64,000 bases of DNA from assembly GCF_016278385.1 (NCBI RefSeq), contig NZ_JADQBY010000028.1, positions 62,001-126,000 of the forward strand. Reading direction: 5' to 3'. Source of the DNA: Methanolobus sp. Its GTDB lineage: Archaea > Halobacteriota > Methanosarcinia > Methanosarcinales > Methanosarcinaceae. The translations under genes were made by a program, and so were the position numbers. How positions within the stretch are numbered: the stretch's first letter is position 1; every line of letters begins with the position of its first letter. This document shows, one piece after another, positions 1 to 64,000 of this stretch. The notes beneath the pieces are model-generated. The model was not told the origin of the DNA, made no database searches, and was given only the letters and a program-made list of their open reading frames with translations.

Positions 1-1263
1 TAAGTGAGTAGAATTTCACTTCCGGAGCGTATAAAAGAGTGCAATCCGAATCAACACCGGGAATGATTTTACTTAGCACTTCCAGACCTTCTATTATATC
101 CATCACAATTCGATGAGGCATTGCCATGGAAATATCCCCGGGAGTGATATCTTTGAGGGTGTTTATAACTGTATTTCTGGAAATGTGTTCTGCTGTTGAC
201 CGTCGTCCCCTTTTCAGGTCTCCAAGCCTTTGCAGGACAGGCTTCCCACCACCAATTGTCGTTGCAAGTTTTGCCACCGACCTTGCATATTTGATGGTAT
301 TTTCCATTGGACGTGTCAGTTCCACATGCACAAGGAATGCAAAATTGGTATTGTCAGACTCCTTACTATGCATTGAATGCCCATTTGTTGCAACGAATCC
401 ACCATACTCCTCCTTTACAACAAATCCACGTTCGTTGGTACAGAATGTCCTAACAAAATCATCATATCTACGAGTATATATGTGGAACTTAGGGTCATGG
501 TTTATCCGGGTAATTGGATCCATGATTATGGAAGGAACTTCCACACGAACCCCAATGTCAACTCCGCTGTATGAATATTTTATGGAATGACGGTTCACAA
601 GGCAATTCATCCACTGATATCCCACTCTCCCCGGAGCCAGTATAGTATACCTTGAATTTATCTTCCTGTTTTCCAGAAGCACACCTTTACATTCCCCTTC
701 ACCCACAAGGACATCCTTTACCTTCGATTCAAGAAGAAAAGAAACTCCCATGGATTCTAGATCTTTTTTCAAGCAGTTAATCAGAGCTGTAGAATTATCC
801 GAACCGATGTGGCGCTGCTTTATATCTATGAACCTGGCACCTACCGAAGCAGCCCTCCGCTTTAGCATCTCTGCATCTGCACCTGTAGCAGAGTGGGCTT
901 TTTGAGGTGCACCGTATTTCAGATAGATACCATCAACATATCCCACAAGTTCCCAGGCAGTCCTTTCATCACCAGTGAGTTCTGCCAGATCACCACCAAT
1001 GTCAGGCCTCAGGTTCAATGTCCCATCAGAATAAGCACCTGCTCCCCCCACTCCACAAAGAATGGAGCATGGTGTGCAATGTTCACACGATAGAACAGAT
1101 GACATCGGGCAATACCTCTTATCAATATCCTTACCTTCCTCCACTACAAGTATCTTCTGACCGGATACTGCAAGTTCGTAAGCTGCAAAAAGCCCTGCTG
1201 GGCCTGCGCCCACAATTACAACGTCATAATCATCTGTTGCATCGAAAATAGTAACACACCCAT
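1..1263 (-). CDS. FAD-dependent dehydrogenase (COG2509-like), 3' end outside window, apparent N-terminal frameshift
   Basis: The reverse strand from about 1249 to the window edge is one open frame for a flavoprotein. It opens with a dinucleotide fold (DYDVVIVGAGPAGLFAAYEL) followed by a Cys-rich CEHCTPCSILCGVGGAG stretch and a conserved APGRVGYQWM segment, as in the uncharacterised FAD-dependent dehydrogenases of COG2509. Substrate unknown. The C-terminus lies beyond position 1. The start is odd: the frame has no ATG, GTG or TTG before the FAD motif. An ATG at 1263 with an upstream GAGG is one frame off, and one extra T in the T-run at 1244-1247 would join them to give MGVLLFFDATDDYD. This is either a sequencing error, a real frameshift or a rare ATT start at 1249. 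The gene follows purP and points the same way. Confidence 0.8.
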
Positions 1264-1305
1264 GATCCTCGCCTGAAAGAGAGGAACATGAGTATATTGT
1301 AAGTA

Positions 1306-2373
1306 TTAGGATAAGATTTTATCCAGTTGACCGGTGGAACTTGCAATCTTAATTTCCTGGGCAATCCGTTTGCCAGTGGAAAGATCGGGCTCAATAAGGT
1401 CAGAATAAGGAGAGCCTGCGAGATATAGGTTAGTACCTGCAACAATGCGGGCAGATATCTCAAATACCTTGATCTCAAGCTTATCGGTTACTACAGTTTC
1501 CAGACAGAAAGGACCAATCATACCATCAAACAGCTCAAGGGACTGCTCAACTACCTTCTCCCCGAGAGTAAATATCTTAGGGAGAAGTGATTCCCTTGCA
1601 ACAAGAGGAACATTTCCGGTAACCACATAGGTTGGAATGATAGCTGCCTCTTCAAGCTCCCGGGGAGAACCGAGTCTGAAAATCTCATCCGCATTTGACT
1701 CAACCCTGCGGTCCATACTGAGCATCTCAAGAATACCTGTACTCAGTTTGTAGCCTTCCTCCCTCAGAGGAGAATAGAAAAAGTGAAGGTAATATCTTGT
1801 ACCTACAATGAACTCCTGAATGGTGAACTTCTCGTTGGGATCAACATGCTCCTTGAACTCCTCATAGTTCTTGGCAACAAAAAAACCACGTCCACCCTTT
1901 GCACCATGATACTTGACCATAACAGGACCATTTATGTCCTCGGGTTTGACGACCTTTGGCATCTCAAGACCTGCACCTTCCAGCCATTCACGTTCCATTT
2001 CCCTGTCAGATTCCCACTCAAGAACCGCCCTGTTACCAAAAGTAGGAATAGCCATCTCGGCAAATGCATCTGTACCCATGTATTCTACAAAGGAACCGTG
2101 TGGAATTATAATTGCATTCTTGGACCTGAGTGCATCAAGAATGTTTGGTATGTCCTTGTAACTATCTATAATAATAAACTCATCCGGTTTTGCCAACGGA
2201 AAAGCATCATAGAATCTCGGAGGTTCTTTTACACAGATTCCTATAGTTCTAAAGCCTTCTTTCCTTGCCCCGTAAAATATCTGAAGACTTGAATGAGAAC
2301 AAACAGTGGCAATGCTCAGATTATTATGGTCATATTTCTCAACAATTTCCATTATTCGTTCTTTAGTAATCAT
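1306..2373 (-). CDS. purP: 5-formaminoimidazole-4-carboxamide ribonucleotide synthetase PurP
   Basis: 355 residues, the usual length of archaeal PurP. This ATP-grasp enzyme uses formate and ATP to formylate AICAR in purine synthesis, replacing the folate-dependent PurH step in many methanogens. Visible markers are the N-terminal IATVCSHSSLQIFYGARKEG segment, an ATP-grasp glycine-rich stretch (VKYHGAKGGRGFF, about residues 152-164), and the C-terminal ISARIVAGTNLYL segment. It ends 43 bp upstream of the FAD-dependent dehydrogenase on the same strand and is divergent from the HTH gene at 2513. The assignment rests on family resemblance along the whole protein. Paralogues of PurP with other roles exist in some archaea. 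Confidence 0.88.
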   Translation of the reverse strand: MITKERIMEIVEKYDHNNLSIATVCSHSSLQIFYGARKEGFRTIGICVKEPPRFYDAFPLAKPDEFIIIDSYKDIPNILDALRSKNAIIIPHGSFVEYMGTDAFAEMAIPTFGNRAVLEWESDREMEREWLEGAGLEMPKVVKPEDINGPVMVKYHGAKGGRGFFVAKNYEEFKEHVDPNEKFTIQEFIVGTRYYLHFFYSPLREEGYKLSTGILEMLSMDRRVESNADEIFRLGSPRELEEAAIIPTYVVTGNVPLVARESLLPKIFTLGEKVVEQSLELFDGMIGPFCLETVVTDKLEIKVFEISARIVAGTNLYLAGSPYSDLIEPDLSTGKRIAQEIKIASSTGQLDKILS

Positions 2374-2512
2374 ACTGTAATACCCCTAGAATTTACCCCA
2401 TATTGTTCTAGCTATTCTTTAACTTTACGAGTTATACCTGCAATCATGAAGACTTCAAACAGAATTGAAGTTAAAGGAAACAATATAAGCCAATGTTTAT
2501 ATACTGCACTAT

Positions 2513-3376
2513 ATGGGAGAGAACGACGAGAGTACAAATTCCGACAAGGTGCTCATTGTACCCCTCAATGAGGACTCAAAAAAGATCACTCAGATACTTT
2601 CCAATGAAAAAGCAATGAAAATGCTTGAGATACTTGCAGACAAACCCATGTCTGCCAGCGATGTGGCTGAAACACTTGAACTTCCACTTACCACTGTTAA
2701 ATATAATCTTGATGGTCTGATTGAAGTAGACCTTATTAAGGTGAAAGAAACAAAGTGGAGCCGTAAAGGTAGAGAGGTTAAGATATACGAGCCTGTGCAG
2801 AAGTTCATTGTTGTCGCTCCTGGAAGTATGAAGGGCGATAGAACATCTATCATAAGCATGCTGAAAAAGTATCTCGGACTTGTAGCCGGTGCTGTTTTTG
2901 CCGCAACCGGACTGGAAGCCATAATAAGAAGCCTGGGTGGTGGAGCAGGGCCTTTAATTGCACAGGATACTGCTACTGCACCACTGTATAATGAGGGACC
3001 TATGGCAGCCATGAGCAAGGATATGCCCCAGGAGACAAGTATACCTGATACATTTGCAGGAAACGGAAATGTCAGCATGGATAGTGTGCCTACAGGCGTT
3101 GCCAGACCGGAAATGCTGACTGCATCTGCCCCTAACGGAAGTGAAGCAGGGGACGTACTTAGAGAGGGATTCAACGCAACTGTGACAAAACAGACCCAGC
3201 CTGCTTTGATGTCGCACACTGCCGCCAATAATATATCTGCTGTTGCCGAGCCTGTAAATGGAATTATTCAGAACAATATTTTTTCACATGCCAGTGTATG
3301 GTTCTTGTTCGGAGGTCTTTTCGTTATCACTTTGCTATTTGTAAGAGAAATGTATTATAGAAAAAAGAACATATGA
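2513..3376 (+). CDS. Membrane-anchored winged-helix transcriptional regulator
   Basis: 287 residues. Residues about 30-100 form an ArsR/TrmB-type winged helix (MKMLEILADKPMSASDVAET, then TTVKYNLDGL as recognition helix). A first hydrophobic segment (YLGLVAGAVFAATGLEAII, about 120-140) is followed by a long Ala/Pro/Ser-rich linker and a second membrane span at the C-terminus (WFLFGGLFVITLLFV), ending in a basic YYRKKNI tail. The HTH would be cytoplasmic and the linker outside, so it may couple an envelope signal to transcription. A TATA-like TTTATATA at 2496-2503 predicts a transcript starting near 2525, inside the first codons. Translation may therefore begin at GTG 2549 rather than ATG 2513. 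Target genes unknown. Confidence 0.75.
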   Translation: MGENDESTNSDKVLIVPLNEDSKKITQILSNEKAMKMLEILADKPMSASDVAETLELPLTTVKYNLDGLIEVDLIKVKETKWSRKGREVKIYEPVQKFIVVAPGSMKGDRTSIISMLKKYLGLVAGAVFAATGLEAIIRSLGGGAGPLIAQDTATAPLYNEGPMAAMSKDMPQETSIPDTFAGNGNVSMDSVPTGVARPEMLTASAPNGSEAGDVLREGFNATVTKQTQPALMSHTAANNISAVAEPVNGIIQNNIFSHASVWFLFGGLFVITLLFVREMYYRKKNI

Positions 3377-3392
3377 AGCCTGAGTGAATGGT

Positions 3393-4202
3393 ATGAGAGT
3401 TGCTCTAAAAATAGCATACGTAGGCACAGGTTATAATGGATCACAGGTCCAACCTGATGTTGCAACGATAGAAGGCGAACTATTCAGTGCACTCACAGAC
3501 CTTGAGATCATCGGAGATCCAAAGTCTGCACGTTTCTCAAGTTCAGGAAGAACCGACGCTGGCGTACATGCTAGAGAACAGATTGTGGCATTTGATACCG
3601 ATAAGCCTAATCTTGCAATACCAAGAGTGATCAATTCCAAGCTCCCGAATTCTATCTGGGCATGGGCACATGCAGAAGTCTCTGATGACTTTGACCCAAG
3701 AAGATGGGCTGTCAGCCGCAAGTACAGATACATTATGAGCGGGGAACAATATGATCTTTCCAAGATAAGAGCGGCTTCAAAAGTACTCGTTGGAGAACAT
3801 AATTTTGCGAATTTCTGCAGCAAAGATGAGGACAAGAGCTCAGTCCGAAATGTAGAAAGAATAGATGTGCGAGTCAGTGGAACTCTTACAAAAATCGACA
3901 TCCAGGCAAACAGTTTCCTTTGGAACATGGTCAGGAAAATGGTCACTGCCCTTACAATGGTTGGAAGTGGAGTAAGAGATGAGGAATGGTTAAATCAGAT
4001 GTTAGACCCTGAATCTTATGAGGAGGGACTGGAATCTGCTGCGGCATATGGTCTGACACTTATGGAAGTTGAATATCCGGAACCCATTGAATGGTGCGAA
4101 GATGCTTATGCTATACGCAGAGCAGATGAGAATGTGCATGATTACATGGTACGACACCGAGTAATGGCAGAAGTAATGGACCATCTAGTACCCAGAGAAT
4201 AA
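3393..4202 (+). CDS. truA: tRNA pseudouridine synthase A
   Basis: 269 residues from ATG 3393; a GTG nine bases upstream is in frame, but the ATG has better spacing from a GAGTGA ribosome-binding sequence. TruA converts uridines 38-40 of the tRNA anticodon arm to pseudouridine. The catalytic Asp lies in SSGRTDAGVHA (Asp about 55), and the SRKYRYI and FLWNMVRKMV motifs of the TruA family are present in order. It starts 16 bp after the HTH gene, so the two may be co-transcribed, although a functional link is not obvious. Confidence 0.92.
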   Translation: MRVALKIAYVGTGYNGSQVQPDVATIEGELFSALTDLEIIGDPKSARFSSSGRTDAGVHAREQIVAFDTDKPNLAIPRVINSKLPNSIWAWAHAEVSDDFDPRRWAVSRKYRYIMSGEQYDLSKIRAASKVLVGEHNFANFCSKDEDKSSVRNVERIDVRVSGTLTKIDIQANSFLWNMVRKMVTALTMVGSGVRDEEWLNQMLDPESYEEGLESAAAYGLTLMEVEYPEPIEWCEDAYAIRRADENVHDYMVRHRVMAEVMDHLVPRE

Positions 4203-4222
4203 ACTCTTCACTTACCTTTTTA

Positions 4223-4810
4223 GTGAAAATGCACTTTCAGGCAAATATCAAGGACATAGTAATAGACTATGAAATTATCCGCAGAGATGTGATAAATCCC
4301 CGGCTTGAATTCAGGGATAAACAATTGTACCTTATAGTCCCACATGCTTATAAATATCATGAAAAAGTAATTTACAGGCACCGCAGATGGATCTATAACA
4401 GATATTCCCGGGTACAAAGGTTAAAAGAGCTATCACAGAACATTGAACTGGTAACAGACAGAACTATCGGAGAGCTAAAAGAACTGATATATTCTCTGAT
4501 TACCAAAACAGAAAATGAACTGGGAGTTAAACATCAAAAAACAAGTTTCCGGAAGATGAAAACAAAATGGGGAAGCTGCAGTTCAAAAGGAAACATGAAC
4601 TTTAACATCTATATGAAGCATTTGCCAGACAGGATGATAGAGTATATTGTGTTCCACGAGATGGTACACCTAATCGAACTAAACCACAGCCAACGATTCT
4701 GGGACCATATTAAAAAACGGTTCCCTAACTATAAGGATGCTGAAACTATGCTTGCAGCATACTGGTCACTTATACAAAAACAGCACATCAGCCCTTATAG
4801 AGAATTGTAA
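4223..4810 (+). CDS. YgjP-like (DUF45/COG1451) zinc metallopeptidase
   Basis: 195 residues from GTG 4223; ATG 4229 is an equal candidate. The C-terminal half carries the YgjP/WLM-type signature: KWGSCSS (about 112-118), then HEMVHLIELNHS, a HExxH zinc site (about 146-150) with a third His six residues on, then FWDHIKKRFPNYK. Family members are predicted cytoplasmic metallopeptidases, often near restriction or repair genes. The substrate is unknown here. Its last 23 bases overlap convergently with the 3' end of the Trm-G10 gene. Confidence 0.85.
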   Translation: MKMHFQANIKDIVIDYEIIRRDVINPRLEFRDKQLYLIVPHAYKYHEKVIYRHRRWIYNRYSRVQRLKELSQNIELVTDRTIGELKELIYSLITKTENELGVKHQKTSFRKMKTKWGSCSSKGNMNFNIYMKHLPDRMIEYIVFHEMVHLIELNHSQRFWDHIKKRFPNYKDAETMLAAYWSLIQKQHISPYREL

Positions 4811-5819
4811 AAGTCCTGGTGAGGCTCTTGTGAACCTTCTGGGTGAAAACGTCAACAACTGTAAACCCTGCTTTTTCTGCAAACTCAACTACCTTGAGCT
4901 CTGAAACCACAACCGCAAGTTTTCCCTGCCTGAGTACCCTGTACATCTCTGCAAAAGAATCAGTATATAGATGCTGCAGGGATTCTGCCCTTATAGCTGC
5001 TGAACGTCCATACGGAGGGTCAGTGACGATTGCATCTACACAGGAGTCTTTTAGAGAAACATGACAGGCATCAGCTACCAGCAGGGAATAATCTGCATTG
5101 TACTCATCAAGGTTCATTCTGGCACCATGGGATATTTTTTTGCGCACTTCGATACCGATGACATGAGCGCCTACCAGACCACCTTCAACCAGAATACCTG
5201 CAGTACCGCTGAATGGATCAAGGAGAATCTGCCCCTCTTTCACTTGAGAGATGTTGACCAGTGCCCTTGCAACCCTTGGCATGAGCACTCCGGGATAAAA
5301 AAATGGTTTTCTATGTGGTGCCCTGTGTTCATATGCACCCCTGTCAACAGAAGCGACGATTGAACCAAGGACTGCCATATTTGTCATTATAAAACGGAAA
5401 GTCACATCCGGATCCTTCAGGTTTGCCCTGAAACCTTTGCGAAAAATACTCCCCCCAAGTCTGCCTTCAATAAATTCCCGGTTTACTTCACCATGGTGTC
5501 TCGCCCTTTTTGCCCGGACAACGTACGTCTGTCCTTCAGACAAATGACTGGAAAGATCAGAATTATCACACATTTCAATGATCTGATCTGTTTTCACTTC
5601 ACAGATACCCACTACTTTCAGTATGTGATGGGACATGGCAAGCCTGCCTGCGATGAAAACTAGTTTTTCATCGATGGAATGACCTTCAATATCAAGCACA
5701 AGACATTGGTCATAAAAGGCATGTTCTCTGTACTCAAGTCCTTCCATTGAAAGACATGCAAAAACTTCCTTGCATGGCAGGAAATCGTGCTCCCCGGATA
5801 ACTCAAAGGCATACAGCAT
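4788..5819 (-). CDS. trmG10: tRNA (guanine-N2-)-methyltransferase Trm-G10 (archaeal Trm11)
   Basis: 343 residues. An N-terminal THUMP-type RNA-binding region is followed by a Rossmann methyltransferase domain with LLDPFSGTAGILVEG (SAM motif I, about 200-215), GIEV and the N2-guanine methylase motif VTDPPYG (about 268). This is the architecture of the archaeal enzyme making m2G/m2,2G at position 10 of tRNA. The gene is isolated between convergent ygjP-like and a DUF1805 gene 86 bp upstream of its start, and is probably transcribed alone. Confidence 0.88.
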   Translation of the reverse strand: MLYAFELSGEHDFLPCKEVFACLSMEGLEYREHAFYDQCLVLDIEGHSIDEKLVFIAGRLAMSHHILKVVGICEVKTDQIIEMCDNSDLSSHLSEGQTYVVRAKRARHHGEVNREFIEGRLGGSIFRKGFRANLKDPDVTFRFIMTNMAVLGSIVASVDRGAYEHRAPHRKPFFYPGVLMPRVARALVNISQVKEGQILLDPFSGTAGILVEGGLVGAHVIGIEVRKKISHGARMNLDEYNADYSLLVADACHVSLKDSCVDAIVTDPPYGRSAAIRAESLQHLYTDSFAEMYRVLRQGKLAVVVSELKVVEFAEKAGFTVVDVFTQKVHKSLTRTFTILYKG

Positions 5820-5905
5820 AATACTGCAATAGAGAATAGAAGTACTATTTAAAGCGTTTCAATGAACGTATAAATGACAACAAAAATAAAGAAAGAGAGA
5901 ATAGA

Positions 5906-6193
5906 TCAAAACATCAGTTCCAGCGCTTCTTTTCCTGTCATACCTACTTTGATACCAAGGTTAGTGGCTTCCTGTGTTGCACCAACTACCAGGGCATTAA
6001 GCACGTCATCAAAGGTGCTGACACCTTTTACTTTGACTGCAACATCACCAAGGACACCTGCCATATCCATATCAAGATAACCACACATCACAAACCCCCG
6101 GTCTGCTCTGATTACAAGCAATGGAGCTTTCTGCATATGGAAACTCATACCCATAGCCGAACCTTTTTCAAGTTTTATTTTTTCGACCAGCAT
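5906..6193 (-). CDS. DUF1805 (YunC-like) domain protein
   Basis: 95 residues, entirely the small DUF1805/YunC fold: an AMGMSFHMQKAPLLVIRADR core, GFVMCGYLDM, and a C-terminal helix with ALVVGATQEA. Bacterial and archaeal members have no established function. It stands alone between trmG10 and the secreted 219-aa protein gene, all on the minus strand. Confidence is in the family, not the role. Confidence 0.8.
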   Translation of the reverse strand: MLVEKIKLEKGSAMGMSFHMQKAPLLVIRADRGFVMCGYLDMDMAGVLGDVAVKVKGVSTFDDVLNALVVGATQEATNLGIKVGMTGKEALELMF

Positions 6194-6246
6194 AACTAAT
6201 CACCTATTTTTTAGTAAGTTTAAGAGATATTAAATGTATCGGACTT

Positions 6247-6324
6247 TTACTTACCAAATAGATAGTTTGTAAGCCCCGGAAATACCTTGTCAAGCAAAGA
6301 TTTGCTGTCTTCTTCTGATGTCAT
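6247..6324 (-). CDS. Possible 25-residue small protein translationally coupled to the secreted-protein gene
   Basis: The ATG at 6324 overlaps the TGA stop of the upstream gene as ATGA, the classic arrangement for coupled translation. The 25 codons read MTSEEDSKSLLDKV and then PGLTNYLFGK before TAA at 6247-6249. The composition is protein-like (acidic start, amphipathic helix), but so short a frame could arise by chance. No family is recognised. Confidence 0.35.
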   Translation of the reverse strand: MTSEEDSKSLLDKVFPGLTNYLFGK

Positions 6325-6980
6325 GGATGAAAAAGTTCTGTAACATCCTTATCCTGAACTGGTAGGGCCTCTGCTGAAATATTCATTGTTATTTCACCTA
6401 TAAAACCAAACTCTCCAGAGATATGAGTGCCATATGAATCTTCTATTATGAACTCATCATCAATACCATCTATGGAAATGAAATTGATTTCTGAAGGAAG
6501 ATTTATTGTAACATCTGTCTCAGGTTCACCCTGGAACCACATACTTGAATCGGATTCTTTTAGTGGTTTTTTGAAATCATAAAAGACCTGGTAATTGTTA
6601 ACTATGTCTCTTTCTTCATTAATGGGTCCTATAAGCTCAGAAGACATATTGGATTCGACACTCAAAAGAGTAATATTCTTCGAGGAATTATCAATTTTCA
6701 CGTCCATTTTATCTTCTATTGAACTGAAAAAGGCTTTAGTTGTCTGCACATCTGTTTTCAGTAATTCCCATGCGCTGACAAATCCATCATTATCCCCAAA
6801 TTCAGCATCAATGAAAGCCTTGAATATTATGGACCTGTTATCTGAATATTTTTCGGTGTATTCCCATATCATGCCTTCTGTGTGCAACGTAATTTCATTA
6901 TTCCACTCATAGGCAGCGCTTGCCGGGAAGGATAACATTGAAAATAACACGATTGACAGAAATATAGATCCAACTCTCAA
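6321..6980 (-). CDS. Secreted protein of unknown function
   Basis: 219 residues with a typical signal peptide: basic MR start, hydrophobic core IFLSIVLFSMLSF and an ASA-A cleavage site near residue 22. The mature part is acidic, has several N-x-S/T sites and shows no membrane anchor or recognised catalytic motif. The end of the gene overlaps the start of a possible 25-codon gene. It lies 21 bp downstream of map, so it may be part of that transcript. Function not recognised. Confidence 0.65.
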   Translation of the reverse strand: MRVGSIFLSIVLFSMLSFPASAAYEWNNEITLHTEGMIWEYTEKYSDNRSIIFKAFIDAEFGDNDGFVSAWELLKTDVQTTKAFFSSIEDKMDVKIDNSSKNITLLSVESNMSSELIGPINEERDIVNNYQVFYDFKKPLKESDSSMWFQGEPETDVTINLPSEINFISIDGIDDEFIIEDSYGTHISGEFGFIGEITMNISAEALPVQDKDVTELFHP

Positions 6981-7001
6981 ATTATCTCATCCCGTTATTG
7001 C

Positions 7002-7898
7002 TTATCTAGTTGTTACTTCACACCCGTCGTCTGTAACAATTACCGTGTGCTCGGTCTGGGAAACCATTCCGCCACCTACTTCTTTTAGAACAGGGTATGA
7101 ATGGATAATTCCAGCCTTTTCAAGCTGCATAAGGGCAAAATCCAGTTGTGGGGTCTTAAGCCATCTTTTTGCAAACGGAAGTGTCCTGTATGGTTCGAGT
7201 TCCTTAAGAAGAGCCCTTGCTGCAGGCAAACGCACAGGTTTTTTGTTTACAACCTGGAAGATCTCCGTAAGTGTACCATCTACGACCTTCCCGACACCAT
7301 CTGTAGCAAAAGGTTCTATGGCAATGAAATCTCCGGTCTTAAGTTCAACACCTTTGCTTACCCTTCTGTTAGGTATACTGGGATGTGCATGGGGGATATA
7401 CTGTGCAAGTCCATGCCCGGTGAGATTTCCTACAGGTTTGAAACCGTAGGAAATTATTGCATCTTCTATGGCGGCAGCAACCTCTGCGGTGTTTACACCG
7501 TTTCTGACTGTATCAATTGCAACCTCAAGTCCTGCTTCAGAAGCTTTGACAAGGTCCCCATAATTTCCAGAAAGGTCGACTGTGATGGCAGAATCTGCAA
7601 TGTATCCATCCACATGAACACCAATGTCTAGTTTTACTACATCTTCACCAAAAACCGTTTCATCACCTGCGAGTGGAGTTGCATGTGCCGCCTCGTCATT
7701 ACGGGAAATATTACAGGGGAATGCAGAACCGTCCGCTCCAAGCTCGATGGCCCTGTTCTCAACAAAATCAGCTATTTCAAGCAGGGTACCACCTACCTTC
7801 ATCCGATCTTTTGCCTCGCTTCTTACCTGTGATAGTATCTTTCCTGCTTTGACATATTTGCCAATGATCTCTTCGATCTCCTGAACTTTGTCCACCAT
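7002..7898 (-). CDS. map: Methionine aminopeptidase, type II (archaeal)
   Basis: 298 residues, normal for archaeal MetAP. It removes the initiator methionine from nascent proteins. The metal and substrate residues are visible: Asp pair in VVKLDIGVHVDGYIADSA, His in GHGLAQY and PHAHPSIPN, Glu in FIAIEPFATDG, and the final Glu in SQTEHTV. The 60-residue insertion between the third and fourth motifs (KKPVRLPAARALLKE...) marks type II. The gene is 32 bp downstream of another pita-bread-fold (M24) peptidase gene, with which it probably forms an operon. Confidence 0.93.
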   Translation of the reverse strand: MVDKVQEIEEIIGKYVKAGKILSQVRSEAKDRMKVGGTLLEIADFVENRAIELGADGSAFPCNISRNDEAAHATPLAGDETVFGEDVVKLDIGVHVDGYIADSAITVDLSGNYGDLVKASEAGLEVAIDTVRNGVNTAEVAAAIEDAIISYGFKPVGNLTGHGLAQYIPHAHPSIPNRRVSKGVELKTGDFIAIEPFATDGVGKVVDGTLTEIFQVVNKKPVRLPAARALLKELEPYRTLPFAKRWLKTPQLDFALMQLEKAGIIHSYPVLKEVGGGMVSQTEHTVIVTDDGCEVTTR

Positions 7899-7930
7899 TT
7901 AAAATCTCCGTTGAAAGTTATTTTTCAGGA

Positions 7931-9106
7931 CTAATATACAAATTTCTTTTCCATTTCTGTGAGGTTCTCAAAACCATCTGATGTTACAAGGATCAAATCC
8001 TCGAGGCGTATACCACCTACATCAGGATAATAAAGTCCTGGTTCTATGGTAATAATGTTTCCTTCTTCCAAAGCAATGTCACTGTTGCCTACAAAAGGAA
8101 ATTCATGAATTTCAAGTCCGACCCCATGCCCAGTGGAATGGATAAAACCTACACTTGATCCTTCCCTGATGGTTTCATACCCATTTTCTTTGAACACGTC
8201 ACATACCTTGTTATGTATATCGCTGCATTTGACACCGGGCTTGACCATTTCTATGCCAGCTTTCTGTGCCGCATGTACAGCCTTGTACATATCCATGAGC
8301 TTTTCAGATGCATCCCCTTTAAGGACGGTTCTTGTCATGTCAGCGAAATATCTTTCCTTTTTGCTGCGCGGGAAGATGTCGATAACTACAGGCTCATTGG
8401 CCTTGAGTGGACCTGTGCCCTCCCAATGCGGATTTGCAGAACCTGTACCGTTAGCAGCTATGGTGCTCTCTGCCTCACAACCATGTTCAAGAAGTGTGAT
8501 GTCTATTTCCTTACGTAGCATTTCGGATGTCAGGGCAAAACCACGATAATTAAGAATGCCTTCAACATCCTCTGACTTTCTTATCATTTCCACAGCTGCT
8601 TTCATTGCGGTGTTGCATGCGTCCTGAACATTTTTTATGATTTTAATTTCCGAAGGAGACTTTTTGGAACGTGCCTGTGCAAAAGGACTTTTAATAGAAT
8701 CGATTGAAAAACCTTCTTCTTTGAGGGTCTGAGCAATGAAATATGGAAAATCCCGTGGTACTGCCACCTTTTTTGCACCCTCTTTTTGCAAGATCTCTGC
8801 AATGCAGTCACAATAAGCAAGTGCAGGGTCCTGCCTTTCTTTTACTTTTGACCTGTAATCACAATCCTGCAATGTCCGGATATCAGACACCCTTGATTCC
8901 AGCTCTGCCCGTCCTTTTTCCATATCAGATATCAGCAGTGTTTCTGTTCCTTCTTTTGTATGGAAGTAGGCAAACTGATCTGAAGCAAAGAAATGGGTTG
9001 CGTAAAAGATGTCTGCATTGTTCGAATTCCCTACCATCAGATATACATCTGACCTGTGGTTTTCCAGTGATTTGGAAATGTCAATGGGAACTGTTGATGA
9101 GGCCAT
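7931..9106 (-). CDS. M24 family metallopeptidase (Xaa-Pro dipeptidase/aminopeptidase-like)
   Basis: 391 residues: an N-terminal creatinase-like domain (about 1-150) and a C-terminal pita-bread metallopeptidase domain with DIFPRSKKERYFADMTRT (Asp ligands), HSTGHGVGLEIHE and TIEPGLY plus GGIRLEDLIL. These fit prolidase-type enzymes that cleave X-Pro peptides. Just before and overlapping its start codon are two perfect TACTAGTA palindromes 17 bp apart (9106-9130), suggesting transcriptional control. Substrate specificity cannot be read from the sequence. Confidence 0.88.
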   Translation of the reverse strand: MASSTVPIDISKSLENHRSDVYLMVGNSNNADIFYATHFFASDQFAYFHTKEGTETLLISDMEKGRAELESRVSDIRTLQDCDYRSKVKERQDPALAYCDCIAEILQKEGAKKVAVPRDFPYFIAQTLKEEGFSIDSIKSPFAQARSKKSPSEIKIIKNVQDACNTAMKAAVEMIRKSEDVEGILNYRGFALTSEMLRKEIDITLLEHGCEAESTIAANGTGSANPHWEGTGPLKANEPVVIDIFPRSKKERYFADMTRTVLKGDASEKLMDMYKAVHAAQKAGIEMVKPGVKCSDIHNKVCDVFKENGYETIREGSSVGFIHSTGHGVGLEIHEFPFVGNSDIALEEGNIITIEPGLYYPDVGGIRLEDLILVTSDGFENLTEMEKKFVY

Positions 9107-9131
9107 ACTAGTACCTAGTAGTTACTAGTAC
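9104..9131 (-). promoter_or_regulatory. Candidate operator: paired TACTAGTA palindromes at the M24 peptidase start
   Basis: TACTAGTA occurs at 9106-9113 and again at 9123-9130, with another CTAGTA between them (9115-9120). Centre-to-centre spacing is 17 bp, under two helical turns. The array covers the start codon and immediate upstream bases of the M24 gene, a position where a bound protein would block transcription or initiation. No regulator can be named. Confidence 0.4.
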
Positions 9132-9320
9132 AAAATTGTTATCAAATGTATGGATTAAAAAAGCAACAGGATATCCTGGATTGTCACATATTTATGATAT
9201 TATAGGAAGTGCTGTGTACACAACTTTGCTTATATTAGTACATTTAACCATGTTTTATGTACACAAACATACTAGATACTCACATCGCTATTATATACAA
9301 CTCCATGAAAAGTAAGTATT

Positions 9321-9689
9321 ATGCACAACGCAAACCTGTACAATTCACAATTAACAAATATCTCAGATTTCCTGAGAGATATAAAATATATTATTGTGTT
9401 TTATGTACTTGGAGACTTTCTGACAACCGCCCACGCCCTTAATTACGGATTCGAGGAAAATGATTTTCTTGCAGCAGTAATACAGGACTATGGTGTTAGC
9501 TCTCTTCTTATATTGAAGACATTGTTCCTGGTAATTGTTTACTGGAATTACAAAATACTCAAGGATTCAGATTCAAAATGGACGGATCTTCTGTGGGTCA
9601 CTGCCAGAAAGAGTATTGCGCTTGTGGGGTTGTTCCTGGTGGTGAACAATCTGATGGTCATTTCATGGAATGTAGCTTACTGCAGATAA
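9321..9689 (+). CDS. Small four-span membrane protein, DUF5658-like
   Basis: 122 residues with about three to four hydrophobic segments: IIVFYVLGDFLTTAHAL, SSLLILKTLFLVIVYW and IALVGLFLVVNNLMVI. The GDFLTTAHALNYGFEEN segment resembles the DLxTTxxxL..G..E.N motif of the DUF5658 family of small membrane proteins. The TATA box TTATATAC at 9291-9298 lies about 26 nt before ATG 9321, so the transcript is probably leaderless. A TGTACACAA sequence is repeated upstream (about 9214 and 9258). Function unknown. Confidence 0.65.
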   Translation: MHNANLYNSQLTNISDFLRDIKYIIVFYVLGDFLTTAHALNYGFEENDFLAAVIQDYGVSSLLILKTLFLVIVYWNYKILKDSDSKWTDLLWVTARKSIALVGLFLVVNNLMVISWNVAYCR

Positions 9690-9711
9690 TCCATATAATG
9701 ACCTTTTAACC

Positions 9712-9867
9712 AAAAACGGCATTAATAACGGAAAAACGGGATCAAAAACGGCGTTAAAAACGGAAAAACGAGATCAAAAAACGGCATTAATAACGGAAAA
9801 ACGAAATCAAAAACGGCGTTAAAAACGGAAAAACGGGATTGAAAAACGACGTTAAAAACGGAAATCC
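9712..9867. repeat. Tandem repeat, 32-bp unit, about 4.8 copies
   Basis: Four full units (9712-9743, 9744-9775, 9776-9808, 9809-9840) and a partial fifth (9842-9867). Each carries AAAAACGGC, then ATTAATAACGG or GTTAAAAACGG, then AAAAACGRRATY. The two central variants alternate (A, B, A, B, B), so there is also a 64-65 bp higher-order period, as expected from doubling of a two-unit block. The array starts 23 bp after the stop of the DUF5658-like gene. There are no unique spacers, so it is not a CRISPR array. Confidence 0.9.
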
Positions 9868-9872
9868 ACCAT

Positions 9873-10004
9873 TTATTTTTTATCCCAACTTTTTATTATC
9901 TTTTGTTCAAAGGATAACTTGTTGTCTATAATTTTATCTGTGATACTAAGATCTCCCAAGCTAACGCAGATTAAAGCATAGATTAATAAAAAGACAGGAA
10001 GAGA
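9873..10004 (-). pseudogene. Decayed member of the tiny membrane-protein family (copy 0)
   Basis: An open frame of 43 codons with no start codon, ending at TAA 9873-9875. It begins right after an in-frame TAA (10005-10007) and its first part reads SLPVFLLIYALICVSLGDL. This matches the family core of a Tyr, then Ser six residues later, then Gly two further on inside a hydrophobic span, as in the copies at 10044 and 10229. Upstream of the stop the same frame gives a basic KKRNLKKELDL stretch that would make a fitting N-terminus. I read it as a broken copy with a longer charged tail. Confidence 0.4.
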
Positions 10005-10043
10005 TTACAAATCCAGCTCTTTTTTCAGATTCCTCTTTTTAAT

Positions 10044-10151
10044 TTACGGAATCATTATCCCTGCCAGCATGCCAACTGATACTATCATCAGAAGATACAA
10101 CATAAAAACAAATAGTACCTTTATTGTATCTAAATTCGCATTTTCATTCAG
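10044..10151 (-). pseudogene. Tiny single-span membrane protein, copy 1, no canonical start
   Basis: The frame closes at TAA 10044-10046 and would be exactly 35 codons if read from CTG 10151, the same length as copies at 10229 and 10644. Key positions agree: Lys11, Tyr19, Ser25, Gly27 within a hydrophobic segment (VLFVFMLYLLMIVSVGMLAG). There is no ATG, GTG or TTG in the first 16 codons. It is therefore either a decayed copy whose ATG became CTG, or a rare CTG start. Confidence 0.4.
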
Positions 10152-10228
10152 GCAATATCATATAATTGAAGTCAGACAATTAATAGTTATGGACAGCTTT
10201 TTTTGAAATTATTGCGGTATCAAAGATA

Positions 10229-10336
10229 TTATCTGACAAGAGCTGAAAACAGACCAATAGATAACATGAGAAGGGCATATACAGACACCAGAAGTACAAT
10301 TTTCGACACAATTGAATTACCAGACTTGCCAAACAT
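10229..10336 (-). CDS. 35-residue single-span membrane protein, copy 2
   Basis: ATG 10336 to TAA 10229-10231. A short polar N-terminus (MFGKSGNSIVSK) is followed by one hydrophobic helix (IVLLVSVYALLMLSIGLF) and a short SALVR tail. Lys12, Tyr20, Ser26 and Gly28 align with the neighbouring copies. A perfect TATTTATATC box at 10361-10370 predicts a transcript starting 3-4 nt before the ATG. The identical decamer precedes the copy at 10644. No family name is recognised. Size and hydrophobicity recall bacterial type I toxins such as Ldr, but that is analogy only. Confidence 0.6.
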   Translation of the reverse strand: MFGKSGNSIVSKIVLLVSVYALLMLSIGLFSALVR

Positions 10337-10360
10337 AACAGTCCACAGAAACACATATTG

Positions 10361-10370
10361 GATATAAATA
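10361..10370 (-). promoter_or_regulatory. TATA box of 35-residue protein copy 2
   Basis: TATTTATATC read on the minus strand, centred about 29 bp before ATG 10336. It is the same ten bases in the same orientation as the box before the copy at 10644, preceded in both cases by a C (CTATTTATATC). Confidence 0.6.
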
Positions 10371-10411
10371 GATTTCCTAGCATGGCAAACTTACACCCAT
10401 AAGTTGCGATG

Positions 10412-10525
10412 TTAATGTTTTGGGTTATCTGCAAAGCCAAATTGAACAATTAATGCAGATATTAAAGTTAATATACTGACAATGAGAAGGGATAGTTGGT
10501 GGGGGATTATCTGGCTTTGCAACAC
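10412..10525 (-). CDS. 37-residue single-span membrane protein, divergent copy
   Basis: GTG 10525 to TAA 10412-10414. A polar start (MLQSQIIPHQ) precedes one hydrophobic segment (LSLLIVSILTLISALIVQF) and a polar DNPKH end. It shares architecture and a Ser in the second half of the span with the other tiny proteins, but lacks the Tyr and Lys. A GGGGTGAG ribosome-binding sequence lies 9 nt before the GTG, and TATATAA at 10543-10549 could serve as promoter. It lies between copies 2 and 3 on the same strand. Confidence 0.4.
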   Translation of the reverse strand: MLQSQIIPHQLSLLIVSILTLISALIVQFGFADNPKH

Positions 10526-10643
10526 CCTAATTAACTCACCCCTATATAATAACTGTCAAACTCTAAATAAGTGTTAAAAGAGTTGTTTTTGAGCTAATTT
10601 TGATTTTTTGCAAAGACAATAAGGAAAAGATCAGAGAAGCAAA

Positions 10644-10751
10644 TCACACATTTGCATAAGCTGCAAGCAGAGATGCACTCAATAACAGCACCAGATATAG
10701 CGATGCGATTACTCGAATTTTAAATGTGCTTGAAACACCGCAATCATCCAT
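10644..10751 (-). CDS. 35-residue single-span membrane protein, copy 3
   Basis: ATG 10751 to TGA 10644-10646. The N-terminus (MDDCGVSSTFKIR) is followed by a hydrophobic helix (VIASLYLVLLLSASLLAAY). Lys11, Tyr19, Ser25 fall at the same positions as in copy 1 and one off copy 2, and total length is the same 35 residues. TATTTATATC at 10781-10790 places transcription start about 8 nt before the ATG. With copies 2 and 1 it forms a tandem, separately promoted family. Function not known. Confidence 0.6.
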   Translation of the reverse strand: MDDCGVSSTFKIRVIASLYLVLLLSASLLAAYANV

Positions 10752-10780
10752 ACATACAATGATAAAACATAGCAAAAAAA

Positions 10781-10790
10781 GATATAAATA
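10781..10790 (-). promoter_or_regulatory. TATA box of 35-residue protein copy 3
   Basis: TATTTATATC on the minus strand, identical to the box at 10361-10370, centred about 34 bp before ATG 10751. Confidence 0.55.
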
Positions 10791-10879
10791 GCTAGTTAAA
10801 ATTGATAATTTATTAAAAAGTCAGCATACAAACCCAAGGATATAAATGAAGATATATGTAACAATCTTAACTAAAACAA

Positions 10880-10916
10880 AAAGAGAAAAGAATCCCGGAT
10901 AAACCGGGATTTAGGA
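10880..10916 (-). terminator. Terminator after tRNA-Asp
   Basis: On the minus strand an 8-bp perfect stem AATCCCGG / CCGGGATT with a 5-nt loop (10896-10916) is followed by a T-rich run (CTTTTCTCTTTTTG), just downstream of the tRNA 3' end. Confidence 0.65.
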
Positions 10917-10921
10917 ATTTA

Positions 10922-10994
10922 CGCCCGAACCGGGATTCGAACCCGGGTCGGAGCCTCGACAGGGCTCCATGATAGGCCTCTACACTATTCGGAC
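10922..10994 (-). tRNA. tRNA-Asp (GTC)
   Basis: The minus strand folds into a complete 73-nt cloverleaf: acceptor GTCCGAA/TTCGGGC, D arm with GTGTAGAGGCCTATCAT, anticodon stem GAGCC/GGCTC with loop CTGTCGA (anticodon GTC), T arm CCGGG-TTCGAAT-CCCGG and discriminator G73, as expected for Asp. CCA is not encoded. A TATA box (TTTATATAC) lies about 50 bp upstream, between it and tRNA-Tyr. Confidence 0.97.
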
Positions 10995-11040
10995 ATATTA
11001 TGATATTTCGCTTGTGAGCACCCCTAAAAGGCCGCTCTTG

Positions 11041-11051
11041 TATATAAAGCT
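11041..11051 (-). promoter_or_regulatory. TATA box of tRNA-Asp
   Basis: CTTTATATAC preceded by an A-rich stretch on the minus strand, between the two tRNA genes. Its position fits a transcript starting about 20 nt upstream of the mature tRNA-Asp 5' end. Confidence 0.5.
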
Positions 11052-11069
11052 TTTTCTTGATTGTGAAAG

Positions 11070-11177
11070 TCCCGCCTCCCAGACTCGAACCGGGGACATC
11101 GCGGTGCCTGCGCGTAATGTGATCATGTCACATGAATCAAACTACAGCCGCGCACTCTACCACTGAGTTAAGGCGGG
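11070..11177 (-). tRNA. tRNA-Tyr (GTA) with 36-nt intron
   Basis: Exon 1 is 11142-11177 and exon 2 is 11070-11105, giving a 72-nt mature tRNA: acceptor CCCGCCT/AGGCGGG with the archaeal Tyr identity pair C1-G72 and A73, D stem ACTC/GAGT, anticodon stem CGCGG/CCGCG, loop CTGTAG-A and T arm CCCGG-TTCGAGT-CTGGG. The intron (11106-11141) sits at the canonical 37/38 position after anticodon GTA and would be removed by the tRNA-splicing endonuclease. Confidence 0.95.
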
Positions 11178-11290
11178 TCTAACAAATCATGCTCCTGCAC
11201 GACGTTGCCGTACGAAGCAACACTCCAATACGCACAATCATACTTAGCTCTTTCGCCGTGAAGAGCACATGAAAAAGGAAGCATATAAAG
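11178..11290 (-). other. Structured leader upstream of tRNA-Tyr, possible small RNA
   Basis: No gene is seen here. A TATA box (TTTATATG, about 11282-11289) lies about 105 bp before tRNA-Tyr, so a long precursor is expected. That leader holds two perfect hairpins on the minus strand: GCTCTT/AAGAGC with an 8-nt loop and GTTGC/GCAAC with an 8-nt loop. It could be a processed small RNA or merely a tRNA leader. Confidence 0.3.
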
Positions 11291-11363
11291 AATGGAGACA
11301 GAACACACCGTCTGTTAGTACAAAAGAGAAGTTAGTAAAGAAAAATACGAAAAAATGAATAAA

Positions 11364-11407
11364 CAAAAATAACTGAAGACCATCCCGGAATTCCCGGGAC
11401 CGACTTC
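11364..11407 (-). terminator. Terminator after the MAT gene
   Basis: On the minus strand a GC-rich hairpin (11375-11407; TCCCGG/CCGGGA around a GAATT loop, extended by GAAG/CTTC) is followed by TTATTTTTGTTTATT. Confidence 0.6.
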
Positions 11408-11418
11408 AATATCAATAT

Positions 11419-12615
11419 TCAGAAAGTATCCAGTTCGCCACCAATCACCATTTTGGTGATCTTTGTGATATCAGCGAGCCAGTCATCCATAACAACTTCT
11501 GTTTCAGCCCTTACAGAGGCAAAGTTTGCGCCGTCTTCAGGAATGATCTGCGCACTTGCCACAAGTGGCTGATCTATTGGCTGCCCTATCTGGGAAAGCA
11601 GCTTAATATAAACATCCTGAACCTCTGGAACAGCCTTTACTATGTCCCTTGCCATCTGGGTGGAAAGCAAGTTGTATATCTTACCTATATGATTGATTGG
11701 GTTCTTACCACTGGTTGCTTCCATACTCATTGGCCTGTTAGGAGTAATAAGCCCATTACAACGGTTACCACGGCCTACTGAACCATCGTCACCCATCTCA
11801 GCAGAAGTACCGGTCACGGTCAGGAACACAGAATTACACTTCACGTTATCTGCTGCATTGATAAAAGTCTTAACATTGCGCTCTGTACGTTTAAGCGCAA
11901 GGTCCGTGACATAATCTGCCATCTCTTCTTTGATGTTTATGTAATGGTCCATGTCATCAACATACCTTCCTACCATGCCACAGCATATTGTAAGGGTTAT
12001 ATCCTCATTATCCCTCAGACCCATTACCTTGATATCAGTTCCTATGCCAGGAATCTTCTTTTTCAGATCAGTTATCAGCTTCCTTTCTGACTCATAGACA
12101 ATCTGCTCAAGTTCTGAAAATGGAGCATGACCTACACCAAAAGAAGTGTCATTTGCAACAGGAACCCTGTCTCGCTGAAAAACATCCCTGAGATCAGATG
12201 AACCCGTACCAAGTTTACAGTCGACTATGATATCACTTTCAAGATCAATATCTACGATAGTATTCCTGATATAGTTCCTTGCTGCCCGCAGAGCAACAGC
12301 TTCAGCAGGAATTTCCACTCCTTCAAACTCCTTGGTTGCCCTTCCTACAAGAAGTGTATAAATAGGCTGGGTAACTTCTCCGCCACCAAATTGCGGGTTA
12401 GATCTTCCGGCCACGATCTGTGTTTCATCAGTATTATGATGAAGAACTACACCACATTTTTTTATATACTCTTTACACAATGCGCGGCTTACTGCTTCTG
12501 CAAGACCATCGGAGATACTGTCAGGGTGACCCACACCTTTTCTCTCCACAAGCTCAATCTGCTGTTTCTCCACCGGCGTTTCAATCAGGTGTTCGACTTT
12601 GATGTTTCGAATCAT
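11419..12615 (-). CDS. mat: Archaeal S-adenosylmethionine synthetase (MAT)
   Basis: 398 residues from ATG 12615, chosen because a GAGG ribosome-binding sequence lies 8 nt upstream and the protein then begins MIRNIKVEH, the usual family N-terminus; an in-frame start 30 bases upstream is less likely. The enzyme makes SAM from methionine and ATP and belongs to the archaeal class (COG1812), unrelated in detail to bacterial MetK. Markers: [14 protein letters not shown] near the N-terminus, [12 protein letters not shown], and GAPFSELE-like and [11 protein letters not shown] motifs. Monocistronic, with its own terminator. Confidence 0.93.
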
Positions 12616-12810
12616 TACTAGTCCTCTGGAATAATTAACTGACAAATGAAAGGTAAGAATAGATAATTAAGGTTTATGTATGTATCCTTCGCTGTAACAT
12701 GTACCCATAAAATATATAATATTACCCGTCAGAATTATAACCCATAGTTATTCTATTAGTTTTATTGGAATAACAACTTAAAATTAAAGTTCAGCGTGAA
12801 ATCTATATGC

Positions 12811-12818
12811 TATAAAAG
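12811..12818 (+). promoter_or_regulatory. TATA box of the hisGAB operon
   Basis: TATAAAAG with its centre about 59 bp before hisG. Predicted start near 12840 gives a leader of about 33 nt containing the AAGGATC ribosome-binding sequence. Confidence 0.5.
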
Positions 12819-12872
12819 TCTTTGAAAGAACGTTCAATTGATACTGATTTATAATTTCACAGAAGGATCCCC

Positions 12873-13727
12873 ATGATACGTATTGCAATACCCAACAAAG
12901 GGCGCCTACATGAGCCCACCGTAACCCTCCTCAAAGAAGCAGGACTACCTGTACTTGAAGGGGGGACAAGGAAACTGTTTGCCAAAACAACTGATCCTGA
13001 GATAACCTATCTCTTTGCAAGAGCCGCAGATATTCCGGAGTATGTTCAGGATGGTGCCGCAGATGTAGGTATCACCGGACTTGACCTCATTGATGAAACC
13101 GAATCTGATGTGGAAATACTGCTTGACCTTAAATTCGGCGGTGCAAACCTTGTGCTGGCGGTTCCGGAAGACTCAACTATAACCTCTGCAAGGGAACTTG
13201 AAGGAATGCGTGTTGCCACAGAATTCCCGAATATCACTGCCAAGTACTTCAAAAACCTTGGCGTTAACATCGAAGTAATAAAAGTCAGCGGTGCATGCGA
13301 GATGACACCACATGTCGGAATTGCTGATGCAATTGTAGATATTTCCAGCTCAGGTACAACCCTTGTAACCAACCATCTGAAAATGATAGAGAAGGTATTC
13401 ACATCATCAGTATACCTCATTGCAAACAAGAAGACACAGGCAAACAACAATAAGATCGGGCAGATCCAGACTGCTGTTGAAAGTGTCCTGAGAGCAAAAG
13501 GAAAACGTTACCTTATGATGAATGTACCTGCTGATTCTCTCGAAACCGTCAAAAGTGTTCTGCCTGGAATGGCAGGTCCGACTGTAATGAAAGTAGAATC
13601 TAATGAGTCAATACTTGCAGTTCACGCTGTTGTTGATGCGAACACCATATTTGCAACGGTGGATGAACTCAGAAAGGTAGGTGCCAAAGATATACTGGTA
13701 GTGCCTATCGAAAGAATGATGCCCTGA
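12873..13727 (+). CDS. hisG: ATP phosphoribosyltransferase (long form)
   Basis: 284 residues, the long HisG form with a C-terminal ACT-like regulatory domain, so histidine feedback inhibition is expected. First step of histidine synthesis: PRPP plus ATP to phosphoribosyl-ATP. Markers are the N-terminal IAIPNKGRL, GITGLDLIDE, LKFGGANLVLAVP, the PRPP-loop segment DAIVDISSSGTTL, and a regulatory domain from about residue 205. First gene of hisG-hisA-hisB, with hisA starting 6 bp after its stop. Confidence 0.95.
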   Translation: MIRIAIPNKGRLHEPTVTLLKEAGLPVLEGGTRKLFAKTTDPEITYLFARAADIPEYVQDGAADVGITGLDLIDETESDVEILLDLKFGGANLVLAVPEDSTITSARELEGMRVATEFPNITAKYFKNLGVNIEVIKVSGACEMTPHVGIADAIVDISSSGTTLVTNHLKMIEKVFTSSVYLIANKKTQANNNKIGQIQTAVESVLRAKGKRYLMMNVPADSLETVKSVLPGMAGPTVMKVESNESILAVHAVVDANTIFATVDELRKVGAKDILVVPIERMMP

Positions 13728-13733
13728 GGTAGT

Positions 13734-14474
13734 ATGACCTTTGAAGTAATCCCTGCCGTTGATATGAGAAATGGGAAATGTGTACAGCTGGTCCAGGGAA
13801 TACCTGGCAGCGAAATGATCTCCATAGATGACCCGGTGGCAGTGGCAAAAGACTGGATAGCCCAGGGTGCAAAAACCCTGCATCTTATCGACCTTGATGG
13901 TGCCATCGATGGAAAGCAAAAAAATGCACCCATCATCAAAAAAATAGTAAAGGAATGTAAACCTCTTGGAGTTGAAATACAGGTTGGCGGAGGAATACGT
14001 TCTTTCGAAAATGCAGCTGAACTCCTGAAACTCGGCGTTGACAGAGTGATACTCAGCACTGCTGCCATAAACAACCCACAAATTGTCAAAGAGCTTGCGG
14101 ATGCTTTTGGAAGCAAGCATATCAACGTTGCCCTCGATTCCAAGAACGGTAAGGTTTCCATAGAAGGATGGAAAAAACAATCCGAATTCACAGCTGTTGA
14201 AATGGGGACCAGATTTGAAGAACTCGGAGCTGGAAGCATCCTTTTTACAAATATAGACACAGAAGGATTGTTGCAGGGAGTAAACACAAAGCCTACAGAA
14301 GAACTGGTCGAATCCGTCAACATCCCTGTGATAGCATCAGGAGGAGTTACATGCCTGAATGACCTTGTTGCCCTGAAAAATACCGGTGCAAAAGCAGTTG
14401 TTGTTGGAAGTGCACTATATACAGGAAAGTTCACACTTCCAGAAGCAATAAATATTATCAGTTCGGATTTATAA
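13734..14474 (+). CDS. hisA: ProFAR isomerase
   Basis: 246 residues, a (beta/alpha)8 barrel that isomerises ProFAR to PRFAR in histidine synthesis. The two half-barrel signatures are visible: IPAVDMRNGKCVQLVQG and LHLIDLDGA in the first half (Asp8 catalytic), NVALDSKNGKV and VIASGGV in the second, followed by AVVVGSALYTGKF. It lies between hisG and hisB with tight spacing in one operon. Confidence 0.95.
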   Translation: MTFEVIPAVDMRNGKCVQLVQGIPGSEMISIDDPVAVAKDWIAQGAKTLHLIDLDGAIDGKQKNAPIIKKIVKECKPLGVEIQVGGGIRSFENAAELLKLGVDRVILSTAAINNPQIVKELADAFGSKHINVALDSKNGKVSIEGWKKQSEFTAVEMGTRFEELGAGSILFTNIDTEGLLQGVNTKPTEELVESVNIPVIASGGVTCLNDLVALKNTGAKAVVVGSALYTGKFTLPEAINIISSDL

Positions 14475-14499
14475 AAGAACATAGTAACCAGGTGCACCC

Positions 14500-15075
14500 A
14501 TGAGAAAAGCAAATATATCACGCAAAACCAGCGAAACAGACATCGCTCTCAAGCTGGAACTTGATGGAAAAGGTATTGCAGACATAAGCACTGGCATTGG
14601 TTTTTTCGACCATATGCTCACTGCATTCACAAAACATGGGAACTTTGATCTTACTATTAAGGCCACTGGAGACCTCGTAGTCGATGACCACCATCTTATA
14701 GAAGATACAGGAATTGTCCTTGGACGGGCTATAGCAGAAGCACTTGGCGATAAAGCAGGTATTGCAAGATTTGGAGAAGCACGCATACCAATGGATGAAG
14801 CACTTGCCACCGTAGCACTTGATCTGGGTGGACGCAGCTATCTTGTGATGGAAGCAGATTTTAAGGCTCCGAAAGTAGGAGAGTTCAGTACACAGATGGT
14901 AGATCATTTCTTTGAGGCTGTTGCACAGAACTCAAAAACAAATATGCATGCTCATGTCTATGGTGACAATGACCACCACAAGATAGAAGCACTTTTCAAG
15001 GCATTCGCCTATGCCCTTAGAAGAGCAGTGAATATTGAAGGGGAAGGAATTAAAAGCACAAAAGGTGTGCTTTAA
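14500..15075 (+). CDS. hisB: Imidazoleglycerol-phosphate dehydratase
   Basis: 191 residues, the monofunctional enzyme length (no phosphatase domain). It removes water from IGP using a manganese cluster. The duplicated His-rich metal motifs are present: [14 protein letters not shown] and [11 protein letters not shown] in the first half, [16 protein letters not shown] and [13 protein letters not shown] in the second. Last gene of hisGAB, overlapping convergently by 4 bp with the MutS-like gene. Confidence 0.95.
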
Positions 15076-17189
15076 TCCTGAAACTTGCTTCTCAGTTTAT
15101 CATAAAAAGCCTGTTCTTTTCCTTTTGTCTTTTTTGAGAGTCTTTCTACTATAAGTTCAGGAGTACTTTTTGCAACATAATTGTAACGAGGACTTCTGTC
15201 AACTATCAAGTTCAAATCGGCGTCCAGACCACTTGCCTCTATTCCATCAACCCTGATATCACAAGCAGTATTCTCCATTATTTGTTCTGAAAGATGTGAA
15301 ACAAATACAGACATAGTACCATTGTTCTCACTGAGTACTTCAAGTATACCTGCCATGATCTTTGCAGAAGCACCCGGTTCTGTGATTGATTCAAGCTCAT
15401 CTGCCAGAACAAATTTTGCAGATTCATCAGCAACTACAGAAAACTCAGTAAGGGTCGTTTCAAATGCACCCGCATCAAGCGTACCTTTGGATTTGGCAAA
15501 GTAGTACATCGACTCCGTAAGAGAGATTTCCATATGCTGCGCAGGAACAGGAAAACCCATATGAGCAAGGATGATACTCTGGGCAAGAAGCTCCAGAAGG
15601 GAGGTCTTACCTCCTGAATTCACACCACTCAAAAGAACAACCTTGCTTTCTTCACCTTCTGGACTGAAACTATTCTCACCTATAGAATAATCAACAGGCA
15701 CTACTTCCCCATGCCGAGATAGCAGGAAAAGATTCCTCCCCCCTTTAAATCCAATACCTGTGCTATACAAAATGTCAGGCATGATAAGATCGTATTTGAG
15801 TGCGAAAGAACCGATGGCGAAACCCACATCAAAATCAAGCACCTCACGCACCATCTCCCCGGCTATTTCCCTATATGAAGACAATATACGTGAAACCTCA
15901 CGTTTATGATTGAACTTTTTATTCTGGACTTTTTTATTAAGATATTGCTTCAAAGAACCAAGACTATCAACATCTGCTTCAACTGGATGCATTATTTCTT
16001 CCGGAAAAAGAGAATCAACCAACAACCGCTCTTTCTTTTCAAGCTGGAGTTCATTGCATATCCTGTCAACACCCTCTTTAATAATGGACTGATAACTTTT
16101 ATGCAAGGTTTTCCCGAGCATATCTTTAATCTCAATGGAACCGTTCATGACCTTCAGCATATCCTGTCCGCTTAACGTCATCTGACTTTTTTCCAGGCAG
16201 GAATTCAGTTTATCATTGACAAAACCGACAGTTTCTCCTACACAGGAACTAAGATTGTCCATTGCTTCAGAAATCCGGTCTGCTTCTAAGTCAGTTCCAT
16301 GAACAATATCACCATCTTCATCTATCAAAGACAGCGTTGAAGCAAGTAATTCAAGTGTATCCTCATCCATTCTGTCAAAGAAATTAATACCTCTGGACCG
16401 CAGCAATCTTACAACTTCAATAGATGATTCCAGGGATTTCAAATTTCGGGAAAAAGCAAATATTTCCTTTTCCGGTATTACTTTAAAGTCATCCAGGTCC
16501 TGAAGATCTGTAAAGAATTCCGGCTCCACATCTTCCGGAAGATCAAATGCAAGATAATCATCCCCCACAGCAATAACCTGGGAAAAACCTCTGGATATAT
16601 CAATGAATTCCGAAAGGGAACGTGAAAAATGCACATCTATTAATCCTGAAAAGCGTTTTCTGGCATACTCATAACTATCCTGATCAGAGGTTACTATCAC
16701 CCTGTCACGGGTTTTGGGGTACTGATGTTTGAAATTGAGCTGGGCTATCTTTGGAAGCAGATCTGCAATTGTTTTGTCCCCTTCCAGAATATGGGCAGTT
16801 TCCATGTAATATGAAACAGATTCTCGTATTTGTAATATTTTTTCAGTTTTTGTAGAAGGATACGGAAAAAACACATGCAATTTATCCCTGGAATAACGGG
16901 TATGAGCAAAATCTTTGATAATGTCAAGCAGTTTTTCGTAGATATCTGTGGATTCCCTGGTTCTCAAAAAGTCGGAAACATTAACACCTTCAACCCTGGA
17001 AGCCACATCCTGTATCAGAGATATAGCATAGCGCTGCCCAATCCCTTCTACCTCAGAAATACTTGCAATATCACCTGCAAGTATAGCGCTAAGTGCCTGG
17101 TCCTCACTACCAAAATGTTCAACAAAACGCTTTGACATCTTATCCCCTATACGAGGAATATCCTGTAAAGTCCTTACATCAGCTAACAT
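15072..17189 (-). CDS. Archaeal MutS-like ATPase with N-terminal helix-hairpin-helix motifs
   Basis: 705 residues. The N-terminus has two helix-hairpin-helix elements ([17 protein letters not shown] and [15 protein letters not shown]), the middle a long helical lever region, and the C-terminus a MutS ABC ATPase: Walker [19 protein letters not shown] (about 538-555), Walker [19 protein letters not shown] and the switch His in VFVSHLSEQ. It lacks the mismatch-recognition domain of true MutS. Third gene of an operon with the radical SAM pair: its ATG shares one base with the preceding TAA (TAATG). A role in DNA branch or lesion processing is inferred from family and neighbours. Confidence 0.85.
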
Positions 17190-18034
17190 TATACCTCCGA
17201 CTGAGATACAAAATTATCCAGAGTACAGTTTGCAATACCTCTTTCAACCTTGTAACTGTCTCTTTCCGACATCTTACTCATAGATGCCGAAGCTTTGGGT
17301 TGTAATTGTCTGGCATGGTTTTTGTTTCTCCTTTTAGGGATGAATTGTGAATCATAATACATATCCCACATATCATCAATATCATCACATGCATTAGAGA
17401 ACTCCAGACTGCCTACCAGTGAAGAAGGAACCTGAGTATAATGTTCAAGCCCCACATGACCACCATTACCTATCCAGGCAATATTCCCTTCAATAACCGA
17501 AATAGGAATATCGGGATTTTTTCGTGCAAGCCAACGACAGAACATGTCACCTATACGGTGTGGAGAATCCACTTTTACAGAGAGAACACCGTTGACAAAA
17601 TAAGGACGTGCAAACATGCATAAACGATGATATGAACGATTAACGTCACGCATATAATTGTAATATTTCTTACCTGTAACACTCTTGCCGGAGTAAAGTA
17701 ACTCAACATTGCCCTGACAGGAATACAGAAAACTGACCAGTTCAATTGGTCTTGAACTTCGGTGCCTGAGTATCATTGATACATATCCTTCTACATCCGG
17801 ATCACCCTGGAACATCCTTGGAAGCTGTTTTCCAAAGATGTATTTTACAAGCTTTGTGGTATCTGTTGTACCCCTGAAACCAAGGACTTTTACGTCATCG
17901 ATACCCGTAAAGTCCATCTTTTGCTTCAGATCATCACTGTCCTTTGCAGATATAAGATCACAGTCGGGATTCACCATAAGTTCTGCGCAGGCAAGAAGAA
18001 CACCACCTACATTTTCCCTGAAAGCCACTATCAT
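17189..18034 (-). CDS. TIGR03915-like DNA metabolism protein, partner of the radical SAM enzyme
   Basis: 281 residues resembling the family found next to, or fused near, the putative DNA modification/repair radical SAM protein, with the LYSGKSVTGKKYYNYMRDVNR and HRLCMFARPYF segments and a DSPHRIGDMFCRWLARKNPD segment typical of its DUF4130-type domain. In bacteria the counterpart is often fused to a uracil-DNA glycosylase-like domain, which is absent here; a basic, probably unstructured C-terminal tail follows instead. Starts in an ATGA overlap with the radical SAM gene stop, so the two are translationally coupled. Biochemical function not established. Confidence 0.8.
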   Translation of the reverse strand: MIVAFRENVGGVLLACAELMVNPDCDLISAKDSDDLKQKMDFTGIDDVKVLGFRGTTDTTKLVKYIFGKQLPRMFQGDPDVEGYVSMILRHRSSRPIELVSFLYSCQGNVELLYSGKSVTGKKYYNYMRDVNRSYHRLCMFARPYFVNGVLSVKVDSPHRIGDMFCRWLARKNPDIPISVIEGNIAWIGNGGHVGLEHYTQVPSSLVGSLEFSNACDDIDDMWDMYYDSQFIPKRRNKNHARQLQPKASASMSKMSERDSYKVERGIANCTLDNFVSQSEV

Positions 18035-19173
18035 GCGCTCACCCCTGCAAATGAAAAGAGATTTGTCTGCCTTTTCCCGTTAATCTCAATAAAAGGACGT
18101 GCGCGGTTGAGTACAACACCCATTCGTGCAAGTTCTTTTTCAGAACTTATCGGCCTTGACTGGAGAATCCTGCTGGCGCCAACCGGACCAATTCCAGGCA
18201 CCCTGAGAAGATCATCTTTGCTTGCTGTATTTACATTTACCGGAAACATGTCAGGACTGCATGATGCAAGTAACATCTTAGGATCTGCATCAAGGAGAAA
18301 ACCATTATCATCAAGAACATTATCCAAATCATTGGCAGTCAGACCATAGTCCTTCAATAAATAGGAAGTCTGGTAAAGCCTCACTTCTCTCCACAAAGGG
18401 GAAGGTTCATTGTTTTCAAGGGGCGTAGATGGAACCGGGTCGAAACTCATGAAATATGGCCTTCTCAGTTCATACCTGTCCATGAATTTCTCAACGGTTC
18501 CGATGATCTCCCGGTCAGGTTCCTGCAGTGCACCCACTACAAATTGTGTATCGTTTGCACCAATTATTCGCCCCTTGAAACCCTCTTCCTGTCTTTTTTT
18601 ATTTATGAGATCACGTGTCCATTGTAAACGCTGGAGAACATCATTCTTGTAATCAAAATTAGGACAGATTTCAGAATAGTTCAGTGAACTCGTTGTTTCC
18701 GCATTCACACCAAACTTGTTCGCATAATCTGCTATTTCCTCAAGAAGATATTTTGGAGTTCCCGGCATCACACGAATGTGTATGTAACCTGTGAATCCCT
18801 GACCACGCAGAAGACTTGCGACCTCCAGTTGTTTCTCTGCCGTCCTTTCAGCATCCCCTATAACACCCGATGACAGGAACAGGCCTTCTATTGAATTCCT
18901 TCGATAGAATGACCAGGTTATCTTTACAATTTCCTCAGGGGTCAATGATGCACGCACAGAATCCCTGCCACACCTGTTAGGACAATACGTACACTCCCCG
19001 GAACACGCATTTGTCATCAGCGTCTTGTAGAGCTGAATACAACGGCCATCCGGTCCGAAAGCATGACAGACAGCACTCTGATTGCAACTGTCATATTTAG
19101 TGCCCTCGGACAATACTCTCATCCTTTCCATAAGCGTCATATGGTGCTCATTAACAGGATTTCTATAGGTCAT
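18031..19173 (-). CDS. Putative DNA modification/repair radical SAM protein (TIGR03916-like)
   Basis: 380 residues from ATG 19173; a longer frame to 19389 is rejected because TTATATTC at about 19196-19204 sits 26 nt before 19173, fitting a leaderless transcript, and because it would run into the ArsR-type gene. The radical SAM cluster motif is CSGECTYC (C-x3-C-x2-C) with a further YCPNRCGRDS. Later motifs NAETTSSLNYSEICPNF and FMSFDPVPSTPL belong to the family. The C-terminus has a helix-hairpin-helix (LLRVPGIGPVGASRIL) consistent with DNA binding. First gene of a three-gene overlapping operon. Confidence 0.85.
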   Translation of the reverse strand: MTYRNPVNEHHMTLMERMRVLSEGTKYDSCNQSAVCHAFGPDGRCIQLYKTLMTNACSGECTYCPNRCGRDSVRASLTPEEIVKITWSFYRRNSIEGLFLSSGVIGDAERTAEKQLEVASLLRGQGFTGYIHIRVMPGTPKYLLEEIADYANKFGVNAETTSSLNYSEICPNFDYKNDVLQRLQWTRDLINKKRQEEGFKGRIIGANDTQFVVGALQEPDREIIGTVEKFMDRYELRRPYFMSFDPVPSTPLENNEPSPLWREVRLYQTSYLLKDYGLTANDLDNVLDDNGFLLDADPKMLLASCSPDMFPVNVNTASKDDLLRVPGIGPVGASRILQSRPISSEKELARMGVVLNRARPFIEINGKRQTNLFSFAGVSA

Positions 19174-19328
19174 CAGTGACCAATACGCATGACACGAATA
19201 TAAGCAACTAGCAAGTGGAGTGAAAGTATTCCCATAACAAAAAAGCAGAGCAAAAACCTGAAAAAAAATATAAAAAAAGAGAGGAGAAGAAAATAATAAA
19301 TAATTAGTACTGGAAACTAAAAAAGAGA

Positions 19329-19883
19329 TCACTCCTTTTTGATTTTTACCTTCACTTTTAAGATGCTTATTGGCTCCAGTTTCTTCCACATGACCGTTGA
19401 ATCACTGTTAAATTTATACTCGTTGACGTTCTGATCAGAGAATACACCGTTCACCTCATAAATAAAGAAACCGTCCTCACCGTTGGTGGATACAATATTG
19501 TCCTGACCATGGACATTCTTAACTTCCACCACGGCAGCTTTTTTAAGTGCTTCCAAAAGAGTAGCACCCTTTTCTACTTCAACCGTTCTTGAAGGTGCAA
19601 ATATGTCCAACGCATTGAAAATACTCCTGTTGTTCAATTGCAAGACATGTGTTTTACCGTAAACTTTCCGTAGAATCAGCTCTGCGGCTTCAAGTATATT
19701 TGCATGTTTTGCAGCAACTGGGACAGAAATACTTAATTCCCTGGCAAGTTCGGATATATGCATCTCACCCTCGGTAAGCTTTTGCAGCATCCTGAGTCTT
19801 GTTTCACTCCCAAGGGCACTGAACAATTTCAAACGATCAGTATTCTCTGGGTTCTCGGAATCATTGTTATCGATAGTGCTCAT
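19329..19883 (-). CDS. ArsR-type regulator with DUF4430-like C-terminal domain
   Basis: 184 residues from ATG 19883. A TTATATATATATC box (19904-19916) lies about 26 nt upstream, so the 29 extra codons of the longer frame are not translated. Residues about 15-90 form an ArsR winged helix (LFSALGSETRLRMLQKL, HISELARELSISVPVAAKHA). The second half (GATLLEALKKAAVVEVKN, DGFFIYEVNGV, MWKKLEPISIL) resembles the DUF4430 fold of corrinoid-binding or envelope proteins, so it may be a ligand-sensing module. It lies between the DNA repair operon and corrinoid-salvage genes. Target unknown. Confidence 0.7.
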   Translation of the reverse strand: MSTIDNNDSENPENTDRLKLFSALGSETRLRMLQKLTEGEMHISELARELSISVPVAAKHANILEAAELILRKVYGKTHVLQLNNRSIFNALDIFAPSRTVEVEKGATLLEALKKAAVVEVKNVHGQDNIVSTNGEDGFFIYEVNGVFSDQNVNEYKFNSDSTVMWKKLEPISILKVKVKIKKE

Positions 19884-20014
19884 AAATAGAAGTAATTGTC
19901 GAGTTATATATATATCTTCCCACACAAACGGTTCATAAAACAAGTCATTTAACAGATATATAAAAATCAAATACTAGAAATCGTACAATAAAAAAAGGTT
20001 GCACTGAAATGATA

Positions 20015-20995
20015 TTAACCATGTAACGCCCTCTTTTGTATGGATATCTTTTCATCAAAAGAGCGCAGATCAGTTGAAATAAATTCATGAGTCAGGAAAT
20101 CAGGTGATACGAACTCAACAATCTCAGAGCATCTACCACTAGTGAAAGGCATATGCTGGTCCATCTGTTCAAGAATGGTCATAACAGAAGAGAGACGATC
20201 ATGGAAAGGCTTAGCATCAAACCCTGAAGGAGCTTCCATTTCCAGTGAACTGCGCATATAATCTCCTGAAAGACTGCAATGGAAATGCATCCCTTCAATT
20301 CGTTTGATAAAATCATCGGAATGAGTTGAAAGAAGATCAAGTACAACATCTATAGCACAATTCTCATCATCACACTTCATCGTTGCATTCATCAGATGCC
20401 CCGTATCAAGCACAAAAGCCCAGTTATTAAAATCGATCAGACTGGCAAAATATTCTACATTTGTTGGCTCAAGGAATGTAAGACCAGGCCACCACAGATT
20501 TTCAAAGAATATCCTTACAGGTGGTTCACCATTAGGGTATACAGATACTGCTTCATTCAGAAATTCAGCAGTTGTTGCCAGCACATCATTATCAGTACAA
20601 TCAAAGCAGCGTGTGAAAACCTGTTCCAATTCAGCATAAGAAACATGGAACACTGCATAGGATGTATCCAGTTGTGCAGCGTTCTCAAGTGATCTCCTGA
20701 AATTATCAATGACTTCTTCACGGTTGCCTCCGCCAAAAACATAGACCTTCTCGAATTCTTCCATTTCCTCTGAAAAAGCAGAAGGATCAGCCCAGGCTCT
20801 GTGCCTTCCCATCCAATAAGGAAGATGCACACCTTCAATCAAATCCACAGGTACATCTGGAAGAGGAGATGAATCCACAAAGAGCTCCAATCCGTCAAGG
20901 TCATGCCTGACAAGAAAATTACGCATTAGCCCCCAGTCAGACTCAAACATCTTCATGTCATTCTCGTAAAGAGAAAAATTAATCAGTTCTTTCAT
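20015..20995 (-). CDS. TIM-barrel protein of the xylose isomerase/AP endonuclease 2 superfamily
   Basis: 326 residues resembling sugar phosphate isomerase/epimerase barrels: NFLVRHDLDGLELFVD near the start, IEGVHLPYW, YAVFHVSYAE, IFFENLWWPG, FVLDTGHLM with Asp/His and IEGMHFHCS. The His, Glu, Asp positions fit a divalent-metal site. It starts 21 bp after cbiZ on the same strand, so it is probably co-transcribed with a corrinoid-salvage gene. It could act on a corrinoid-loop sugar or be unrelated. Exact function not recognised. Confidence 0.7.
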   Translation of the reverse strand: MKELINFSLYENDMKMFESDWGLMRNFLVRHDLDGLELFVDSSPLPDVPVDLIEGVHLPYWMGRHRAWADPSAFSEEMEEFEKVYVFGGGNREEVIDNFRRSLENAAQLDTSYAVFHVSYAELEQVFTRCFDCTDNDVLATTAEFLNEAVSVYPNGEPPVRIFFENLWWPGLTFLEPTNVEYFASLIDFNNWAFVLDTGHLMNATMKCDDENCAIDVVLDLLSTHSDDFIKRIEGMHFHCSLSGDYMRSSLEMEAPSGFDAKPFHDRLSSVMTILEQMDQHMPFTSGRCSEIVEFVSPDFLTHEFISTDLRSFDEKISIQKRALHG

Positions 20996-21016
20996 TTTTA
21001 CACCTGTTGAGAATCA

Positions 21017-22207
21017 TTAAGCAGATTTACAAAGCCCTTGATGACTGCAATTCTTTGCCATCCAGCATACAACACGAATCCAATTCTCAATAATACTATC
21101 TTTTTCATCAGTCAGTTCATCAAAAGGTATGGAAACTTCAATACCAAGCATTCCAGAAAGACTTTTCATTACAGAAACAGCCACCTTACGTCCGGCAGTT
21201 TCCGGAATAAGTCCCCATGAGATCTCGTCAACTATATGTAGTATTGAACCTGTTGCACCGACAAGCACAGGATTCTTCGACATTTCACGCATTGTTTTAA
21301 AGAAAGCAGCTTTACGGTTGTCCCCATCCATGTGCGATGCCACTTTCCAAAAACTACTTTCATCGATTCCAAACCTCTCAAGCCTTACAAGCATATCCCT
21401 CTGGGAGAGAGATGTCAGATCAGACTGTATTTCAAGAGCTTTTTGGGTGCATTCTATTACGACAGTCCCTATAAGTTCTCCGAGTTTGGAATGCTGCCCG
21501 GCATCCGTTAGCAAAAGAGAACTTGTGCCATCTGCAACCACAGCAATCATATCAGTCCCTGATCCCGTGGCAATACCATTTGAATAGCGGCTGGGAGCCA
21601 TTAATTGTTGCAGAGCTGCGGTCTTTGCCTCAGTGGCAGTGATGACTGCTCTTGTCATAGTATAAGCAGGAAGGTCCGCACCTATTATCAGTATAGTGTT
21701 TATGGTCCCCTGGATGAACTGATGTGAACCATCTTCCTGATAATATGAAGCAGGATCACCAACTCTTCCACCATTAACTTCAATACCTGCAGTCATGACA
21801 GCAGTCACTTCCACACCACGGAAGGATTTTGTAACAATTGACACATTTTCCATATTTGCAGCCGTCAGAAGCCCGGAAGATGTATCTGGATCTGCACCAA
21901 GTCTTTTTGCAATAATAGAAAGATAGGCAGGAATGCTTCCACCATCCAGATCCTTTGGAGCATGCTTGCCTTTTGGTACCCTGTGATTGAAAATAGTCTT
22001 AAGGTCTTCCCTGTAACCGCCATTTAACCAGGAAGTTGTAAGGGTTTTCCTCCCACTAGGCAGATTGAGAACGATCGAATCCTTGTGCCTGTAGACTTTC
22101 TCCTTGCCCGTTGTTTCAAAAAGAAGAAGCCCTTTTTCGTCTGTACTTCTGTCAGAAGATTCAGCTTTATTATCCTGAACCATTGCTTTCCGGGATTTTG
22201 CCACCAT
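21017..22207 (-). CDS. cbiZ: Adenosylcobinamide amidohydrolase
   Basis: 396 residues. CbiZ cuts the aminopropanol side chain from adenosylcobinamide to give adenosylcobyric acid, the archaeal route for salvaging and remodelling imported corrinoids. Family markers: LTTSWLNGGYREDL, FNHRVPKG, TAANMENVSIVTKSFRGV, VTAVMTAGIEVNGGRVGDP, TEAKTAALQQL and ATGSGTDMIAV. The C-terminal third after about residue 235 extends beyond the minimal CbiZ domain, as in other methanogens. ATG 22207 is preceded by GAGG with good spacing. Probable operon with the TIM-barrel gene. Confidence 0.88.
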   Translation of the reverse strand: MVAKSRKAMVQDNKAESSDRSTDEKGLLLFETTGKEKVYRHKDSIVLNLPSGRKTLTTSWLNGGYREDLKTIFNHRVPKGKHAPKDLDGGSIPAYLSIIAKRLGADPDTSSGLLTAANMENVSIVTKSFRGVEVTAVMTAGIEVNGGRVGDPASYYQEDGSHQFIQGTINTILIIGADLPAYTMTRAVITATEAKTAALQQLMAPSRYSNGIATGSGTDMIAVVADGTSSLLLTDAGQHSKLGELIGTVVIECTQKALEIQSDLTSLSQRDMLVRLERFGIDESSFWKVASHMDGDNRKAAFFKTMREMSKNPVLVGATGSILHIVDEISWGLIPETAGRKVAVSVMKSLSGMLGIEVSIPFDELTDEKDSIIENWIRVVCWMAKNCSHQGLCKSA

Positions 22208-22439
22208 AGAATCCTCAATATTTTATAACTCGTTGCCCTGAAACAATCTCCGCATAAAAAAGACAGGACATCAAAGAACATTAATGAATATATCCCGGTG
22301 TGTATTAAATATCTTTTGAATTTTAGCGAAGTGAGAGTTGTCAAGCTAATATCACAACACTATTGAATAAATAGGGAGTATAATTAAGGAGTAAATAGTG
22401 GATACATAGAGGATAGAGAATAAATATGAAACCAATTGA

Positions 22440-23897
22440 TCACACATTTAGTTTCTCATTATCGGATAATTTATGCGAGACATCCGCAAGATTACTGGTT
22501 TTCAACAATTTACCGACATAAACTCTTGCCCACACGAAAATAAAGAGCGAGCCCAGAATATTGCCTACAACCATTCCCCACCAGACACCTATAAGACCCA
22601 TTTTCAAATTAAAAGCGAAAACAAGAGCGAATATTGGCACGAATATGACAGCACGCAGTATCGTTGCAATAAGTGCATAAAGACCTTTACCTACACCCTG
22701 GAAAAGAGAGGATGAAATCATTCCAAGGGAGACTGTGGGATAGAATATACAGATTATTCTGAGAAATATAATAAGGTCGTCCGTGATATGAGAAGCACTT
22801 TCTGAGAGAGTAAATGCATAAGCTATCTGGGGAGCCAGTACAAAGGTAAAAACAGCGATGACAGTCTCTACAAGAAGACCCATCTTCATTGCGTATATGT
22901 GAGTAAAAGATACTTTGTCATACGAACTTTCACCATAGGAAAAACCAGTCATGGTGACAACAGCCGTAGAAACACCAATGAGTGGAGCAAGAGCAATGGT
23001 TGCAACACGCCATCCAACAGTGTAAACTGCCACCCCATCAGTATTGCTAACTGCTATTACGATCACGTTCATCACAAGCATCATAAGAGCCATGGATGCC
23101 TGCTGAACAGAAGCAGGAATCCCAACATTGGATATATCCCTGAGAATACCCTTTTCGAACCGGAAATCCTTAAAATCAAAGGAAAGGTAGGTATCTTTTC
23201 TAAAGAATAACCAGTTGGACATGAGAACTGCGGTAACTCCCATTGATAGAACCGTAGCCCAGGCAGCACCGGCAACGCCCATCTTGAACTGGTAGATGAA
23301 AATAGGGTCAAGTACTATGTTCAGGACAGAACCGAATATCATGGCATTCATAGCCCTTTTTGTGTCGCCTTCACTACGAAGTATCGCATTCGCAACATTG
23401 GTAAAGAACAGCAGAATGCTGCCTCCGAAGATAATACGACCATAGGAAGTTGCCATTGCAGTCGTCTTTCCGGCGCCGATAATGGCAAATATCGGTTCTG
23501 CAAATGTGAAGAGTGTCAAAGTGAAAACAGCAGACATCAAAAGCATCAGTATCATCGTATGAACTGCAACATTATCCGCACCTGTTTTGTCCTTTGAGCC
23601 AAGCCTTCGTGCTATGGCAGAACCGGCACCAACACCCAGACCGTTTGACAACGCAATGATCACAAAGAAGAAAGGGAATACAAAACCAACTGCTGCAAGA
23701 GCATCTGAGCCAAGTCCGGAAACCCAGAAAGTATCTACGAGATTATACAATGTCTGAACAGACATACCAAGCATCATTGGCAATGCCAGTTTAATGATAG
23801 CTTTTTTTGGGTCACCAAGCAGAGCCCTCATACCTGCGGTCGTCTTTGGGGCTCCTAATGAAGGATCCGGTTTTTCATCATTTGTAGCATTATTCAT
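22440..23897 (-). CDS. MATE family multidrug/toxin exporter
   Basis: 485 residues with about twelve hydrophobic spans in two related halves, a PMMLGMSVQTLYNLVDTFWV start and GLGVGAGSAIARRLG, both typical of MATE proteins. These export organic cations or metabolites using a Na+ or H+ gradient. It overlaps the preceding marR-type gene by 8 bp, so the pair is a regulator-exporter operon. Substrate cannot be deduced. Confidence 0.9.
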   Translation of the reverse strand: MNNATNDEKPDPSLGAPKTTAGMRALLGDPKKAIIKLALPMMLGMSVQTLYNLVDTFWVSGLGSDALAAVGFVFPFFFVIIALSNGLGVGAGSAIARRLGSKDKTGADNVAVHTMILMLLMSAVFTLTLFTFAEPIFAIIGAGKTTAMATSYGRIIFGGSILLFFTNVANAILRSEGDTKRAMNAMIFGSVLNIVLDPIFIYQFKMGVAGAAWATVLSMGVTAVLMSNWLFFRKDTYLSFDFKDFRFEKGILRDISNVGIPASVQQASMALMMLVMNVIVIAVSNTDGVAVYTVGWRVATIALAPLIGVSTAVVTMTGFSYGESSYDKVSFTHIYAMKMGLLVETVIAVFTFVLAPQIAYAFTLSESASHITDDLIIFLRIICIFYPTVSLGMISSSLFQGVGKGLYALIATILRAVIFVPIFALVFAFNLKMGLIGVWWGMVVGNILGSLFIFVWARVYVGKLLKTSNLADVSHKLSDNEKLNV

Positions 23898-24390
23898 TTG
23901 AATCCTTCTTCATTTCGTTTTCAGATGCTATATTTTTGGCAGCCTTCTCCATCATGGAAATGAACATTGCCTTTTCTTCATCGCTAAAACTGTACAAAAG
24001 TACATCATTTATCCTAGAGCTAATACTGAGCAACACAGGCTTCATTTCACGCCCTTTGTCAGTAAGATAAACACAATAGGCGCGTTTATCACAGGGGTCC
24101 CTTTTCCGTGTAACATAACCCATTTCTTCGAGTTTGTTCACAGAACGAGTGATAGTTGCACGGTCATATTTCAATGAACTGGCAAGTGATTCCTGACTCA
24201 CTCCTTCATGATGCATCAAACGCATAAAAAAAGGGAATTGTCCACTTCCAATACCATATGGTTCCATTTCATTTGTAAGATATATGTTAATCGACCTGAA
24301 AAGATGAGATATATCTCGGCCTATAGACTCATGCTTTTTGATGCTACAAAGACTTTCATGTTTTAAGGAATATGTCAGGACTATCACCAA
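23890..24390 (-). CDS. MarR-type transcriptional regulator
   Basis: 166 residues read from TTG 24390, or GTG 24387 next to it; no ATG is well placed. The winged helix is clear: SLASSLKYDRATITRSVNKLEEMGYVTRKRDPCDKRAYCVYLTDKG, containing the conserved wing Asp/Arg pair. It is the first gene of the operon with the MATE exporter. A tandem palindromic site lies between its TATA box and start, so it probably represses its own operon until a ligand is bound. Confidence 0.88.
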   Translation of the reverse strand: MVIVLTYSLKHESLCSIKKHESIGRDISHLFRSINIYLTNEMEPYGIGSGQFPFFMRLMHHEGVSQESLASSLKYDRATITRSVNKLEEMGYVTRKRDPCDKRAYCVYLTDKGREMKPVLLSISSRINDVLLYSFSDEEKAMFISMMEKAAKNIASENEMKKDSNE

Positions 24391-24394
24391 TTTG

Positions 24395-24421
24395 TTGCGT
24401 ATGCAATTGTTGCATATGCAA
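24395..24421 (-). promoter_or_regulatory. MarR operator (two TTGCrTATGCAA half-repeats)
   Basis: TTGCGTATGCAA (24395-24406) and TTGCATATGCAA (24410-24421, a perfect palindrome) are spaced by 15 bp start to start. TATGCAATTGTTGCATA across them is also a perfect inverted repeat. The TATA box (TTTTTTATAG, about 24426-24435) ends just upstream, so a bound dimer would cover the transcription start. Confidence 0.75.
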
Positions 24422-24469
24422 CTATTCTATAAAAAAGCATTCTCTCAAGTAAGCTGGATTTTAGAAAAA

Positions 24470-25384
24470 TTAGTCTACGAAAAGCTCAACACCCATCAGC
24501 TCAAGGAATATCTCTTCAAGTGAAGGAACAATGGTGCGCATCTCCACTATATCTCCACCGTTTGTTGCAACCCACTTGGTAGTCTCGTTAATTATGGCGA
24601 TATCATTGGTTACAACCACATAATCTCCATCCATTCCCTTGACATCTGTGATTGTATATTCCCCAATGTTATCCACCTTAAATTCAAGTCGATATTGAAT
24701 CTTGCCATATTCTGCTCTTATTTCCTCGACAGTACCAAGTGTTACAAGCTTTCCATTTTTAAGTATGAGAATCCTGTCACAGAGGCTTTCTACCTGAAAA
24801 AGGTTATGGGCAGTGAATATAATGGTTTTCCCTGATTGTTTCAATGACCGCACGTAGTCAGTAATATATCTGGAAGTCATTGGATCCAGACCAGAGGCAG
24901 GCTCATCATAAATAAGGATATCAGGATCATTGATTAGAGAACGAGCTATGGCAACCTTACGTTTCATACCCTTTGAAAGGTCACCTATCTTTTTGCCCTC
25001 AGCATTAAGAGCAAGATCAAAAAGAAGATCATGTATCCTTTTTTTTGCACGGTCCTTTGGAACACTATACAGTTCAGCAAAGAACATGAGGTAATCCTCC
25101 ACATCCATACCCTCATAGAGAGGAGATTCTTCAGGAAGAAATCCGAGGAAAGATTTAATCCCAACAGCATCCCGGGAGATATCCATACCTTTCATGTAGA
25201 TGTTACCCGAGCTTGGTCTGATAAGACTACTGAGCATTTTCAAAGTAGTAGTTTTACCGGCACCATTAGGCCCTACTATACCAAATATTTGCCCTTTGCC
25301 CACTGAAAAAGAAAGGTTATCAACGGCAACGAAATCGCCGTATTCTTTTCTGAGTCCGTTAACTTCGATTATACCAGGTTCCAC
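24470..25384 (-). CDS. ABC transporter ATP-binding protein (drug/Na+ exporter type)
   Basis: 304 residues from GTG 25384. The TATA box TTTATATATA (25405-25414) lies 26 nt before that GTG, so the upstream ATG at 25435 is not transcribed and the mRNA is leaderless. Walker A GPNGAGKTT, Q-loop GFLPEESPL, signature LSKGMKRKV, Walker B ILIYDEPASGLD and switch His in FTAHNL are all present, and a 90-residue C-terminal domain follows as in NatA/DrrA-type ATPases. No permease is adjacent on this strand. The two ABC-2 permeases at 26.4-29.3 kb are the likely partners. Confidence 0.9.
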   Translation of the reverse strand: MEPGIIEVNGLRKEYGDFVAVDNLSFSVGKGQIFGIVGPNGAGKTTTLKMLSSLIRPSSGNIYMKGMDISRDAVGIKSFLGFLPEESPLYEGMDVEDYLMFFAELYSVPKDRAKKRIHDLLFDLALNAEGKKIGDLSKGMKRKVAIARSLINDPDILIYDEPASGLDPMTSRYITDYVRSLKQSGKTIIFTAHNLFQVESLCDRILILKNGKLVTLGTVEEIRAEYGKIQYRLEFKVDNIGEYTITDVKGMDGDYVVVTNDIAIINETTKWVATNGGDIVEMRTIVPSLEEIFLELMGVELFVD

Positions 25385-25404
25385 AATATGACTATATTCG
25401 TTAC

Positions 25405-25414
25405 TATATATAAA
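25405..25414 (-). promoter_or_regulatory. TATA box of the ABC ATPase gene
   Basis: TTTATATATA read on the minus strand, centred 26 nt before GTG 25384. It decides the start codon and implies a leaderless transcript. Confidence 0.65.
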
Positions 25415-25464
25415 TGGTATTATAAAATGAAGCATAGTTGAAAAACACTATGCTCAAAGACAAT

Positions 25465-26274
25465 TTAGTTATTGTACATGTGTACATCCAGCTGCGGGAA
25501 AGGAATTTCGATATCTTCCTTGCCGAAAACTGAATGTATAGCTATAGTAAGATCATTCTTTACGCCCCAGAAATCAGCCGTGTTTACCCAGGCACGAAGT
25601 TGCAGGTTTACAGATGAATCCGCCAATTCTGTTGTGACAACTGCTGGTGCAGGATCAACAAGCACGCGTGAATCCTGTTTAATGACATCCATAGCTATCT
25701 GTACTGCTTTTGGAACGTCTGTTGTATAACTAACGCCTACGTCAACTGAAACCCTGCGCGTAGGCATGCGGGTTGCATTGACAATGGGACTTCCCCATAC
25801 AAGCTTGTTAGGCAATGTAATGAACTGGTTGTCCGGGGTCAGGAGTTCCGTTGCCATAATGCCAACTGCATGAACTGTACCTGAAAGACCGCTTACAGTG
25901 ACATACTCACCTTTGTCAAGTGGTCTTAAAGATGCTATCCACACACCTGCTGCCAGATTGTTCAGCGAGTCCTGCATACCAAACCCAAGGACCAGACCTA
26001 TGACTGCTGAAAGTCCTACAACAACTGAACTAATATCAGCACCCAGGGTAGCTACAACTGCAAGCAATACAGCTACATAGAGCAATGCACGAAGGAAACG
26101 TACAAGGAATTCAATTACAAGTTCAGGAAGCTTTGTCTTTTTCAGGCCGTTTCTGAACATACCGGAAAGAACTCCGGTAACCAAAAGACCTGCTATCAAT
26201 ATCACTAGTGCAAACACAATGTCTGCCACCGCTATTGTTGTGTAAGGTATAGTTAGAGCTAAAATATCTGCCAT
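25465..26274 (-). CDS. MscS-type mechanosensitive channel
   Basis: 269 residues: an N-terminal membrane span, two more spans at about 55-105 with the pore helix TM3 (GLSAVIGLVLGFGMQDSLNNLAAG), then a beta domain (LDKGEYVTVSGLSGTV) and a C-terminal alpha/beta domain. This is the small MscS architecture. It releases osmolytes on hypo-osmotic shock. It lies between the ABC ATPase and its presumed permeases, opposite in direction to the latter. Confidence 0.9.
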   Translation of the reverse strand: MADILALTIPYTTIAVADIVFALVILIAGLLVTGVLSGMFRNGLKKTKLPELVIEFLVRFLRALLYVAVLLAVVATLGADISSVVVGLSAVIGLVLGFGMQDSLNNLAAGVWIASLRPLDKGEYVTVSGLSGTVHAVGIMATELLTPDNQFITLPNKLVWGSPIVNATRMPTRRVSVDVGVSYTTDVPKAVQIAMDVIKQDSRVLVDPAPAVVTTELADSSVNLQLRAWVNTADFWGVKNDLTIAIHSVFGKEDIEIPFPQLDVHMYNN

Positions 26275-26403
26275 TCTATCACTCCTTTGTGTGATTATGA
26301 AATATTCACTTTCTTACAAACAGCGGCCTGCATATAAAAATGTTCAATTGTATTGCATTTTATGAATCATCTATTAATATAATAAGTACATAATAAAATA
26401 ATG

Positions 26404-28212
26404 ATGGCAGGCTGGTTTACTATTGCAAAATGGGAGCTTTTAAGATCCAAGCTCAAATTCGATATTCGATCGATGATAATGCTAACATTATCTTTGATAC
26501 TGGTAATAATAGCCTCCTATGCGGCATCCCAGACAGGGATGAGCATGAACCAGAAAATATATCTTGCAGCTGTTTCACAACCTGAAGTCCAGCCTATTAT
26601 CGAGACAGACCAGAGATTTGACTATGTTTTAGTTGACCGGTACACTGATAGTAATTATTACGAATATAATGCCGATGTGGCCATAATAGGGAACAATGTT
26701 TACCTTGGCGACACCCGTAAAGCGGCTTCTGCAGGCGATGCACTGGAGAATACTTTCAAAACATATCGTGAACTGGTCCTCACTGCATATAATGATGTGA
26801 ACAATAGTCATCCTGTATGGATTACTGTTCACGATCTTGAAAGACCGCAGGACTTCCAATTAGCAGGCGCAGAGGAAACAGCAGAAAACATAAAACGTGG
26901 AGCCAATACAACCGTTTACCCGGGAAATATACCTGGTGCAGAAGGATACACAGGAAGAAGTGGATCAGTTAAGACCGGATCATCAACAATATCCCCGGAA
27001 GAAATTGCAGCCCTTGATGAGATGCAAGGGCGGGCTTTCTTTGAAAAGCAGACCATAGCCACACCATCTAATTTCTCACCACCAATACCATTTACAGCAA
27101 TACTCTACGCATTCCTGTTCATATTCCCTATCTACTTCATCTCGCAGTTCTACTCAACCAGCCTCATGGATGAACGTACAAACAAGAAAGGAGAACTTGT
27201 ACTTGCTGCACCGCTTACCGGAAGAGATGTTGTGATAGGCAAAACAGTACCATATCTTTTAATCACAATGATTATCCAGACAGCTATTACTATTTACATC
27301 CTGGGAATACCTTCAACTTTTGCAGACATAGAAAGAATATTCCTCGTTCTCGCAGCTATATTTCCTGTAGTCCTGCTTTTCTTTGCACTTTCATTCTACA
27401 GCGCTATTCTTTCAAGGAGCTTTAAGGAACTGACATTTGCAAGTGTATTCCTGTCAGTGATCATATCAGGATACCTATTTTTCCCTGCAATGTTTGCAAA
27501 CATTCATGCGATAAGCTCTATTTCACCAATAACACTTATCGTCAGGCTCATCGAGAACGAGGCTGTCCTGACAAACACATACCTGTTCTCAACCCTTCCA
27601 TTCTACTTCGTGGCCATCTCAGTGTATACCTTTGGAACTTTTATTTTCAGAGAGGAAGACCTGTTCACACAGAAAGCCATAAGTGGAAAAATAGTTGATT
27701 GCTTTGAAATATTTCTCTCATACCCATATGGTTCTGTATTCCTTCTTAGTATCATATTCATTCCTTTCGTATATATGGCACAATTAATGCTTATTGTCAT
27801 GCTTTTCAATCTGCCTCTGGCATATTCAATAATTGCCATGATCCTTTTGTCTGCAATGGCAGAAGAACTCGTAAAATCAATTGGTATCTATACACTTTTC
27901 AAAAGAAAGATTGCTGACATCACATTAAGAAACGCTATCAAGTATTCCATATTATCCGGTGCTGGCTTCTTTGTAGGAGAGAAAGCCGTTGCCTTCCTAA
28001 CCCTGGCACCAATTGCAAGTTCAGCATTCGGATCTGTAATGACAATGGGAACTTTGTTGTTGATACCATTGTTCCTACATATTACGACAGTACTCATTAG
28101 TTCACTTGTAATGTACAAAAGAGGAACACATTACTATCTGGTATCTGTCGTGCTGGCAACTCTTTTCCACAGCATATATAACATAGTTATTCTGAGGGGG
28201 TTGTTCTTTTGA
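26404..28212 (+). CDS. ABC-2 permease fused to a PrsW-like intramembrane protease domain
   Basis: 602 residues from the second of two tandem ATGs (26404, 26 nt after an ATTAATATAATA box). The first two thirds are an ABC-2 type permease with one N-terminal span, a large external loop (about 50-220) and five to six spans beginning SQFYSTSLMDERTNKKGELV. The last 150 residues differ: SAMAEELVKSIGIYTLFKRK (EE near 484), GFFVGEKAVAF (Glu near 527), FLHITTVLIS (His near 560) and ATLFHSIYN (His near 590). This is the spacing of PrsW/CPBP-type metal-dependent membrane proteases. Stop overlaps the TTG start of the next permease, so both are translated together. Confidence 0.75.
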   Translation: MAGWFTIAKWELLRSKLKFDIRSMIMLTLSLILVIIASYAASQTGMSMNQKIYLAAVSQPEVQPIIETDQRFDYVLVDRYTDSNYYEYNADVAIIGNNVYLGDTRKAASAGDALENTFKTYRELVLTAYNDVNNSHPVWITVHDLERPQDFQLAGAEETAENIKRGANTTVYPGNIPGAEGYTGRSGSVKTGSSTISPEEIAALDEMQGRAFFEKQTIATPSNFSPPIPFTAILYAFLFIFPIYFISQFYSTSLMDERTNKKGELVLAAPLTGRDVVIGKTVPYLLITMIIQTAITIYILGIPSTFADIERIFLVLAAIFPVVLLFFALSFYSAILSRSFKELTFASVFLSVIISGYLFFPAMFANIHAISSISPITLIVRLIENEAVLTNTYLFSTLPFYFVAISVYTFGTFIFREEDLFTQKAISGKIVDCFEIFLSYPYGSVFLLSIIFIPFVYMAQLMLIVMLFNLPLAYSIIAMILLSAMAEELVKSIGIYTLFKRKIADITLRNAIKYSILSGAGFFVGEKAVAFLTLAPIASSAFGSVMTMGTLLLIPLFLHITTVLISSLVMYKRGTHYYLVSVVLATLFHSIYNIVILRGLFF

Positions 28213-29309
28213 GTAAACACCGAAATTCCCGCCGGAAAATGAAAACTATCGCAAAAAAAGAGTTCAAAGAACTTATGAGGGAAAAAACATTCATACTGGC
28301 TATAATAATACAGCTTTTCATAGCTTCATTTTCAACATTCCTGGTTATTGGGCTTACATCATTTTACGACCCAAGCACACTTGGAAATGTGGAGATGGAA
28401 GGAACTTCGATTGCCGTAGTTGGAACCGAAAATGACGAGCTATTCAAAATACTGCAGGAAAGTAATATCCGTACTAATCTGTACTACGATTTCCAGCCAG
28501 CATATACAGACTTTTATGACCGGAAGATAGATGCGATTATTGTAACTCCCGTGGGAAGCTCTGGTGGAACAGACCTCCTTAATGTAGATATATACCTTCC
28601 AAAATCAGAAATAAAAGCAACTGTTGTATCGCTTCAATTGAAAGAGCCATTGGAAAAGTACGAGCAAAGTGTCAGGGACATAAGAACACAGAGACTGCCC
28701 GGATATACACCTATCGAATTCAATGTTATAAAAAGAGGGCTCAAAACAACTTCTACATACTTTGAGTTCATATATGTAGCACTCCTACCATTGCTGGTAT
28801 TCACACCAGCATTCATATCAGGAGGACTAATTGTTGACTTTATCACAGAGGAATACGAGCGTAAGACAATGGAATTACTCCTCGTGTCCCCTGCATCCAT
28901 GATTGAAATTGTCAGTGGAAAAGCTTTTCTGGCTACACTGATAGTTCCGTTCCAGTCTTTTGTGTGGATGCTGCTGCTTTCGATAAACAGAGTCAGTATA
29001 AACAACTCACTGCAAATACTATTACTCGTAACAATCGTAGCTTTCATCCTTGTAATGGCAAGCACTATAATATCAGTGCTGTTTAGAGACAGGGGAGTTG
29101 CACAACTGCTCTATTCACTCATACTCATATTCCTGTTTATGTCATCTTACCTGTTTACAAACTCTCCAATGAATCTGGTTACACGTCTTTCTATCGAAAG
29201 TATAGGTACATTGGAATCCTGGGCATGGATTGGTATCTACCTGTTAACAGGAATTTTCCTTTACCTTGCAATGATAATGACTGTAAAACAAGACCCAAAT
29301 AACATTTAA
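28209..29309 (+). CDS. ABC-2 permease (NatB-like)
   Basis: 366 residues from TTG 28209, supported by GAGGGGG 6-7 nt upstream; ATG 28239 is an alternative. One N-terminal span (FILAIIIQLFIASFSTFLVI), a large extracytoplasmic loop, then five spans from about residue 185 with the ABC-2 element DFITEEYERKTMELLLVSPAS. Overlaps the preceding permease gene by 4 bp. Together with the ATPase encoded at 24.5 kb it would form an exporter of unknown substrate. Confidence 0.85.
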   Translation: MSKHRNSRRKMKTIAKKEFKELMREKTFILAIIIQLFIASFSTFLVIGLTSFYDPSTLGNVEMEGTSIAVVGTENDELFKILQESNIRTNLYYDFQPAYTDFYDRKIDAIIVTPVGSSGGTDLLNVDIYLPKSEIKATVVSLQLKEPLEKYEQSVRDIRTQRLPGYTPIEFNVIKRGLKTTSTYFEFIYVALLPLLVFTPAFISGGLIVDFITEEYERKTMELLLVSPASMIEIVSGKAFLATLIVPFQSFVWMLLLSINRVSINNSLQILLLVTIVAFILVMASTIISVLFRDRGVAQLLYSLILIFLFMSSYLFTNSPMNLVTRLSIESIGTLESWAWIGIYLLTGIFLYLAMIMTVKQDPNNI

Positions 29310-29336
29310 AACATAAAAATGCACAGATGATTATTG

Positions 29337-31154
29337 ATGGCAATCAAAAAACTGTTTTTCCTGGTATTCATCCTCCTTATTCTCACAGCTACTGTTAGTG
29401 CTTACGGAATAAGGGAAGAAGACATATGGATATTCCAGGGTGCCTATGAGCTTGGAATAGAGGATAGGGCATACCTTGAAGGCTTTACTCTCAAGGTACA
29501 TGAGATAAACACTGAGAACGAAACCTCTGCCATCCTGCTAATATATAGAAATGCAGTGTTTAAGGAATCTTTTGTGGCAGATGCCGAATTGAACAATGAG
29601 CACATATACGGCGATGAGCTCAAGATCAACGTCGTTGGCATCAATAAAGATAAAGTTTCCATGGAGATCTACAAGAAAAAAACAGAACTTGTATGGATAA
29701 CTGACATACCCAAAACGTCGTTCAAAATAGGCGATACACTTACAGAAAACAACTATAAGATCAGCCTTACAGGCATCAACGAAGAAGGTGCTTTAATAGC
29801 AGTAGAATATGATGGCGTAAATTTTGAAGGCACTTATAAAACAGGAGATTACCAGAAATATTCAGAGGATTTCATGATCAATGTGGTCTACCTGAAAAGA
29901 GATACAAATGAAGTTTTCATTGAGACACTGAAACCAGGTGAACCTAAAATAGAAATTGATGTGTCAACCCTGAAAGACAGTTATGAACCAGATGAATATG
30001 TGGAGTATGAACTTATAGTCACAAACAATGGTACGATACCACTCCATGGAATGATCCTCACCACCGAGTGTGATGAAGGATACGTAGAACTATCTAGCCA
30101 GCAACATTCAATACTTGAACCGGGAAAGGCAAAAAGATTCCAGACAAAGGTAAAACCTGAAATAGAACCCACTAGCAGGAACATAAGCGTTGTATCAAAA
30201 TTGCAGGGTTACGATTACAGAGGAAATGAATATGACAGCGAGTATACAACTAAAGTAAATGTCAAGTCATATATTTCCATAACAAAAGAAGTATATTCCA
30301 AGGATAAATCATCGCAAAATCCGGAATTTGGAACAAATCAGTATTTCCAGACAATACTAACAATTGAAAACAAAGCAAATTTCCAGACAGCTGTTACTGT
30401 GACCGATGAACTTACTGAATCTTTCATTCCAGATGATCTGGATGACACCGAATGGACAGTGATACTTGGGCCAGGAGAAACAAAGGAGATAGAATACTTT
30501 GCATCCCCCACAGAACCAGGTGATTTTACATTCAGCCCTGCAAATGTGATGTGGAAAGATGGAGGAGAAACATACACCCTCAAATCTGAAGAAATTACTC
30601 AGACATTCCATGTAAGTGGTTCAAAGATCATAGTAGCAAAGGAACTCAGTTCCAGTTATATGCTTGTTGGAGAGGATATAACGGTCCTTATTAGAATCAG
30701 CAATGATGGAGATAAGACTATTGAAGCTTCATTTCAGGAAAGCACCCCGGATGAACTTGTTTTTGTAAAAGGTGACGATAAATGGCATGGAACACTGGAA
30801 GCAGGAGATGTCCGAGAATTCAGTTATAATGTCAGGGCAGAAAATATAGGAGAACTCTACCTGTCAGCAACTGAACTGAGTTTTACAGATGAAGATGGAA
30901 TAAAAGGGAAAGCCACATCCAGTGAACCTTTCCTTTACATCGATAGTGCTTTTGTAGATAGTGATACATTCCCTGAAGAAAATACCTACATTGGTGAAGA
31001 TGTCTTAGAATATGATTATGAAACTCCGGAACAGTCTGAAATTACAAGATTTGGTGCTGCGGGTTTTCTGGCATCTTCATTTGTAACCCTTTTCTGCCTA
31101 GTCGCAATTGTGCCTGCCGCCGCATATTTATATATATCCCGGCTATATAACTAA
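29337..31154 (+). CDS. Secreted, C-terminally anchored protein with repeated beta-sandwich domains
   Basis: 605 residues from ATG 29337. A signal peptide (KKLFFLVFILLILTATVSA), two related S-layer-like domains around IREEDIWIFQGAYELG and FKIGDTLTENNYKISL, then three CARDB/DUF11-like modules marked by YEPDEYVEYELIVTNNG, QYFQTILTIENKA and LVGEDITVLIRISNDG, each with a GP/EPG loop. The C-terminal span is ASSFVTLFCLVAIVPAAAYL. The protein probably sits on the cell surface. It follows the permeases by 27 bp and may belong to the same transcription unit, for example as an accessory surface component. Confidence 0.75.
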   Translation: MAIKKLFFLVFILLILTATVSAYGIREEDIWIFQGAYELGIEDRAYLEGFTLKVHEINTENETSAILLIYRNAVFKESFVADAELNNEHIYGDELKINVVGINKDKVSMEIYKKKTELVWITDIPKTSFKIGDTLTENNYKISLTGINEEGALIAVEYDGVNFEGTYKTGDYQKYSEDFMINVVYLKRDTNEVFIETLKPGEPKIEIDVSTLKDSYEPDEYVEYELIVTNNGTIPLHGMILTTECDEGYVELSSQQHSILEPGKAKRFQTKVKPEIEPTSRNISVVSKLQGYDYRGNEYDSEYTTKVNVKSYISITKEVYSKDKSSQNPEFGTNQYFQTILTIENKANFQTAVTVTDELTESFIPDDLDDTEWTVILGPGETKEIEYFASPTEPGDFTFSPANVMWKDGGETYTLKSEEITQTFHVSGSKIIVAKELSSSYMLVGEDITVLIRISNDGDKTIEASFQESTPDELVFVKGDDKWHGTLEAGDVREFSYNVRAENIGELYLSATELSFTDEDGIKGKATSSEPFLYIDSAFVDSDTFPEENTYIGEDVLEYDYETPEQSEITRFGAAGFLASSFVTLFCLVAIVPAAAYLYISRLYN

Positions 31155-31168
31155 ATGAAAATGTTTGA

Positions 31169-31594
31169 ATGGAGAAAGATAACATGGAAATTCTGGCATT
31201 TATAGGTTCTGCAATTCTTTTCGCATTGTTTACCTTGGTAGTACTCTTTGTCCTGATAAAGATGTCAGCCAGACTTGCACTTATTATCCTGTTTTTGATA
31301 CCTGTCATCCCTGTCCTGTTAATGCCTGGAATTGCAATTTCATTTCTTTCACACCGGCATATGCTTCTTGCAGACGGACTTGTGCCCATAAACAATTTCC
31401 ATATCTTGCTGATGCTCTGGTCAACCCTCGTTGGGTTGATCCTGTATACTGAGTTCCTTACCTGGTACCTGAGAAAAGGAAGAAGTATTAGCAAAGGTGC
31501 AGATAAGAACAAAAGTGCTAATCCCTTTGCAACTATACAGGAAAGTACATCTACTGCAATAGGAACTGTTAAAAATGGTTTGTTGAAGCGCTAA
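31169..31594 (+). CDS. Small membrane protein of unknown family
   Basis: 141 residues; ATG 31184 (MEILAF) is an alternative start. Three hydrophobic spans (FIGSAILFALFTLVVLFVLI, LALIILFLIPVIPVLLM, HILLMLWSTLVGLILY) and a basic, Ser-rich C-terminal tail. It starts 14 bp after the surface-protein gene on the same strand. Function not recognised. Confidence 0.65.
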   Translation: MEKDNMEILAFIGSAILFALFTLVVLFVLIKMSARLALIILFLIPVIPVLLMPGIAISFLSHRHMLLADGLVPINNFHILLMLWSTLVGLILYTEFLTWYLRKGRSISKGADKNKSANPFATIQESTSTAIGTVKNGLLKR

Positions 31595-31656
31595 TTGATA
31601 TGCAGCAAATTTGTTATGCATGAAACACGTACTTTTTTGCATAAGGAGGAATTGTC

Positions 31657-31938
31657 CTGGCAGAAGAAAAAGAAAAGTATTCCATCGATAAAATGGATAA
31701 TGAGAAGCTTGAGCTGGTCCCATGGAGGTCTGCACTCTATTCCATGGTGTTTCCCGGACTTGGGCAGATGTACAATGGAGATCAAGGCAGAGGAGCTTAC
31801 TATTTTGTAATTGCCTTTATACTGATAGTTGCATCATATCTTTTGTTCCCAATACTGATATTGATCATTTTCTGGCTGTATAATATATATCAGGCATTTA
31901 TTTTTGCCAGAAATCATCAGAATAAAAAACAGGGTTGA
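31657..31938 (+). CDS. TM2-like small membrane protein
   Basis: 93 residues if read from CTG 31657, which lies 7 nt after a strong AAGGAGG site (31643-31649); from ATG 31693 it has 81 residues but no ribosome-binding sequence. The N-terminus would read MAEEKEKYSIDK. The body has the TM2-family pattern: SALYSMVFPGLGQMYNGDQGRGA, then two spans (YYFVIAFILIVASYLLF, ILILIIFWLYNIYQAF). TM2 proteins are small membrane proteins of varied role. Last gene of the run starting at 26.4 kb, closed by a hairpin terminator. Confidence 0.65.
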   Translation: MAEEKEKYSIDKMDNEKLELVPWRSALYSMVFPGLGQMYNGDQGRGAYYFVIAFILIVASYLLFPILILIIFWLYNIYQAFIFARNHQNKKQG

Positions 31939-31954
31939 GATCAAAAAAGAAAAG

Positions 31955-31977
31955 AAAGGAGTTGAAACTCCTTTTTA
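31955..31977 (+). terminator. Hairpin terminator after the TM2-like gene
   Basis: AAAGGAGT-TGAA-ACTCCTTT, a perfect 8-bp stem (31955-31974), runs into TTTT. It may work in both directions, as the AIM24-like gene ends here from the other side. Confidence 0.7.
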
Positions 31978-32838
31978 TGCAGGATTATTCCTGTTGTACG
32001 GTGCAGCAGCAAGTGATGAAACACTGCCTCCAGCTATAAAATGATAAACTTGTTGCGTAGGAGCAAGCCATACAGCACCTGTTCCCTCAAAAGTCTGCAG
32101 AAGCCCTTCACCTGATGTTAGTTTACCTGCAATGCCTCTTCCTGACCTTTCCACACTGAATTTTACTGTATCTGATCTTAAAATTGCGAAGTTTCCGTCT
32201 ACCTGAAGCCTTTCGTTGTCGAGATTGTATTTTAAGATCTCCCCCATTGGAACCGGGCTTTCCAGAATACATGTCCCTGTTCCACTGATCTTTGTCTGGA
32301 ACCAGCCTTCTCCACCAAATAATCCTGCTGTTATGTTCTTCTGGCTTGCAACACCAACTTCCAGAGTAGATTCGGAACAGTAGAATATACCCTTGTCAAC
32401 GATAATTGAACCATTATCCAGTGTCACTGGCAGAAAATGACTGAAGCTTGGTTCCAGGAAAACCTCGCCTGTCCCCTTGTAGAGAGGATTAAAAGCGGAT
32501 TCATTTGTAAGCTTGTTCTTTAGCATCTTTTTTGCGAGGCCACCAACCCCGCCAATATTAGCATCACATGTGATGTTGCCCTTCTGGAAATAAAGAGCAC
32601 CTGGTTCTACTATGACGCCACTGTCATTAAGGGTGATCTTTACCTGTTTGAGAGACATGCCAGCCTTCTGGATATAATAGAGATTCCTTGCAAGAGATGG
32701 ATTCTTACTGCCGGTTAAAGAATTATACTGGAGGATCTCTGCTTTAAAGTTTCCTTTATCGACACTATCAAGGACAGTTATATTGTTATAAAATTTTGTT
32801 TCTGCGATAATACCACATCCAAATAAAAACAGTAGCAA
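31975..32838 (-). CDS. AIM24/TIGR00266-like protein
   Basis: 287 residues from TTG 32838. Three repeated beta-rich modules typical of the AIM24 family: VKITLNDSGVIVEPGALYFQKG and GTGEVFLEP, then DNGSIIVDKGIFYCSEST, GEGWFQTKISGTGTCILESP, then GEGLLQTFEGTGAVWLAPTQ. Members are found in all domains; the yeast one is mitochondrial, prokaryotic roles are unclear. The hydrophobic MLLFLFGCGIIAE start is not a convincing signal peptide. A TATA box at about 32860-32872 puts transcription start at the TTG itself. An inverted repeat covers this point. Confidence 0.75.
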   Translation of the reverse strand: MLLFLFGCGIIAETKFYNNITVLDSVDKGNFKAEILQYNSLTGSKNPSLARNLYYIQKAGMSLKQVKITLNDSGVIVEPGALYFQKGNITCDANIGGVGGLAKKMLKNKLTNESAFNPLYKGTGEVFLEPSFSHFLPVTLDNGSIIVDKGIFYCSESTLEVGVASQKNITAGLFGGEGWFQTKISGTGTCILESPVPMGEILKYNLDNERLQVDGNFAILRSDTVKFSVERSGRGIAGKLTSGEGLLQTFEGTGAVWLAPTQQVYHFIAGGSVSSLAAAPYNRNNPA

Positions 32839-32858
32839 GGCACATGGTGCCTTATGTG
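32837..32858 (-). promoter_or_regulatory. Inverted repeat at the AIM24-like gene start
   Basis: AAGGCAC-ATG-GTGCCTT (32837-32853) is a perfect 7-3-7 palindrome. It interleaves with CACAT (32841-32845)...ATGTG (32854-32858). It spans the predicted transcription start between the TATA box and TTG 32838, the place for a repressor site. No regulator is evident nearby. Confidence 0.5.
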
Positions 32859-32957
32859 TTTATAATATATTTATAGATATATAATATATAAGCATATCTG
32901 TTTTAAGCAATGAAATAAATATAAAATCATCATCCGGACAAATAGTAAAGGTCAAAT

Positions 32958-33743
32958 ATGAATCAAAACCCCAGAAAATATGGTGCAGCTCCCTACAATG
33001 TAGCAGTCATACATGGAGGACCCGGAGCATCTGGAACCGTGGCAGAACTTGCCAGTGGTCTGTCTGAACAAAATGGAGTGCTGGAACCGCTCCAGACATC
33101 AATGAGCATCGATGGACAGATAGAAGAACTAAGAAGGATGCTAAAAAAACATGGGAAACTGCCGGTTACACTGGCTGGACACTCATGGGGCGCATGGCTT
33201 GCATTTATGCTTGCAGCACAATATCCTTCCTATGTAAAAAAACTCATACTAATTTCAAGCGGACCGTTTGAAGAGAGATATGCGACTACAATTATGCAAA
33301 CACGACTTGATCGTATGAATGAAAACGAGATAGAAGAGTACCTTCGTCTTAGTTCAAGTATGGGTGATGCATCTGTTACAAATAAAAACCATGTCTTTGC
33401 AAAATTCGGAAAACTTATCTCTGCTGCTGACTCTTTTGATCTTGTGCCATACGAAGGAGTATATTCAGGATTTCGACATGATATTAATAAAAGCATATGG
33501 AGCGAAGCCAGTTTTTTGAGAAAGAGTGGAAAATTACTCCGAATGGGAGAACAAATTAAGTGTCCAGTAGTTGCAATTCACGGCAATCATGACCCTCACC
33601 CATTTGAAGGAGTAAAAGAACCTCTTTCAAAGGTTATCAGCGATTTCAGATTCATCCTTCTGGACAACTGCGGACATTACCCATGGCATGAAAAACATGC
33701 TCATGAGGAGTTTTACCAGGTGATGGAAAAAGAACTTGCCTGA
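32958..33743 (+). CDS. Alpha/beta hydrolase
   Basis: 261 residues. The fold is clear from VAVIHGGPGASGTVAEL (oxyanion loop), the nucleophile elbow GHSWGAWLAFML (Ser about 79), AIHGNHDPHP holding the acid Asp, and CGHYPWHEKHA with the catalytic His near the end. Substrate unknown; resembles proline-iminopeptidase-like or esterase members. Monocistronic. Confidence 0.88.
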   Translation: MNQNPRKYGAAPYNVAVIHGGPGASGTVAELASGLSEQNGVLEPLQTSMSIDGQIEELRRMLKKHGKLPVTLAGHSWGAWLAFMLAAQYPSYVKKLILISSGPFEERYATTIMQTRLDRMNENEIEEYLRLSSSMGDASVTNKNHVFAKFGKLISAADSFDLVPYEGVYSGFRHDINKSIWSEASFLRKSGKLLRMGEQIKCPVVAIHGNHDPHPFEGVKEPLSKVISDFRFILLDNCGHYPWHEKHAHEEFYQVMEKELA

Positions 33744-33774
33744 AAAAACTAAGAAAAATGAAAAAGAAGAGATA

Positions 33775-35547
33775 TCACTCATCTATAAGATTGTGGTAGT
33801 AATACTCTCCCTTAGATTTTTGTTCCCGGTCAAGTCTTGAATCCGGTTTGTTAACCCTTGGACGGGAAGTGTCCTCATCACGTCTGAACGTTATATTCAG
33901 GTTCGCCAGGAACTTGTTCATACCATCCTGCATACTGGAAGGTTGATGTGCCTTACCATAAACAGCCGGTTCACCCTCAAATACTATGAGACGCTCGCTC
34001 AGCATATCTATCATATAGATATCGTGATCAACGACCATTGCAGTCTTACGGTTGTTCTCTGCAAACCTCTTTATCACTTTTGTAGCCATTGAGCGCTGTT
34101 CTACGTCAAGGTGGGCACTTGGTTCGTCAAGAATATACATATCAGCATCCTGTGAAAGACATGCTGCAATGGCTACTCTCTGAAGTTCTCCACCACTGAG
34201 CTCTGTGACTAGATGGTCATAAAGCCTTTCTATCTGCAGAGGTATAGCGATCTCTGACTGATAGTAGCTGCTGTCGAACCTGCTGGACACGCTGCTCAGG
34301 AAGTATCGAACAGGAATGGCTGTGTCAGCCTTGATGTACTGAGGCTTGTATGATATTTTGATGTTAAGGTCAAGTTCACCCTCGTCAGGCTGCACTTCTC
34401 CTGCAAGTATCTTTACAAATGTGGATTTACCGATACCATTCGGACCTACAATTCCGAGAACCTCACCTTGCTTTAGTGAGCCGCCATCAGTCGATAGGGA
34501 GAATGCATCACCATATTTTTTGGAGAAACCATCATAGTCCACCAGAGTATTGATATCCGTACCCACCCTCGGAGGATGAACCTCGAACTTGATGGCTTCA
34601 GAACGAACACGCACATTCTCTTCGGGCAGGTAACCCTTAAGGTACTGGTTAATAGCAATACGTACACCCTTTGGATGGGTTACCACACCATATCCACCGG
34701 GCTCTCCGTAGGCAATGTGTACAACATCGGCAAGCATATCAAGTATTGCAAGGTCATGCTCTACAACGAGTACGGCTTTATCTTCTGCAATTTCCTGTAT
34801 GAGCTGTGCTGAATTGATGCGCTGGTAAATATCAAGATAAGGACTTATCTCATCGAAGAAATAGAAATCTGCATCCTTTGCGGCACATGCGGCAATAGCT
34901 ACCCTCTGGAGTTCACCACCACTGAGTTCTGTGATCTTGTGGTCAAGGACATGTGAAAGGTTGAGACGTTCTATCAGTTCAGGAAGTTTGCCCCTTTCGT
35001 CAGTCTTGTCGAGAAGCTCACTGGTCTTACCCTTGAAAGCCTTGGGGATCATGTCCACATATTGGGGCTTCTGGGATACTTTGATGTTACCGTCTGCCAC
35101 ATCGCTGAAATAATCATAGAGGGCCGTTCCCGCATAATGCTCAAGCACCTTGTCCCATGTACCACTTTCCTGTGAGAAATTTGGCAGAAGGTTACCTGAA
35201 AGTATCTGGACTGCCGTACTTTTACCAATACCATTTGGTCCGAGGATACCTGTGACCCTTCCAACCTGAGGGATTGGGAGACCGTAGAGAGCAAAACCAT
35301 TGGGCCCGTATCTGTGGGTTGGTTCTGTGAGAGCTTCGGGAAGACCGATTATCATTATAGCTTCAAATGGACACTTGTGGACGCATATTCCACAACCCAC
35401 ACAAAGTTCTTCGGATACTACTGGCTTACCATCGTCTCCGAAAACAATTGTTTCATCCCCGGTTCTTACACGAGGACAGTACTTTTCACATTCATGACTG
35501 CAACGTCTTGGTTGACATCTGTCTTTGTTCAATATGGCAATTCGCAT
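33775..35547 (-). CDS. abce1: Ribosome recycling ATPase ABCE1 (Rli1)
   Basis: 590 residues, full-length. It splits ribosomes after termination. Two [4Fe-4S] sites at the N-terminus (CQPRRCSHECEKYCPR and CVGCGICVHKCPFEA) precede two ABC domains, each with Walker A GPNGIGKST (about 110 and 380) and signature LSGGELQRVAIAAC, and Walker B segments FYFFDEISPYLD and MYILDEPSAHLD. All parts of the family are intact. The gene is upstream of nothing on its strand and downstream of an EMC6-like membrane protein gene. Confidence 0.96.
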   Translation of the reverse strand: MRIAILNKDRCQPRRCSHECEKYCPRVRTGDETIVFGDDGKPVVSEELCVGCGICVHKCPFEAIMIIGLPEALTEPTHRYGPNGFALYGLPIPQVGRVTGILGPNGIGKSTAVQILSGNLLPNFSQESGTWDKVLEHYAGTALYDYFSDVADGNIKVSQKPQYVDMIPKAFKGKTSELLDKTDERGKLPELIERLNLSHVLDHKITELSGGELQRVAIAACAAKDADFYFFDEISPYLDIYQRINSAQLIQEIAEDKAVLVVEHDLAILDMLADVVHIAYGEPGGYGVVTHPKGVRIAINQYLKGYLPEENVRVRSEAIKFEVHPPRVGTDINTLVDYDGFSKKYGDAFSLSTDGGSLKQGEVLGIVGPNGIGKSTFVKILAGEVQPDEGELDLNIKISYKPQYIKADTAIPVRYFLSSVSSRFDSSYYQSEIAIPLQIERLYDHLVTELSGGELQRVAIAACLSQDADMYILDEPSAHLDVEQRSMATKVIKRFAENNRKTAMVVDHDIYMIDMLSERLIVFEGEPAVYGKAHQPSSMQDGMNKFLANLNITFRRDEDTSRPRVNKPDSRLDREQKSKGEYYYHNLIDE

Positions 35548-35598
35548 TTAAAATCCCTGTCAGTGATAAAGTAAATAATAAAGATGAAAAAGAGAAGA

Positions 35599-36012
35599 TC
35601 AATTAAGGAGCAGTGTCCATGTTACAAGACAAAAATCTATAACAATGAACTCAACATAGAACCAGTCCTTAACTCCGAATTTTTTCGTCTTGATTTTTAA
35701 AAGCGGGAATACAAGCCTCATGGCATAGTAAGAGAGCGCAGCAATAATGGTCAATATTGCGTACCACTTCACTGTAGGATCATCACCTGCACCAAGTTGT
35801 ATATAGACAAGTATACCTGCTATTATACCAATAATAGCTGCAACTGCCGTTTTGATGATTCCCTCCATATGAGCTATTTTCCTTTCTTCCGGCGTCTTCG
35901 CCTTGAATGAAGTCTTTCTGGAACCTGATGAAATAGGAGCTGGTTGTGCATCATCAGTGGGTTGTGGTTTAGATACCGCTACTGATTGCTTTTTCTTGGA
36001 TGATTTTGACAA
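35599..36012 (-). CDS. Three-span membrane protein, possibly EMC6-like
   Basis: 137 residues from TTG 36012, with a GGAGATCA ribosome-binding sequence 6-7 nt upstream. A Lys/Ser/Pro-rich cytoplasmic N-terminus of about 50 residues precedes three spans (IIKTAVAAIIGIIAGILVYI, WYAILTIIAALSYYAMRLV, WFYVEFIVIDFCLVTWTLLL). The ordering AAIxGIxAGIL, then YYxMR, then a final span ending W-T-L-L resembles archaeal relatives of the EMC6 insertase subunit; this is a weak match. It lies 51 bp upstream of the ABCE1 gene on the same strand. Confidence 0.6.
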   Translation of the reverse strand: MSKSSKKKQSVAVSKPQPTDDAQPAPISSGSRKTSFKAKTPEERKIAHMEGIIKTAVAAIIGIIAGILVYIQLGAGDDPTVKWYAILTIIAALSYYAMRLVFPLLKIKTKKFGVKDWFYVEFIVIDFCLVTWTLLLN

Positions 36013-36096
36013 TTGATCTGATCTCCTGGTACAACTTGGATGTGGGTACTATAAAAACCAATACTTATATAAATGTTTATCCTGCCGGGAGCAAAA

Positions 36097-37110
36097 TCAT
36101 ACAAATTCATTGCTCAGCACATTCTCTATCATGTCGATAGAAAGAGCATTAAAACCTATGGAATCAAGATATTTTGCAAATTTTCCGGGGCGGTGTCCAC
36201 CAGGGTGATATACAACTGTGAACTGCGGATCGATATTCTTTACCATTGCCTCAAGTCCCCTCGCATCCAGATGATCACTTATCTGTATTGCAGGATAGCG
36301 ATAATCACTGCGTCCTGTCATTACATACTTGGACATGTGTGAAGGAAGTTTGCCCAGGTCCCATGGAGGAACGATACTTATACAATCCTCACAGCTATCA
36401 CCAAGACAGGTAAGTTCCCCGGCATCCTCAAGCAAAGTTCGGGTCAGTGAAAGAGATTGTTCTTCCATCTCTATTGTTCCCTGGTAACCAAATCCCCGAA
36501 GCAGTTCCACCGCTCTCTGGGCCTTGCCAAATGCATAGGCTCCAAAAGCAATTGATGAATTATCCCTAAAGGCATTCTCAAACCCTGCGAGATCATCATC
36601 AAAATAACAGCTTGTATCCCCGGGGTCTCCGTAATTAGCCTCAGTTATCAGAAGGTCACATTCAGGAAGCATGGAAGCGTCCTTTACATCACCGGTAACA
36701 AGTATCTTTGTACCAAGTTCATTTTCCCACATGAATGCTACTGAACCAACGGTATGGAAATTCGGAAAAGTCTGGACCTTTACACCCCTGACATCTATGG
36801 TTTCGCCAACTTTGAAGGTCATGCCTGCATATTTACGCTGGTGGCGTATCTCAAGTGCAAGGGCGGTTTTCTCCGAACATACTGCGCGTTCGGAAAGCAT
36901 AGCGGATTTCCCGTTGTGATCGGAATGGGCATGAGTAATAAGATATGCATCAGGTTGCTGATACTTTGCAGGGGTTCTGGTAGTGTCTATGGAAAATGTG
37001 ACAAGGTTCCCTTCAACAGACCTGAATTTAACAGAAAGATGAGGCTTAAAGGAACCCCGGGAGTTTTTCTCCCTGAAAACCATTACACCAAGATCGACCA
37101 GTTCCTTCAA
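36097..37110 (-). CDS. Metallo-beta-lactamase fold exonuclease-like hydrolase
   Basis: 337 residues. The metal-binding motif is THAHSDHNG (about 60-68), followed by FHTVGSVAF (His), VTGDVKDASMLPECDLLITEANYG (Asp) and a C-terminal VVYHPGGHRPG (His). The order and the middle EANYGDPG segment fit the mRNA 3'-end processing/DNA-ligase-associated exonuclease group of the family. Nucleic acid substrate is inferred, not shown. Monocistronic. Confidence 0.8.
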   Translation of the reverse strand: MKELVDLGVMVFREKNSRGSFKPHLSVKFRSVEGNLVTFSIDTTRTPAKYQQPDAYLITHAHSDHNGKSAMLSERAVCSEKTALALEIRHQRKYAGMTFKVGETIDVRGVKVQTFPNFHTVGSVAFMWENELGTKILVTGDVKDASMLPECDLLITEANYGDPGDTSCYFDDDLAGFENAFRDNSSIAFGAYAFGKAQRAVELLRGFGYQGTIEMEEQSLSLTRTLLEDAGELTCLGDSCEDCISIVPPWDLGKLPSHMSKYVMTGRSDYRYPAIQISDHLDARGLEAMVKNIDPQFTVVYHPGGHRPGKFAKYLDSIGFNALSIDMIENVLSNEFV

Positions 37111-37202
37111 TTTTCTAAACCCTCGGAACTGGATTAATCTTAAGGTATTTACGCTTTTTCAAAAAATACGCCGGAGATATTTTTAAAAACAAAGAACAGT
37201 GC

Positions 37203-37472
37203 TTAAAGCACCTTATTCAGCTCTTCGATGAGGATACCTGCGGTGGTAAGTCCTGTAAAGCGCTTTGCTACTTCTCCATCCTTCAGAATGATAAGAGTAG
37301 GTACTGCCTGGATACCATACTTAGCTGCAAGAGCCTGATTCTTATCTACATCAATTTCCTTTACTTCAACCTTGTCACCAAGTTCTGCCTCAACCTTCTC
37401 AAGGAAAGGCTTCTGCATCTTACATGGTCCGCACCAGGTTGCGCTAAAATCTAATAATTCTACTTTGCTCAT
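37203..37472 (-). CDS. trxA: Thioredoxin
   Basis: 89 residues, a compact archaeal thioredoxin with active site WCGPCKMQKPF (Cys about 14 and 17), AAKYGIQAVPTLIIL with the cis-Pro, and FTGLTTAGIL at the end. It reduces protein disulphides. The protein is shorter than the bacterial form (about 105), as in several methanogens. Monocistronic. Confidence 0.93.
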   Translation of the reverse strand: MSKVELLDFSATWCGPCKMQKPFLEKVEAELGDKVEVKEIDVDKNQALAAKYGIQAVPTLIILKDGEVAKRFTGLTTAGILIEELNKVL

Positions 37473-37665
37473 ATGAATACCTCTGTATTGTAAGTCAATG
37501 AATTAATTATTTTTACTTATCGATACAAGCATGCACCGCATATAAGGAAAGAGGTTTCCGATTAACATTGTCCCCAAAACAATATATCTCTTTTAAGCGG
37601 TGGTGCAAGTTACACACACAACCATAGCAATTATATTATTTAAGAGTTGCGCTCTTCTTATATAC

Positions 37666-38466
37666 TTAAACTCTTCTAATTTTGGACGTAAGATCAAGTG
37701 GCTTGGAATAATACAGCGCAGTTGTCACAATGAAGTCTACGTGTTTTGCGTATTCAGAGATCATTCCCAAATCGATACCCCCCACAGCAATCTCAAGTTT
37801 GGGATTCAGAGCACGTAATTCAGGAACCAGAGTCTCCAGCTCCCCGGGACTGTAATGATCCAGCAGAAGCACATCCGCAACCGGAGCAGACTCATAAGCC
37901 TCCTCTCTGGTCCGTGGTTCAATTTCGATCTTACGCATAGCCTTAAGCATCACTCGCTTCTCCATGACATCCAGATGGTTCTGTGTGATAAGGATCGAGT
38001 CACTTAGAGAATTGCGATGATGATCACCGCCCCCAATCTTTACAGCCTTGAGCTCGTATTTCCTAAAACCGGGATGGGTCTTACGACTTGTTGCTACCAT
38101 TATATCAGGATTGGTCTTTCTTGCAAGCTCTACGGCAAAACGGGTACTTGATGCAATTGAACATACAAGTGAAAGGAATGTCTGTGATATTCGCCAGAGT
38201 TTGAAAAGTGTGGGAAGATCACCCTGAGCCTCAAATATCACGTCATTGGAATTGAACTCAGCACCATTTTTCACCATGTTAACGACTTCAAGACCGTTCT
38301 TTTTGTAGAAAGCCTCAAGATCATCCATACATGCTGCAACCCCATGTTCCCTTGATTTTATACGGAGCCTTCCGCTGCCCTCTATACCAAGGAACTCTGT
38401 AGTCTCATCGCCGTAAGGACAATCCTCTGAAAAGTAAAGGTCAAAAAGGTCTATCATGGTGCTCAC
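37666..38466 (-). CDS. QPRTase-fold phosphoribosyltransferase (NadC/ModD family)
   Basis: 266 residues. TSRKTHPGFRKYELKAVKIGG (about 128-148), HRNSLSDSILITQNH and AVGGIDLGMISEYAKH are the quinolinate phosphoribosyltransferase-type motifs. Proteins of this group with the GGDHHRNSLSD variant are annotated ModD, a NadC relative linked to molybdate genes. No molybdate genes are next to it here and no nadA/nadB neighbours, so NAD synthesis or the ModD role cannot be decided. A small hairpin (AAGAG/CTCTT) lies just after its stop. Confidence 0.75.
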   Translation of the reverse strand: MSTMIDLFDLYFSEDCPYGDETTEFLGIEGSGRLRIKSREHGVAACMDDLEAFYKKNGLEVVNMVKNGAEFNSNDVIFEAQGDLPTLFKLWRISQTFLSLVCSIASSTRFAVELARKTNPDIMVATSRKTHPGFRKYELKAVKIGGGDHHRNSLSDSILITQNHLDVMEKRVMLKAMRKIEIEPRTREEAYESAPVADVLLLDHYSPGELETLVPELRALNPKLEIAVGGIDLGMISEYAKHVDFIVTTALYYSKPLDLTSKIRRV

Positions 38467-38680
38467 CTGTTGTTAATATAGGTAAAGTATAGTTCATAAC
38501 CATTGCTATTTTTGTGTTTTTTATCGATAAGATAATGGTCCCATAGATAATGTATAACGCCACTTACGATATAAATGAATATATTTTGCAATATTTTATA
38601 CTTACAAATGGGATTTATTTAATCTTTATCATTACCCGACCAGGCTGAATGAATTTGAAAAATAAAAGGATAGATGTGTG

Positions 38681-39551
38681 ATGTTTAGAAAAATGATAGA
38701 ACTGGTCATTGTATTTTCATTGATAATGGCATCATTCACACTAGTTGCAAGTGCAGACCAAACGAACGATTCTGACAAATACACTTTCAAAATTACGGCG
38801 GTGAGGTTTACACACCATAACCAATGGAGTTTGGTGCAAATCTTAATGCCAATTTAACTCAGGAAAATAGAACAGAAAGAAAACATGTTTTGCTTCAGTT
38901 TTACGAAAATACAACCGGAGAGCAAATTAGATTACTAGATTCATATGGTCTCATTTATATAGAGAAAGCTATGGATTATACATTTATTTTTTCAATGCCT
39001 CTGACATGACAGCACCCGACCTGCCGGCAGAGAGTGGGCTGAGGTGGATGGGGGAGATACCTGTGCAGAACAAGTAAGATAAAAATCATGGAGTGAACGT
39101 GCCGAAGTGGGCAAGAACAGAGAATGGAGATGTAAAGCTTGGAATCTTTTTTTATGAAGATGTACTTACACAGGATTCAATAAAGATAGCAGAAAAATAC
39201 TCTGAAAACTTCTCAGCGACTTCAAAATCAAGATCATGGTACTATGAAACAATCACTAATGAAACCAATATCACTTTAATTGCCAGTGAAGATGCTGTTC
39301 AGCACGTTGGTTACTATGATGCTCAAGATGAAACTTGTAGCAGTGATTTTGTGGATTATGAAGTAATCACTGAAGAAGACGAAACTGACCCTGTAGATGA
39401 ACAGGAAGATGAAATCCAGGAAGTTGACGAAAACATCGATGAACAGGAAGAGAAAAAATCACCGGGGTTCACATCAACCATTGGAATCCTGATATTTGGA
39501 CTAGTTGCTGTTTTTAGTGACAAAGAACGGGCCAGACTAAAAAGAAAATGA
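38681..39551 (+). pseudogene. Broken PGF-CTERM-anchored surface protein
   Basis: Pieces of one secreted protein are spread over three frames. From ATG 38681 comes a signal peptide (MIELVIVFSLIMASFTLVASA) that soon runs off frame. At about 38795 another frame gives YGGEVYTP, a stop, then MEFGANLNANLTQENRTERK and LLDSYGLIYIEKAMDYTF up to 39009. A third frame gives DLPAESGLRWMGEIPVQNK. After 39093 a 152-codon frame continues with VPKWARTENGDVKLGIFF, an Asp/Glu-rich linker and a KSPGFTSTIGILIFGLVAVF tail. That tail is a PGF-CTERM sorting signal processed by archaeosortase A in other species. At least two frameshifts and one stop make it non-functional. Confidence 0.75.
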
Positions 39552-39561
39552 AAAGAGGAGA

Positions 39562-41451
39562 TCAGTCCTCCAGCGTGGAAATATCTCCCGGATCCTGTCC
39601 AAGTTCCTGTGCTTTGAGAAGACGACGCATGATCTTTCCGCTGCGCGTCTTTGGCAGTGATTCTACAAATTCAATCTCAGATGGCATGGCTATGGGACCG
39701 AGGTTCATCCTGACATGATAGACAAGGTCGGTCTTGAGTTTCGCGCTGGCCTTGAATCCCATACGCAATATAATGAAAGCCTTGATGGAATCTCCCTTGA
39801 GAGGGTCCGGTTTGCCGATAACTGCAGCTTCTGCCACCGCTTCATGGGAAACAAGGGCACTTTCAACCTCGGCACTGCCGATGTTATGGCCTGCAACTAT
39901 CAGAACATCATCTGAACGTCCGAGAATCATTATGTAACCGTCCTCATCCTTTACGGCAAGGTCACCTGCTGTGTAATAGTTCCCTATTGTGTTCCAGTAC
40001 TGGCGATATCGTTCATCATTACCGTAAACGGTCCTCATCATGGAAGGCCATGGTTCTTTTATGACAAGGAAACCACCTGTTCCTGCCGGGACAGGTTCAC
40101 CATTCTCATCCACGACATCTGCAATGACACCAGGGACTGGTCTTCCTGCAAACCCGGGTTTCATAGGCTCGCCAACCGTTGTTGTCAGCATATGCATTCC
40201 GGTCTCGGTCTGCCACCATGTGTCAAGGATTGGACACTTTTCTTTGCCTATAACACGATAGTACCACTCAAAAGCCTCGGGGTTTAGAGGTTCACCCACT
40301 GACCCGAGAATACGCAGTGAACTCAGGTTGTACTTTTCAGGCCACTCTTCACCCATCCTCATGAACATACGAATTGCCGTCGGTGCTGTGTAGAAGATCG
40401 TCACATCGAACTCTTCTATCATGCTCCACCATACACCGGAATCAGGATAATCAGGCGTTGTTTCGGAAATAAGGATCGTTGCGCCCATTGAGAGCGGACC
40501 GTAGACAATGTAACTGTGACCTGTGATCCATCCGGGATCTGCTGTACACCACATAACATCGTTGTCCTTGAGATCAAACATGTTCTTCGTAGTGTAGTAG
40601 GTACCGACCATATAGCCACCACATGCATGGACAATTCCCTTTGCAGGTCCTGTGGTCCCGCTGGTATAGAGAATGAATAGCGGATCCTCTGCATCCATTA
40701 CCTCCGGTTCGCACTCTTTTTCCACATTCTCCATAATCTCATAGAAATCAACTTCAATTTCAGAGAAAAGTTCTAGCTGAGGGGTCATTCTCCTAAGAAC
40801 AACTATCTTTTCCACAGAGGAGGAATTGACCACTGCCTCATCAACAAGTGTCTTGAGATCAATACGCTTTCCACGCCTTAGAGTTGCATCTGCAGTTATG
40901 ACTATCTTTGCCTGTGCATCCTTTATCCTTGAATGCAGCGCGTTGGCACCAAAACCACCAAAGACGACACTGTGTACTGCACCTATGCGGGCACATGCCA
41001 GCATTGCAATAATCTGTTCAGGAACAAGCGGCATATAAATACACACCCTGTCACCTTTTTCAACTCCAAGGGACTTCAGGCCATTTGCAAATCTCATAAC
41101 CTCGCGGTAAAGCTGGCGATATGTGAGAATTTGCTCCTCCCCATCATCACCTACCCAGATAAGGGCGACTTTGTTCCTTTTTCCGTTAAGGACATGCCTG
41201 TCAAGACAGTTATGTGTAATATTCAGTTTGGCATTTGTGAACCATTTTGCATACGGATGGTTCCATTCTTTTACCGCATCCCATTTTTCAAACCACTCAA
41301 GTTCTTCTGCAACATTCTCCCAGTGCTTCTCCGGGTCTTTCAGAAACTCTTTATAAGCAGTTTCATAATCCTGTATCCATGACTTTTCCTTTACAGAAGA
41401 ATCCGGAAGGTAGCTTTTACTATCCAGTTTTACATCAAAATTCTCAGACAT
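39562..41451 (-). CDS. acs: Acetyl-CoA synthetase (AMP-forming)
   Basis: 629 residues from ATG 41451, chosen because the preceding 45-codon frame ends 4 bp before it. Converts acetate, ATP and CoA to acetyl-CoA. Markers: AMP-binding loop LYTSGTTGPAKGIVHA (about 260), WWQTETGMHM, YYTAGDLAVKDEDGYI and the acylated-Lys segment PKTRSGKIMRRLLK. The length and the N-terminal ACS domain agree with true Acs rather than other acyl-CoA synthetases. In non-acetoclastic methanogens it serves acetate assimilation. Confidence 0.93.
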   Translation of the reverse strand: MSENFDVKLDSKSYLPDSSVKEKSWIQDYETAYKEFLKDPEKHWENVAEELEWFEKWDAVKEWNHPYAKWFTNAKLNITHNCLDRHVLNGKRNKVALIWVGDDGEEQILTYRQLYREVMRFANGLKSLGVEKGDRVCIYMPLVPEQIIAMLACARIGAVHSVVFGGFGANALHSRIKDAQAKIVITADATLRRGKRIDLKTLVDEAVVNSSSVEKIVVLRRMTPQLELFSEIEVDFYEIMENVEKECEPEVMDAEDPLFILYTSGTTGPAKGIVHACGGYMVGTYYTTKNMFDLKDNDVMWCTADPGWITGHSYIVYGPLSMGATILISETTPDYPDSGVWWSMIEEFDVTIFYTAPTAIRMFMRMGEEWPEKYNLSSLRILGSVGEPLNPEAFEWYYRVIGKEKCPILDTWWQTETGMHMLTTTVGEPMKPGFAGRPVPGVIADVVDENGEPVPAGTGGFLVIKEPWPSMMRTVYGNDERYRQYWNTIGNYYTAGDLAVKDEDGYIMILGRSDDVLIVAGHNIGSAEVESALVSHEAVAEAAVIGKPDPLKGDSIKAFIILRMGFKASAKLKTDLVYHVRMNLGPIAMPSEIEFVESLPKTRSGKIMRRLLKAQELGQDPGDISTLED

Positions 41452-41455
41452 GTTA

Positions 41456-41593
41456 TTACCATTTATAATCATTAACTATGATATTCACTCCATGACCTTG
41501 AGCTATCTCAGGGACAATCGAACCAATTCTTTTTGGCAACCACATCATGTCATTTTGAAGAACAAACAAAGATTCGGCAGAACCCCGGGACAT
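41456..41593 (-). CDS. Possible 45-residue protein upstream of acs
   Basis: ATG 41593 to TAA 41456-41458, four bases before the acs ATG. The peptide has MMWLPKRIGSIVPEIAQGHG followed by VNIIVNDYKW, a composition typical of real protein. The open frame continues upstream without a start to a TGA. It may be a small gene co-transcribed with acs, a leader peptide, or the tail of a lost gene. A near-palindromic TATA region (GGTAATATATACC, 41663-41675) lies upstream. Confidence 0.4.
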   Translation of the reverse strand: MSRGSAESLFVLQNDMMWLPKRIGSIVPEIAQGHGVNIIVNDYKW

Positions 41594-41662
41594 GAAAGGA
41601 ACCGGCCTGAAATATACCTGTAAACTAACAGGATTGTTTCAATTATCATGTATAATAATGAT

Positions 41663-41675
41663 GGTAATATATACC
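41663..41675 (-). promoter_or_regulatory. Candidate TATA region for acs and the 45-codon frame
   Basis: GGTAATATATACC, nearly self-complementary; TATATA centred at about 41670 predicts a start near 41644, about 50 nt before ATG 41593. The rest of the 41.47-41.80 kb gap shows nothing further that I can support. Confidence 0.35.
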
Positions 41676-41807
41676 TATTTTGGTCTCAAAAGAATTTGTA
41701 TGCCAAAAAGAACTAATTTTTAAATGAAAGTATTAAGACCGGTCGAAGAAGAGATTTCCAATTAAGGAACTCATGAATATAAGAACAGGAAAATGTAAAA
41801 AAAAGAA

Positions 41808-42158
41808 TTATGATGAGAGTGACAGAATAGCTTCTGCCAGATCGCCATTTGCAGCTTTTAATGCTTCCCTGGCTTTATCCTCTGGCACGCCTGTCTGCTC
41901 TGCAACGAGCCTCACATCATCATCGGGTATTTGTAATTCCCTGGCGATATCTTCCGGGGTACCGACTATTTGATAGGTATCTACGCCCTGAGCGTTCATT
42001 ATTGAGACATTGGCATCGTTAAATACGATATCCTTTGAAGCTGTTCTTATAATGACCTGTTCAACATCATCGACATCAGTGATGTTAATACCCATCTGTT
42101 TCATCATCTGTTTGACTTTTGCAGGGTTCATTCCCCTGCCACCTATTCCCGGAAACAT
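41808..42158 (-). CDS. nac: Nascent polypeptide-associated complex protein
   Basis: 116 residues, the archaeal NAC homodimer subunit that binds nascent chains at the ribosome exit. The N-terminal basic start ([21 protein letters not shown]), the beta NAC domain ([20 protein letters not shown]) and a C-terminal UBA domain ([21 protein letters not shown]) are all present. Monocistronic. Confidence 0.95.
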
Positions 42159-42215
42159 GTAATCACCTTTGATATGAATTAATTACCCAATTAGTATATT
42201 CTATTAAATAGTTAT

Positions 42216-42545
42216 TTAACAGCATCCGCCGCCACATGATGATGTGTTACATCCACCGCCGGACTGATTGTCTATGACAAAGCCCTTGCCGGATGGGCCA
42301 TCTACGTAGTCGATCTTTGCATCTGCAAGACCTTCTGCATCATCCTTGTTCATTACTATCTTAAGACCTTTTTCTTCAAGTACAAGATCTTTATCTTCAC
42401 TGATCTCATCTTCAAGTGACATTCCATACTGCACACCGCAGCAGCTCATGCCTGCAACGAAAACTCTGAGAGCTACATCTTTCTTATCTTGTTCTTCAAG
42501 CAGTGATTTTAATTCAACTGCTGCATTGTCAGTTATTTCTACCAT
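42216..42545 (-). CDS. IscA/HesB-type iron-sulphur assembly protein with Cys-rich tail
   Basis: 109 residues. IscA fold with the first conserved Cys in FVAGMSCCGVQYGMSLED and the C-terminal tail NTSSCGGGCC carrying the other conserved Cys pair in an enlarged Gly/Cys cluster. Serves as an Fe-S carrier or iron donor. The gene follows nac on the same strand but 57 bp away from its start side. Confidence 0.88.
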   Translation of the reverse strand: MVEITDNAAVELKSLLEEQDKKDVALRVFVAGMSCCGVQYGMSLEDEISEDKDLVLEEKGLKIVMNKDDAEGLADAKIDYVDGPSGKGFVIDNQSGGGCNTSSCGGGCC

Positions 42546-42675
42546 TATTGATTCCTCGTTATATGTTTGAAATTAAATGTACGGTGACTACTGGGTAATC
42601 CCTTATATGCTTTTTTGATATATAAACCATTCGTATGAATACGAACTTGTTTGTACATCAAATGAGAAAAAAATC

Positions 42676-43902
42676 TCATATAAACTCAACATCATCATCT
42701 ACAGGATTCTGTAATACCTCACCACTATATGCATTGATCTCTACAGAATTTCTCTGACCTTTAATTTCCCATATTGGCACATACACAAGTTCAATTATCA
42801 GGGCAATGTCTGATGCTGATGGCTTAAACCGTTTGTGCTCTGAGATAATAGCATCGCCCTGGGTAGCGTCAAAACGAAGGTTCCGGGTGTATTCTTCTAC
42901 CACCATATCAAGAAGCTGCTTCCTGGCTTGATCTTCAGTAGTTGCAGGCATTTTCACATCATATTCAACGTCAGGAACAGCAATTTTCTTTTGAATATCA
43001 TCCAGATGCATGCTTTCCACATGTCCATTGAGTGCATTAAGGCAACCTGAACCATCACCGGATATGTCTATTATTTTGGACTTGTAACGGTGCTCAACAT
43101 TAAGGGAATAATTGTATTTCCAGAAAGGCACGAATTTCAATAATGCAGCATTAGCTCCACGGACATGTGGAGTTGCTATTGAAAAAGCATGGTCCTTTGG
43201 TATATTGACCGGGGAGGAATTCAGACTCATTATAATTGAGTTAGACGTTACACTTTTAGTCGGTTCCGGAGATGCTGCTACTGGAGTATCTTCCTGAATC
43301 TCCGGGGCATTAGAGAGAAATTCCACACCATCATCTTCAGGAACCTGTACAGATGCTGCAGTTCCCGGACGATAATATTTAACTTCAGCCACGCGTTCAA
43401 CAGAAGGAACATGTGGCTTTGATGCCAGCGGTCTAACCGGGTCCTCAAAGGCTCTCTGTTCTACAAGAGAGGATGTACCTGTGCCAAATATGGCATTTAT
43501 AGCCTCCTTTGCAACTTCATCAACTTTGCTTACAGGCTTTTTTATGACAGTCTCAAGCAGGTCGAGTTCGGCGGTTTTTCCTTCCATGTCAGCAAGTACA
43601 GCCCTTCCTATTTTCAAAGCAACATCATCACGGCCCCATACTTGAACACCTGAAGCTATAGCATGACGACGAACTTTTTCGCCTGCGTCATCAGCAACGA
43701 CATAGAGAGCCTGCCCCTCTGTAACCTGGCTTGCAAAGTCACTAATCTCAGCAAGATCCGGACTGTATGAAAGCTTAATAATGGTTTTCAAACCATTCTT
43801 CTCTGCAACAAGGTCATACCGGAAAGATTCTGTGACTTCATAACCTGATGAAGTGAAAATGTCCCTCAAAATTCGCACTAAGTCCTGTTTCATTATGATC
43901 AT
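42676..43902 (-). CDS. Uncharacterised archaeal protein with N-terminal restriction-endonuclease-like domain
   Basis: 408 residues; starts at ATG 43902 or ATG 43893. Residues 1-110 (LRDIFTSSGYEVTESFRYDLVAEKNGLKTIIKL, ALYVVADDAGEKVRRHAIASGVQVWGRDD) look like a Mrr/archaeal REase fold, but I cannot see a full PD-(D/E)xK set. A low-complexity linker of about 100 residues precedes a conserved C-terminal domain (LLKFVPFWKYNYSLNV, ELVYVPIWEIKGQRNSVEINAYSGE) that resembles peptidase-propeptide-like folds. It lies 93 bp downstream of the RecA-like gene. Function unknown. Confidence 0.7.
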   Translation of the reverse strand: MIIMKQDLVRILRDIFTSSGYEVTESFRYDLVAEKNGLKTIIKLSYSPDLAEISDFASQVTEGQALYVVADDAGEKVRRHAIASGVQVWGRDDVALKIGRAVLADMEGKTAELDLLETVIKKPVSKVDEVAKEAINAIFGTGTSSLVEQRAFEDPVRPLASKPHVPSVERVAEVKYYRPGTAASVQVPEDDGVEFLSNAPEIQEDTPVAASPEPTKSVTSNSIIMSLNSSPVNIPKDHAFSIATPHVRGANAALLKFVPFWKYNYSLNVEHRYKSKIIDISGDGSGCLNALNGHVESMHLDDIQKKIAVPDVEYDVKMPATTEDQARKQLLDMVVEEYTRNLRFDATQGDAIISEHKRFKPSASDIALIIELVYVPIWEIKGQRNSVEINAYSGEVLQNPVDDDVEFI

Positions 43903-43995
43903 TACCCATTTTGCCGGTTAAGTAAAATAGTTTTCTGTGAATAAAAAGTATAAAGACAAAAAATCATGTTTCCATATTTAGAAACATGAACATAA

Positions 43996-44760
43996 TTAAA
44001 GAACACGAGTAGTGGTTTCCAGTTCAATTCCCTTTTGTGTAACCATATAGGAAATTGTACGGTTTGGAACGAGCATTCCACGCATTTTACGTATCATGAT
44101 ATTACGTTCAATTTCGCTTCCACGCTCCCTTATCCTGAACTCAATTACACCGTCACAAATATGACGCAGAGTGTTCTCGGTGATAGAATCATGCATTCCA
44201 CTGGTCATTAATACCAGATGGATAGACCCGGTCGCTTTGCCAATTGAGGAAATCATTTCAATGACATCGACCACCGTATTGAGGTTATAAGCACGCAGGA
44301 AGTATGATATTGAATCAATTACACCCCTGTATTTGTTATCTCTTTTCTGTATGGCTGTCGCCTTAAGAAGACCCATGGAGTCAGTACCCTTTTTGAGAAA
44401 ATCCTTTGCAGACAACTCGCTTGTAAACTCCTTTGGAAGTACATTATAGAAGCGCGGAAGATATGCATCAACGAATTCAAGGCTTCCATCCTCTATATAC
44501 TTTTCAACATCCCATTTCATGATTTCCATCTCATTAGCAATCTCGTTTGCCGGATGTTCTGAAGTAAAGTAAAATACATCCTCGTTGTTCAAAAGACCGC
44601 CATACACGAATTGCTGGGCAAACATATCAGAATTAGCCCCAGGCTCTGCCAGAATTAGAATAGTTGCTCCTGGAGGGACGCCTCCGCCAAGCTGAACATC
44701 AAGCCCACTTATTCCTGTTGGGATTCTGTATCCACCGGTACCATCAAAACTGTAATCCAT
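43996..44760 (-). CDS. KaiC/RAD55-like RecA-superfamily protein with degenerate Walker A
   Basis: 254 residues. The start is a normal KaiC-like module (YRIPTGISGLDVQLGGGVPPG), but the phosphate loop reads LILAEPGANSDMFAQQF, with no GKT/GKS. VFYFTSEHPANEIANEMEIM, GVIDSISYFLRAYN and HICDGVIEFRIRERGSEIERNI follow as in RAD55-like proteins. It probably cannot hydrolyse ATP normally and may be a regulatory or structural subunit. GGTG precedes the ATG. Next gene downstream is the REase-fold protein on the same strand. Confidence 0.8.
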   Translation of the reverse strand: MDYSFDGTGGYRIPTGISGLDVQLGGGVPPGATILILAEPGANSDMFAQQFVYGGLLNNEDVFYFTSEHPANEIANEMEIMKWDVEKYIEDGSLEFVDAYLPRFYNVLPKEFTSELSAKDFLKKGTDSMGLLKATAIQKRDNKYRGVIDSISYFLRAYNLNTVVDVIEMISSIGKATGSIHLVLMTSGMHDSITENTLRHICDGVIEFRIRERGSEIERNIMIRKMRGMLVPNRTISYMVTQKGIELETTTRVL

Positions 44761-44853
44761 AATTACACCCTGTATAAGTCAATTATTTTGTTACCAATTA
44801 TATTAATAATGGAAGATAATAGTTTTTATAGTATATAGCAATTAGTGATTCAC

Positions 44854-45216
44854 ATGGTAAAACCTGAAAATATGAAGTATGATAACGGCCTCATACAGGC
44901 TATTGCACAGGATAGCAAGACAAATGAAGTCCTGATGTGCGCCTTTATGAACAAGGAAGCACTGGAGCAAACCATTGATACCGGCATAGTTCACTACTGG
45001 AGCCGTAGCAGACAATGCCTTTGGAAGAAAGGAGAAAGTTCCGGACACACGCAAAAAGTAATTGAGATCAGGATAGACTGCGACATGGATGCAGTACTAT
45101 TGCTGGTCGAGCAGACAGGCGGCGCATGCCACACGGGGTATCGTTCATGTTTTTATAGGACAATCGATGGAAAAGAGATTGGAGAGAAGGTCTTTGATCC
45201 GGAAAATGTCTATTGA
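44854..45216 (+). CDS. hisI: Phosphoribosyl-AMP cyclohydrolase
   Basis: 120 residues from ATG 44854; a TTTATAGTAT box (44823-44832) lies 26 nt upstream, so the mRNA is leaderless and the GTG nine bases earlier is excluded. Third step of histidine synthesis. Zinc and magnesium motifs are present: [37 protein letters not shown] and [10 protein letters not shown]. It is monofunctional and lies far from hisGAB and hisH. Confidence 0.95.
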
Positions 45217-45329
45217 GATCATTCCCAAAGAGCAGGGACTTCACTGAAGATACACTGGTACTCATATTCTTTTTTGCACCGGATTCATAAGTGGCGACTA
45301 TTAAATAGTCAGCAAACATATTGAGGATT

Positions 45330-47195
45330 ATGGAAGAATGTGCAGACAACAGGCAAAAAGTAGTCCCTGACACAAGTGCTGTCATTGATGGAATCCTTTC
45401 CGGAAGGATACAGAATGATGGACTGAGGGACGTTGATATCCATATTCCTGAGGCTGTGGTGGCTGAGCTGGAAGCCCAGGCCAACAGAAGACTTGAAATA
45501 GGATACAAAGGCCTTGAAGAGATACAGGAACTGCAGAGATACGCATCGAAGGGTATCATTCGATTATTTTTTACCGGACCCAGACCAAACCTTGATCAAG
45601 TCAAGCTTGCCAAGGGCGGCGAGATAGATGCACTAATAAGAGAGGTTGCAGAGGAGCTTGATGCAAATTTTGTCACAGGCGACAGAGTACAATCGCTTGT
45701 TGCAAAGGCAAAAGGAATTGATGTTGATTTTATAAAACCTCCTTTTGAGGAGTTCGGACCATTGCTTGTGGATCAGTTTTTCACGCCTGACACAATGTCG
45801 GTTCACCTGAAACATAAAGTATGTCCCATGGCAAAGAGAGGTTCAATTAAGAATGTGCAATATGTGAAGATAAGAAATGAGCCATGCACATACCAGGAAT
45901 TGAAAATAATATCCAGGGAACTTCTGGAAAGGGCGCGTGCTGACCAGGAGTCATTTACAGAGATGTCCTTTAGCGGTGCTTCAGTACTCCAGATACGGAA
46001 TATGAGAATCGCCATAGCCAATCCTCCGTTCTCCGATGATGTGGAGATCACTATTGTTCGCCCGATAGCTTCGGTGTCACTGGAAGAGTACCGTCTGAGC
46101 GATATACTGAAGGAAAGGATACGATCCCAGAGGGGAATACTCATTGCAGGACCACCTGGGGCAGGAAAGTCCACTTTTGCAGCAGGTGTTGCTACATACC
46201 TTAATGGCAGGGGATTTGTTGTCAAGACCATGGAATCACCCCGGGACCTGCAGGTGCCACCGGAGATCACCCAGTACGCACCTCTTGACGGCAGCCTTGA
46301 GAATACGGCGGATGTGCTCCTGCTTGTGCGCCCGGACTATACTATATATGACGAGGTACGCAAGACCAAGGACTTCGAGATATTTGTGGACATGAGACTT
46401 GCCGGCGTTGGCATGATCGGAGTCGTGCATGCTAACCGCGCAGTTGACGCTATCCAGAGACTTATCGGCAGGGTTGAGCTTGGTGTAATCCCCCAGGTTG
46501 TGGATACTGTGATATTCATCGACAAGGGAGAGATCGCAAAGGTACAGGTACTGGAGTTCACTGTGAAGGTTCCAGCAGGTATGATGGAAGCAGACCTTGC
46601 CAGACCTGTCATCCTTATTTCTGACCTTGAAACTGGCAAGAATGAATTTGAGATATACACCTACGGCGAACAGGTAGTTGTTATGCCCCTTGGTGGTGAA
46701 CAGAAGAGAAACCCATCCTGGAAATTTGCAGAAGAACAGGTCAAGGAAGTCATTGGTAACTATGCCAGTGGTCCGGTTGAAGTGGAAATGACCTCAGATA
46801 ACCGGGCTATGGTGCGTGTAAGAGACAAGGACATGCCAAGAGTGATAGGCAAGAGCGGTAAAACCATCGATGATATTGAGAAAATACTTGGTATTCATAT
46901 TGATGTACGTAAGTTCGAACCAGGAGAGGAGCGCAGATATCAAGGTAAAGAGGAGCGTAACCCACGGGAAAACAAGGAACATCACCCTATCATCGAACGC
47001 ACAAGAAAGCACGTCATTCTTAATGTGCCTGAAGTGGCAGGCCGCGATGTAGAAGTCTATGCAGACGAGGGTTTTCTGTTCTCAGCAACTGTTGGCAGAC
47101 GCGGTGATATCAAAGTAAGGACGGATTCGGAGGTTGCTTTTGATATTTTTGAGGCTATGCAAGAAGGCGTGGTTATCCGGGTAAAGGAAATCTGA
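45330..47195 (+). CDS. PIN-PilT ATPase-KH domain protein (COG1855)
   Basis: 621 residues from ATG 45330 (TTG 45321 is possible). Order: PIN nuclease domain (VPDTSAVIDGILSG with Asp, EAVVAELEAQ, GGEIDALIREVAEELDANFVTGDR), PilT/VirB11-type ATPase (Walker A IAGPPGAGKSTFAAGVA, about 275-290; MIGVVHANRAVDAIQRL), then a KH domain (DMPRVIGKSGKTIDDIEKILG) and a C-terminal beta module ending DIFEAMQEGVVIRVKEI. A conserved archaeal RNA-related protein of unknown exact role. A decayed copy of its last codons lies 1.4 kb downstream. Confidence 0.88.
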   Translation: MEECADNRQKVVPDTSAVIDGILSGRIQNDGLRDVDIHIPEAVVAELEAQANRRLEIGYKGLEEIQELQRYASKGIIRLFFTGPRPNLDQVKLAKGGEIDALIREVAEELDANFVTGDRVQSLVAKAKGIDVDFIKPPFEEFGPLLVDQFFTPDTMSVHLKHKVCPMAKRGSIKNVQYVKIRNEPCTYQELKIISRELLERARADQESFTEMSFSGASVLQIRNMRIAIANPPFSDDVEITIVRPIASVSLEEYRLSDILKERIRSQRGILIAGPPGAGKSTFAAGVATYLNGRGFVVKTMESPRDLQVPPEITQYAPLDGSLENTADVLLLVRPDYTIYDEVRKTKDFEIFVDMRLAGVGMIGVVHANRAVDAIQRLIGRVELGVIPQVVDTVIFIDKGEIAKVQVLEFTVKVPAGMMEADLARPVILISDLETGKNEFEIYTYGEQVVVMPLGGEQKRNPSWKFAEEQVKEVIGNYASGPVEVEMTSDNRAMVRVRDKDMPRVIGKSGKTIDDIEKILGIHIDVRKFEPGEERRYQGKEERNPRENKEHHPIIERTRKHVILNVPEVAGRDVEVYADEGFLFSATVGRRGDIKVRTDSEVAFDIFEAMQEGVVIRVKEI

Positions 47196-47318
47196 TAAGA
47201 CAATGATTACAGGGATTGCGATGCGTTCCTTGTAACAATCTTTCTCCCATTTTAAACATTAATACATGGCATAAATCAAAACGTATTTATATTTTTAAAT
47301 AATTAAATTTAGATTGGA

Positions 47319-48452
47319 ATGGAAATCGACATAAAACGTGGTTATGAGATTCTTCCTAACAATAATGTTACTTTTGGAATCAGAGTCACAAACAATACAG
47401 ATCTGGTAATTTCTGATGTACAGGTCATTCTTGATTATAATGAATCACTTTTCAAGTTACAGGAATACAGAATTCTGAAACTGGCTAACATCCCCCCAGG
47501 CACAGCTCTGACTGCTAAATTCACCCTGAAACCAACGGGGCGTATCCACAACGAAAAAATCGAAGCAAGCATAATCTACCGTGACCCAAAATGGGAAAAA
47601 CACATTGTTGATATGCGACCAAAAAAAGTACAGCAATCTAATACCCATTTAACCCGGATTTCAGAAATTGACCAGAGTAATAACAAGGAAAATGATGCAA
47701 AAAAAGATAGAACTGTTGCTGGCAAAAAAAAGCAAAACTCGCAAGATGAAGATATTGCGAAAATGTATGATGCATACCTGAAAGAGATCGAAAGCAAACA
47801 AAGAGAGACTGAAGAGAAAAGAGAAGATAGTATCATTCCGTATTCCCGTAATCCGCATCCCTCTGACAAGAAACTTACTATTCTTCGCAGCACAGCCCCA
47901 CCGCGTAAAAAAGAAGAACCTAATTTAAAAGGACAGAAAAAAAGCAAGACGAAAGTCCTCAAGCAGATGTTATTCATCATGGTTCTTTTCATTGTTGCAG
48001 GTTCCTTAATGCAAATCCCCATAATTCGAGAAAATATAGGTGGCAAGTATGGAATAGTGGGAACAAATTCCAATGAAACGGAATTGATAGTGACCAATTT
48101 TCTCAATGCAGTGAATGAAAGTCAGTTCAGTATTGCTTTTAGTATGTATCAGGGAGAAGGTGTTCTTGTTCCCGCAAGTATTCAAATGTTATTCAGTAAC
48201 GAAGGAATTAAACCGAATAGCATCAAACAGATAGACATTGTGTCAAAGGAAATCGAAGATGATACAGCGGTTATAGCAGTAAACTGTACTGTATCCAGTT
48301 TTAATATTCTTGGGAAGGAAACTGATATTTCAGTTATACCGGTCTATTTTCAGCTACATGATATTGAGCAGGGGTGGACAGTAACGGCCATTTCATTTAT
48401 CCATCCGTATGATATTGAATCCAGTAAAAAAGCAGAAGTGATTCAGCAGTGA
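47319..48452 (+). CDS. Membrane protein with N-terminal beta domain
   Basis: 377 residues. Residues 1-95 are a CARDB-like beta domain (NNVTFGIRVTNNTDLVISDVQVILDY). A long charged, Lys/Glu-rich region (about 100-225) precedes one span (MLFIMVLFIVAGSLMQIPII) and an outer C-terminal domain resembling the DUF4878/NTF2-like fold (LIVTNFLNAVNESQFSIAFSMY). The topology puts the N-terminal domain in the cytoplasm. TATTTATATT (47284-47293) is 26-29 nt before the ATG, again a nearly leaderless transcript. Function unknown. Confidence 0.65.
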   Translation: MEIDIKRGYEILPNNNVTFGIRVTNNTDLVISDVQVILDYNESLFKLQEYRILKLANIPPGTALTAKFTLKPTGRIHNEKIEASIIYRDPKWEKHIVDMRPKKVQQSNTHLTRISEIDQSNNKENDAKKDRTVAGKKKQNSQDEDIAKMYDAYLKEIESKQRETEEKREDSIIPYSRNPHPSDKKLTILRSTAPPRKKEEPNLKGQKKSKTKVLKQMLFIMVLFIVAGSLMQIPIIRENIGGKYGIVGTNSNETELIVTNFLNAVNESQFSIAFSMYQGEGVLVPASIQMLFSNEGIKPNSIKQIDIVSKEIEDDTAVIAVNCTVSSFNILGKETDISVIPVYFQLHDIEQGWTVTAISFIHPYDIESSKKAEVIQQ

Positions 48453-48589
48453 TGATTTCTCAAACATCCTGGTCGGAACAGCTACAATAAGACCTGACAA
48501 ATGCTGATTTTGTAAGTACTTCATCCTGTGGTGTAAAAGAAACAGGATATCTGTATCCTTGAAGTATCCCAGACAAAACTTGTGATAAG

Positions 48590-48625
48590 AAGTGACCACA
48601 AAAAGACGATTAGAACGTGGGCATT
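48590..48625 (+). repeat. Degenerate copy of the fic-flanking inverted-repeat element
   Basis: AGTGACCACAAAAAGACG followed by ATTAGAACGTGGGCATTTTT. It aligns with the element before fic (GGTGACCACAAAAG...TAGAATGTGGTCACCCATTTT): the left arm matches 9 of 10 and the right arm about 6 of 10, with 15-nt spacing. It stands just before the COG1855 remnant. Confidence 0.5.
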
Positions 48626-48673
48626 TTTGAGGGCATGCAAGAGGGCGAGGTCATACGGATGAAGGAGGGCTGA
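48619..48673 (+). pseudogene. Remnant of a COG1855 C-terminus
   Basis: Seventeen codons read GIFEGMQEGEVIRMKEG followed by TGA. They match the end of the PIN-PilT-KH protein encoded at 45330 (DIFEAMQEGVVIRVKEI) at 12 of 17 positions, in the same order and with the stop at the same place. Only this tail remains. It is evidence that a second gene of the family once ended here. The rest of the 48.45-48.74 kb gap shows no gene. Confidence 0.6.
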
Positions 48674-48738
48674 AGGGCCTGTAACAAGCCCCCTAATGTG
48701 GATTTTATTCATTAATTCATGAGATAGTGCAGGAAGAG

Positions 48739-49161
48739 TTAGTAATGTGTGCTTAGATATTCTGCGACATATCTGGCAAATGTATCGAAGTCATCCAGCC
48801 TTTCGGTTAGGAACGTATACAGAATATCAAGGTCTACTTCTTCGTACATGTGAACCAGAATATTCCTAAAACCTGCTGCCTGAGCAAATTCTTCTGCAAA
48901 TTCACCTGGAATTATTCTGTTTTTGCCAAGTATTAGGAACACACTTCTGTACATCTCAGGCCGTTCAAATCCTTCTCTTGAGATTATTATTTCACCAATA
49001 TCTATTGCACTTTCAATGGCAAGCTGGAAATTACGCTCAACAGCGCTGCGAAGTTCGTAATTATTCTCCAGCTCGGTGCTGCCAGCATCTACGGATTTAA
49101 GATAACTGACACATCTTTGCATGAAACTCAGTTTCCGGAGGATCTTGTCATCATCACGCAT
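48739..49161 (-). CDS. hepT: HepT-like toxin (HEPN/DUF86 ribonuclease)
   Basis: 140 residues, a helical HEPN protein. The RNase motif R-x4-H appears as FRNILVHMY (about 113-121), with the earlier Glu/Asp helix ERNFQLAIESAIDIGEIII. In HepT/MntA systems the nucleotidyltransferase adds AMP to a Tyr of the toxin near this motif (RxxxxHxY); here the Tyr is present in HMY. The gene is immediately after mntA (stop and start adjoin), as in other type VII toxin-antitoxin pairs. Confidence 0.88.
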   Translation of the reverse strand: MRDDDKILRKLSFMQRCVSYLKSVDAGSTELENNYELRSAVERNFQLAIESAIDIGEIIISREGFERPEMYRSVFLILGKNRIIPGEFAEEFAQAAGFRNILVHMYEEVDLDILYTFLTERLDDFDTFARYVAEYLSTHY

Positions 49162-49617
49162 TCAAACCAGCCCCTTTTCCATAATTCTTTTAAGCATGTT
49201 TTGATTCAGACGGTCCTCATAGTATTTCCAGTCCAGATACATTGACATTATGCGATGTTCCACATCCACCCTCAGGCTGTGGTCCCTTGCATGGATAAGG
49301 ACGTTTTGTTTAATTATCTCAAAACTAAGCACCGGTGATGTGTCATTGATTACCAGAAGATCAATATTGTCACTTTTGAGTAAAGTGGTGAGACTGCCTA
49401 TCAGCTCAATGCGTTTACGATTTCTCTGTGCTTTTGTCATTGATTCTGACAAATAAACACCTATATCGATATCACTCAGGACACCGGCTTTCCCCTCTGA
49501 CACTGATCCAAAAAGGTAAGCAAGCTCAACGTATTCCTCTTTCTTAAAGAAGTCTTTGAGGAGAGGAAGCAATTGTTCTTTTTGCGGAATAGGATTTCCT
49601 GTGTTCATAAGAGCCAC
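49162..49617 (-). CDS. mntA: MntA-like nucleotidyltransferase antitoxin
   Basis: 151 residues read from GTG 49617; ATG 49608 is possible. The minimal nucleotidyltransferase motif is AYLFGSVSEGKAGVLSDIDIGVYL (GS-x10-DxD, about 34-57). The third carboxylate is in SDNIDLLVIND. Neutralises HepT by AMPylation in characterised pairs. First gene of the TA operon. Confidence 0.88.
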   Translation of the reverse strand: MALMNTGNPIPQKEQLLPLLKDFFKKEEYVELAYLFGSVSEGKAGVLSDIDIGVYLSESMTKAQRNRKRIELIGSLTTLLKSDNIDLLVINDTSPVLSFEIIKQNVLIHARDHSLRVDVEHRIMSMYLDWKYYEDRLNQNMLKRIMEKGLV

Positions 49618-49762
49618 TAAAGCTGAGTTATTCTAAATATTTAGTATGTATTTATGGATGATAAAGGTTAAGTAATTGATTTTAAGGAAATAGAAGATAG
49701 GACATCAATACAACCCGCCACAAATCAATACATGTGCATTTCTTCCGCATTATAGGATAAAT

Positions 49763-50440
49763 CTATTTTTTTTCTCCGCAATAACCACAAATTCCCATCC
49801 TGGGAGAATTAACTACGGGCAGTACCATTTCTTCACTGCATTCAAAATCTTCGCAACAGTTATCGCAATAAAATACACGTCCAGCGTCACTACAGTAAAT
49901 ACATACCTGTGTTGCTGGTTTTCCACACTTTATACACACAAATTCAAAAGGAAGGTTCCGTGCCATAAGTATTAATTTTTCATTCCGACCTGCTCCTGTA
50001 CTTATTGATAATACCTTTAGTTCCAATTTAGTTGTCGACCCGAAATCATACTCATACATGAATTCCAGTCCTTCAAAAAGAACATCTTTCAATTGCACTT
50101 CCATACTCTTGTTTCTATCAAATTCAGGATAGAGATCGGGATCTGAATCGTAAATTTCACTACCAATCCTGAACATACTTAGGTGACCACAGCACTCCAT
50201 CCACCTATCCCTCAAAAACTGATCAATATCTTTCAAAGAGGTATTAGCAGACACATCCAAATACATACAATACTGTTTTTTATAGTAGCCTCTTACCTGA
50301 ATGCAATAATAGACTTCTTCCCCTGGATGATTTTGTTCTATTCTGACCTTACAATTCTCCAGATGCTTTTTGATAGCAATTTTACCGAAAATTTCACCGC
50401 AATAATTACATTCAACACGTTCTTTCGCCTTCTTCATCAC
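49763..50440 (-). CDS. pRiA4b ORF-3-like protein with zinc-finger ends
   Basis: 225 residues. The N-terminus has a C2HC-type finger (CNYCGEIFGKIAIKKHLENC). The middle (YCMYLDVSANTSLKDIDQFLRDRW, FEYMYEYDFGSTTKLELKVLS) is the plasmid pRiA4b ORF-3 domain found in mobile and defence contexts. The C-terminus carries two more Cys pairs sets (CIKCGKPATQVCIYC, YCDNCCEDFEC and CGYCGEKK). Likely nucleic-acid binding. It lies between the TA pair and the fic locus. Function unknown. Confidence 0.7.
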   Translation of the reverse strand: MMKKAKERVECNYCGEIFGKIAIKKHLENCKVRIEQNHPGEEVYYCIQVRGYYKKQYCMYLDVSANTSLKDIDQFLRDRWMECCGHLSMFRIGSEIYDSDPDLYPEFDRNKSMEVQLKDVLFEGLEFMYEYDFGSTTKLELKVLSISTGAGRNEKLILMARNLPFEFVCIKCGKPATQVCIYCSDAGRVFYCDNCCEDFECSEEMVLPVVNSPRMGICGYCGEKK

Positions 50441-50534
50441 ATTATTCCCCGTATAATTTTCTTGTTACTCTTCTTTTTAGTTCCATGTCCTGATAAAAGT
50501 TAGGAGGGTTTTTCGAACTATCCTTTGTTACTAA

Positions 50535-50648
50535 GGCTTGGCAACTGAAAAAGTCATCAATGATAGAGATACCAGGAAAGAAGCCCTTGAAAATATGAAA
50601 GTGGCTATTGAACTGGTGATTGAAGGCAGAAGGATTTTTTCCTCATAG
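50535..50648 (+). pseudogene. hicB remnant upstream of fic
   Basis: An open frame of 37 codons without start, from just after a TAA to TAG 50646-50648, reading DTRKEALENMKVAIELVIEG near its end. It matches the C-terminal half of the hicB at 51702 (DSKEEALENIKEAIEMVLEV), and the two share a 19-base identity (50578-50596 and 51799-51817). The N-terminal half is lost. Its stop overlaps the first base of the inverted-repeat element that precedes fic. Confidence 0.65.
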
Positions 50649-50683
50649 GTGACCACAAAAGTGCTATATAGAATGTGGTCACC
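50648..50683 (+). promoter_or_regulatory. Inverted repeat around the fic TATA box (copy A)
   Basis: GGTGACCACA (50648-50657) and TGTGGTCACC (50674-50683) are perfect 10-bp inverted arms around 16 bp that contain the TATATAG box (50665-50671). A protein bound to both arms would control fic. A second, almost identical element follows the gene (51594-51628). Confidence 0.75.
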
Positions 50684-50692
50684 CATTTTAGT

Positions 50693-51589
50693 ATGCATAT
50701 AGAAAAAAGAAAACAGGGACAGAACACAAAGTACTACCTGTCCCACTCCTACCGTGTCGGAAAAAAGACGAAGAAGATACGGCACTACCTGGGCCTTAAC
50801 CTGACAGAGAAAGAAATTGAAGAGCGCAGGGAAGATGCTGAAAAGGAAATAGAGCAGCAGATACAGGCTAAGACCGACCTGTTAAAATTCTCCCTCAAAA
50901 GAAAAGAGATAGAAAAGCTGAACGAGTACGACAGGGAGATAGAGGTCGTCCATCTTGATGTTGCGGGCTGGAAAGCCTTCACCGAAAAGTTCGTTTTCAA
51001 TACCAATGCCATCGAGGGCTCAATGGTCAGCCCGGAAGAGGTCCATGACCTGCTCAGTCACAATGAGGAGGCCACTAATTCTGATGAAATCGAGGCATTG
51101 AATGTCGCAAAGGCTGTGGATTTCATACAGAACACAGATGAAGAGCTGTCACTGGAACTCATAAGAAAACTACACAGGATATGTTTTGACGGTTCCAAGA
51201 AGTTTGCCGGCAACCTGAGAGATGTGGAAGTGGTGATACGCAACGCCTACGGTGAAGTGGTACACCGCGGCATCCCAAAGGAAGAGATTGAAAATGAGCT
51301 TGTGGAACTTTCAGACTGGTACAACGACAATGCCAATGACCTGAAGCCCCTGGTACTGGCCGCCCTAGTCCACAACCAATTCGAGTATATCCACCCCTTC
51401 GAGGACGGCAACGGCAGGGTCGGAAGACTGCTGCTGAATTATGTGTTGTTACGGCATGATTACCCGCCCATCAACATACTGTTCGAGGATAGGGGCAGGT
51501 ACTATCGGTGTTTGCAGCAGTATTCCGGCGAGGATAAGCTTGAGGATACGCTGGAGTTTTTAGTTGAGCAGTATCAGAAGGGGGTTTAA
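50693..51589 (+). CDS. fic: Fic/DOC family AMPylase, class II
   Basis: 298 residues from ATG 50693, which is about 26 nt after the TATA box (leaderless); GTG 50675 lies before the transcription start. The active-site loop HPFEDGNGRVGR is intact (about 237-248), and TNAIEGSMVS upstream carries the inhibitory (S/T)xxxE(G/N) motif of class II Fic proteins. The N-terminus (RKQGQNTKYYLSHSYRVGKK) followed by a coiled-coil stretch is the usual archaeal arrangement. Fic enzymes transfer AMP to proteins; the target is unknown. Flanked by inverted repeats and by a broken and an intact hicB. Confidence 0.93.
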   Translation: MHIEKRKQGQNTKYYLSHSYRVGKKTKKIRHYLGLNLTEKEIEERREDAEKEIEQQIQAKTDLLKFSLKRKEIEKLNEYDREIEVVHLDVAGWKAFTEKFVFNTNAIEGSMVSPEEVHDLLSHNEEATNSDEIEALNVAKAVDFIQNTDEELSLELIRKLHRICFDGSKKFAGNLRDVEVVIRNAYGEVVHRGIPKEEIENELVELSDWYNDNANDLKPLVLAALVHNQFEYIHPFEDGNGRVGRLLLNYVLLRHDYPPINILFEDRGRYYRCLQQYSGEDKLEDTLEFLVEQYQKGV

Positions 51590-51593
51590 GATG

Positions 51594-51628
51594 GGTGACT
51601 ACATTATGGAATCAGATTTGTGGTCACC
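51594..51628 (+). promoter_or_regulatory. Inverted repeat after fic (copy B)
   Basis: GGTGACTACA (51594-51603) and TGTGGTCACC (51619-51628) with a 15-bp spacer. The right arm is identical and the left arm differs by one base from the copy before fic. It sits between the fic stop and hicB. There is no TATA box inside, so it is not simply the same promoter repeated. Confidence 0.7.
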
Positions 51629-51701
51629 TATAAGAGAGTTTACAATATCTTTTTGCCTTATACATACGGAACTAATATACTAGAATCACTGATGAATAGT
51701 T

Positions 51702-51887
51702 ATGGAGTATACAATCGTTCTTGAAATTGCAGAAGAGGGCGGATACACTGCACGTTGCCTGGAACTTCCGGCAGCGATCAGTGAGGGAGATTCCAAAGAA
51801 GAAGCCCTTGAAAATATCAAGGAGGCCATTGAAATGGTGCTTGAAGTCACTGAGGAACAGGCAAGCAGTCCATTGTGTTGCTTTTAA
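51702..51887 (+). CDS. hicB: HicB-like antitoxin, orphan
   Basis: 61 residues forming the RNase H-like HicB core: EYTIVLEIAEEGGYTARCLE, LPAAISEGDSKEEALENIKEAIEMVLE. No DNA-binding domain follows and no hicA is found on either side, so it may be an orphan or pair with a distant toxin. Its last bases overlap the convergent methyltransferase gene by 4 bp. A broken relative lies 1.1 kb upstream. Confidence 0.85.
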   Translation: MEYTIVLEIAEEGGYTARCLELPAAISEGDSKEEALENIKEAIEMVLEVTEEQASSPLCCF

Positions 51888-52453
51888 GCCATTTTCAACA
51901 GCACTGCTTTATCAGGAAAACGTCTTGGCCTATCCACAACTGTAAGCCCAGCATCGCTGGCTATTTTAATGGTTTCTTCAAGTGCCTTTTTTGAAACGTG
52001 CAACGGTGGCTCTACTACATAGATAAGGCCATCGGCTTTAAGCACCGATACTAATTCCCTAAAAAATGCTCCTTTATCCGGCACCTCATGAACCACATAG
52101 AACAGGAATACAAAGTCAAACTTCCCAGACACACCTATTTTGTCTTCCTCACACTTATGAAGTACAATATTCTGACCTGCTTCGGACCTCCTGATCTTTT
52201 CTCTTACCTTCGCAAGCATGCCTTCCTGTAAGTCTACAGCTACTACCTGACCGGTTTTACCAACCATCTGAGCCATATCAAGAGTAAAAAAACCCGGACC
52301 ACACCCTACTTCCAGAACATCCACCCCTTCTTTAACATACGGACCAAGTATTTTCCGGGGATTTTGTAACCATCTGCGAATTCTATTGTTGAGAATGATG
52401 GATATTTCTGTGGGACATACATGGGTGGTATTGGAGATCATTGTGATTCTCAT
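51884..52453 (-). CDS. Class I SAM-dependent methyltransferase
   Basis: 189 residues; ATG 52441 is an alternative start. SAM motif I is VLEVGCGPGFFTLDMAQ (about 46-62), then VVAVDLQEGMLAKV, FDFVFLFYVVHEV and DGLIYVVEPPLHVSK. A small-molecule methyltransferase of UbiE/arsenite type is likely; substrate not determinable. Stands alone at the edge of the AT-rich island. The 290 bp up to the NUDIX gene hold no gene that I can see, only its promoter. Confidence 0.8.
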   Translation of the reverse strand: MRITMISNTTHVCPTEISIILNNRIRRWLQNPRKILGPYVKEGVDVLEVGCGPGFFTLDMAQMVGKTGQVVAVDLQEGMLAKVREKIRRSEAGQNIVLHKCEEDKIGVSGKFDFVFLFYVVHEVPDKGAFFRELVSVLKADGLIYVVEPPLHVSKKALEETIKIASDAGLTVVDRPRRFPDKAVLLKMA

Positions 52454-52745
52454 CTATTCTGTAGTAAAATTGGTTTTCTAGTTTTAAATAATTCTTGCTT
52501 TGAGAGGATTCTAGCAGTTTTATTGTTAAAAAATGGTATAAACAATACAAAACAATAGTGACACTTTGAAAAACTCACAATAAAAGTAGTAAACTCGAGT
52601 TCATCCTTCCAACTGAGATATTCTACAGATTCATATTTTCTTTTTTAACATGTATTCTAGTTGATATGCAGTGAATCAGCTCGATCTCTTCAAAAAGAGT
52701 TATAAATTATTCAACTAATTATATTTGAATGGATGTACAAATCAA

Positions 52746-53141
52746 ATGAAACACTACGAAGTAGTTGCAGCAATAATAATTGATAATGATAAGGTTCTAT
52801 GTGTTCAAAGAGATCATGGAAAACACGATTACATTTCTTTAAAGTATGAATTCCCAGGTGGGAAAATAGAATATGGCGAAACTAAAGAACAAGCATTACA
52901 ACGCGAGTTATTAGAGGAACTTGATGTAGATATAGAAATAAAGAGAGAGTTTTTAACTGTAAATCATCAGTATCCTGATTTTAGTGTTACCATGCACAGT
53001 TTCATTTGCACTGCTTTAAACTCAACATTTAATCTAAAAGAGCACATTGCTTTCAAATGGTTAAATCCAGAAAAATTATCGACTTTAGACTGGGCTGAAG
53101 CAGATCTTCCAATTGTTTCAAAATTAATGAAGGAATGTTAA
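52746..53141 (+). CDS. NUDIX hydrolase (MutT/CTP pyrophosphohydrolase-like)
   Basis: 131 residues from ATG 52746; a TATAAATTAT box at 52701-52710 predicts a start at about 52730, which excludes the TTG at 52725. The Nudix box is complete: GGKIEYGETKEQALQRELLEEL (G-x5-E-x7-REL-x-EE). The closest type is the dCTP/8-oxo-dGTP pyrophosphohydrolase group, with WLNPEKLSTLDWAEAD at the end. It ends 1 bp before the PLD-helicase gene, so the two are a unit. Base composition is much more AT-rich than the flanking genes. Confidence 0.88.
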   Translation: MKHYEVVAAIIIDNDKVLCVQRDHGKHDYISLKYEFPGGKIEYGETKEQALQRELLEELDVDIEIKREFLTVNHQYPDFSVTMHSFICTALNSTFNLKEHIAFKWLNPEKLSTLDWAEADLPIVSKLMKEC

Positions 53142-53142
53142 A

Positions 53143-56067
53143 ATGGATCAGTTTCCTGTACATTTATTAGATAGCTTGAAAACTGGCTTTATTGACCAGT
53201 CTTTAGCCTCAAAAAAAGAGTACCTCCCAGAATTACTGGTAAATGATACTGATAATGGAAAAAAAGTACTACAGACTATATCTAGAGAACTAAAAAACTG
53301 TGATGAATTTTGGTTTTCAGTAGCATTTGCAACAAAAAGCGGCGTAGTTTCTTTAATAAATCCACTCCAAGAGCTTGAAAAAGCTGGAATTAAAGGGAAA
53401 ATATTGGTATCCCAATATCAATATTTCACTCAACCAGAAGCATTAAAGTCTTTGTTAAAACTCAAAAATGTTGATTTAAAAATAGCAGTCAATTCTGATT
53501 TTCATGCAAAAGGTTACCTATTCAAAAAAAGCAATCGTTTTAACTTAATTATTGGAAGCAGCAATCTTACAGCTAATGCACTATGCTCAAATAAAGAATG
53601 GAACTTGAAAATATCAGCTACTTCTGACTCAAAATTAATAATTGACTCAATTAATGAATTCAGAAATGAATTTGAAAATGCTGAATTGGTGGATGATAAA
53701 TTCATTGATTCATATGCATCAGATTATAATTTAAAAAAGAAATTCATTTCAAGTTCAATAAAATGCATCGATTCGCACCACAAAGATTCAATAACTCCCA
53801 ATTCAATGCAAAAAGAAGCATTGTCAAATCTGAAAGACTTAAGGTCAAAGAACAAAAATAAGGCTCTGTTAATTTCCGCAACTGGAACAGGAAAAACATA
53901 TCTCTCTGCATTTGATGTTAAAGCATACAATCCGAAAAAGTTTTTATTTGTAGTACATCGAAGAAATATTGCTGAAGCAGCTATGAAAAGCTTCAAACAT
54001 ATTTTTGGCGACCTCAAAAGTATAGGCATTTACTCAGGTAACAAAAGAGAAATTGATGCCGATTTTATATTTTCTACAATTCAAACAATTTCTAAAGATG
54101 ATCACCTAAATCAATTTGATCAAAATCATTTTGACTATATTGTTATAGATGAAACTCATCGAGCAGGTGCAGAAACTTATCAAAAAATACTCAATCATTT
54201 TAAACCAAAATTTTTGTTGGGCATGACTGCTACTCCTGAAAGAACAGATGGATTTGATATCTTTTCTCAATTTGAACACAATATTGCGTACGAAATTCGC
54301 TTGCATAGAGCTTTAGAAGAAAAGATGTTATCAAATTTTCATTATTTTGGTGTAACTGATGTCACTGTAGATGGGCAAGTTTTAGATGAAAATGCAGCTT
54401 TCTCCTTATTAACTGCAAAAGAACGTGTAAACAGGATTATTGAAAAAGCTGAATTTTATGGCTGTGATAATGGTTGCATTAGAGGACTAATATTTTGCAG
54501 TAGTGTCGCTGAAAGTCAGGGACTTTCTGATGCATTTAATTCAATAGGTTACAGAACTGTTTCATTATCTGGAAAAAATACTGAAGAAGAGAGAATTGAT
54601 GCAATAAATAGATTGGAAAGTTCCGATCCGTCTGAAAAATTAGATTATATATTTACTGTTGATATCTTCAATGAAGGAGTGGATATTCCAAAAGTAAATC
54701 AAGTCATTATGTTGAGACCGACTTCATCGGCCATTATTTTTGTCCAACAGCTAGGAAGAGGTTTGCGAAAAGCTAACGACAAAGAATACCTAACTGTGAT
54801 TGATTTCATAGGCAATTACAACAATAATTACTTGGTTCCGATTGCATTATATGGAGACACTAGTTACAACAAGGATACATTACGTAAATTAATGTTAAGT
54901 GGAAGTAGCTTAATTCCTGGTGCTTCAACTATTAATTTTGATCAAATTACGCATGATCAGATTTTTGAATCAATCGACAAAGCAAATTTACAGCTCAAAA
55001 AAGACCTTGTGAAAGATTACGAACTATTAAAGTTCAAGATCGGTGAAATTCCCATGATGATGGACTTTGTGGAACATGGATCAAGAGATCCACAATTGTA
55101 TGCAAACTATTCGAAATCCTATTTCAACTTCGTATTAGATCAAGAAGAATCCTTACAAAAAAAACTATCTGATAGAGAAATCAAGCTTCTTGAATTATTC
55201 TCCAATGAAATTGCAAACACTAAGAGAGTGGAGGAAGTTGTCATCCTTAAAAAGCTGATTTCTGGAAATGTTTTGCAAAAGGGAGAATTAAAATCAATTG
55301 TTTTTGATAAATATGGTATTTTGGTTCCTGATGAAACAATAGAATCATGTGTCAAAAATATCAATTTTGACTTTGTAACTGAAAAGCACAATGGTAATCT
55401 AGTTAGTGTTGGTGAAATATACGATTTAAACATCGTTTCTTATCAAAACGGAATGCTCTCATTTAGTGATCAATTTGTAAATACACTAAAAAATGAAACT
55501 TTCTTGCTTTTTCTAAATGATATGCTAGACTATTCTGAAACAATTTACTATCGAAATTTTGACAAAGATAAGTATGTTGATGGTTTCCTATTGTATCAGA
55601 AATATTCCAGGAAAGATGTTTTTAGAATTCTAAATTGGGAGCAGAATCCTTTAGCACAAAATGTTGGAGGTTATCTCATCAGTCCTGAAAAAACGAATTG
55701 TCCAATATTTGTAAACTATCACAAAGAAGAGCATATATCAAGCACTACGAAATATGAAGAAGGATTTGTCAATAATTCTGAATTCGAATGGATGTCTAAA
55801 TCTAGAAGAAAATTGGATAGCAAAGATGTCGTTACCATTCGAAATTACAAAAATGGTCTTAGGTTGCTTTTATTCATCAAAAAGAGTAATGGAGAAAGCA
55901 ATGATTTCTATTATATGGGTGATGTGACTCCTATTGATGAAAGCTTCGAAGAAGCTACGTTGGTTGATGAAAATAATAGAAAAGTGTCAGTTGTAAAAGT
56001 AAAATATCGGATGAATCATCCTGTTGAAGATTCGATTTATGAGTATATTACAACATCAAGCAATTAA
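53143..56067 (+). CDS. PLD nuclease-SF2 helicase-DUF3427 protein
   Basis: 974 residues. PLD nuclease domain first (FHAKGYLFKKSNRF...GSSNLTANAL, about 123-150, the HxK...N motif, one copy). Then an SF2 DEAD/DEAH helicase: Walker A LLISATGTGKTYLSAF (about 243), DETH box YIVIDETHRAG (about 335), MTATPERTDGFD, and motif VI FVQQLGRGLRKAND (about 530). The C-terminal 400 residues form a DUF3427-type region (NPLAQNVGGYLISPEKTNC, YHKEEHISSTTKYEEGF). Such proteins sit beside NUDIX genes in many prokaryotes and are thought to act in phage restriction or DNA repair. AT-rich and probably acquired. Confidence 0.9.
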   Translation: MDQFPVHLLDSLKTGFIDQSLASKKEYLPELLVNDTDNGKKVLQTISRELKNCDEFWFSVAFATKSGVVSLINPLQELEKAGIKGKILVSQYQYFTQPEALKSLLKLKNVDLKIAVNSDFHAKGYLFKKSNRFNLIIGSSNLTANALCSNKEWNLKISATSDSKLIIDSINEFRNEFENAELVDDKFIDSYASDYNLKKKFISSSIKCIDSHHKDSITPNSMQKEALSNLKDLRSKNKNKALLISATGTGKTYLSAFDVKAYNPKKFLFVVHRRNIAEAAMKSFKHIFGDLKSIGIYSGNKREIDADFIFSTIQTISKDDHLNQFDQNHFDYIVIDETHRAGAETYQKILNHFKPKFLLGMTATPERTDGFDIFSQFEHNIAYEIRLHRALEEKMLSNFHYFGVTDVTVDGQVLDENAAFSLLTAKERVNRIIEKAEFYGCDNGCIRGLIFCSSVAESQGLSDAFNSIGYRTVSLSGKNTEEERIDAINRLESSDPSEKLDYIFTVDIFNEGVDIPKVNQVIMLRPTSSAIIFVQQLGRGLRKANDKEYLTVIDFIGNYNNNYLVPIALYGDTSYNKDTLRKLMLSGSSLIPGASTINFDQITHDQIFESIDKANLQLKKDLVKDYELLKFKIGEIPMMMDFVEHGSRDPQLYANYSKSYFNFVLDQEESLQKKLSDREIKLLELFSNEIANTKRVEEVVILKKLISGNVLQKGELKSIVFDKYGILVPDETIESCVKNINFDFVTEKHNGNLVSVGEIYDLNIVSYQNGMLSFSDQFVNTLKNETFLLFLNDMLDYSETIYYRNFDKDKYVDGFLLYQKYSRKDVFRILNWEQNPLAQNVGGYLISPEKTNCPIFVNYHKEEHISSTTKYEEGFVNNSEFEWMSKSRRKLDSKDVVTIRNYKNGLRLLLFIKKSNGESNDFYYMGDVTPIDESFEEATLVDENNRKVSVVKVKYRMNHPVEDSIYEYITTSSN

Positions 56068-56162
56068 TAGGCTAAACTGGGCTAAAGGTTTCATTAATAA
56101 TAAGATAGTCATTAACCTAATATACACTTCCAAACAATTTACATCACAAGGAGAATCTCATC

Positions 56163-57458
56163 ATGAAAGTATCAATCATAGGTTCAGGCTACGTTGGATC
56201 AGTCTCAGCCGCTTGCTTTGCAGACCTTGGCCATGAGGTCATCTGTATTGACATTGACGAGGAGAAGGTAAAACAGATCAATGCAGGAATTGCACCCATC
56301 TGGGAAGAGGGACTAGATGATCTGCTGGCAAAGTACACACAAAAGAGTCTCATTGCAACCTCAGATTATGATTATGCGGTGCAGAACTCTGATGCATCAT
56401 TTATCTGCGTGGGGACACCATCGGATGAATTTGGGAACATCGATCTTTCCATTGTGAAGGCTGCAAGTGCCAGCCTTGGAAGGGCGATTGCGAAGAAGGA
56501 TCACTATCATGTCGTTGTTGTCAAGAGCACGGTGGTGCCTGAGACCACCGAGAAGGTCGTACTGCCTATCGTTGAGGAATACTCAGGTAAGAAGGCAGGA
56601 AAGGATTTTGGAATTGCAATGAACCCCGAGTTCCTGAGAGAAGGCAAGGCTGTTTATGATTTCATGAACCCTGACAAGATAGTTGTTGGTGCAATTGATG
56701 AAAGATCAGGCTTTGTAGTATCCGAACTCTATCGTGAGCTTGACTGTGAGGTCACACACACCAATCCAAGGACAGCCGAGATGATCAAATACGTCAACAA
56801 CTCATTTTTGGCGACCAAGATATCCTTTGCAAACGAAGTAGGTAACATCTGCAAACAGCTTGGTATCGACACCTATGAGGTCATGGATGCCGTGGGAACA
56901 GACTTCAGGATAGAGCGCCAGTTCCTTAACAGTGGTGCCGGTTTTGGAGGTTCATGCTTCCCTAAGGATGTCAAAGCCATCATAGGCAAAGCAAAGGATA
57001 TCGGATACGAGCCACAACTGCTCAGGTCCGTGGTTGAGGTCAATGACAGGCAGCCCCTGAAAATGATCGAACTGCTTCAGGAAAAGGTCACCAAACTCAA
57101 AGGCAAAAGAATAGCCGTGCTTGGTCTTGCCTTTAAGAACGACACGGATGACATAAGGGAGTCACGTTCCATTCCTGTAATAGCTGAACTTCAGCGTCTT
57201 GGAGCGGATATTGCGGCATATGACCCCATGGCTGAGGAACACATGAAGAAACTCTTCCCGGAGATCACATATTGCAAGAACTCATCCGAGGCCCTCTTAG
57301 AGGCCGATGGATGCCTTATAATGACAGAATGGAGCGAGTTCAGGGAGCTGGACAAAGAGTTCAACGTTATGGCAAACAGAATTGTCATCGATGGCAGACA
57401 CATGATAAAGCCTGAAAGGCTCAGTGTTGAGATCGATTACAGTGGTATCTGCTGGTAA
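56163..57458 (+). CDS. ugd: UDP-glucose/GDP-mannose dehydrogenase family protein
   Basis: 431 residues. Two-step NAD-dependent oxidation of a UDP-sugar to its uronic acid. NAD site KVSIIGSGYVGSVSAACFADLG, MNPEFLREGKA, AEMIKYVNNSFLATKISFANE, catalytic Cys in GAGFGGSCFPKD (about 262) and C-terminal IAVLGLAFKNDTDDIRESRS. The strongest match is UDP-glucose 6-dehydrogenase; UDP-ManNAc dehydrogenase cannot be excluded. AAGGAGA precedes the ATG. It returns to the base composition of the core genome after the AT-rich pair. Confidence 0.9.
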   Translation: MKVSIIGSGYVGSVSAACFADLGHEVICIDIDEEKVKQINAGIAPIWEEGLDDLLAKYTQKSLIATSDYDYAVQNSDASFICVGTPSDEFGNIDLSIVKAASASLGRAIAKKDHYHVVVVKSTVVPETTEKVVLPIVEEYSGKKAGKDFGIAMNPEFLREGKAVYDFMNPDKIVVGAIDERSGFVVSELYRELDCEVTHTNPRTAEMIKYVNNSFLATKISFANEVGNICKQLGIDTYEVMDAVGTDFRIERQFLNSGAGFGGSCFPKDVKAIIGKAKDIGYEPQLLRSVVEVNDRQPLKMIELLQEKVTKLKGKRIAVLGLAFKNDTDDIRESRSIPVIAELQRLGADIAAYDPMAEEHMKKLFPEITYCKNSSEALLEADGCLIMTEWSEFRELDKEFNVMANRIVIDGRHMIKPERLSVEIDYSGICW

Positions 57459-57470
57459 GCAGGATCAGTA

Positions 57471-57737
57471 ATGAACGAGACATTCACCCTTGAAACAGGA
57501 AAAAGAAAAAACATCAAAAGCAGCATTTTCGGAACATCACAGGATATGATGTACTGCGGCATGCCATCGGAGAGCACTTTCTCCATGGGACTTCTTTTTT
57601 CAAAAGGTTATCAAGGGCATGCCCTTAACTTTTTCTTTCCTAAAAAGTCCACTTCCATTGTACTGGATGACAGAAAGTACTATATTGTAGACGTTAAACC
57701 TGAATACATCACTCTCCAAACATCTGAGATGAAATAG
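57471..57737 (+). CDS. Hypothetical 88-residue protein
   Basis: 88 residues, starts 12 bp after ugd and probably co-transcribed. No membrane span; the sequence mixes beta-prone segments (SIVLDDRKYYIVDVKPEYITL) with a GTSQDMMYCGMPSESTFSMG stretch. No family recognised. Possibly a small PilZ-like or nucleotide-binding beta protein, but this is not supported by clear motifs. Confidence 0.55.
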   Translation: MNETFTLETGKRKNIKSSIFGTSQDMMYCGMPSESTFSMGLLFSKGYQGHALNFFFPKKSTSIVLDDRKYYIVDVKPEYITLQTSEMK

Positions 57738-57773
57738 AAGTATTTTTATACCTTTGAGAAAGTTACTGGTCTG

Positions 57774-58445
57774 TTGGTGGCAGACCATATGAAAAACGAA
57801 AAACAGATAAAAGAAGACATCAACGGCAGGTTACACTCTCTTGACCAGACCGTCCGAAGCGTGGAAAAACGATTGCGTGCGGTGGAACGCAGACTTTCTG
57901 TAGACGTGCCCCCGGAAGATACGATACCGGAGTACAATATTGATTTTGAGGAAGCTATCAGGGACACAAGAGAAGAGATCTTTATTATCAATACTGAAAT
58001 CGAGGAATTAAAAGAAAACAATTCTAAAAACATTATCCTTGAGGAAAAGTTGATAGATCTTGATTCCCAGCTTACTGTTCTTAAGTCACACATCGCTGAA
58101 ATTAAGGAAGATAATTCCAGACTCCACAAACGATTAGAGCAAAGGCATCCCCCGACATTAACTGATATAGAACCACTCACGGTTGAAATAAAGAATGAGA
58201 TATCACAGCTCAACATGCGCCTTGAGAAAGCTGAGAACCATAACCGTATCAATATAGGTTCTGTGAAGGTTCCTGTGGAACTATCGGGTGTTGTAGGAGC
58301 ATTAATACTTGTAATTACCGGAATTCTCATCACTGGAGGACATTGGGATATTATAAGATCAGCCAATTTCTCATTTACTATTGCTCTGGTATTCGCAACA
58401 GCTGTGTTCATGAAGTTCTACATGGTAAACAACAAGAACGTCTGA
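57774..58445 (+). CDS. Coiled-coil membrane protein
   Basis: 223 residues from TTG 57774, which lies 26 nt after TTTTTATAC (57743-57751); GTG 57777 and ATG 57789 are alternatives. The first 160 residues are a charged coiled coil with heptad pattern (RSVEKRLRAVERRLSVDV, LEEKLIDLDSQLTVLKSHI). Two hydrophobic spans end the protein (VPVELSGVVGALILVITGIL and FSFTIALVFATAVFMKFY). Probably anchored with the coil in the cytoplasm. Function unknown. Confidence 0.7.
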   Translation: MVADHMKNEKQIKEDINGRLHSLDQTVRSVEKRLRAVERRLSVDVPPEDTIPEYNIDFEEAIRDTREEIFIINTEIEELKENNSKNIILEEKLIDLDSQLTVLKSHIAEIKEDNSRLHKRLEQRHPPTLTDIEPLTVEIKNEISQLNMRLEKAENHNRINIGSVKVPVELSGVVGALILVITGILITGGHWDIIRSANFSFTIALVFATAVFMKFYMVNNKNV

Positions 58446-58467
58446 AAAAATAAAATAAAATAAACAA

Positions 58468-58502
58468 ATGAGCATTCTGAAATTAAAATGCTCATACCTT
58501 TT
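58468..58502. terminator. Bidirectional terminator
   Basis: ATGAGCATT / AATGCTCAT, a perfect 9-bp stem (58468-58495), followed by CCTTTTTTAC on the plus strand and by long T-rich sequence on the minus strand. It separates convergent genes. Confidence 0.7.
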
Positions 58503-58935
58503 TTACCTTAACCAGGAAATCGTTTGTATAATCCAGATAACCTTCTTCCATCACCTTTACTGAAAGGTAACCTTCTGCTTTACCCTGAGGCAGGGAAATC
58601 CCTGTAAGCTGATAATGGAATTCACCATTGCCATCTGTAACTCCACCTACTACTTTTTCCCTGCGTGGTCCCCATACAATGACATTGGCACCACCTACAG
58701 GCCTTCCGTCATTGTCAAAAACACTAACCAACAGGTCAGGAGAATCTGATGCCGTTCCTGTGATATTGAAGCTGCTGCAATTTGAGGCTGCAAACATTGA
58801 ATCAGGGACAAAGGGTGTGCTCATTACAGCAGTAAGTATTGAATAAATGCCTATCATGCCAATAATAGTAAGAACTACGATCCTTATTGGAAGCCCTACG
58901 GATGTAGAATCATCTGATAACATGTAAACCTGCAA
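58492..58935 (-). CDS. Membrane-anchored protein with carboxypeptidase-regulatory-like domain (paralogue 2)
   Basis: 147 residues; ATG 58923 is an alternative start. A short charged N-terminus, one hydrophobic segment (GLPIRIVVLTIIGMIGIYSIL) like that of archaeal pilin-type proteins, then one beta-sandwich of the carboxypeptidase regulatory-like type (LLVSVFDNDGRPVGGANVIV, GVTDGNGEFHYQLTG, KVMEEGYLDYTNDFLVKV). It is a paralogue of the next gene with the same plan, 19 bp apart in an operon. Probably cell-surface. Not a classical class III signal. Confidence 0.7.
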   Translation of the reverse strand: MQVYMLSDDSTSVGLPIRIVVLTIIGMIGIYSILTAVMSTPFVPDSMFAASNCSSFNITGTASDSPDLLVSVFDNDGRPVGGANVIVWGPRREKVVGGVTDGNGEFHYQLTGISLPQGKAEGYLSVKVMEEGYLDYTNDFLVKVKKV

Positions 58936-58954
58936 AATAGAAGAGAAGTCAGGA

Positions 58955-59446
58955 TCATGAAGTCCTGACTACTATTACAGCATCTGTCTTTTCAAAATCA
59001 TAGAAACCATTGGCAGAAATAGTCAGGTCCATTGCCCCTTCATTCTGATTGGAACCAAGGTTGACCTGTGCACCACCAGGAGTGACTGTTGTAAGAGTGC
59101 ACTGTCCGGCATCATTTGTGACACCTGTGGCAACGCCACCAAGGCCTCGTAATACAACATTTGCATTTCTGACAGGATAACCATCAGGATCCACAACAGA
59201 TATTGCCACATCTATTGTAAAAGGAGCACCTGCAGTTGCAGAATCTACAATTACAGTGTTACCGGGGTTCATACCTGCACCCTGTTCGCCTGCACTGTCA
59301 ATTGTTACAGACATGTTTTTCGTGGGTGGAGGAATTATCGCAACAAGTGCCGCAAGGGCAACCATACCAACCACCAGCATTACAACGATATTGATAGGAA
59401 GCTCAATAGCTCTATCGTCATTAAAGAGTTTTTCAAGAATGGTCAA
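58955..59446 (-). CDS. Membrane-anchored protein with carboxypeptidase-regulatory-like domain (paralogue 1)
   Basis: 163 residues from TTG 59446, chosen for the GGTGAT ribosome-binding sequence 3 nt upstream; the longer frame to 59539 starts before the TTTATATC box and is unlikely. Short start (MTILEKLFNDDRAIEL), hydrophobic segment (PINIVVMLVVGMVALAALVA), then a beta domain with VVDPDGYPVRNANVVLRG, GVTNDAGQCTLTTVTPGGA and ISANGFYDFEKTDAVIVV. First gene of a two-gene paralogous operon. Surface location is likely; function unknown. Confidence 0.7.
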   Translation of the reverse strand: MTILEKLFNDDRAIELPINIVVMLVVGMVALAALVAIIPPPTKNMSVTIDSAGEQGAGMNPGNTVIVDSATAGAPFTIDVAISVVDPDGYPVRNANVVLRGLGGVATGVTNDAGQCTLTTVTPGGAQVNLGSNQNEGAMDLTISANGFYDFEKTDAVIVVRTS

Positions 59447-59543
59447 AAAATCACCGAATGCTAAAAAAGATACATTAGATATAAATTTATTGATTTGATT
59501 CTGATTTTTATAATTATCGTGGATTAGAGAACAATGCAAAAAA

Positions 59544-60233
59544 TCAATAAAGTGGGCACACTTTTAAACACATGCCGCACCTCAGTCCCCCAAGAACATC
59601 GAACATGTATTCTGCACATTTTTCCCTGTGAATTACTCCCTCTTCTGTAAGAGCATCAACAGGACAGATTTCGATACACTTCATACAGCCTCTGCATGCG
59701 TCATTGATCAGAGGCAACTGAATAACCTCATCATCTTCAAATGGTGCATCTGTGAGTATAGCAGTCATACGTATTCTTGGCCCGAAGTCTTTTGTGATCA
59801 GAAGATGATTCATGCCAAAATTCCCAAGACCTGCGTGATATGATGCATATTTGAAAGAAAAATCTGCTTTTAGAGTCTCACGATCAGCATACCAGTAACC
59901 AAACTCACTGCCTTCACTTGGAGCTATCGTAGCCTTGTATCCTTTTCTTTCAATAAATTTTGCTACCTGAAATGCAATTACCCTGAGTGTAGCCGTGGCT
60001 GCCATGAGAGTATTGGTATATTCAGCTCTTCCTTTAGGCAATGTATCAAAAGCTCCGTTTGGCACAGAAACACCGAGTATTACCACAGACTTCATATCTG
60101 GCATAACATCCTGAGGCTTGTTTCCAACATAATCCGAACTTTGAAATGCAGATGAACCAGTTATACCTATAAAATCTGTGCCCAATTCAAGAGCCATATC
60201 TTTTAAGTTTTCTGTAATATTGTCCCCTGGCAT
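59544..60233 (-). CDS. QueG-like ferredoxin-domain reductase
   Basis: 229 residues. The C-terminal half holds two [4Fe-4S] motifs, CRGCMKCIEICPVDAL and CGMCLKVCPLY. The N-terminal part (VVILGVSVPNGAFDTLPKG, GYWYADRETLKADFSF, SYHAGLGNFGMNHLLIT, FGPRIRMTAILTD) is that of the epoxyqueuosine reductase-like/DUF1730 group, in which corrinoid is bound in true QueG. It is shorter than QueG (about 380). Archaea do not make queuosine, so another reductase role is likely. Confidence 0.75.
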   Translation of the reverse strand: MPGDNITENLKDMALELGTDFIGITGSSAFQSSDYVGNKPQDVMPDMKSVVILGVSVPNGAFDTLPKGRAEYTNTLMAATATLRVIAFQVAKFIERKGYKATIAPSEGSEFGYWYADRETLKADFSFKYASYHAGLGNFGMNHLLITKDFGPRIRMTAILTDAPFEDDEVIQLPLINDACRGCMKCIEICPVDALTEEGVIHREKCAEYMFDVLGGLRCGMCLKVCPLY

Positions 60234-60333
60234 ATTATATCACCTTTTAAAATATGAATGTTTGAATTAACCGATATCCTTTTGATACTGCCCACTCAAA
60301 GGCAAATAGTTTTCCCTTCAATAAACAATTATT

Positions 60334-60397
60334 GTTACATTCATGTGTAACAAATACCTCTTTCATTATCACACAAAGATAGTAATCATGTAGTATT
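60334..60397 (+). pseudogene. Decayed duplicate of the hisH upstream region and first codons
   Basis: GTTACATTCATGT at 60334 and AAGATAGTAATCAT at about 60376-60389 match the same two blocks before and within the first codons of hisH (60791 onward), with matching CTTT..ATT.TCACA between. In this copy the hisH start ATG is lost and stops follow at once. The remaining 60.23-60.83 kb gap shows no other gene; it is AT-rich and non-coding as far as I can see. Confidence 0.6.
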
Positions 60398-60828
60398 AGC
60401 GTGAGAAAACTGAAAAACATTAAACCAGAGTAGTGAAATATGAAATTCTAGCCAAACACTTTTTGAGTAACATGCAAAATAACACATCACAAAAATATGT
60501 AGAGATCAACATTTCATAACTTTTTTCTTTTCTGTTTGTTAATCAACGCTTCAAAATTACATATTAGTTTGAACATAGCATTCGCTAGAGTTATTATTTC
60601 TAGAATGGTCATTTATACCTCACAGATACAAAGCAAATAATTTTTAAACAAAATTACTGCATTTGCTAAGTCTTTGATTTATCAATTTAGCACATTGTAT
60701 GATATGCTATTGATAGTGATTATTAATAAATCTCATCTTCTACTATTTAAACCAAAGTTGAAACCACATAAATGATTTAAAACCCACATCGTTACATTCA
60801 TGTACCAAAACCCTTCTTTAATTCTCAC

Positions 60829-61437
60829 ATGAAGAAGATAGTAATCATCGATTATGGACTTGGCAACCTCAGGAGTGTTCAAAAGGGACTTGAACACGCA
60901 GGTGCCAGCGTACTTATTTCAAGTGACCCTGCAGAAATAAAAAATGCAGATGGCGTTATTCTTCCTGGAGTCGGCGCATTCAGGGATGCAATGAAGAACG
61001 TAGAGAAAGTACGGGACATTATCAATGAATATGTTGCAACAGGCAAGCCGATGCTTGGTATCTGTCTGGGACAGCAGATGATGATGAGCACATCAGAGGA
61101 AGGCGGCCTCACAGACGGTCTTGACCTCGTTAAGGGTCAGGTGCTCAGGTTCCCGCACTCAGACCTTAAAGTTCCGCACATGGGCTGGAACTCTATTAAA
61201 ATAACACAGCAACACCCACTTTTTGAAGGCATACCTGATGGTTCATTTGTTTATTTTGTCCACTCATATTACGTTGACACTGGAGAGAAGAACACACTAA
61301 TATCATGTGAATACGGCACGGACTTTGCAGCCGCCGTGGTCAATGATGCGGGCAATGTCATAGGAACCCAATTCCACCCTGAGAAAAGCGGAGACGTGGG
61401 CCTGAAAATGTTGAAGAACTTTGTTGCTATGTGCTAA
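60829..61437 (+). CDS. hisH: Imidazole glycerol phosphate synthase glutaminase subunit
   Basis: 202 residues. Class I glutamine amidotransferase with nucleophile GICLGQQMM (Cys about 84), the oxyanion PGVGAF, and the QFHPEKSG His/Glu pair near the C-terminus. It feeds ammonia to HisF, which is not in the window. It overlaps the next gene frame by a few bases; ATG 60829 is clear. Histidine genes are scattered in this genome (hisGAB, hisI and hisH at three loci here). Confidence 0.95.
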   Translation: MKKIVIIDYGLGNLRSVQKGLEHAGASVLISSDPAEIKNADGVILPGVGAFRDAMKNVEKVRDIINEYVATGKPMLGICLGQQMMMSTSEEGGLTDGLDLVKGQVLRFPHSDLKVPHMGWNSIKITQQHPLFEGIPDGSFVYFVHSYYVDTGEKNTLISCEYGTDFAAAVVNDAGNVIGTQFHPEKSGDVGLKMLKNFVAMC

Positions 61438-61448
61438 GAGATGATAAT

Positions 61449-62768
61449 ATGGATATTGAAGGCTACGCAAAACGGGGGCTTAAAAACAACGAGCCTGACA
61501 TCGAGGACAGACTCACCGCCAGGATACTGGAGGTAAAGAAAACAAGTCCTGAACACGCCCGTAAATTGGCACAGGCAACCATAACCGAAGCAAAGGCTAC
61601 CCTTGTACTAAAAGGAGATGTGCTCGAACCAACTGTTTCCGGCGTAACAATGGGAGAGTTTGGTGTCGGCTCAAGGGGTCTTGGAGACTTCTACACCCAT
61701 GAAAAGATTGCCGAAGTAATTGGCAAAACAAAAGCAGTTGTTGATACCACACATCTTGACGACTCAGGAGTTGTCAGATCCGACGGAGGAGAATACATAA
61801 TCCTCACCGTGGACGGAATGCACTCAAGACTTAGCGATTATTCATTCCTTGCAGGATTCCATGTTGCAAGAGCAGCCCTGCGTGACGTATATGTCATGGG
61901 TTCAAGACCCATTGCAATGCTATCAGACATACATGTTGCCGATGACGGAGATGTAGGTAAGATATTCGATCACATTGCAGGCATCACAGCAGTCGCAGAA
62001 CTATCAGGCATTCCACTTATAACAGGCAGCACCCTGAGAATAGGTGGTGACATGGTCATAGGCGAGCGTATGACAGGGGCAGTCGGTGCCGTAGGAGTTT
62101 CAGCAGACCTTACATCACGTGAGCAGACAAAAGTTGGAGACGTCATACTCATGACAGAAGGTGCTGGTGGCGGAACCATATCCACAACAGCACTATATTA
62201 TGACATGCATGATGTTGTGGATGAAACCATCAACATCAAGTTCCTGGAAGCATGCGAAAAACTGCTGGATTCCGGCCTTGTTAAACATATTCATGCAATG
62301 ACAGATGTCACAAACGGTGGCATTCGAGGAGATGCTAAGGAAATATCCAGAACCGCTGGCGTGAAACTGGTGTTCGAAGAGAAGGAAATGAGAAAACTCG
62401 TCAATCCGGTTGTCCTTGAGATGCTTGAATCACTGGAAATAGATTATCTTGGAGTATCCCTTGATGCTTTACTCATTATTGCGCCCGAGGAATATGCTGA
62501 AGATATTATGAAAACCATCCGAAGTGCAGATGTAGACATTGCTGTTATCGGAAAAGTAATTGAAGGCACAGGCTCTGAAATAACAATTGACGGACAGGTA
62601 AGGGATTTCACACCACGCTTCAGGGAATCAGCTTACACACCCATCAAGAAAATGATTGGCGACGAGAACCCGCGTGATTATGATGAAATGAAAAAAGCCA
62701 TTGACAAGGCAGCACTCAATGCCATCGAAAAGAAACGCCGTGTAATAGAAATAGTAAAAAGTAAGTAG
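61449..62768 (+). CDS. AIR synthase/HypE-like protein
   Basis: 439 residues from ATG 61449 (a ribosome-binding GAGATGAT is upstream). The PurM-like superfamily fold is shown by DTTHLDDSGVVRSDGGEYIILTVDGMHS, GFHVARAALRDVYVMGSRPI, TGAVGAVGV, DVILMTEGAGGGTIS, MTDVTNGGIRGDAKE and YLGVSLDALLIIA. The N-terminal 60 residues (GLKNNEPDIEDRLTARI) are an extra helical part. Archaeal members of this kind are near HypE and are ATP-dependent; the exact product is unknown. Only 11 bp after hisH, so probably co-transcribed. Confidence 0.75.
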   Translation: MDIEGYAKRGLKNNEPDIEDRLTARILEVKKTSPEHARKLAQATITEAKATLVLKGDVLEPTVSGVTMGEFGVGSRGLGDFYTHEKIAEVIGKTKAVVDTTHLDDSGVVRSDGGEYIILTVDGMHSRLSDYSFLAGFHVARAALRDVYVMGSRPIAMLSDIHVADDGDVGKIFDHIAGITAVAELSGIPLITGSTLRIGGDMVIGERMTGAVGAVGVSADLTSREQTKVGDVILMTEGAGGGTISTTALYYDMHDVVDETINIKFLEACEKLLDSGLVKHIHAMTDVTNGGIRGDAKEISRTAGVKLVFEEKEMRKLVNPVVLEMLESLEIDYLGVSLDALLIIAPEEYAEDIMKTIRSADVDIAVIGKVIEGTGSEITIDGQVRDFTPRFRESAYTPIKKMIGDENPRDYDEMKKAIDKAALNAIEKKRRVIEIVKSK

Positions 62769-62794
62769 AAAGGGTTTACCTTTCTTACTTATCT
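62758..62794. terminator. Bidirectional terminator hairpin
   Basis: AAGTAAGTAGAAAGG-GTTTA-CCTTTCTTACTT, an imperfect palindrome with a two-base bulge, lies at the meeting point of the convergent genes. The arms carry the ends of both coding regions. Confidence 0.5.
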
Positions 62795-64000
62795 AATTCA
62801 CTCAAATCATCCTCATTTTTTAATTTCTCAACAACGAGCACCACACCATCTTTTTCGACTATCCTGACCTTATCCCCCTTCTCGATCAGACCAGAAGAGC
62901 GTGCTTTCCAGTGTTGTCCACGATGGAGAATATAACCTTCCTGTCCATCCCCGATGGGATCAAGAGCCTGTGCGCTGTCACCAATCAGCTCACCAAACAA
63001 GGGTTTTTTTCTTCTGACCTCGAATACCTTGTAAATAACAAAAACAAGGAAAATACCCAGGACTACAGTCGGAGCTGAGACCGAGATGATCAGTGTCTTC
63101 TGAAACTCAGCAGGAGTATAGTTGCGAGGGAAATCCGTTGGAGCCAGCAGCACACTGCCAGCAATTATGCATACAAAACCCGCTATTCCGAAAACCCCGA
63201 AACCCGGAGCCTGGAATTCCAGTACAAGCAGAAACACACCAACTATTATGAGGAACAGAGCACCGATGTTCACATCAAAACCGGTTCCTATCAGCCCAAG
63301 AGCAATGGCAACTATGCCGAAAAGTTCAGCTCCAAAGCCGGGATTTGATATTCCTAGTATTATCGCATAAACTCCAAGAAGCAGGAGCAGCGAGGAAACT
63401 ATCGGGTTTGATATGATATTCATGAACGCAAGACGCAGAGACGGTTCATAGTAAGTGATATCCGCACCGTCGGTATTGAGAACTTTTCCTTTTACCTTTT
63501 CCCCGTCAATCTGGGTCATAAGATCATCAATAGAAGGAGAAACATATTCAATAACATCATACTCAAGTGCAGTATCAGCATCAAGATTCAGGTTCTTGGT
63601 AATGAACTCCTCTGCAGCCGTTTGATTGCGACCGTGCTGCTTCGCATTTTCAGTCGCCCTTTTTACAAGAGCATTGATAATCTTTGATTCCTCAACAGGT
63701 TCAGTACCACTGGCAGTTACTGTAACCGGCTGTGCAGAACCCATAATAGTATAGGGGGCCATTGCGGCTATGTCCGTACTTATTAAAATAAGAGTACCTG
63801 CAGACCACGCTTTTGTCCCTTCCGGATAAACAAATCCTATCACAGGGACATCGGTCACAGCTATCTGTTCAATGATGTCAAGGGTTTCATCCAGTCCACC
63901 ACCGGGAGTGTTGAGTGTAATCACCAGAGCTTCGTAATCATCATTTTCTGCAAAGGCAATGGCATCAGCTACAATGTCATCGGAAACTGGGGTAATGGAG
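62785..64000 (-). CDS. NfeD family membrane serine protease, 5' end outside window
   Basis: At least 405 residues; the frame is still open at position 64000, and the usual N-terminal signal/ClpP start is beyond it. The ClpP-like part (DDYEALVITLNTPGGGLDETLDII, AWSAGTLILISTDIAAMAP with the Ser, TIMGSAQPV) is followed by four to five spans (LLLLLGVYAIILG..., FLIIVGVFLLVLEF) and a C-terminal OB-fold NfeD domain (GYILHRGQHWKARSSG, VRIVEKDGVVLVVEKL). This is the long NfeD1b form, which with stomatin partners cleaves membrane proteins. Confidence 0.88.
   Translation of the reverse strand, partial: SITPVSDDIVADAIAFAENDDYEALVITLNTPGGGLDETLDIIEQIAVTDVPVIGFVYPEGTKAWSAGTLILISTDIAAMAPYTIMGSAQPVTVTASGTEPVEESKIINALVKRATENAKQHGRNQTAAEEFITKNLNLDADTALEYDVIEYVSPSIDDLMTQIDGEKVKGKVLNTDGADITYYEPSLRLAFMNIISNPIVSSLLLLLGVYAIILGISNPGFGAELFGIVAIALGLIGTGFDVNIGALFLIIVGVFLLVLEFQAPGFGVFGIAGFVCIIAGSVLLAPTDFPRNYTPAEFQKTLIISVSAPTVVLGIFLVFVIYKVFEVRRKKPLFGELIGDSAQALDPIGDGQEGYILHRGQHWKARSSGLIEKGDKVRIVEKDGVVLVVEKLKNEDDLSELDK

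What the first reader, a model, noticed from the sequence alone, without database searches (positions are those of the whole stretch)
9873..10751. Tandem family of 35-residue single-span membrane proteins in an apparently empty kilobase
Seen: on the minus strand of a region with no normal gene there are two intact 35-codon frames (10229-10336, 10644-10751), a 37-codon divergent frame (10412-10525) and two decayed ones (10044-10151, 9873-10004). Four of the five (all but the 37-codon one) share a Tyr inside one hydrophobic helix and a Ser six residues later. Lys11/Tyr19/Ser25 are at identical places in copies 1 and 3 and one position later in copy 2. Gly two after the Ser occurs in three. Copies 2 and 3 each have the same TATTTATATC box and a 3-8 nt predicted leader. 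DNA similarity is low while the protein pattern holds, which suggests selection on the peptide. Inference: a new small-protein family, possibly toxin-like, signalling or an accessory membrane subunit. The size matches bacterial Ldr toxins only by analogy.
Basis: partly seen in the sequence, partly recalled or inferred. Interest (0 to 1): 0.72.

Follow-up and report, generated by a model that had tools for sequence, protein, structure and literature searches.

The report
New 35-residue membrane microprotein family, Methanolobus

Summary
Three of the five claimed frames are genuine genes: A 10644-10751, B 10229-10336, C 10044-10151 (minus strand). With every window-genome sequence left out of the profile they are still the top three of about 1,850 window ORFs (35-45 bits; next best 7). 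Frames 10412-10525 and 9873-10004 are not members. A, B and C form an array between tRNA-Tyr/tRNA-Asp and a DUF5658-like gene, conserved in synteny in at least 14 Methanolobus genomes and under purifying selection (64 amino-acid differences against 129 expected, 11 chosen pairs). Window copy C has lost its start codon. Further stand-alone members lie at other loci (1-9 copies per genome, 20 of 27 genomes of the genus) and in one other genus; almost none beyond. Signature: K/R-x7-Y-x2-M/L-x2-S/A-x4-[AS][GA]. Charges suggest N-in topology, and a TATA box suggests leaderless or very short-leader mRNA. No Pfam, NCBIfam or PDB relative was found. A promoter test with a working positive control finds no antisense promoter at the 3' end, and no partner gene recurs, which counts against a classical type I toxin. 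Best reading: separately controlled single-span microproteins tuning larger membrane proteins. Existence is secure; mechanism is about even odds and untested.

The parts
10644..10751 (-). Copy A, MDDCGVSSTFKIRVIASLYLVLLLSASLLAAYANV; most diverged of the three from its orthologues
   Evidence: 35.2 bits to a profile without window-genome sequences; orthologues at the same position
10229..10336 (-). Copy B, MFGKSGNSIVSKIVLLVSVYALLMLSIGLFSALVR; intact in all 14 genomes with the array
   Evidence: Single-sequence search, 44-69% identity in 14 genomes at this locus; selection; one helix, residues 4-34
10044..10151 (-). Copy C, (CTG)LNENANLDTIKVLFVFMLYLLMIVSVGMLAGIMIP; start codon lost, body preserved; probably a recent pseudogene
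   Evidence: 44.8 bits to a profile without window-genome sequences; start compared with relatives
10781..10790 (-). TATA box of A (TATTTATATC), 29 nt before its ATG
   Evidence: Sequence; promoter region conserved, 0.78-0.85 identity at 10781-10820
10361..10370 (-). TATA box of B (TATTTATATC), 24 nt before its ATG
   Evidence: Sequence; the 40 nt before B differ by 28% between species against 69% at -100 to -61
10178..10187 (-). Weak TATA-like stretch (CTATTAATT region) before C
   Evidence: Sequence and alignment with relatives; assignment is an inference
9712..9873 (-). Array of CGTTTTT tracts after C, terminator-like; U-rich tracts also present at this place in relatives
   Evidence: Repeat search; relatives; terminator role inferred

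Best explanation
A, B and C are a tandem array from a lineage-specific, multi-copy family of 35-38-residue single-span membrane proteins. Shown from sequence: paralogues conserved in synteny, selection on the peptide, an upstream TATA box at a roughly fixed distance, one hydrophobic helix with a near-invariant Tyr, and loss or decay of individual copies. Inferred: N-in/C-out topology from charge, leaderless or very short-leader mRNA from TATA spacing, and the mechanism, which is that the helices pack against larger membrane protein(s) or each other and tune activity or stability, with separately promoted copies supplying similar regulators under different conditions. It would work like bacterial small membrane regulators and accessory subunits (KdpF, CydX, AcrZ; general knowledge) and like the stand-alone small proteins acting on the Methanosarcina Mtr complex, without membership in any of those families.
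For: Relatives found with B alone; synteny; window-excluded profile ranks A, B, C first; 64 against 129 expected amino-acid differences and codon-position pattern; dispersed members; rare matches outside two genera; Tyr in 39/40, K/R in 38/40, M/L in 40/40; N-side charge excess in 64 of 79 genes, reverse in 1; single helix; TATA signal 7.1 bits fitted and 6.0 held out against 5.0 +/- 0.2 for the same fit on shuffled windows. Precedent that stand-alone small proteins modulate a methanogen membrane complex: PMC12774963, PMC13370731.
Against: No partner identified and no neighbour shared by the groups. No transcript, ribosome or protein evidence is available. Conservation shows no significant helical face (p = 0.24). 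A and C are lost or broken in several species, so at least those copies are dispensable.
Confidence: 0.5

Rival explanations
1. A membrane-active toxin family of the type I kind (like Ldr, Ibs or DinQ), held down by an RNA or by promoter control.
For: Size, single hydrophobic helix, tandem and dispersed stand-alone copies in intergenic DNA, copy decay. Known type I toxins have this look (PMC8309996, PMC3567139).
Against: Antisense TATA score at the 3' ends equals shuffled (difference 0.02 +/- 0.24) while the sense positive control gives 2.62 +/- 0.25; over the ORF and 60 nt upstream a small excess (0.52 +/- 0.21) that the near-palindromic sense TATA box could produce. Leaders look too short for a structured 5' leader. 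An antisense RNA from another promoter type, or one acting in trans, is not excluded.
Confidence: 0.2
2. A secreted or surface-exposed signalling or antimicrobial peptide.
For: Short hydrophobic products in several variable copies.
Against: No exporter or immunity-like gene recurs beside them; the helix fills almost the whole chain.
Confidence: 0.08
3. A remnant or cargo of mobile or viral elements (for example holin-like genes).
For: Several loci per genome; the array sits beside tRNA genes.
Against: Conserved synteny across species for each group; PHROGs hits weak and scattered. A search of viral contigs with the alignment could not be run.
Confidence: 0.07
4. Chance open frames in AT-rich DNA, or DNA conserved for a non-coding reason.
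For: Holds for two of the five frames.
Against: Protein-level selection in A, B and C and paralogues at unrelated loci sharing the peptide pattern.
Confidence: 0.02

Closest known systems
Type I toxins (Ldr, Ibs, DinQ; PMC8309996, PMC3567139)
   Same: Length, single hydrophobic helix, tandem or dispersed copies in intergenic DNA
   Different: No antisense promoter signal at the 3' end, leaderless or very short-leader mRNA, archaeal, no sequence relation found
Small accessory or regulatory membrane proteins of bacteria (KdpF, CydX, AcrZ; general knowledge)
   Same: About 30-50 residues, one transmembrane helix
   Different: Those act on a known partner and often share its operon; here the genes stand alone and the partner is unknown; no PDB sequence match
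MtrI and MtrR of Methanosarcina mazei (PMC12774963, PMC13370731)
   Same: Stand-alone or previously unannotated small genes of the same archaeal family; MtrI likewise has variable genomic context
   Different: MtrI has 68 residues and binds MtrA/MtrCDE; MtrR has 49 residues and no transmembrane domain
M. mazei sORF_05 product (PMC11456600)
   Same: Small hydrophobic helical protein found in the membrane fraction
   Different: Lies with a trimethylamine permease operon; sequence not compared here

Membership tests
Type I toxin-antitoxin toxins | Antisense RNA expressed from the opposite strand or nearby | tested here: inconclusive
   No antisense TATA signal at 3' ends with a working positive control; small ambiguous excess over the ORF. 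Transcription itself not tested
Type I toxin-antitoxin toxins | Toxic on overexpression | not testable with these tools
   Needs an expression experiment
Type I toxin-antitoxin toxins | Sequence relation to a catalogued toxin or defence family | tested here: not met
   No Pfam or NCBIfam match near cut-off; one stray PADLOC hit, E 0.0032 in 1 of 40 members
Known small subunits of membrane complexes | Sequence match to a solved subunit | tested here: not met
   No PDB sequence at E up to 10; short helices can be missed by sequence search
Known small subunits of membrane complexes | Recurring genomic link to one complex | tested here: not met
   Neighbours differ between groups and, in group D, between species
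MtrI/MtrR | Sequence homology | not tested
   Their sequences were not aligned to this family
MtrR | Soluble protein without transmembrane helix | tested here: not met
   This family is one hydrophobic helix; MtrR reported without one
Protein-coding gene (as opposed to chance frame) | Substitutions constrained at the protein level | tested here: met
   A, B, C; 10 of 11 pairs individually below 0.01, one (B, G016/G024) not, P = 0.19

The most novel reading that the evidence does not exclude
A set of interchangeable single-span microproteins, each behind its own promoter at a different locus, acts as condition-specific swappable regulatory subunits of one shared membrane complex in Methanolobus and one related genus.
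Probability: 0.2. Interest if true: 0.75.

Novelty: new variant of a known kind. Interest (0 to 1): 0.5.

Why it matters
Archaeal small membrane proteins are largely unannotated. Comparative evidence alone defines this family (79 distinct genes collected), with promoters, likely topology and conserved residues, in a genus with cultured species. That makes direct tests possible and bears on how small proteins tune methanogen membranes.

Tried and rejected
Corrected during the work: the first ranking of window ORFs used profiles containing the window's own peptides, and the first TATA comparison (7.1 against 2.9 bits) scored a matrix on the windows it was fitted to, against shuffles that were not refitted. 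Both were redone and those figures replace them; members still rank 1-3, and the TATA excess is real but smaller (7.1 fitted, 6.0 held out, 5.0 +/- 0.2 refitted on shuffles, 5.5 refitted on -240..-203 windows). A Methanosarcina hit (L172) and hits inside long ORFs were set aside as probable chance.

Full report
Place. The region 9690-10900 lies between a DUF5658-like gene (9321-9689, plus; Pfam DUF5658 E = 0.0014, below cut-off) and tRNA-Asp (10921-10995), an intron-containing tRNA-Tyr and the AdoMet synthetase gene. Named records carrying the same neighbour gene show the genus is Methanolobus.

Observation. The frames exist as stated. A search with B alone found relatives at 44-69% identity in the genus (E 4e-9 to 1.5e-4). 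A, B and C recur in the same order in other genomes.

Which frames belong. My first ranking of window ORFs was partly circular, because the profiles contained the window's own peptides. With all five profiled window-genome sequences removed, the 35-row profile gives C 44.8, B 43.4 and A 35.2 bits; the next ORF has 7.2. The 37-codon frame scores 0.5 (rank 125) and the 9873-10004 frame -0.6 (rank 330). The DNA of the 37-codon frame has no match in the 26 other genus genomes; it can fold as a hairpin (z = -2.6). Copy C lost its start by one extra base and ATG to CTG; use of CTG cannot be excluded.

Selection. I picked 11 orthologue pairs, disjoint within each copy, after seeing the pairwise distances. 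They show 64 amino-acid differences against 129 +/- 5.5 when the same substitutions are placed at random (z = -11.9); 10 pairs are individually below 0.01 and one, B G016/G024, is not (P = 0.19). The pairs are disjoint but share ancestry across copies, so z is a guide, not an exact probability. Over all pairs, pN/pS is 0.56 (A), 0.45 (B) and 0.30 (C), with third positions varying most; synonymous sites are near saturation, so these ratios understate the constraint.

Copy turnover. B is intact in all 14 genomes with the array. A is a remnant in G024; C is broken in G005 and G022 and start-less in the window. G002 and G016 carry extra A-type copies. In G017, tRNA-Asp and the DUF5658-like gene are close together and no member was found.

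Family. Profile A1 found members at other loci in the order. They form synteny groups D, E, F and G plus singletons. A second profile that includes them finds 1-8 per genome in 20 of 27 genus genomes (up to 9 at the looser cut-off). Their E-values under that second profile are inflated because many are in it; the discovery values are those. In a sample of 295 genomes of the phylum only two others match, inside ORFs of 361-372 codons.

Anatomy. Tyr in 39 of 40 aligned members, K/R eight before it in 38, M/L three after it in 40, S/A six after it in 31. K+R averages 1.8 on the N side and 0.34 on the C side. AlphaFold2 on the single sequence gives one helix, residues 4-34, mean pLDDT 89.

Promoters. 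My first TATA figure (7.1 against 2.9 bits) compared a matrix fitted to the real windows with shuffles that were not refitted. Done fairly, fitted 7.1 and held-out 6.0 stand against 5.0 +/- 0.2 for the same procedure on shuffled windows and 5.5 on windows 200 nt further upstream. The enrichment holds but is more modest. Position adds support: the box mostly begins 37-44 nt before the core start, and the block before B is conserved. The same matrix on 220-nt windows detects the sense promoter (2.62 +/- 0.25 above shuffled) and nothing on the antisense strand at the 3' end (0.02 +/- 0.24). Over the ORF and 60 nt upstream there is a small excess (0.52 +/- 0.21), which the near-palindromic sense box could cause.

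Function. No library names the family. Neighbours differ by group: a cbb3-like oxidase and NorQ or a VIT-VWA protein (D), AIM24 or a mechanosensitive channel (E), nicotinate phosphoribosyltransferase (F). The regulator model is an inference from stand-alone arrangement, conservation and precedent (PMC12774963, PMC13370731, PMC11456600). The toxin model is weakened, not excluded.

Limits. No expression data. Profiles of 35 hydrophobic residues are sensitive to composition. Start codons and the identity of g25 are inferences.

Noticed in passing
L067, L068, L070, L065, L063, L064 (gap between A and B); absent from the window: A conserved element of about 170 nt in six species, with a palindrome like AATGTTAC-N14-GTAACATT before a TATA-like stretch and a 14-pair closing helix around about 105 nt; covariation is suggestive only (47 of 500 shuffles reach the score). 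No Rfam match.
   Followed up: partly
L184, L185, L186, L180: The first part of that element, including the promoter-like palindrome, has weaker partial matches (E 3e-5 to 2e-4) at a second locus near flavin reductase-like and FmdE-like frames (names from reading the sequence).
   Followed up: partly
L135:5171-8020: A 949-residue protein fusing COX1, FixO and cbb3 subunit III domains beside group D in three Methanolobus genomes, unexpected in a methanogen.
   Followed up: no
window 9712-9873: Tandem repeats with a 32-33 nt period, read as CGTTTTT tracts on the minus strand, also present in relatives after a conserved GGTGGATTT.
   Followed up: partly
L011:337-1346 (G002): Two transposase-like frames (IS630-like by reading the sequence) inserted between B and the DUF5658-like gene.
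   Followed up: no

Follow-up and report, generated by a model that had tools for sequence, protein, structure and literature searches.

A NUDIX hydrolase gene adjoining a SauUSI-class type IV restriction gene in Methanolobus: a predicted nucleotide-pool partner for cytosine-modification-dependent restriction

Introduction

Descriptions of type IV restriction enzymes usually treat them as single proteins, self-damage being avoided since the host does not methylate. SauUSI is an ATP-dependent member that cleaves DNA containing 5mC or 5hmC, with a preference for Sm5CNGS sites. DNA carrying either of these modifications is cut by SauUSI, while DNA with m4C or glucosylated hmC is not (PMC3874153), and euryarchaeal SauUSI homologues are already on record (PMC7913695).

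For the smaller protein considered here, the closest enzyme of known structure is 3GWY/Q5LBB1 from Bacteroides fragilis, with kcat/Km values (M-1 s-1) of 6.7e6 for 5-Me-CTP, 4.8e6 for 5-Me-dCTP, 4.4e6 for 5-HOMe-dCTP and 8.5e4 for 5-OH-dCTP, values for canonical NTPs being much lower (PMC5158307). NudG (Orf135) of E. coli is likewise a 5-methyl-dCTP pyrophosphatase, encoded by a chromosomal gene without a restriction neighbour. PADLOC lists the family PDC-S07, to which the cassette NUDIX protein belongs, as a single-gene candidate with no mechanism, and not as a partner of its type IV family mREase_IV. In a literature search on NUDIX enzymes with modification-dependent or type IV restriction we found no paper proposing that the two are paired, and Q5LBB1 and restriction were not discussed together in the literature examined.

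Results and Discussion

Layout of the locus

The window (the whole 64,000-nucleotide stretch of Methanolobus sp. DNA that was analyzed) had been described in an initial annotation, made from the sequence alone, as containing a NUDIX gene that ends 1 bp before a gene for a 974-residue protein. Both reading frames and the 1-bp spacing were confirmed by the ORF check. The TTG start assigned to the NUDIX gene is unlikely, however, and an ATG at 52746 that matches relatives is preferred, giving a protein of 131 aa with the N-terminus MKHYEVV... The features are:

about 52700..52707, + strand, candidate archaeal TATA box TTATAAAT for the NUDIX-helicase operon (sequence only)
52746..53141, + strand, NUDIX hydrolase, 131 aa, PADLOC PDC-S07 family (PF00293, E 3.9e-17; PDC-S07, E 7.1e-50)
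53143..56067, + strand, predicted SauUSI-class type IV restriction enzyme, 974 aa (7clg_A, E 3.2e-225; PADLOC mREase_IV, E 1e-235)
53281..53676, + strand, PLD nuclease domain, residues 47-178 (PF13091, PLDc_2; RE_NgoFVII; H121-x-K123, GSSNLT)
53791..54768, + strand, SF2 ATPase/translocase, residues 217-542 (PF04851, ResIII; PF00271, Helicase_C; 7clg alignment)
55198..56052, + strand, DUF3427 region, residues 686-970, coupler and C-terminal SRA domain (PF11907, E 3.5e-75)
55570..56064, + strand, predicted SRA-fold 5mC reader, residues 810-974 (AlphaFold model, pLDDT 85; pocket alignment)

The distance from the TATA-like TTATAAAT to the ATG at 52746 would fit a short leader, and the two genes are probably co-transcribed. 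The toxin-antitoxin surroundings described earlier were also recovered, in the form of a neighboring HepT/nucleotidyltransferase pair. Further neighbors identified from the ORF list and Pfam are a Fic gene and a HicB-like ORF of 61 aa, and no linked DNA methyltransferase was present among the neighboring ORFs examined by Pfam.

The large protein belongs to the SauUSI class

Homology strongly indicates that the 974-aa protein is a SauUSI-class, modification-dependent (5mC/5hmC) type IV restriction enzyme. The match to SauUSI (7clg_A) spans residues 10-970, and the order of PLD nuclease, SF2 ATPase, coupler and SRA domain in one full-length chain is the same. Alignment bore out the earlier statement that all motifs are intact, with HxK, GTGKT (K251), DETH and the remaining ATPase motifs (TATPER, QQLGRGLR) present and H121/K123 aligned with the catalytic H119/K121 of SauUSI. 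Unlike SauUSI, the protein has an archaeal host and carries a lysine in place of E126 of the PLD motif, a position that is variable across the whole family.

In the structural model the C-terminus of the DUF3427 region is an SRA fold, scoring Z 17.1 against the SRA domain of SauUSI, 10.8 against SUVH6, about 10 against AspBHI and MspJI and 8.6 against TagI. The predicted pocket is formed by Y844, F856, V857, E873 and W883. The aromatic Y, F and W of the SauUSI 5mC pocket are conserved, whereas I842 is replaced by V, D858 by E and M829 by G. Because of the last two differences, the sequence preference may not be that of SauUSI.

An enzyme that restricts unmodified DNA, or that acts in repair, might be expected from two archaeal genomes (G050, G052) in which distant PLD-helicase relatives lie beside m5C methyltransferases, as in restriction-modification. 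For the Methanolobus protein we regard such a role as improbable given its full-length SauUSI homology and its SRA reader fold, and also because the host genome gave no match to PF00145 (5mC methyltransferase, the methyltransferase family searched) and 0/17 SauUSI-class genes in the order Methanosarcinales lie near a PF00145 gene. PF00145 was likewise found in 0/10 further genomes carrying the NUDIX and nuclease pair. Depletion of m5C methyltransferases in Methanosarcinales that bear a SauUSI-class gene (2/17 versus 46/169, p = 0.25) was set aside as statistical proof, being not significant alone. The earlier proposal that a helicase-nuclease attacks foreign DNA is thus supported, and homology together with the SRA fold narrows it to the SauUSI class.

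Predicted substrate of the NUDIX enzyme

The cassette NUDIX protein is a probable 5-methyl/5-hydroxymethyl-(d)CTP pyrophosphatase. Its closest PDB relative is 3gwy (E 1.1e-43, 53.5% identity over 127 aa), its Nudix box GX5EX7REUXEE is intact (GKIEYGETKEQALQRELLEE), and in phylogenetic analysis it falls with 3GWY in a clade of 45 proteins (support 100/95) in which nearly every member is linked either to a restriction enzyme or to an m5C methyltransferase. The Asn119 base contact of MutT is replaced by Asp, as in NudG (Asp118), with which it shares the Nudix box and about 32% identity. Since this Asp was found in every PDC-S07 member tested, it would mark cytosine specificity generally rather than a role against self-restriction. 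The substrate ranges of the two partners' relatives match, SauUSI cutting 5mC and 5hmC DNA and the 3GWY enzyme accepting both 5-Me-dCTP and 5-HOMe-dCTP.

Two roles had originally been put forward for the NUDIX enzyme, removal of modified or damaged nucleotides and control of a nucleotide signal; the former is favored here, and nothing points to the latter. Nucleotide signals are used by some defense systems, and probable co-transcription would suit a NUDIX enzyme that makes or destroys a signal controlling the nuclease. Neither a signal synthase nor a sensor domain occurs in the cassette or its relatives, though, the SauUSI relative acts as a single protein, and the closest NUDIX enzyme is an NTP pyrophosphatase that is near diffusion-limited on 5-modified (d)CTP, all of which make signaling very improbable.

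Genomic pairing across three phyla

The initial annotation held that such helicase genes recur beside NUDIX genes and suggested a co-occurrence survey. Across 831 genomes the recurrence was upheld, with NUDIX adjoining 60/65 SauUSI-class genes in three phyla (17/17 in Methanosarcinales, 8/8 in Bacteroidota and 35/40 in Bacilli) and the neighboring pairs occurring in several gene orders and orientations. Two genomes (G746, G818) contain a SauUSI-class gene and no high-scoring NUDIX. Bacteroidota ORFs about 1150 aa long were considered as possible NUDIX-helicase fusions or overlapping frames; this was rejected, as their additional length is an S24-like domain at the C-terminus and the frame upstream is closed.

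The NUDIX family of the cassette also forms operons with SRA-HNH nucleases, on 13 prophage contigs and at a further locus (L090), and with a related HNH nuclease at another (L104); at one locus (L088) it lies beside an m5C methyltransferase. These SRA-HNH enzymes (TagI/ScoA3IV type) have the same kind of 5mC reader as the 974-aa protein and share its NUDIX partner, but unlike it they use an HNH nuclease and have no ATPase. The NUDIX gene is also found without its partner. No nuclease was nearby for 41/110 high-scoring NUDIX genes of the family in Bacilli, the family is also conserved without a nearby nuclease in many Bacteroidales, and in three Methanosarcinales genomes (G115, G128, G148) the nuclease gene is broken and the NUDIX gene intact. 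In another genome of that order (G093), the NUDIX gene beside an intact nuclease has an in-frame TAG, possibly read as pyrrolysine.

NUDIX enzymes are common passengers, and the NCBIfam MutT and NudG models both match the cassette protein, although below their cut-offs (77.1 bits against 97.9 for MutT, TIGR00586). A general mutation-avoidance enzyme of MutT/NudG type, present beside the restriction gene only as a passenger, would, however, hardly account for linkage of this frequency and breadth, which extends to the unrelated SRA-HNH nucleases, nor for the Asp that replaces MutT Asn119 in every member, and we consider it improbable.

A possible self-protection module

The best reading, and one we consider reasonably probable, is that the two genes form a type IV restriction module in which the NUDIX enzyme cleans the nucleotide pool and so prevents self-restriction. 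The 974-aa protein would form a SauUSI-like dimer; the SRA domain at its C-terminus would flip 5mC or 5hmC out of incoming DNA, after which the SF2 ATPase would translocate and the paired PLD domains would shred the DNA. Modified nucleotides would be released when methylated DNA is degraded, by the nuclease among others, or would be supplied by phages that synthesize them. DNA polymerase incorporates 5-Me-dCTP and 5-HOMe-dCTP as well as dCTP (PMC10742078), and any 5-modified dCTP left in the cell would be built into the host genome and become a target of the nuclease. By hydrolyzing 5-methyl-dCTP, 5-hydroxymethyl-dCTP and also 5-methyl-CTP to monophosphates, the NUDIX enzyme would serve as a housekeeping "antidote" for a nuclease that has no cognate methyltransferase to shield self DNA. 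We infer a protective purpose for the NUDIX enzyme, as we do the activities of both cassette proteins; shielding the cell against its own nuclease differs from the attack or damage repair first proposed. This reading is favored by the SauUSI homology and SRA fold, the lack of PF00145, the matching substrate ranges, the 3GWY clade, the linkage to SauUSI-class and SRA-HNH genes, the polymerase data and the three broken nuclease genes whose NUDIX is intact. Weighing against it are the NUDIX genes with no nuclease nearby, the two genomes (G746, G818) that lack a high-scoring NUDIX, the in-frame TAG in G093, the non-significant depletion of m5C methyltransferases, the generality of the Asp and the differences in the reader pocket.

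A NUDIX enzyme acting as a weapon beside the same nuclease would instead drain the 5-Me-dCTP or 5-HOMe-dCTP pool of phages with modified genomes. The rate of the 3GWY enzyme on 5-HOMe-dCTP would suit such a function, as would the listing of PDC-S07 as a stand-alone defense candidate and the occurrence of NUDIX genes without a nuclease. Phage DNA that is less modified would, however, escape the partner nuclease, so that the two activities would be opposed, and it is left unexplained why nearly all SauUSI-class genes have a NUDIX while the NUDIX is often alone. This makes the weapon role unlikely. A scan of viral contigs with the cassette NUDIX as query gave no matches.

The nuclease is of a known enzyme class, and the NUDIX is the new part of the unit. 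The pairing suggests active self-protection located in the dNTP pool, a principle that to our knowledge is not known from other restriction systems. It would give a function to the orphan defense candidate PDC-S07 and a purpose to known 5-methyl-dCTP hydrolases, and loss of the NUDIX would be predicted to turn SauUSI-type enzymes toxic once methylated DNA is broken down inside the cell. More tentatively, cytosine-modification-dependent restriction in prokaryotes may quite possibly often be two-part, combining an SRA-type nuclease with a dedicated 5-methyl/5-hydroxymethyl-dCTP pyrophosphatase, with self/non-self enforced at the nucleotide pool and not by DNA methylation, and may have been assembled several times (SauUSI-like, SRA-HNH and perhaps SLFN-helicase partners).

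Base composition and residence in the genome

Both genes had been noted as AT-rich, and their GC content is indeed 0.315 (helicase) and 0.321 (NUDIX) versus 0.409 +/- 0.040 for 281 ORFs of at least 150 aa on contigs sampled from this genome (about 0.4 Mb). Only 4/134 genes of at least 900 bp in the same-genome sample are equally AT-rich, and the codon-preference scores of the cassette genes are unremarkable (31st and 14th percentile on the sampled contigs). The large gene has a GC content of 0.29-0.32 in 7/8 relatives checked, independent of locus GC, Mammaliicoccus being the sole one in which it matches the host. Because AT-richness is a family property, low GC is weak evidence of recent transfer.

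In the related genome G116 the cassette is 88.8% identical and both flanks are retained at 79-88%, a similar divergence. Recent horizontal insertion as the cause of the low GC was therefore rejected, as the gene is AT-rich in nearly all relatives checked and the G116 flanks have diverged alike. Among the observations that the initial annotation named as refuting its view were ordinary composition and synteny conserved in all relatives. The composition is indeed unusual, but where Methanolobus genomes have the cassette its synteny is kept. The cassette is missing from 21/27 members of the genus, and is a patchy resident gene pair, not a fresh insertion.

A SauUSI Homologue Encoded Behind a NUDIX Hydrolase

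The host of the window is a methanogen with a genome of 2.88 Mb (G000, contig C49). The initial annotation had described a NUDIX gene ending 1 bp before the gene of a 974-aa PLD-helicase-DUF3427 protein, and this layout, with both genes on the + strand and every listed motif intact, was confirmed:

52746-53141, + strand, NUDIX hydrolase, 131 aa from ATG 52746, the start used by relatives
53143-56067, + strand, 974-aa SauUSI-class nuclease

A TTG at 52725 is an unlikely NUDIX start and sits directly past a TATA-like box. The proposed AT-richness of the helicase (nuclease) gene was borne out (GC 0.315 vs 0.409 ± 0.040; GC3 0.245 vs 0.373); its codon-preference score was ordinary. Of the eight relatives checked, seven have a comparably AT-rich copy, including loci of 36-47% GC and lower.

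Alignment with SauUSI spanned residues 10-970 of the large protein (E 3.2e-225), which scored 782.7 bits against the PADLOC mREase_IV model. SauUSI is an ATP-driven dimer that flips out 5mC with its SRA domain at the C-terminus and shreds the DNA between target sites (PMC7913695); it cuts DNA with 5mC or 5hmC and leaves DNA with m4C or glucosylated hmC uncut (PMC3874153). A model of residues 810-974, built from a 17-sequence alignment (pLDDT 85, pTM 0.84), matched the SauUSI SRA domain with Z 17.1 and rmsd 2.2 Å over 134 residues, followed by the SRA domains of SUVH6, SUVH5, AspBHI, MspJI, TagI and UHRF1 (Z 8-11). The pocket residues Tyr, Phe and Trp of SauUSI are retained, whereas Ile is replaced by Val, Asp858 by Glu and Met829 by Gly. 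The sequence places the window nuclease in the known SauUSI family as a new archaeal member, with cleavage predicted; Euryarchaeota homologues have already been mentioned (PMC7913695).

Linkage of NUDIX and SauUSI-Class Genes

PADLOC models were used as probes to scan 186 Methanosarcinales, 345 Bacteroidota and 300 Bacilli genomes. NUDIX was adjacent (within 5.5 kb, most gaps under 100 nt) to 17/17, 8/8 and 35/40 SauUSI-class genes, respectively, and three of the five genes lacking such a neighbor (that is, a high-scoring NUDIX) had a high-scoring copy elsewhere. Most NUDIX genes lay upstream on the same strand, and eight in Bacilli were downstream and convergent. In a related nuclease class scoring 380-650 bits, 30 of 31 genes had NUDIX, which was always downstream and mostly convergent. 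Distant PLD-helicases were mostly unlinked to a high-scoring NUDIX (0/15 in archaea, 9/33 in Bacteroidota and 7/40 of the Bacilli matches listed were linked), and two archaeal ones adjoined an m5C methyltransferase in its place. In these two, at L036 (genome G052) and L037 (genome G050), the PLD-helicase-DUF3427 gene lies downstream of the methyltransferase with NUDIX absent; the same protein architecture may there serve genuine restriction-modification.

The pairing of a 5-methyl-dCTP-type NUDIX with a SauUSI-class nuclease is widespread. No description of it was found in the literature searched, and in PADLOC the NUDIX has an entry of its own as an orphan candidate (PDC-S07).

Likely Substrate of the NUDIX Hydrolase

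Among solved structures, the best match to the window NUDIX came from B. fragilis Q5LBB1 (3GWY; E 1.1e-43, 53.5% identity). In a 74-compound screen this enzyme preferred 5-Me-CTP, 5-Me-dCTP and 5-HOMe-dCTP (4-7 million M-1 s-1), with 5-OH-dCTP 50-fold lower and canonical NTPs much lower (PMC5158307). Comparison of the two substrate ranges shows that the base preferences of 3GWY-type NUDIX and SauUSI coincide at 5-methyl and 5-hydroxymethyl cytosine. Every NUDIX member examined has Asp at the position of MutT Asn119, as does the known 5-methyl-dCTP hydrolase NudG of E. coli. A NUDIX tree of 132 proteins was built on few columns, includes some long branches and was relied on only for starred groupings. 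It placed 3GWY inside a 45-member group (support 100/95) with the window NUDIX, archaeal and Bacteroidota SauUSI partners, prophage SRA-HNH partners, one m5C-methyltransferase neighbor and one unlinked member. The 'mutator MutT' structure 5X1X adjoins a Bacilli SauUSI partner in this tree.

Scanning viral contigs with 3GWY as the query recovered 13 prophage contigs in which NUDIX directly precedes a nuclease, often with a 7-nt overlap. These nucleases (271-278 aa; one cut by the contig end, one with a disrupted frame) carry HNH at the C-terminus and match SRA weakly at the N-terminus. A clear SRA-HNH gene (PF02182, E 1.2e-40) overlaps NUDIX at the Bacteroidota locus L090, L104 encodes a protein related to the prophage HNH nuclease, and an m5C methyltransferase adjoins NUDIX at L088. 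Because its partners vary in this way, the NUDIX tracks the 5mC reader and not the PLD-helicase machinery, and this pattern is the strongest argument for a 5-modified cytosine nucleotide as its substrate.

PDC-S07 NUDIX also adjoins an SLFN group 3 (DUF2075-type) helicase at two loci (L198:4399-6531, L206:647-2647) and lies one gene from another (L104:1819-3645); these helicases are a possible further modification-dependent nuclease partner. A Hymenobacter plasmid (L159, NZ_CP114769.1) carries the NUDIX-SauUSI pair near other restriction genes (nuclease 55% identical), and the module therefore moves on plasmids. Some Bacteroidota SauUSI-like proteins (L006, L008, L009, L013) end in an extra Peptidase_S24/LexA-like domain of ~170 aa (e.g., L009:8911-9453) with conserved GESMN...GKIVLV, which suggests autoproteolytic, damage-linked control of the restriction enzyme.

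Proposed Self-Protection by Pool Cleaning

A type IV enzyme operates without a methyltransferase to mark self DNA. Intracellular degradation of methylated DNA sets free 5-methyl-dCMP and is the likely source of 5-methyl-dCTP, which, like 5-hydroxymethyl-dCTP, is used by polymerase equally well as dCTP (PMC10742078). Incorporation of either nucleotide would create nuclease targets in the cell's own genome, a risk that the NUDIX, as a 5-methyl/5-hydroxymethyl-dCTPase, would remove. By the same chemistry the NUDIX could be read as acting offensively against phage, but this would leave phage DNA less visible to the partner nuclease. The pairing makes self-damage avoidance by type IV enzymes a question testable by simple enzymology and genetics.

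A protective role fits the observed asymmetry: the nuclease occurs nearly always with NUDIX, NUDIX often occurs alone, and three methanogens combine a broken nuclease with an intact NUDIX. Among the Methanosarcinales, 17 genomes had both genes, three only NUDIX and none only the nuclease (Fisher p 2e-21, not corrected for relatedness). At locus L022 (genome G148), an in-frame TGA stands right before the SRA domain of the SauUSI-like gene, beside an intact NUDIX. A counter-case is L028 (genome G093), in which an in-frame TAG replaces a conserved Gln of NUDIX next to an intact nuclease; the codon may be read as pyrrolysine, or the gene may be a pseudogene.

No PF00145 m5C methyltransferase was found in the host genome or in 10 further genomes with the pair. 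Among Methanosarcinales, 2/17 carriers had an m5C methyltransferase vs 46/169 non-carriers, a difference that was not significant; one positive carrier (G128) has a stop codon at nuclease residue 268, and in the other (G130) the search found the methyltransferase only as small fragments.

Locus History

The nearest relatives of the cassette are in Methanolobus and Methanococcoides, and 6 of the 27 genomes of the host's genus, most likely Methanolobus, have the pair. Both flanks match the window in G116, and the downstream UDP-glucose dehydrogenase gene is shared with G118, G128, G130 and G115; no flank match was found in Methanococcoides and Methanosalsum cassette loci. The cassette is 86.6% identical to the Methanococcoides vulcani copy vs 84.5% to that of Methanolobus G118, and this higher identity suggests transfer between genera. 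Upstream, at 48463-51862, lie a HepT/nucleotidyltransferase pair, a PRiA4_ORF3-like gene and a Fic gene of atypical GC3 (0.61). These genes fall where the syntenic G116 locus does not match, and the region is a variable toxin-antitoxin spot beside the cassette.
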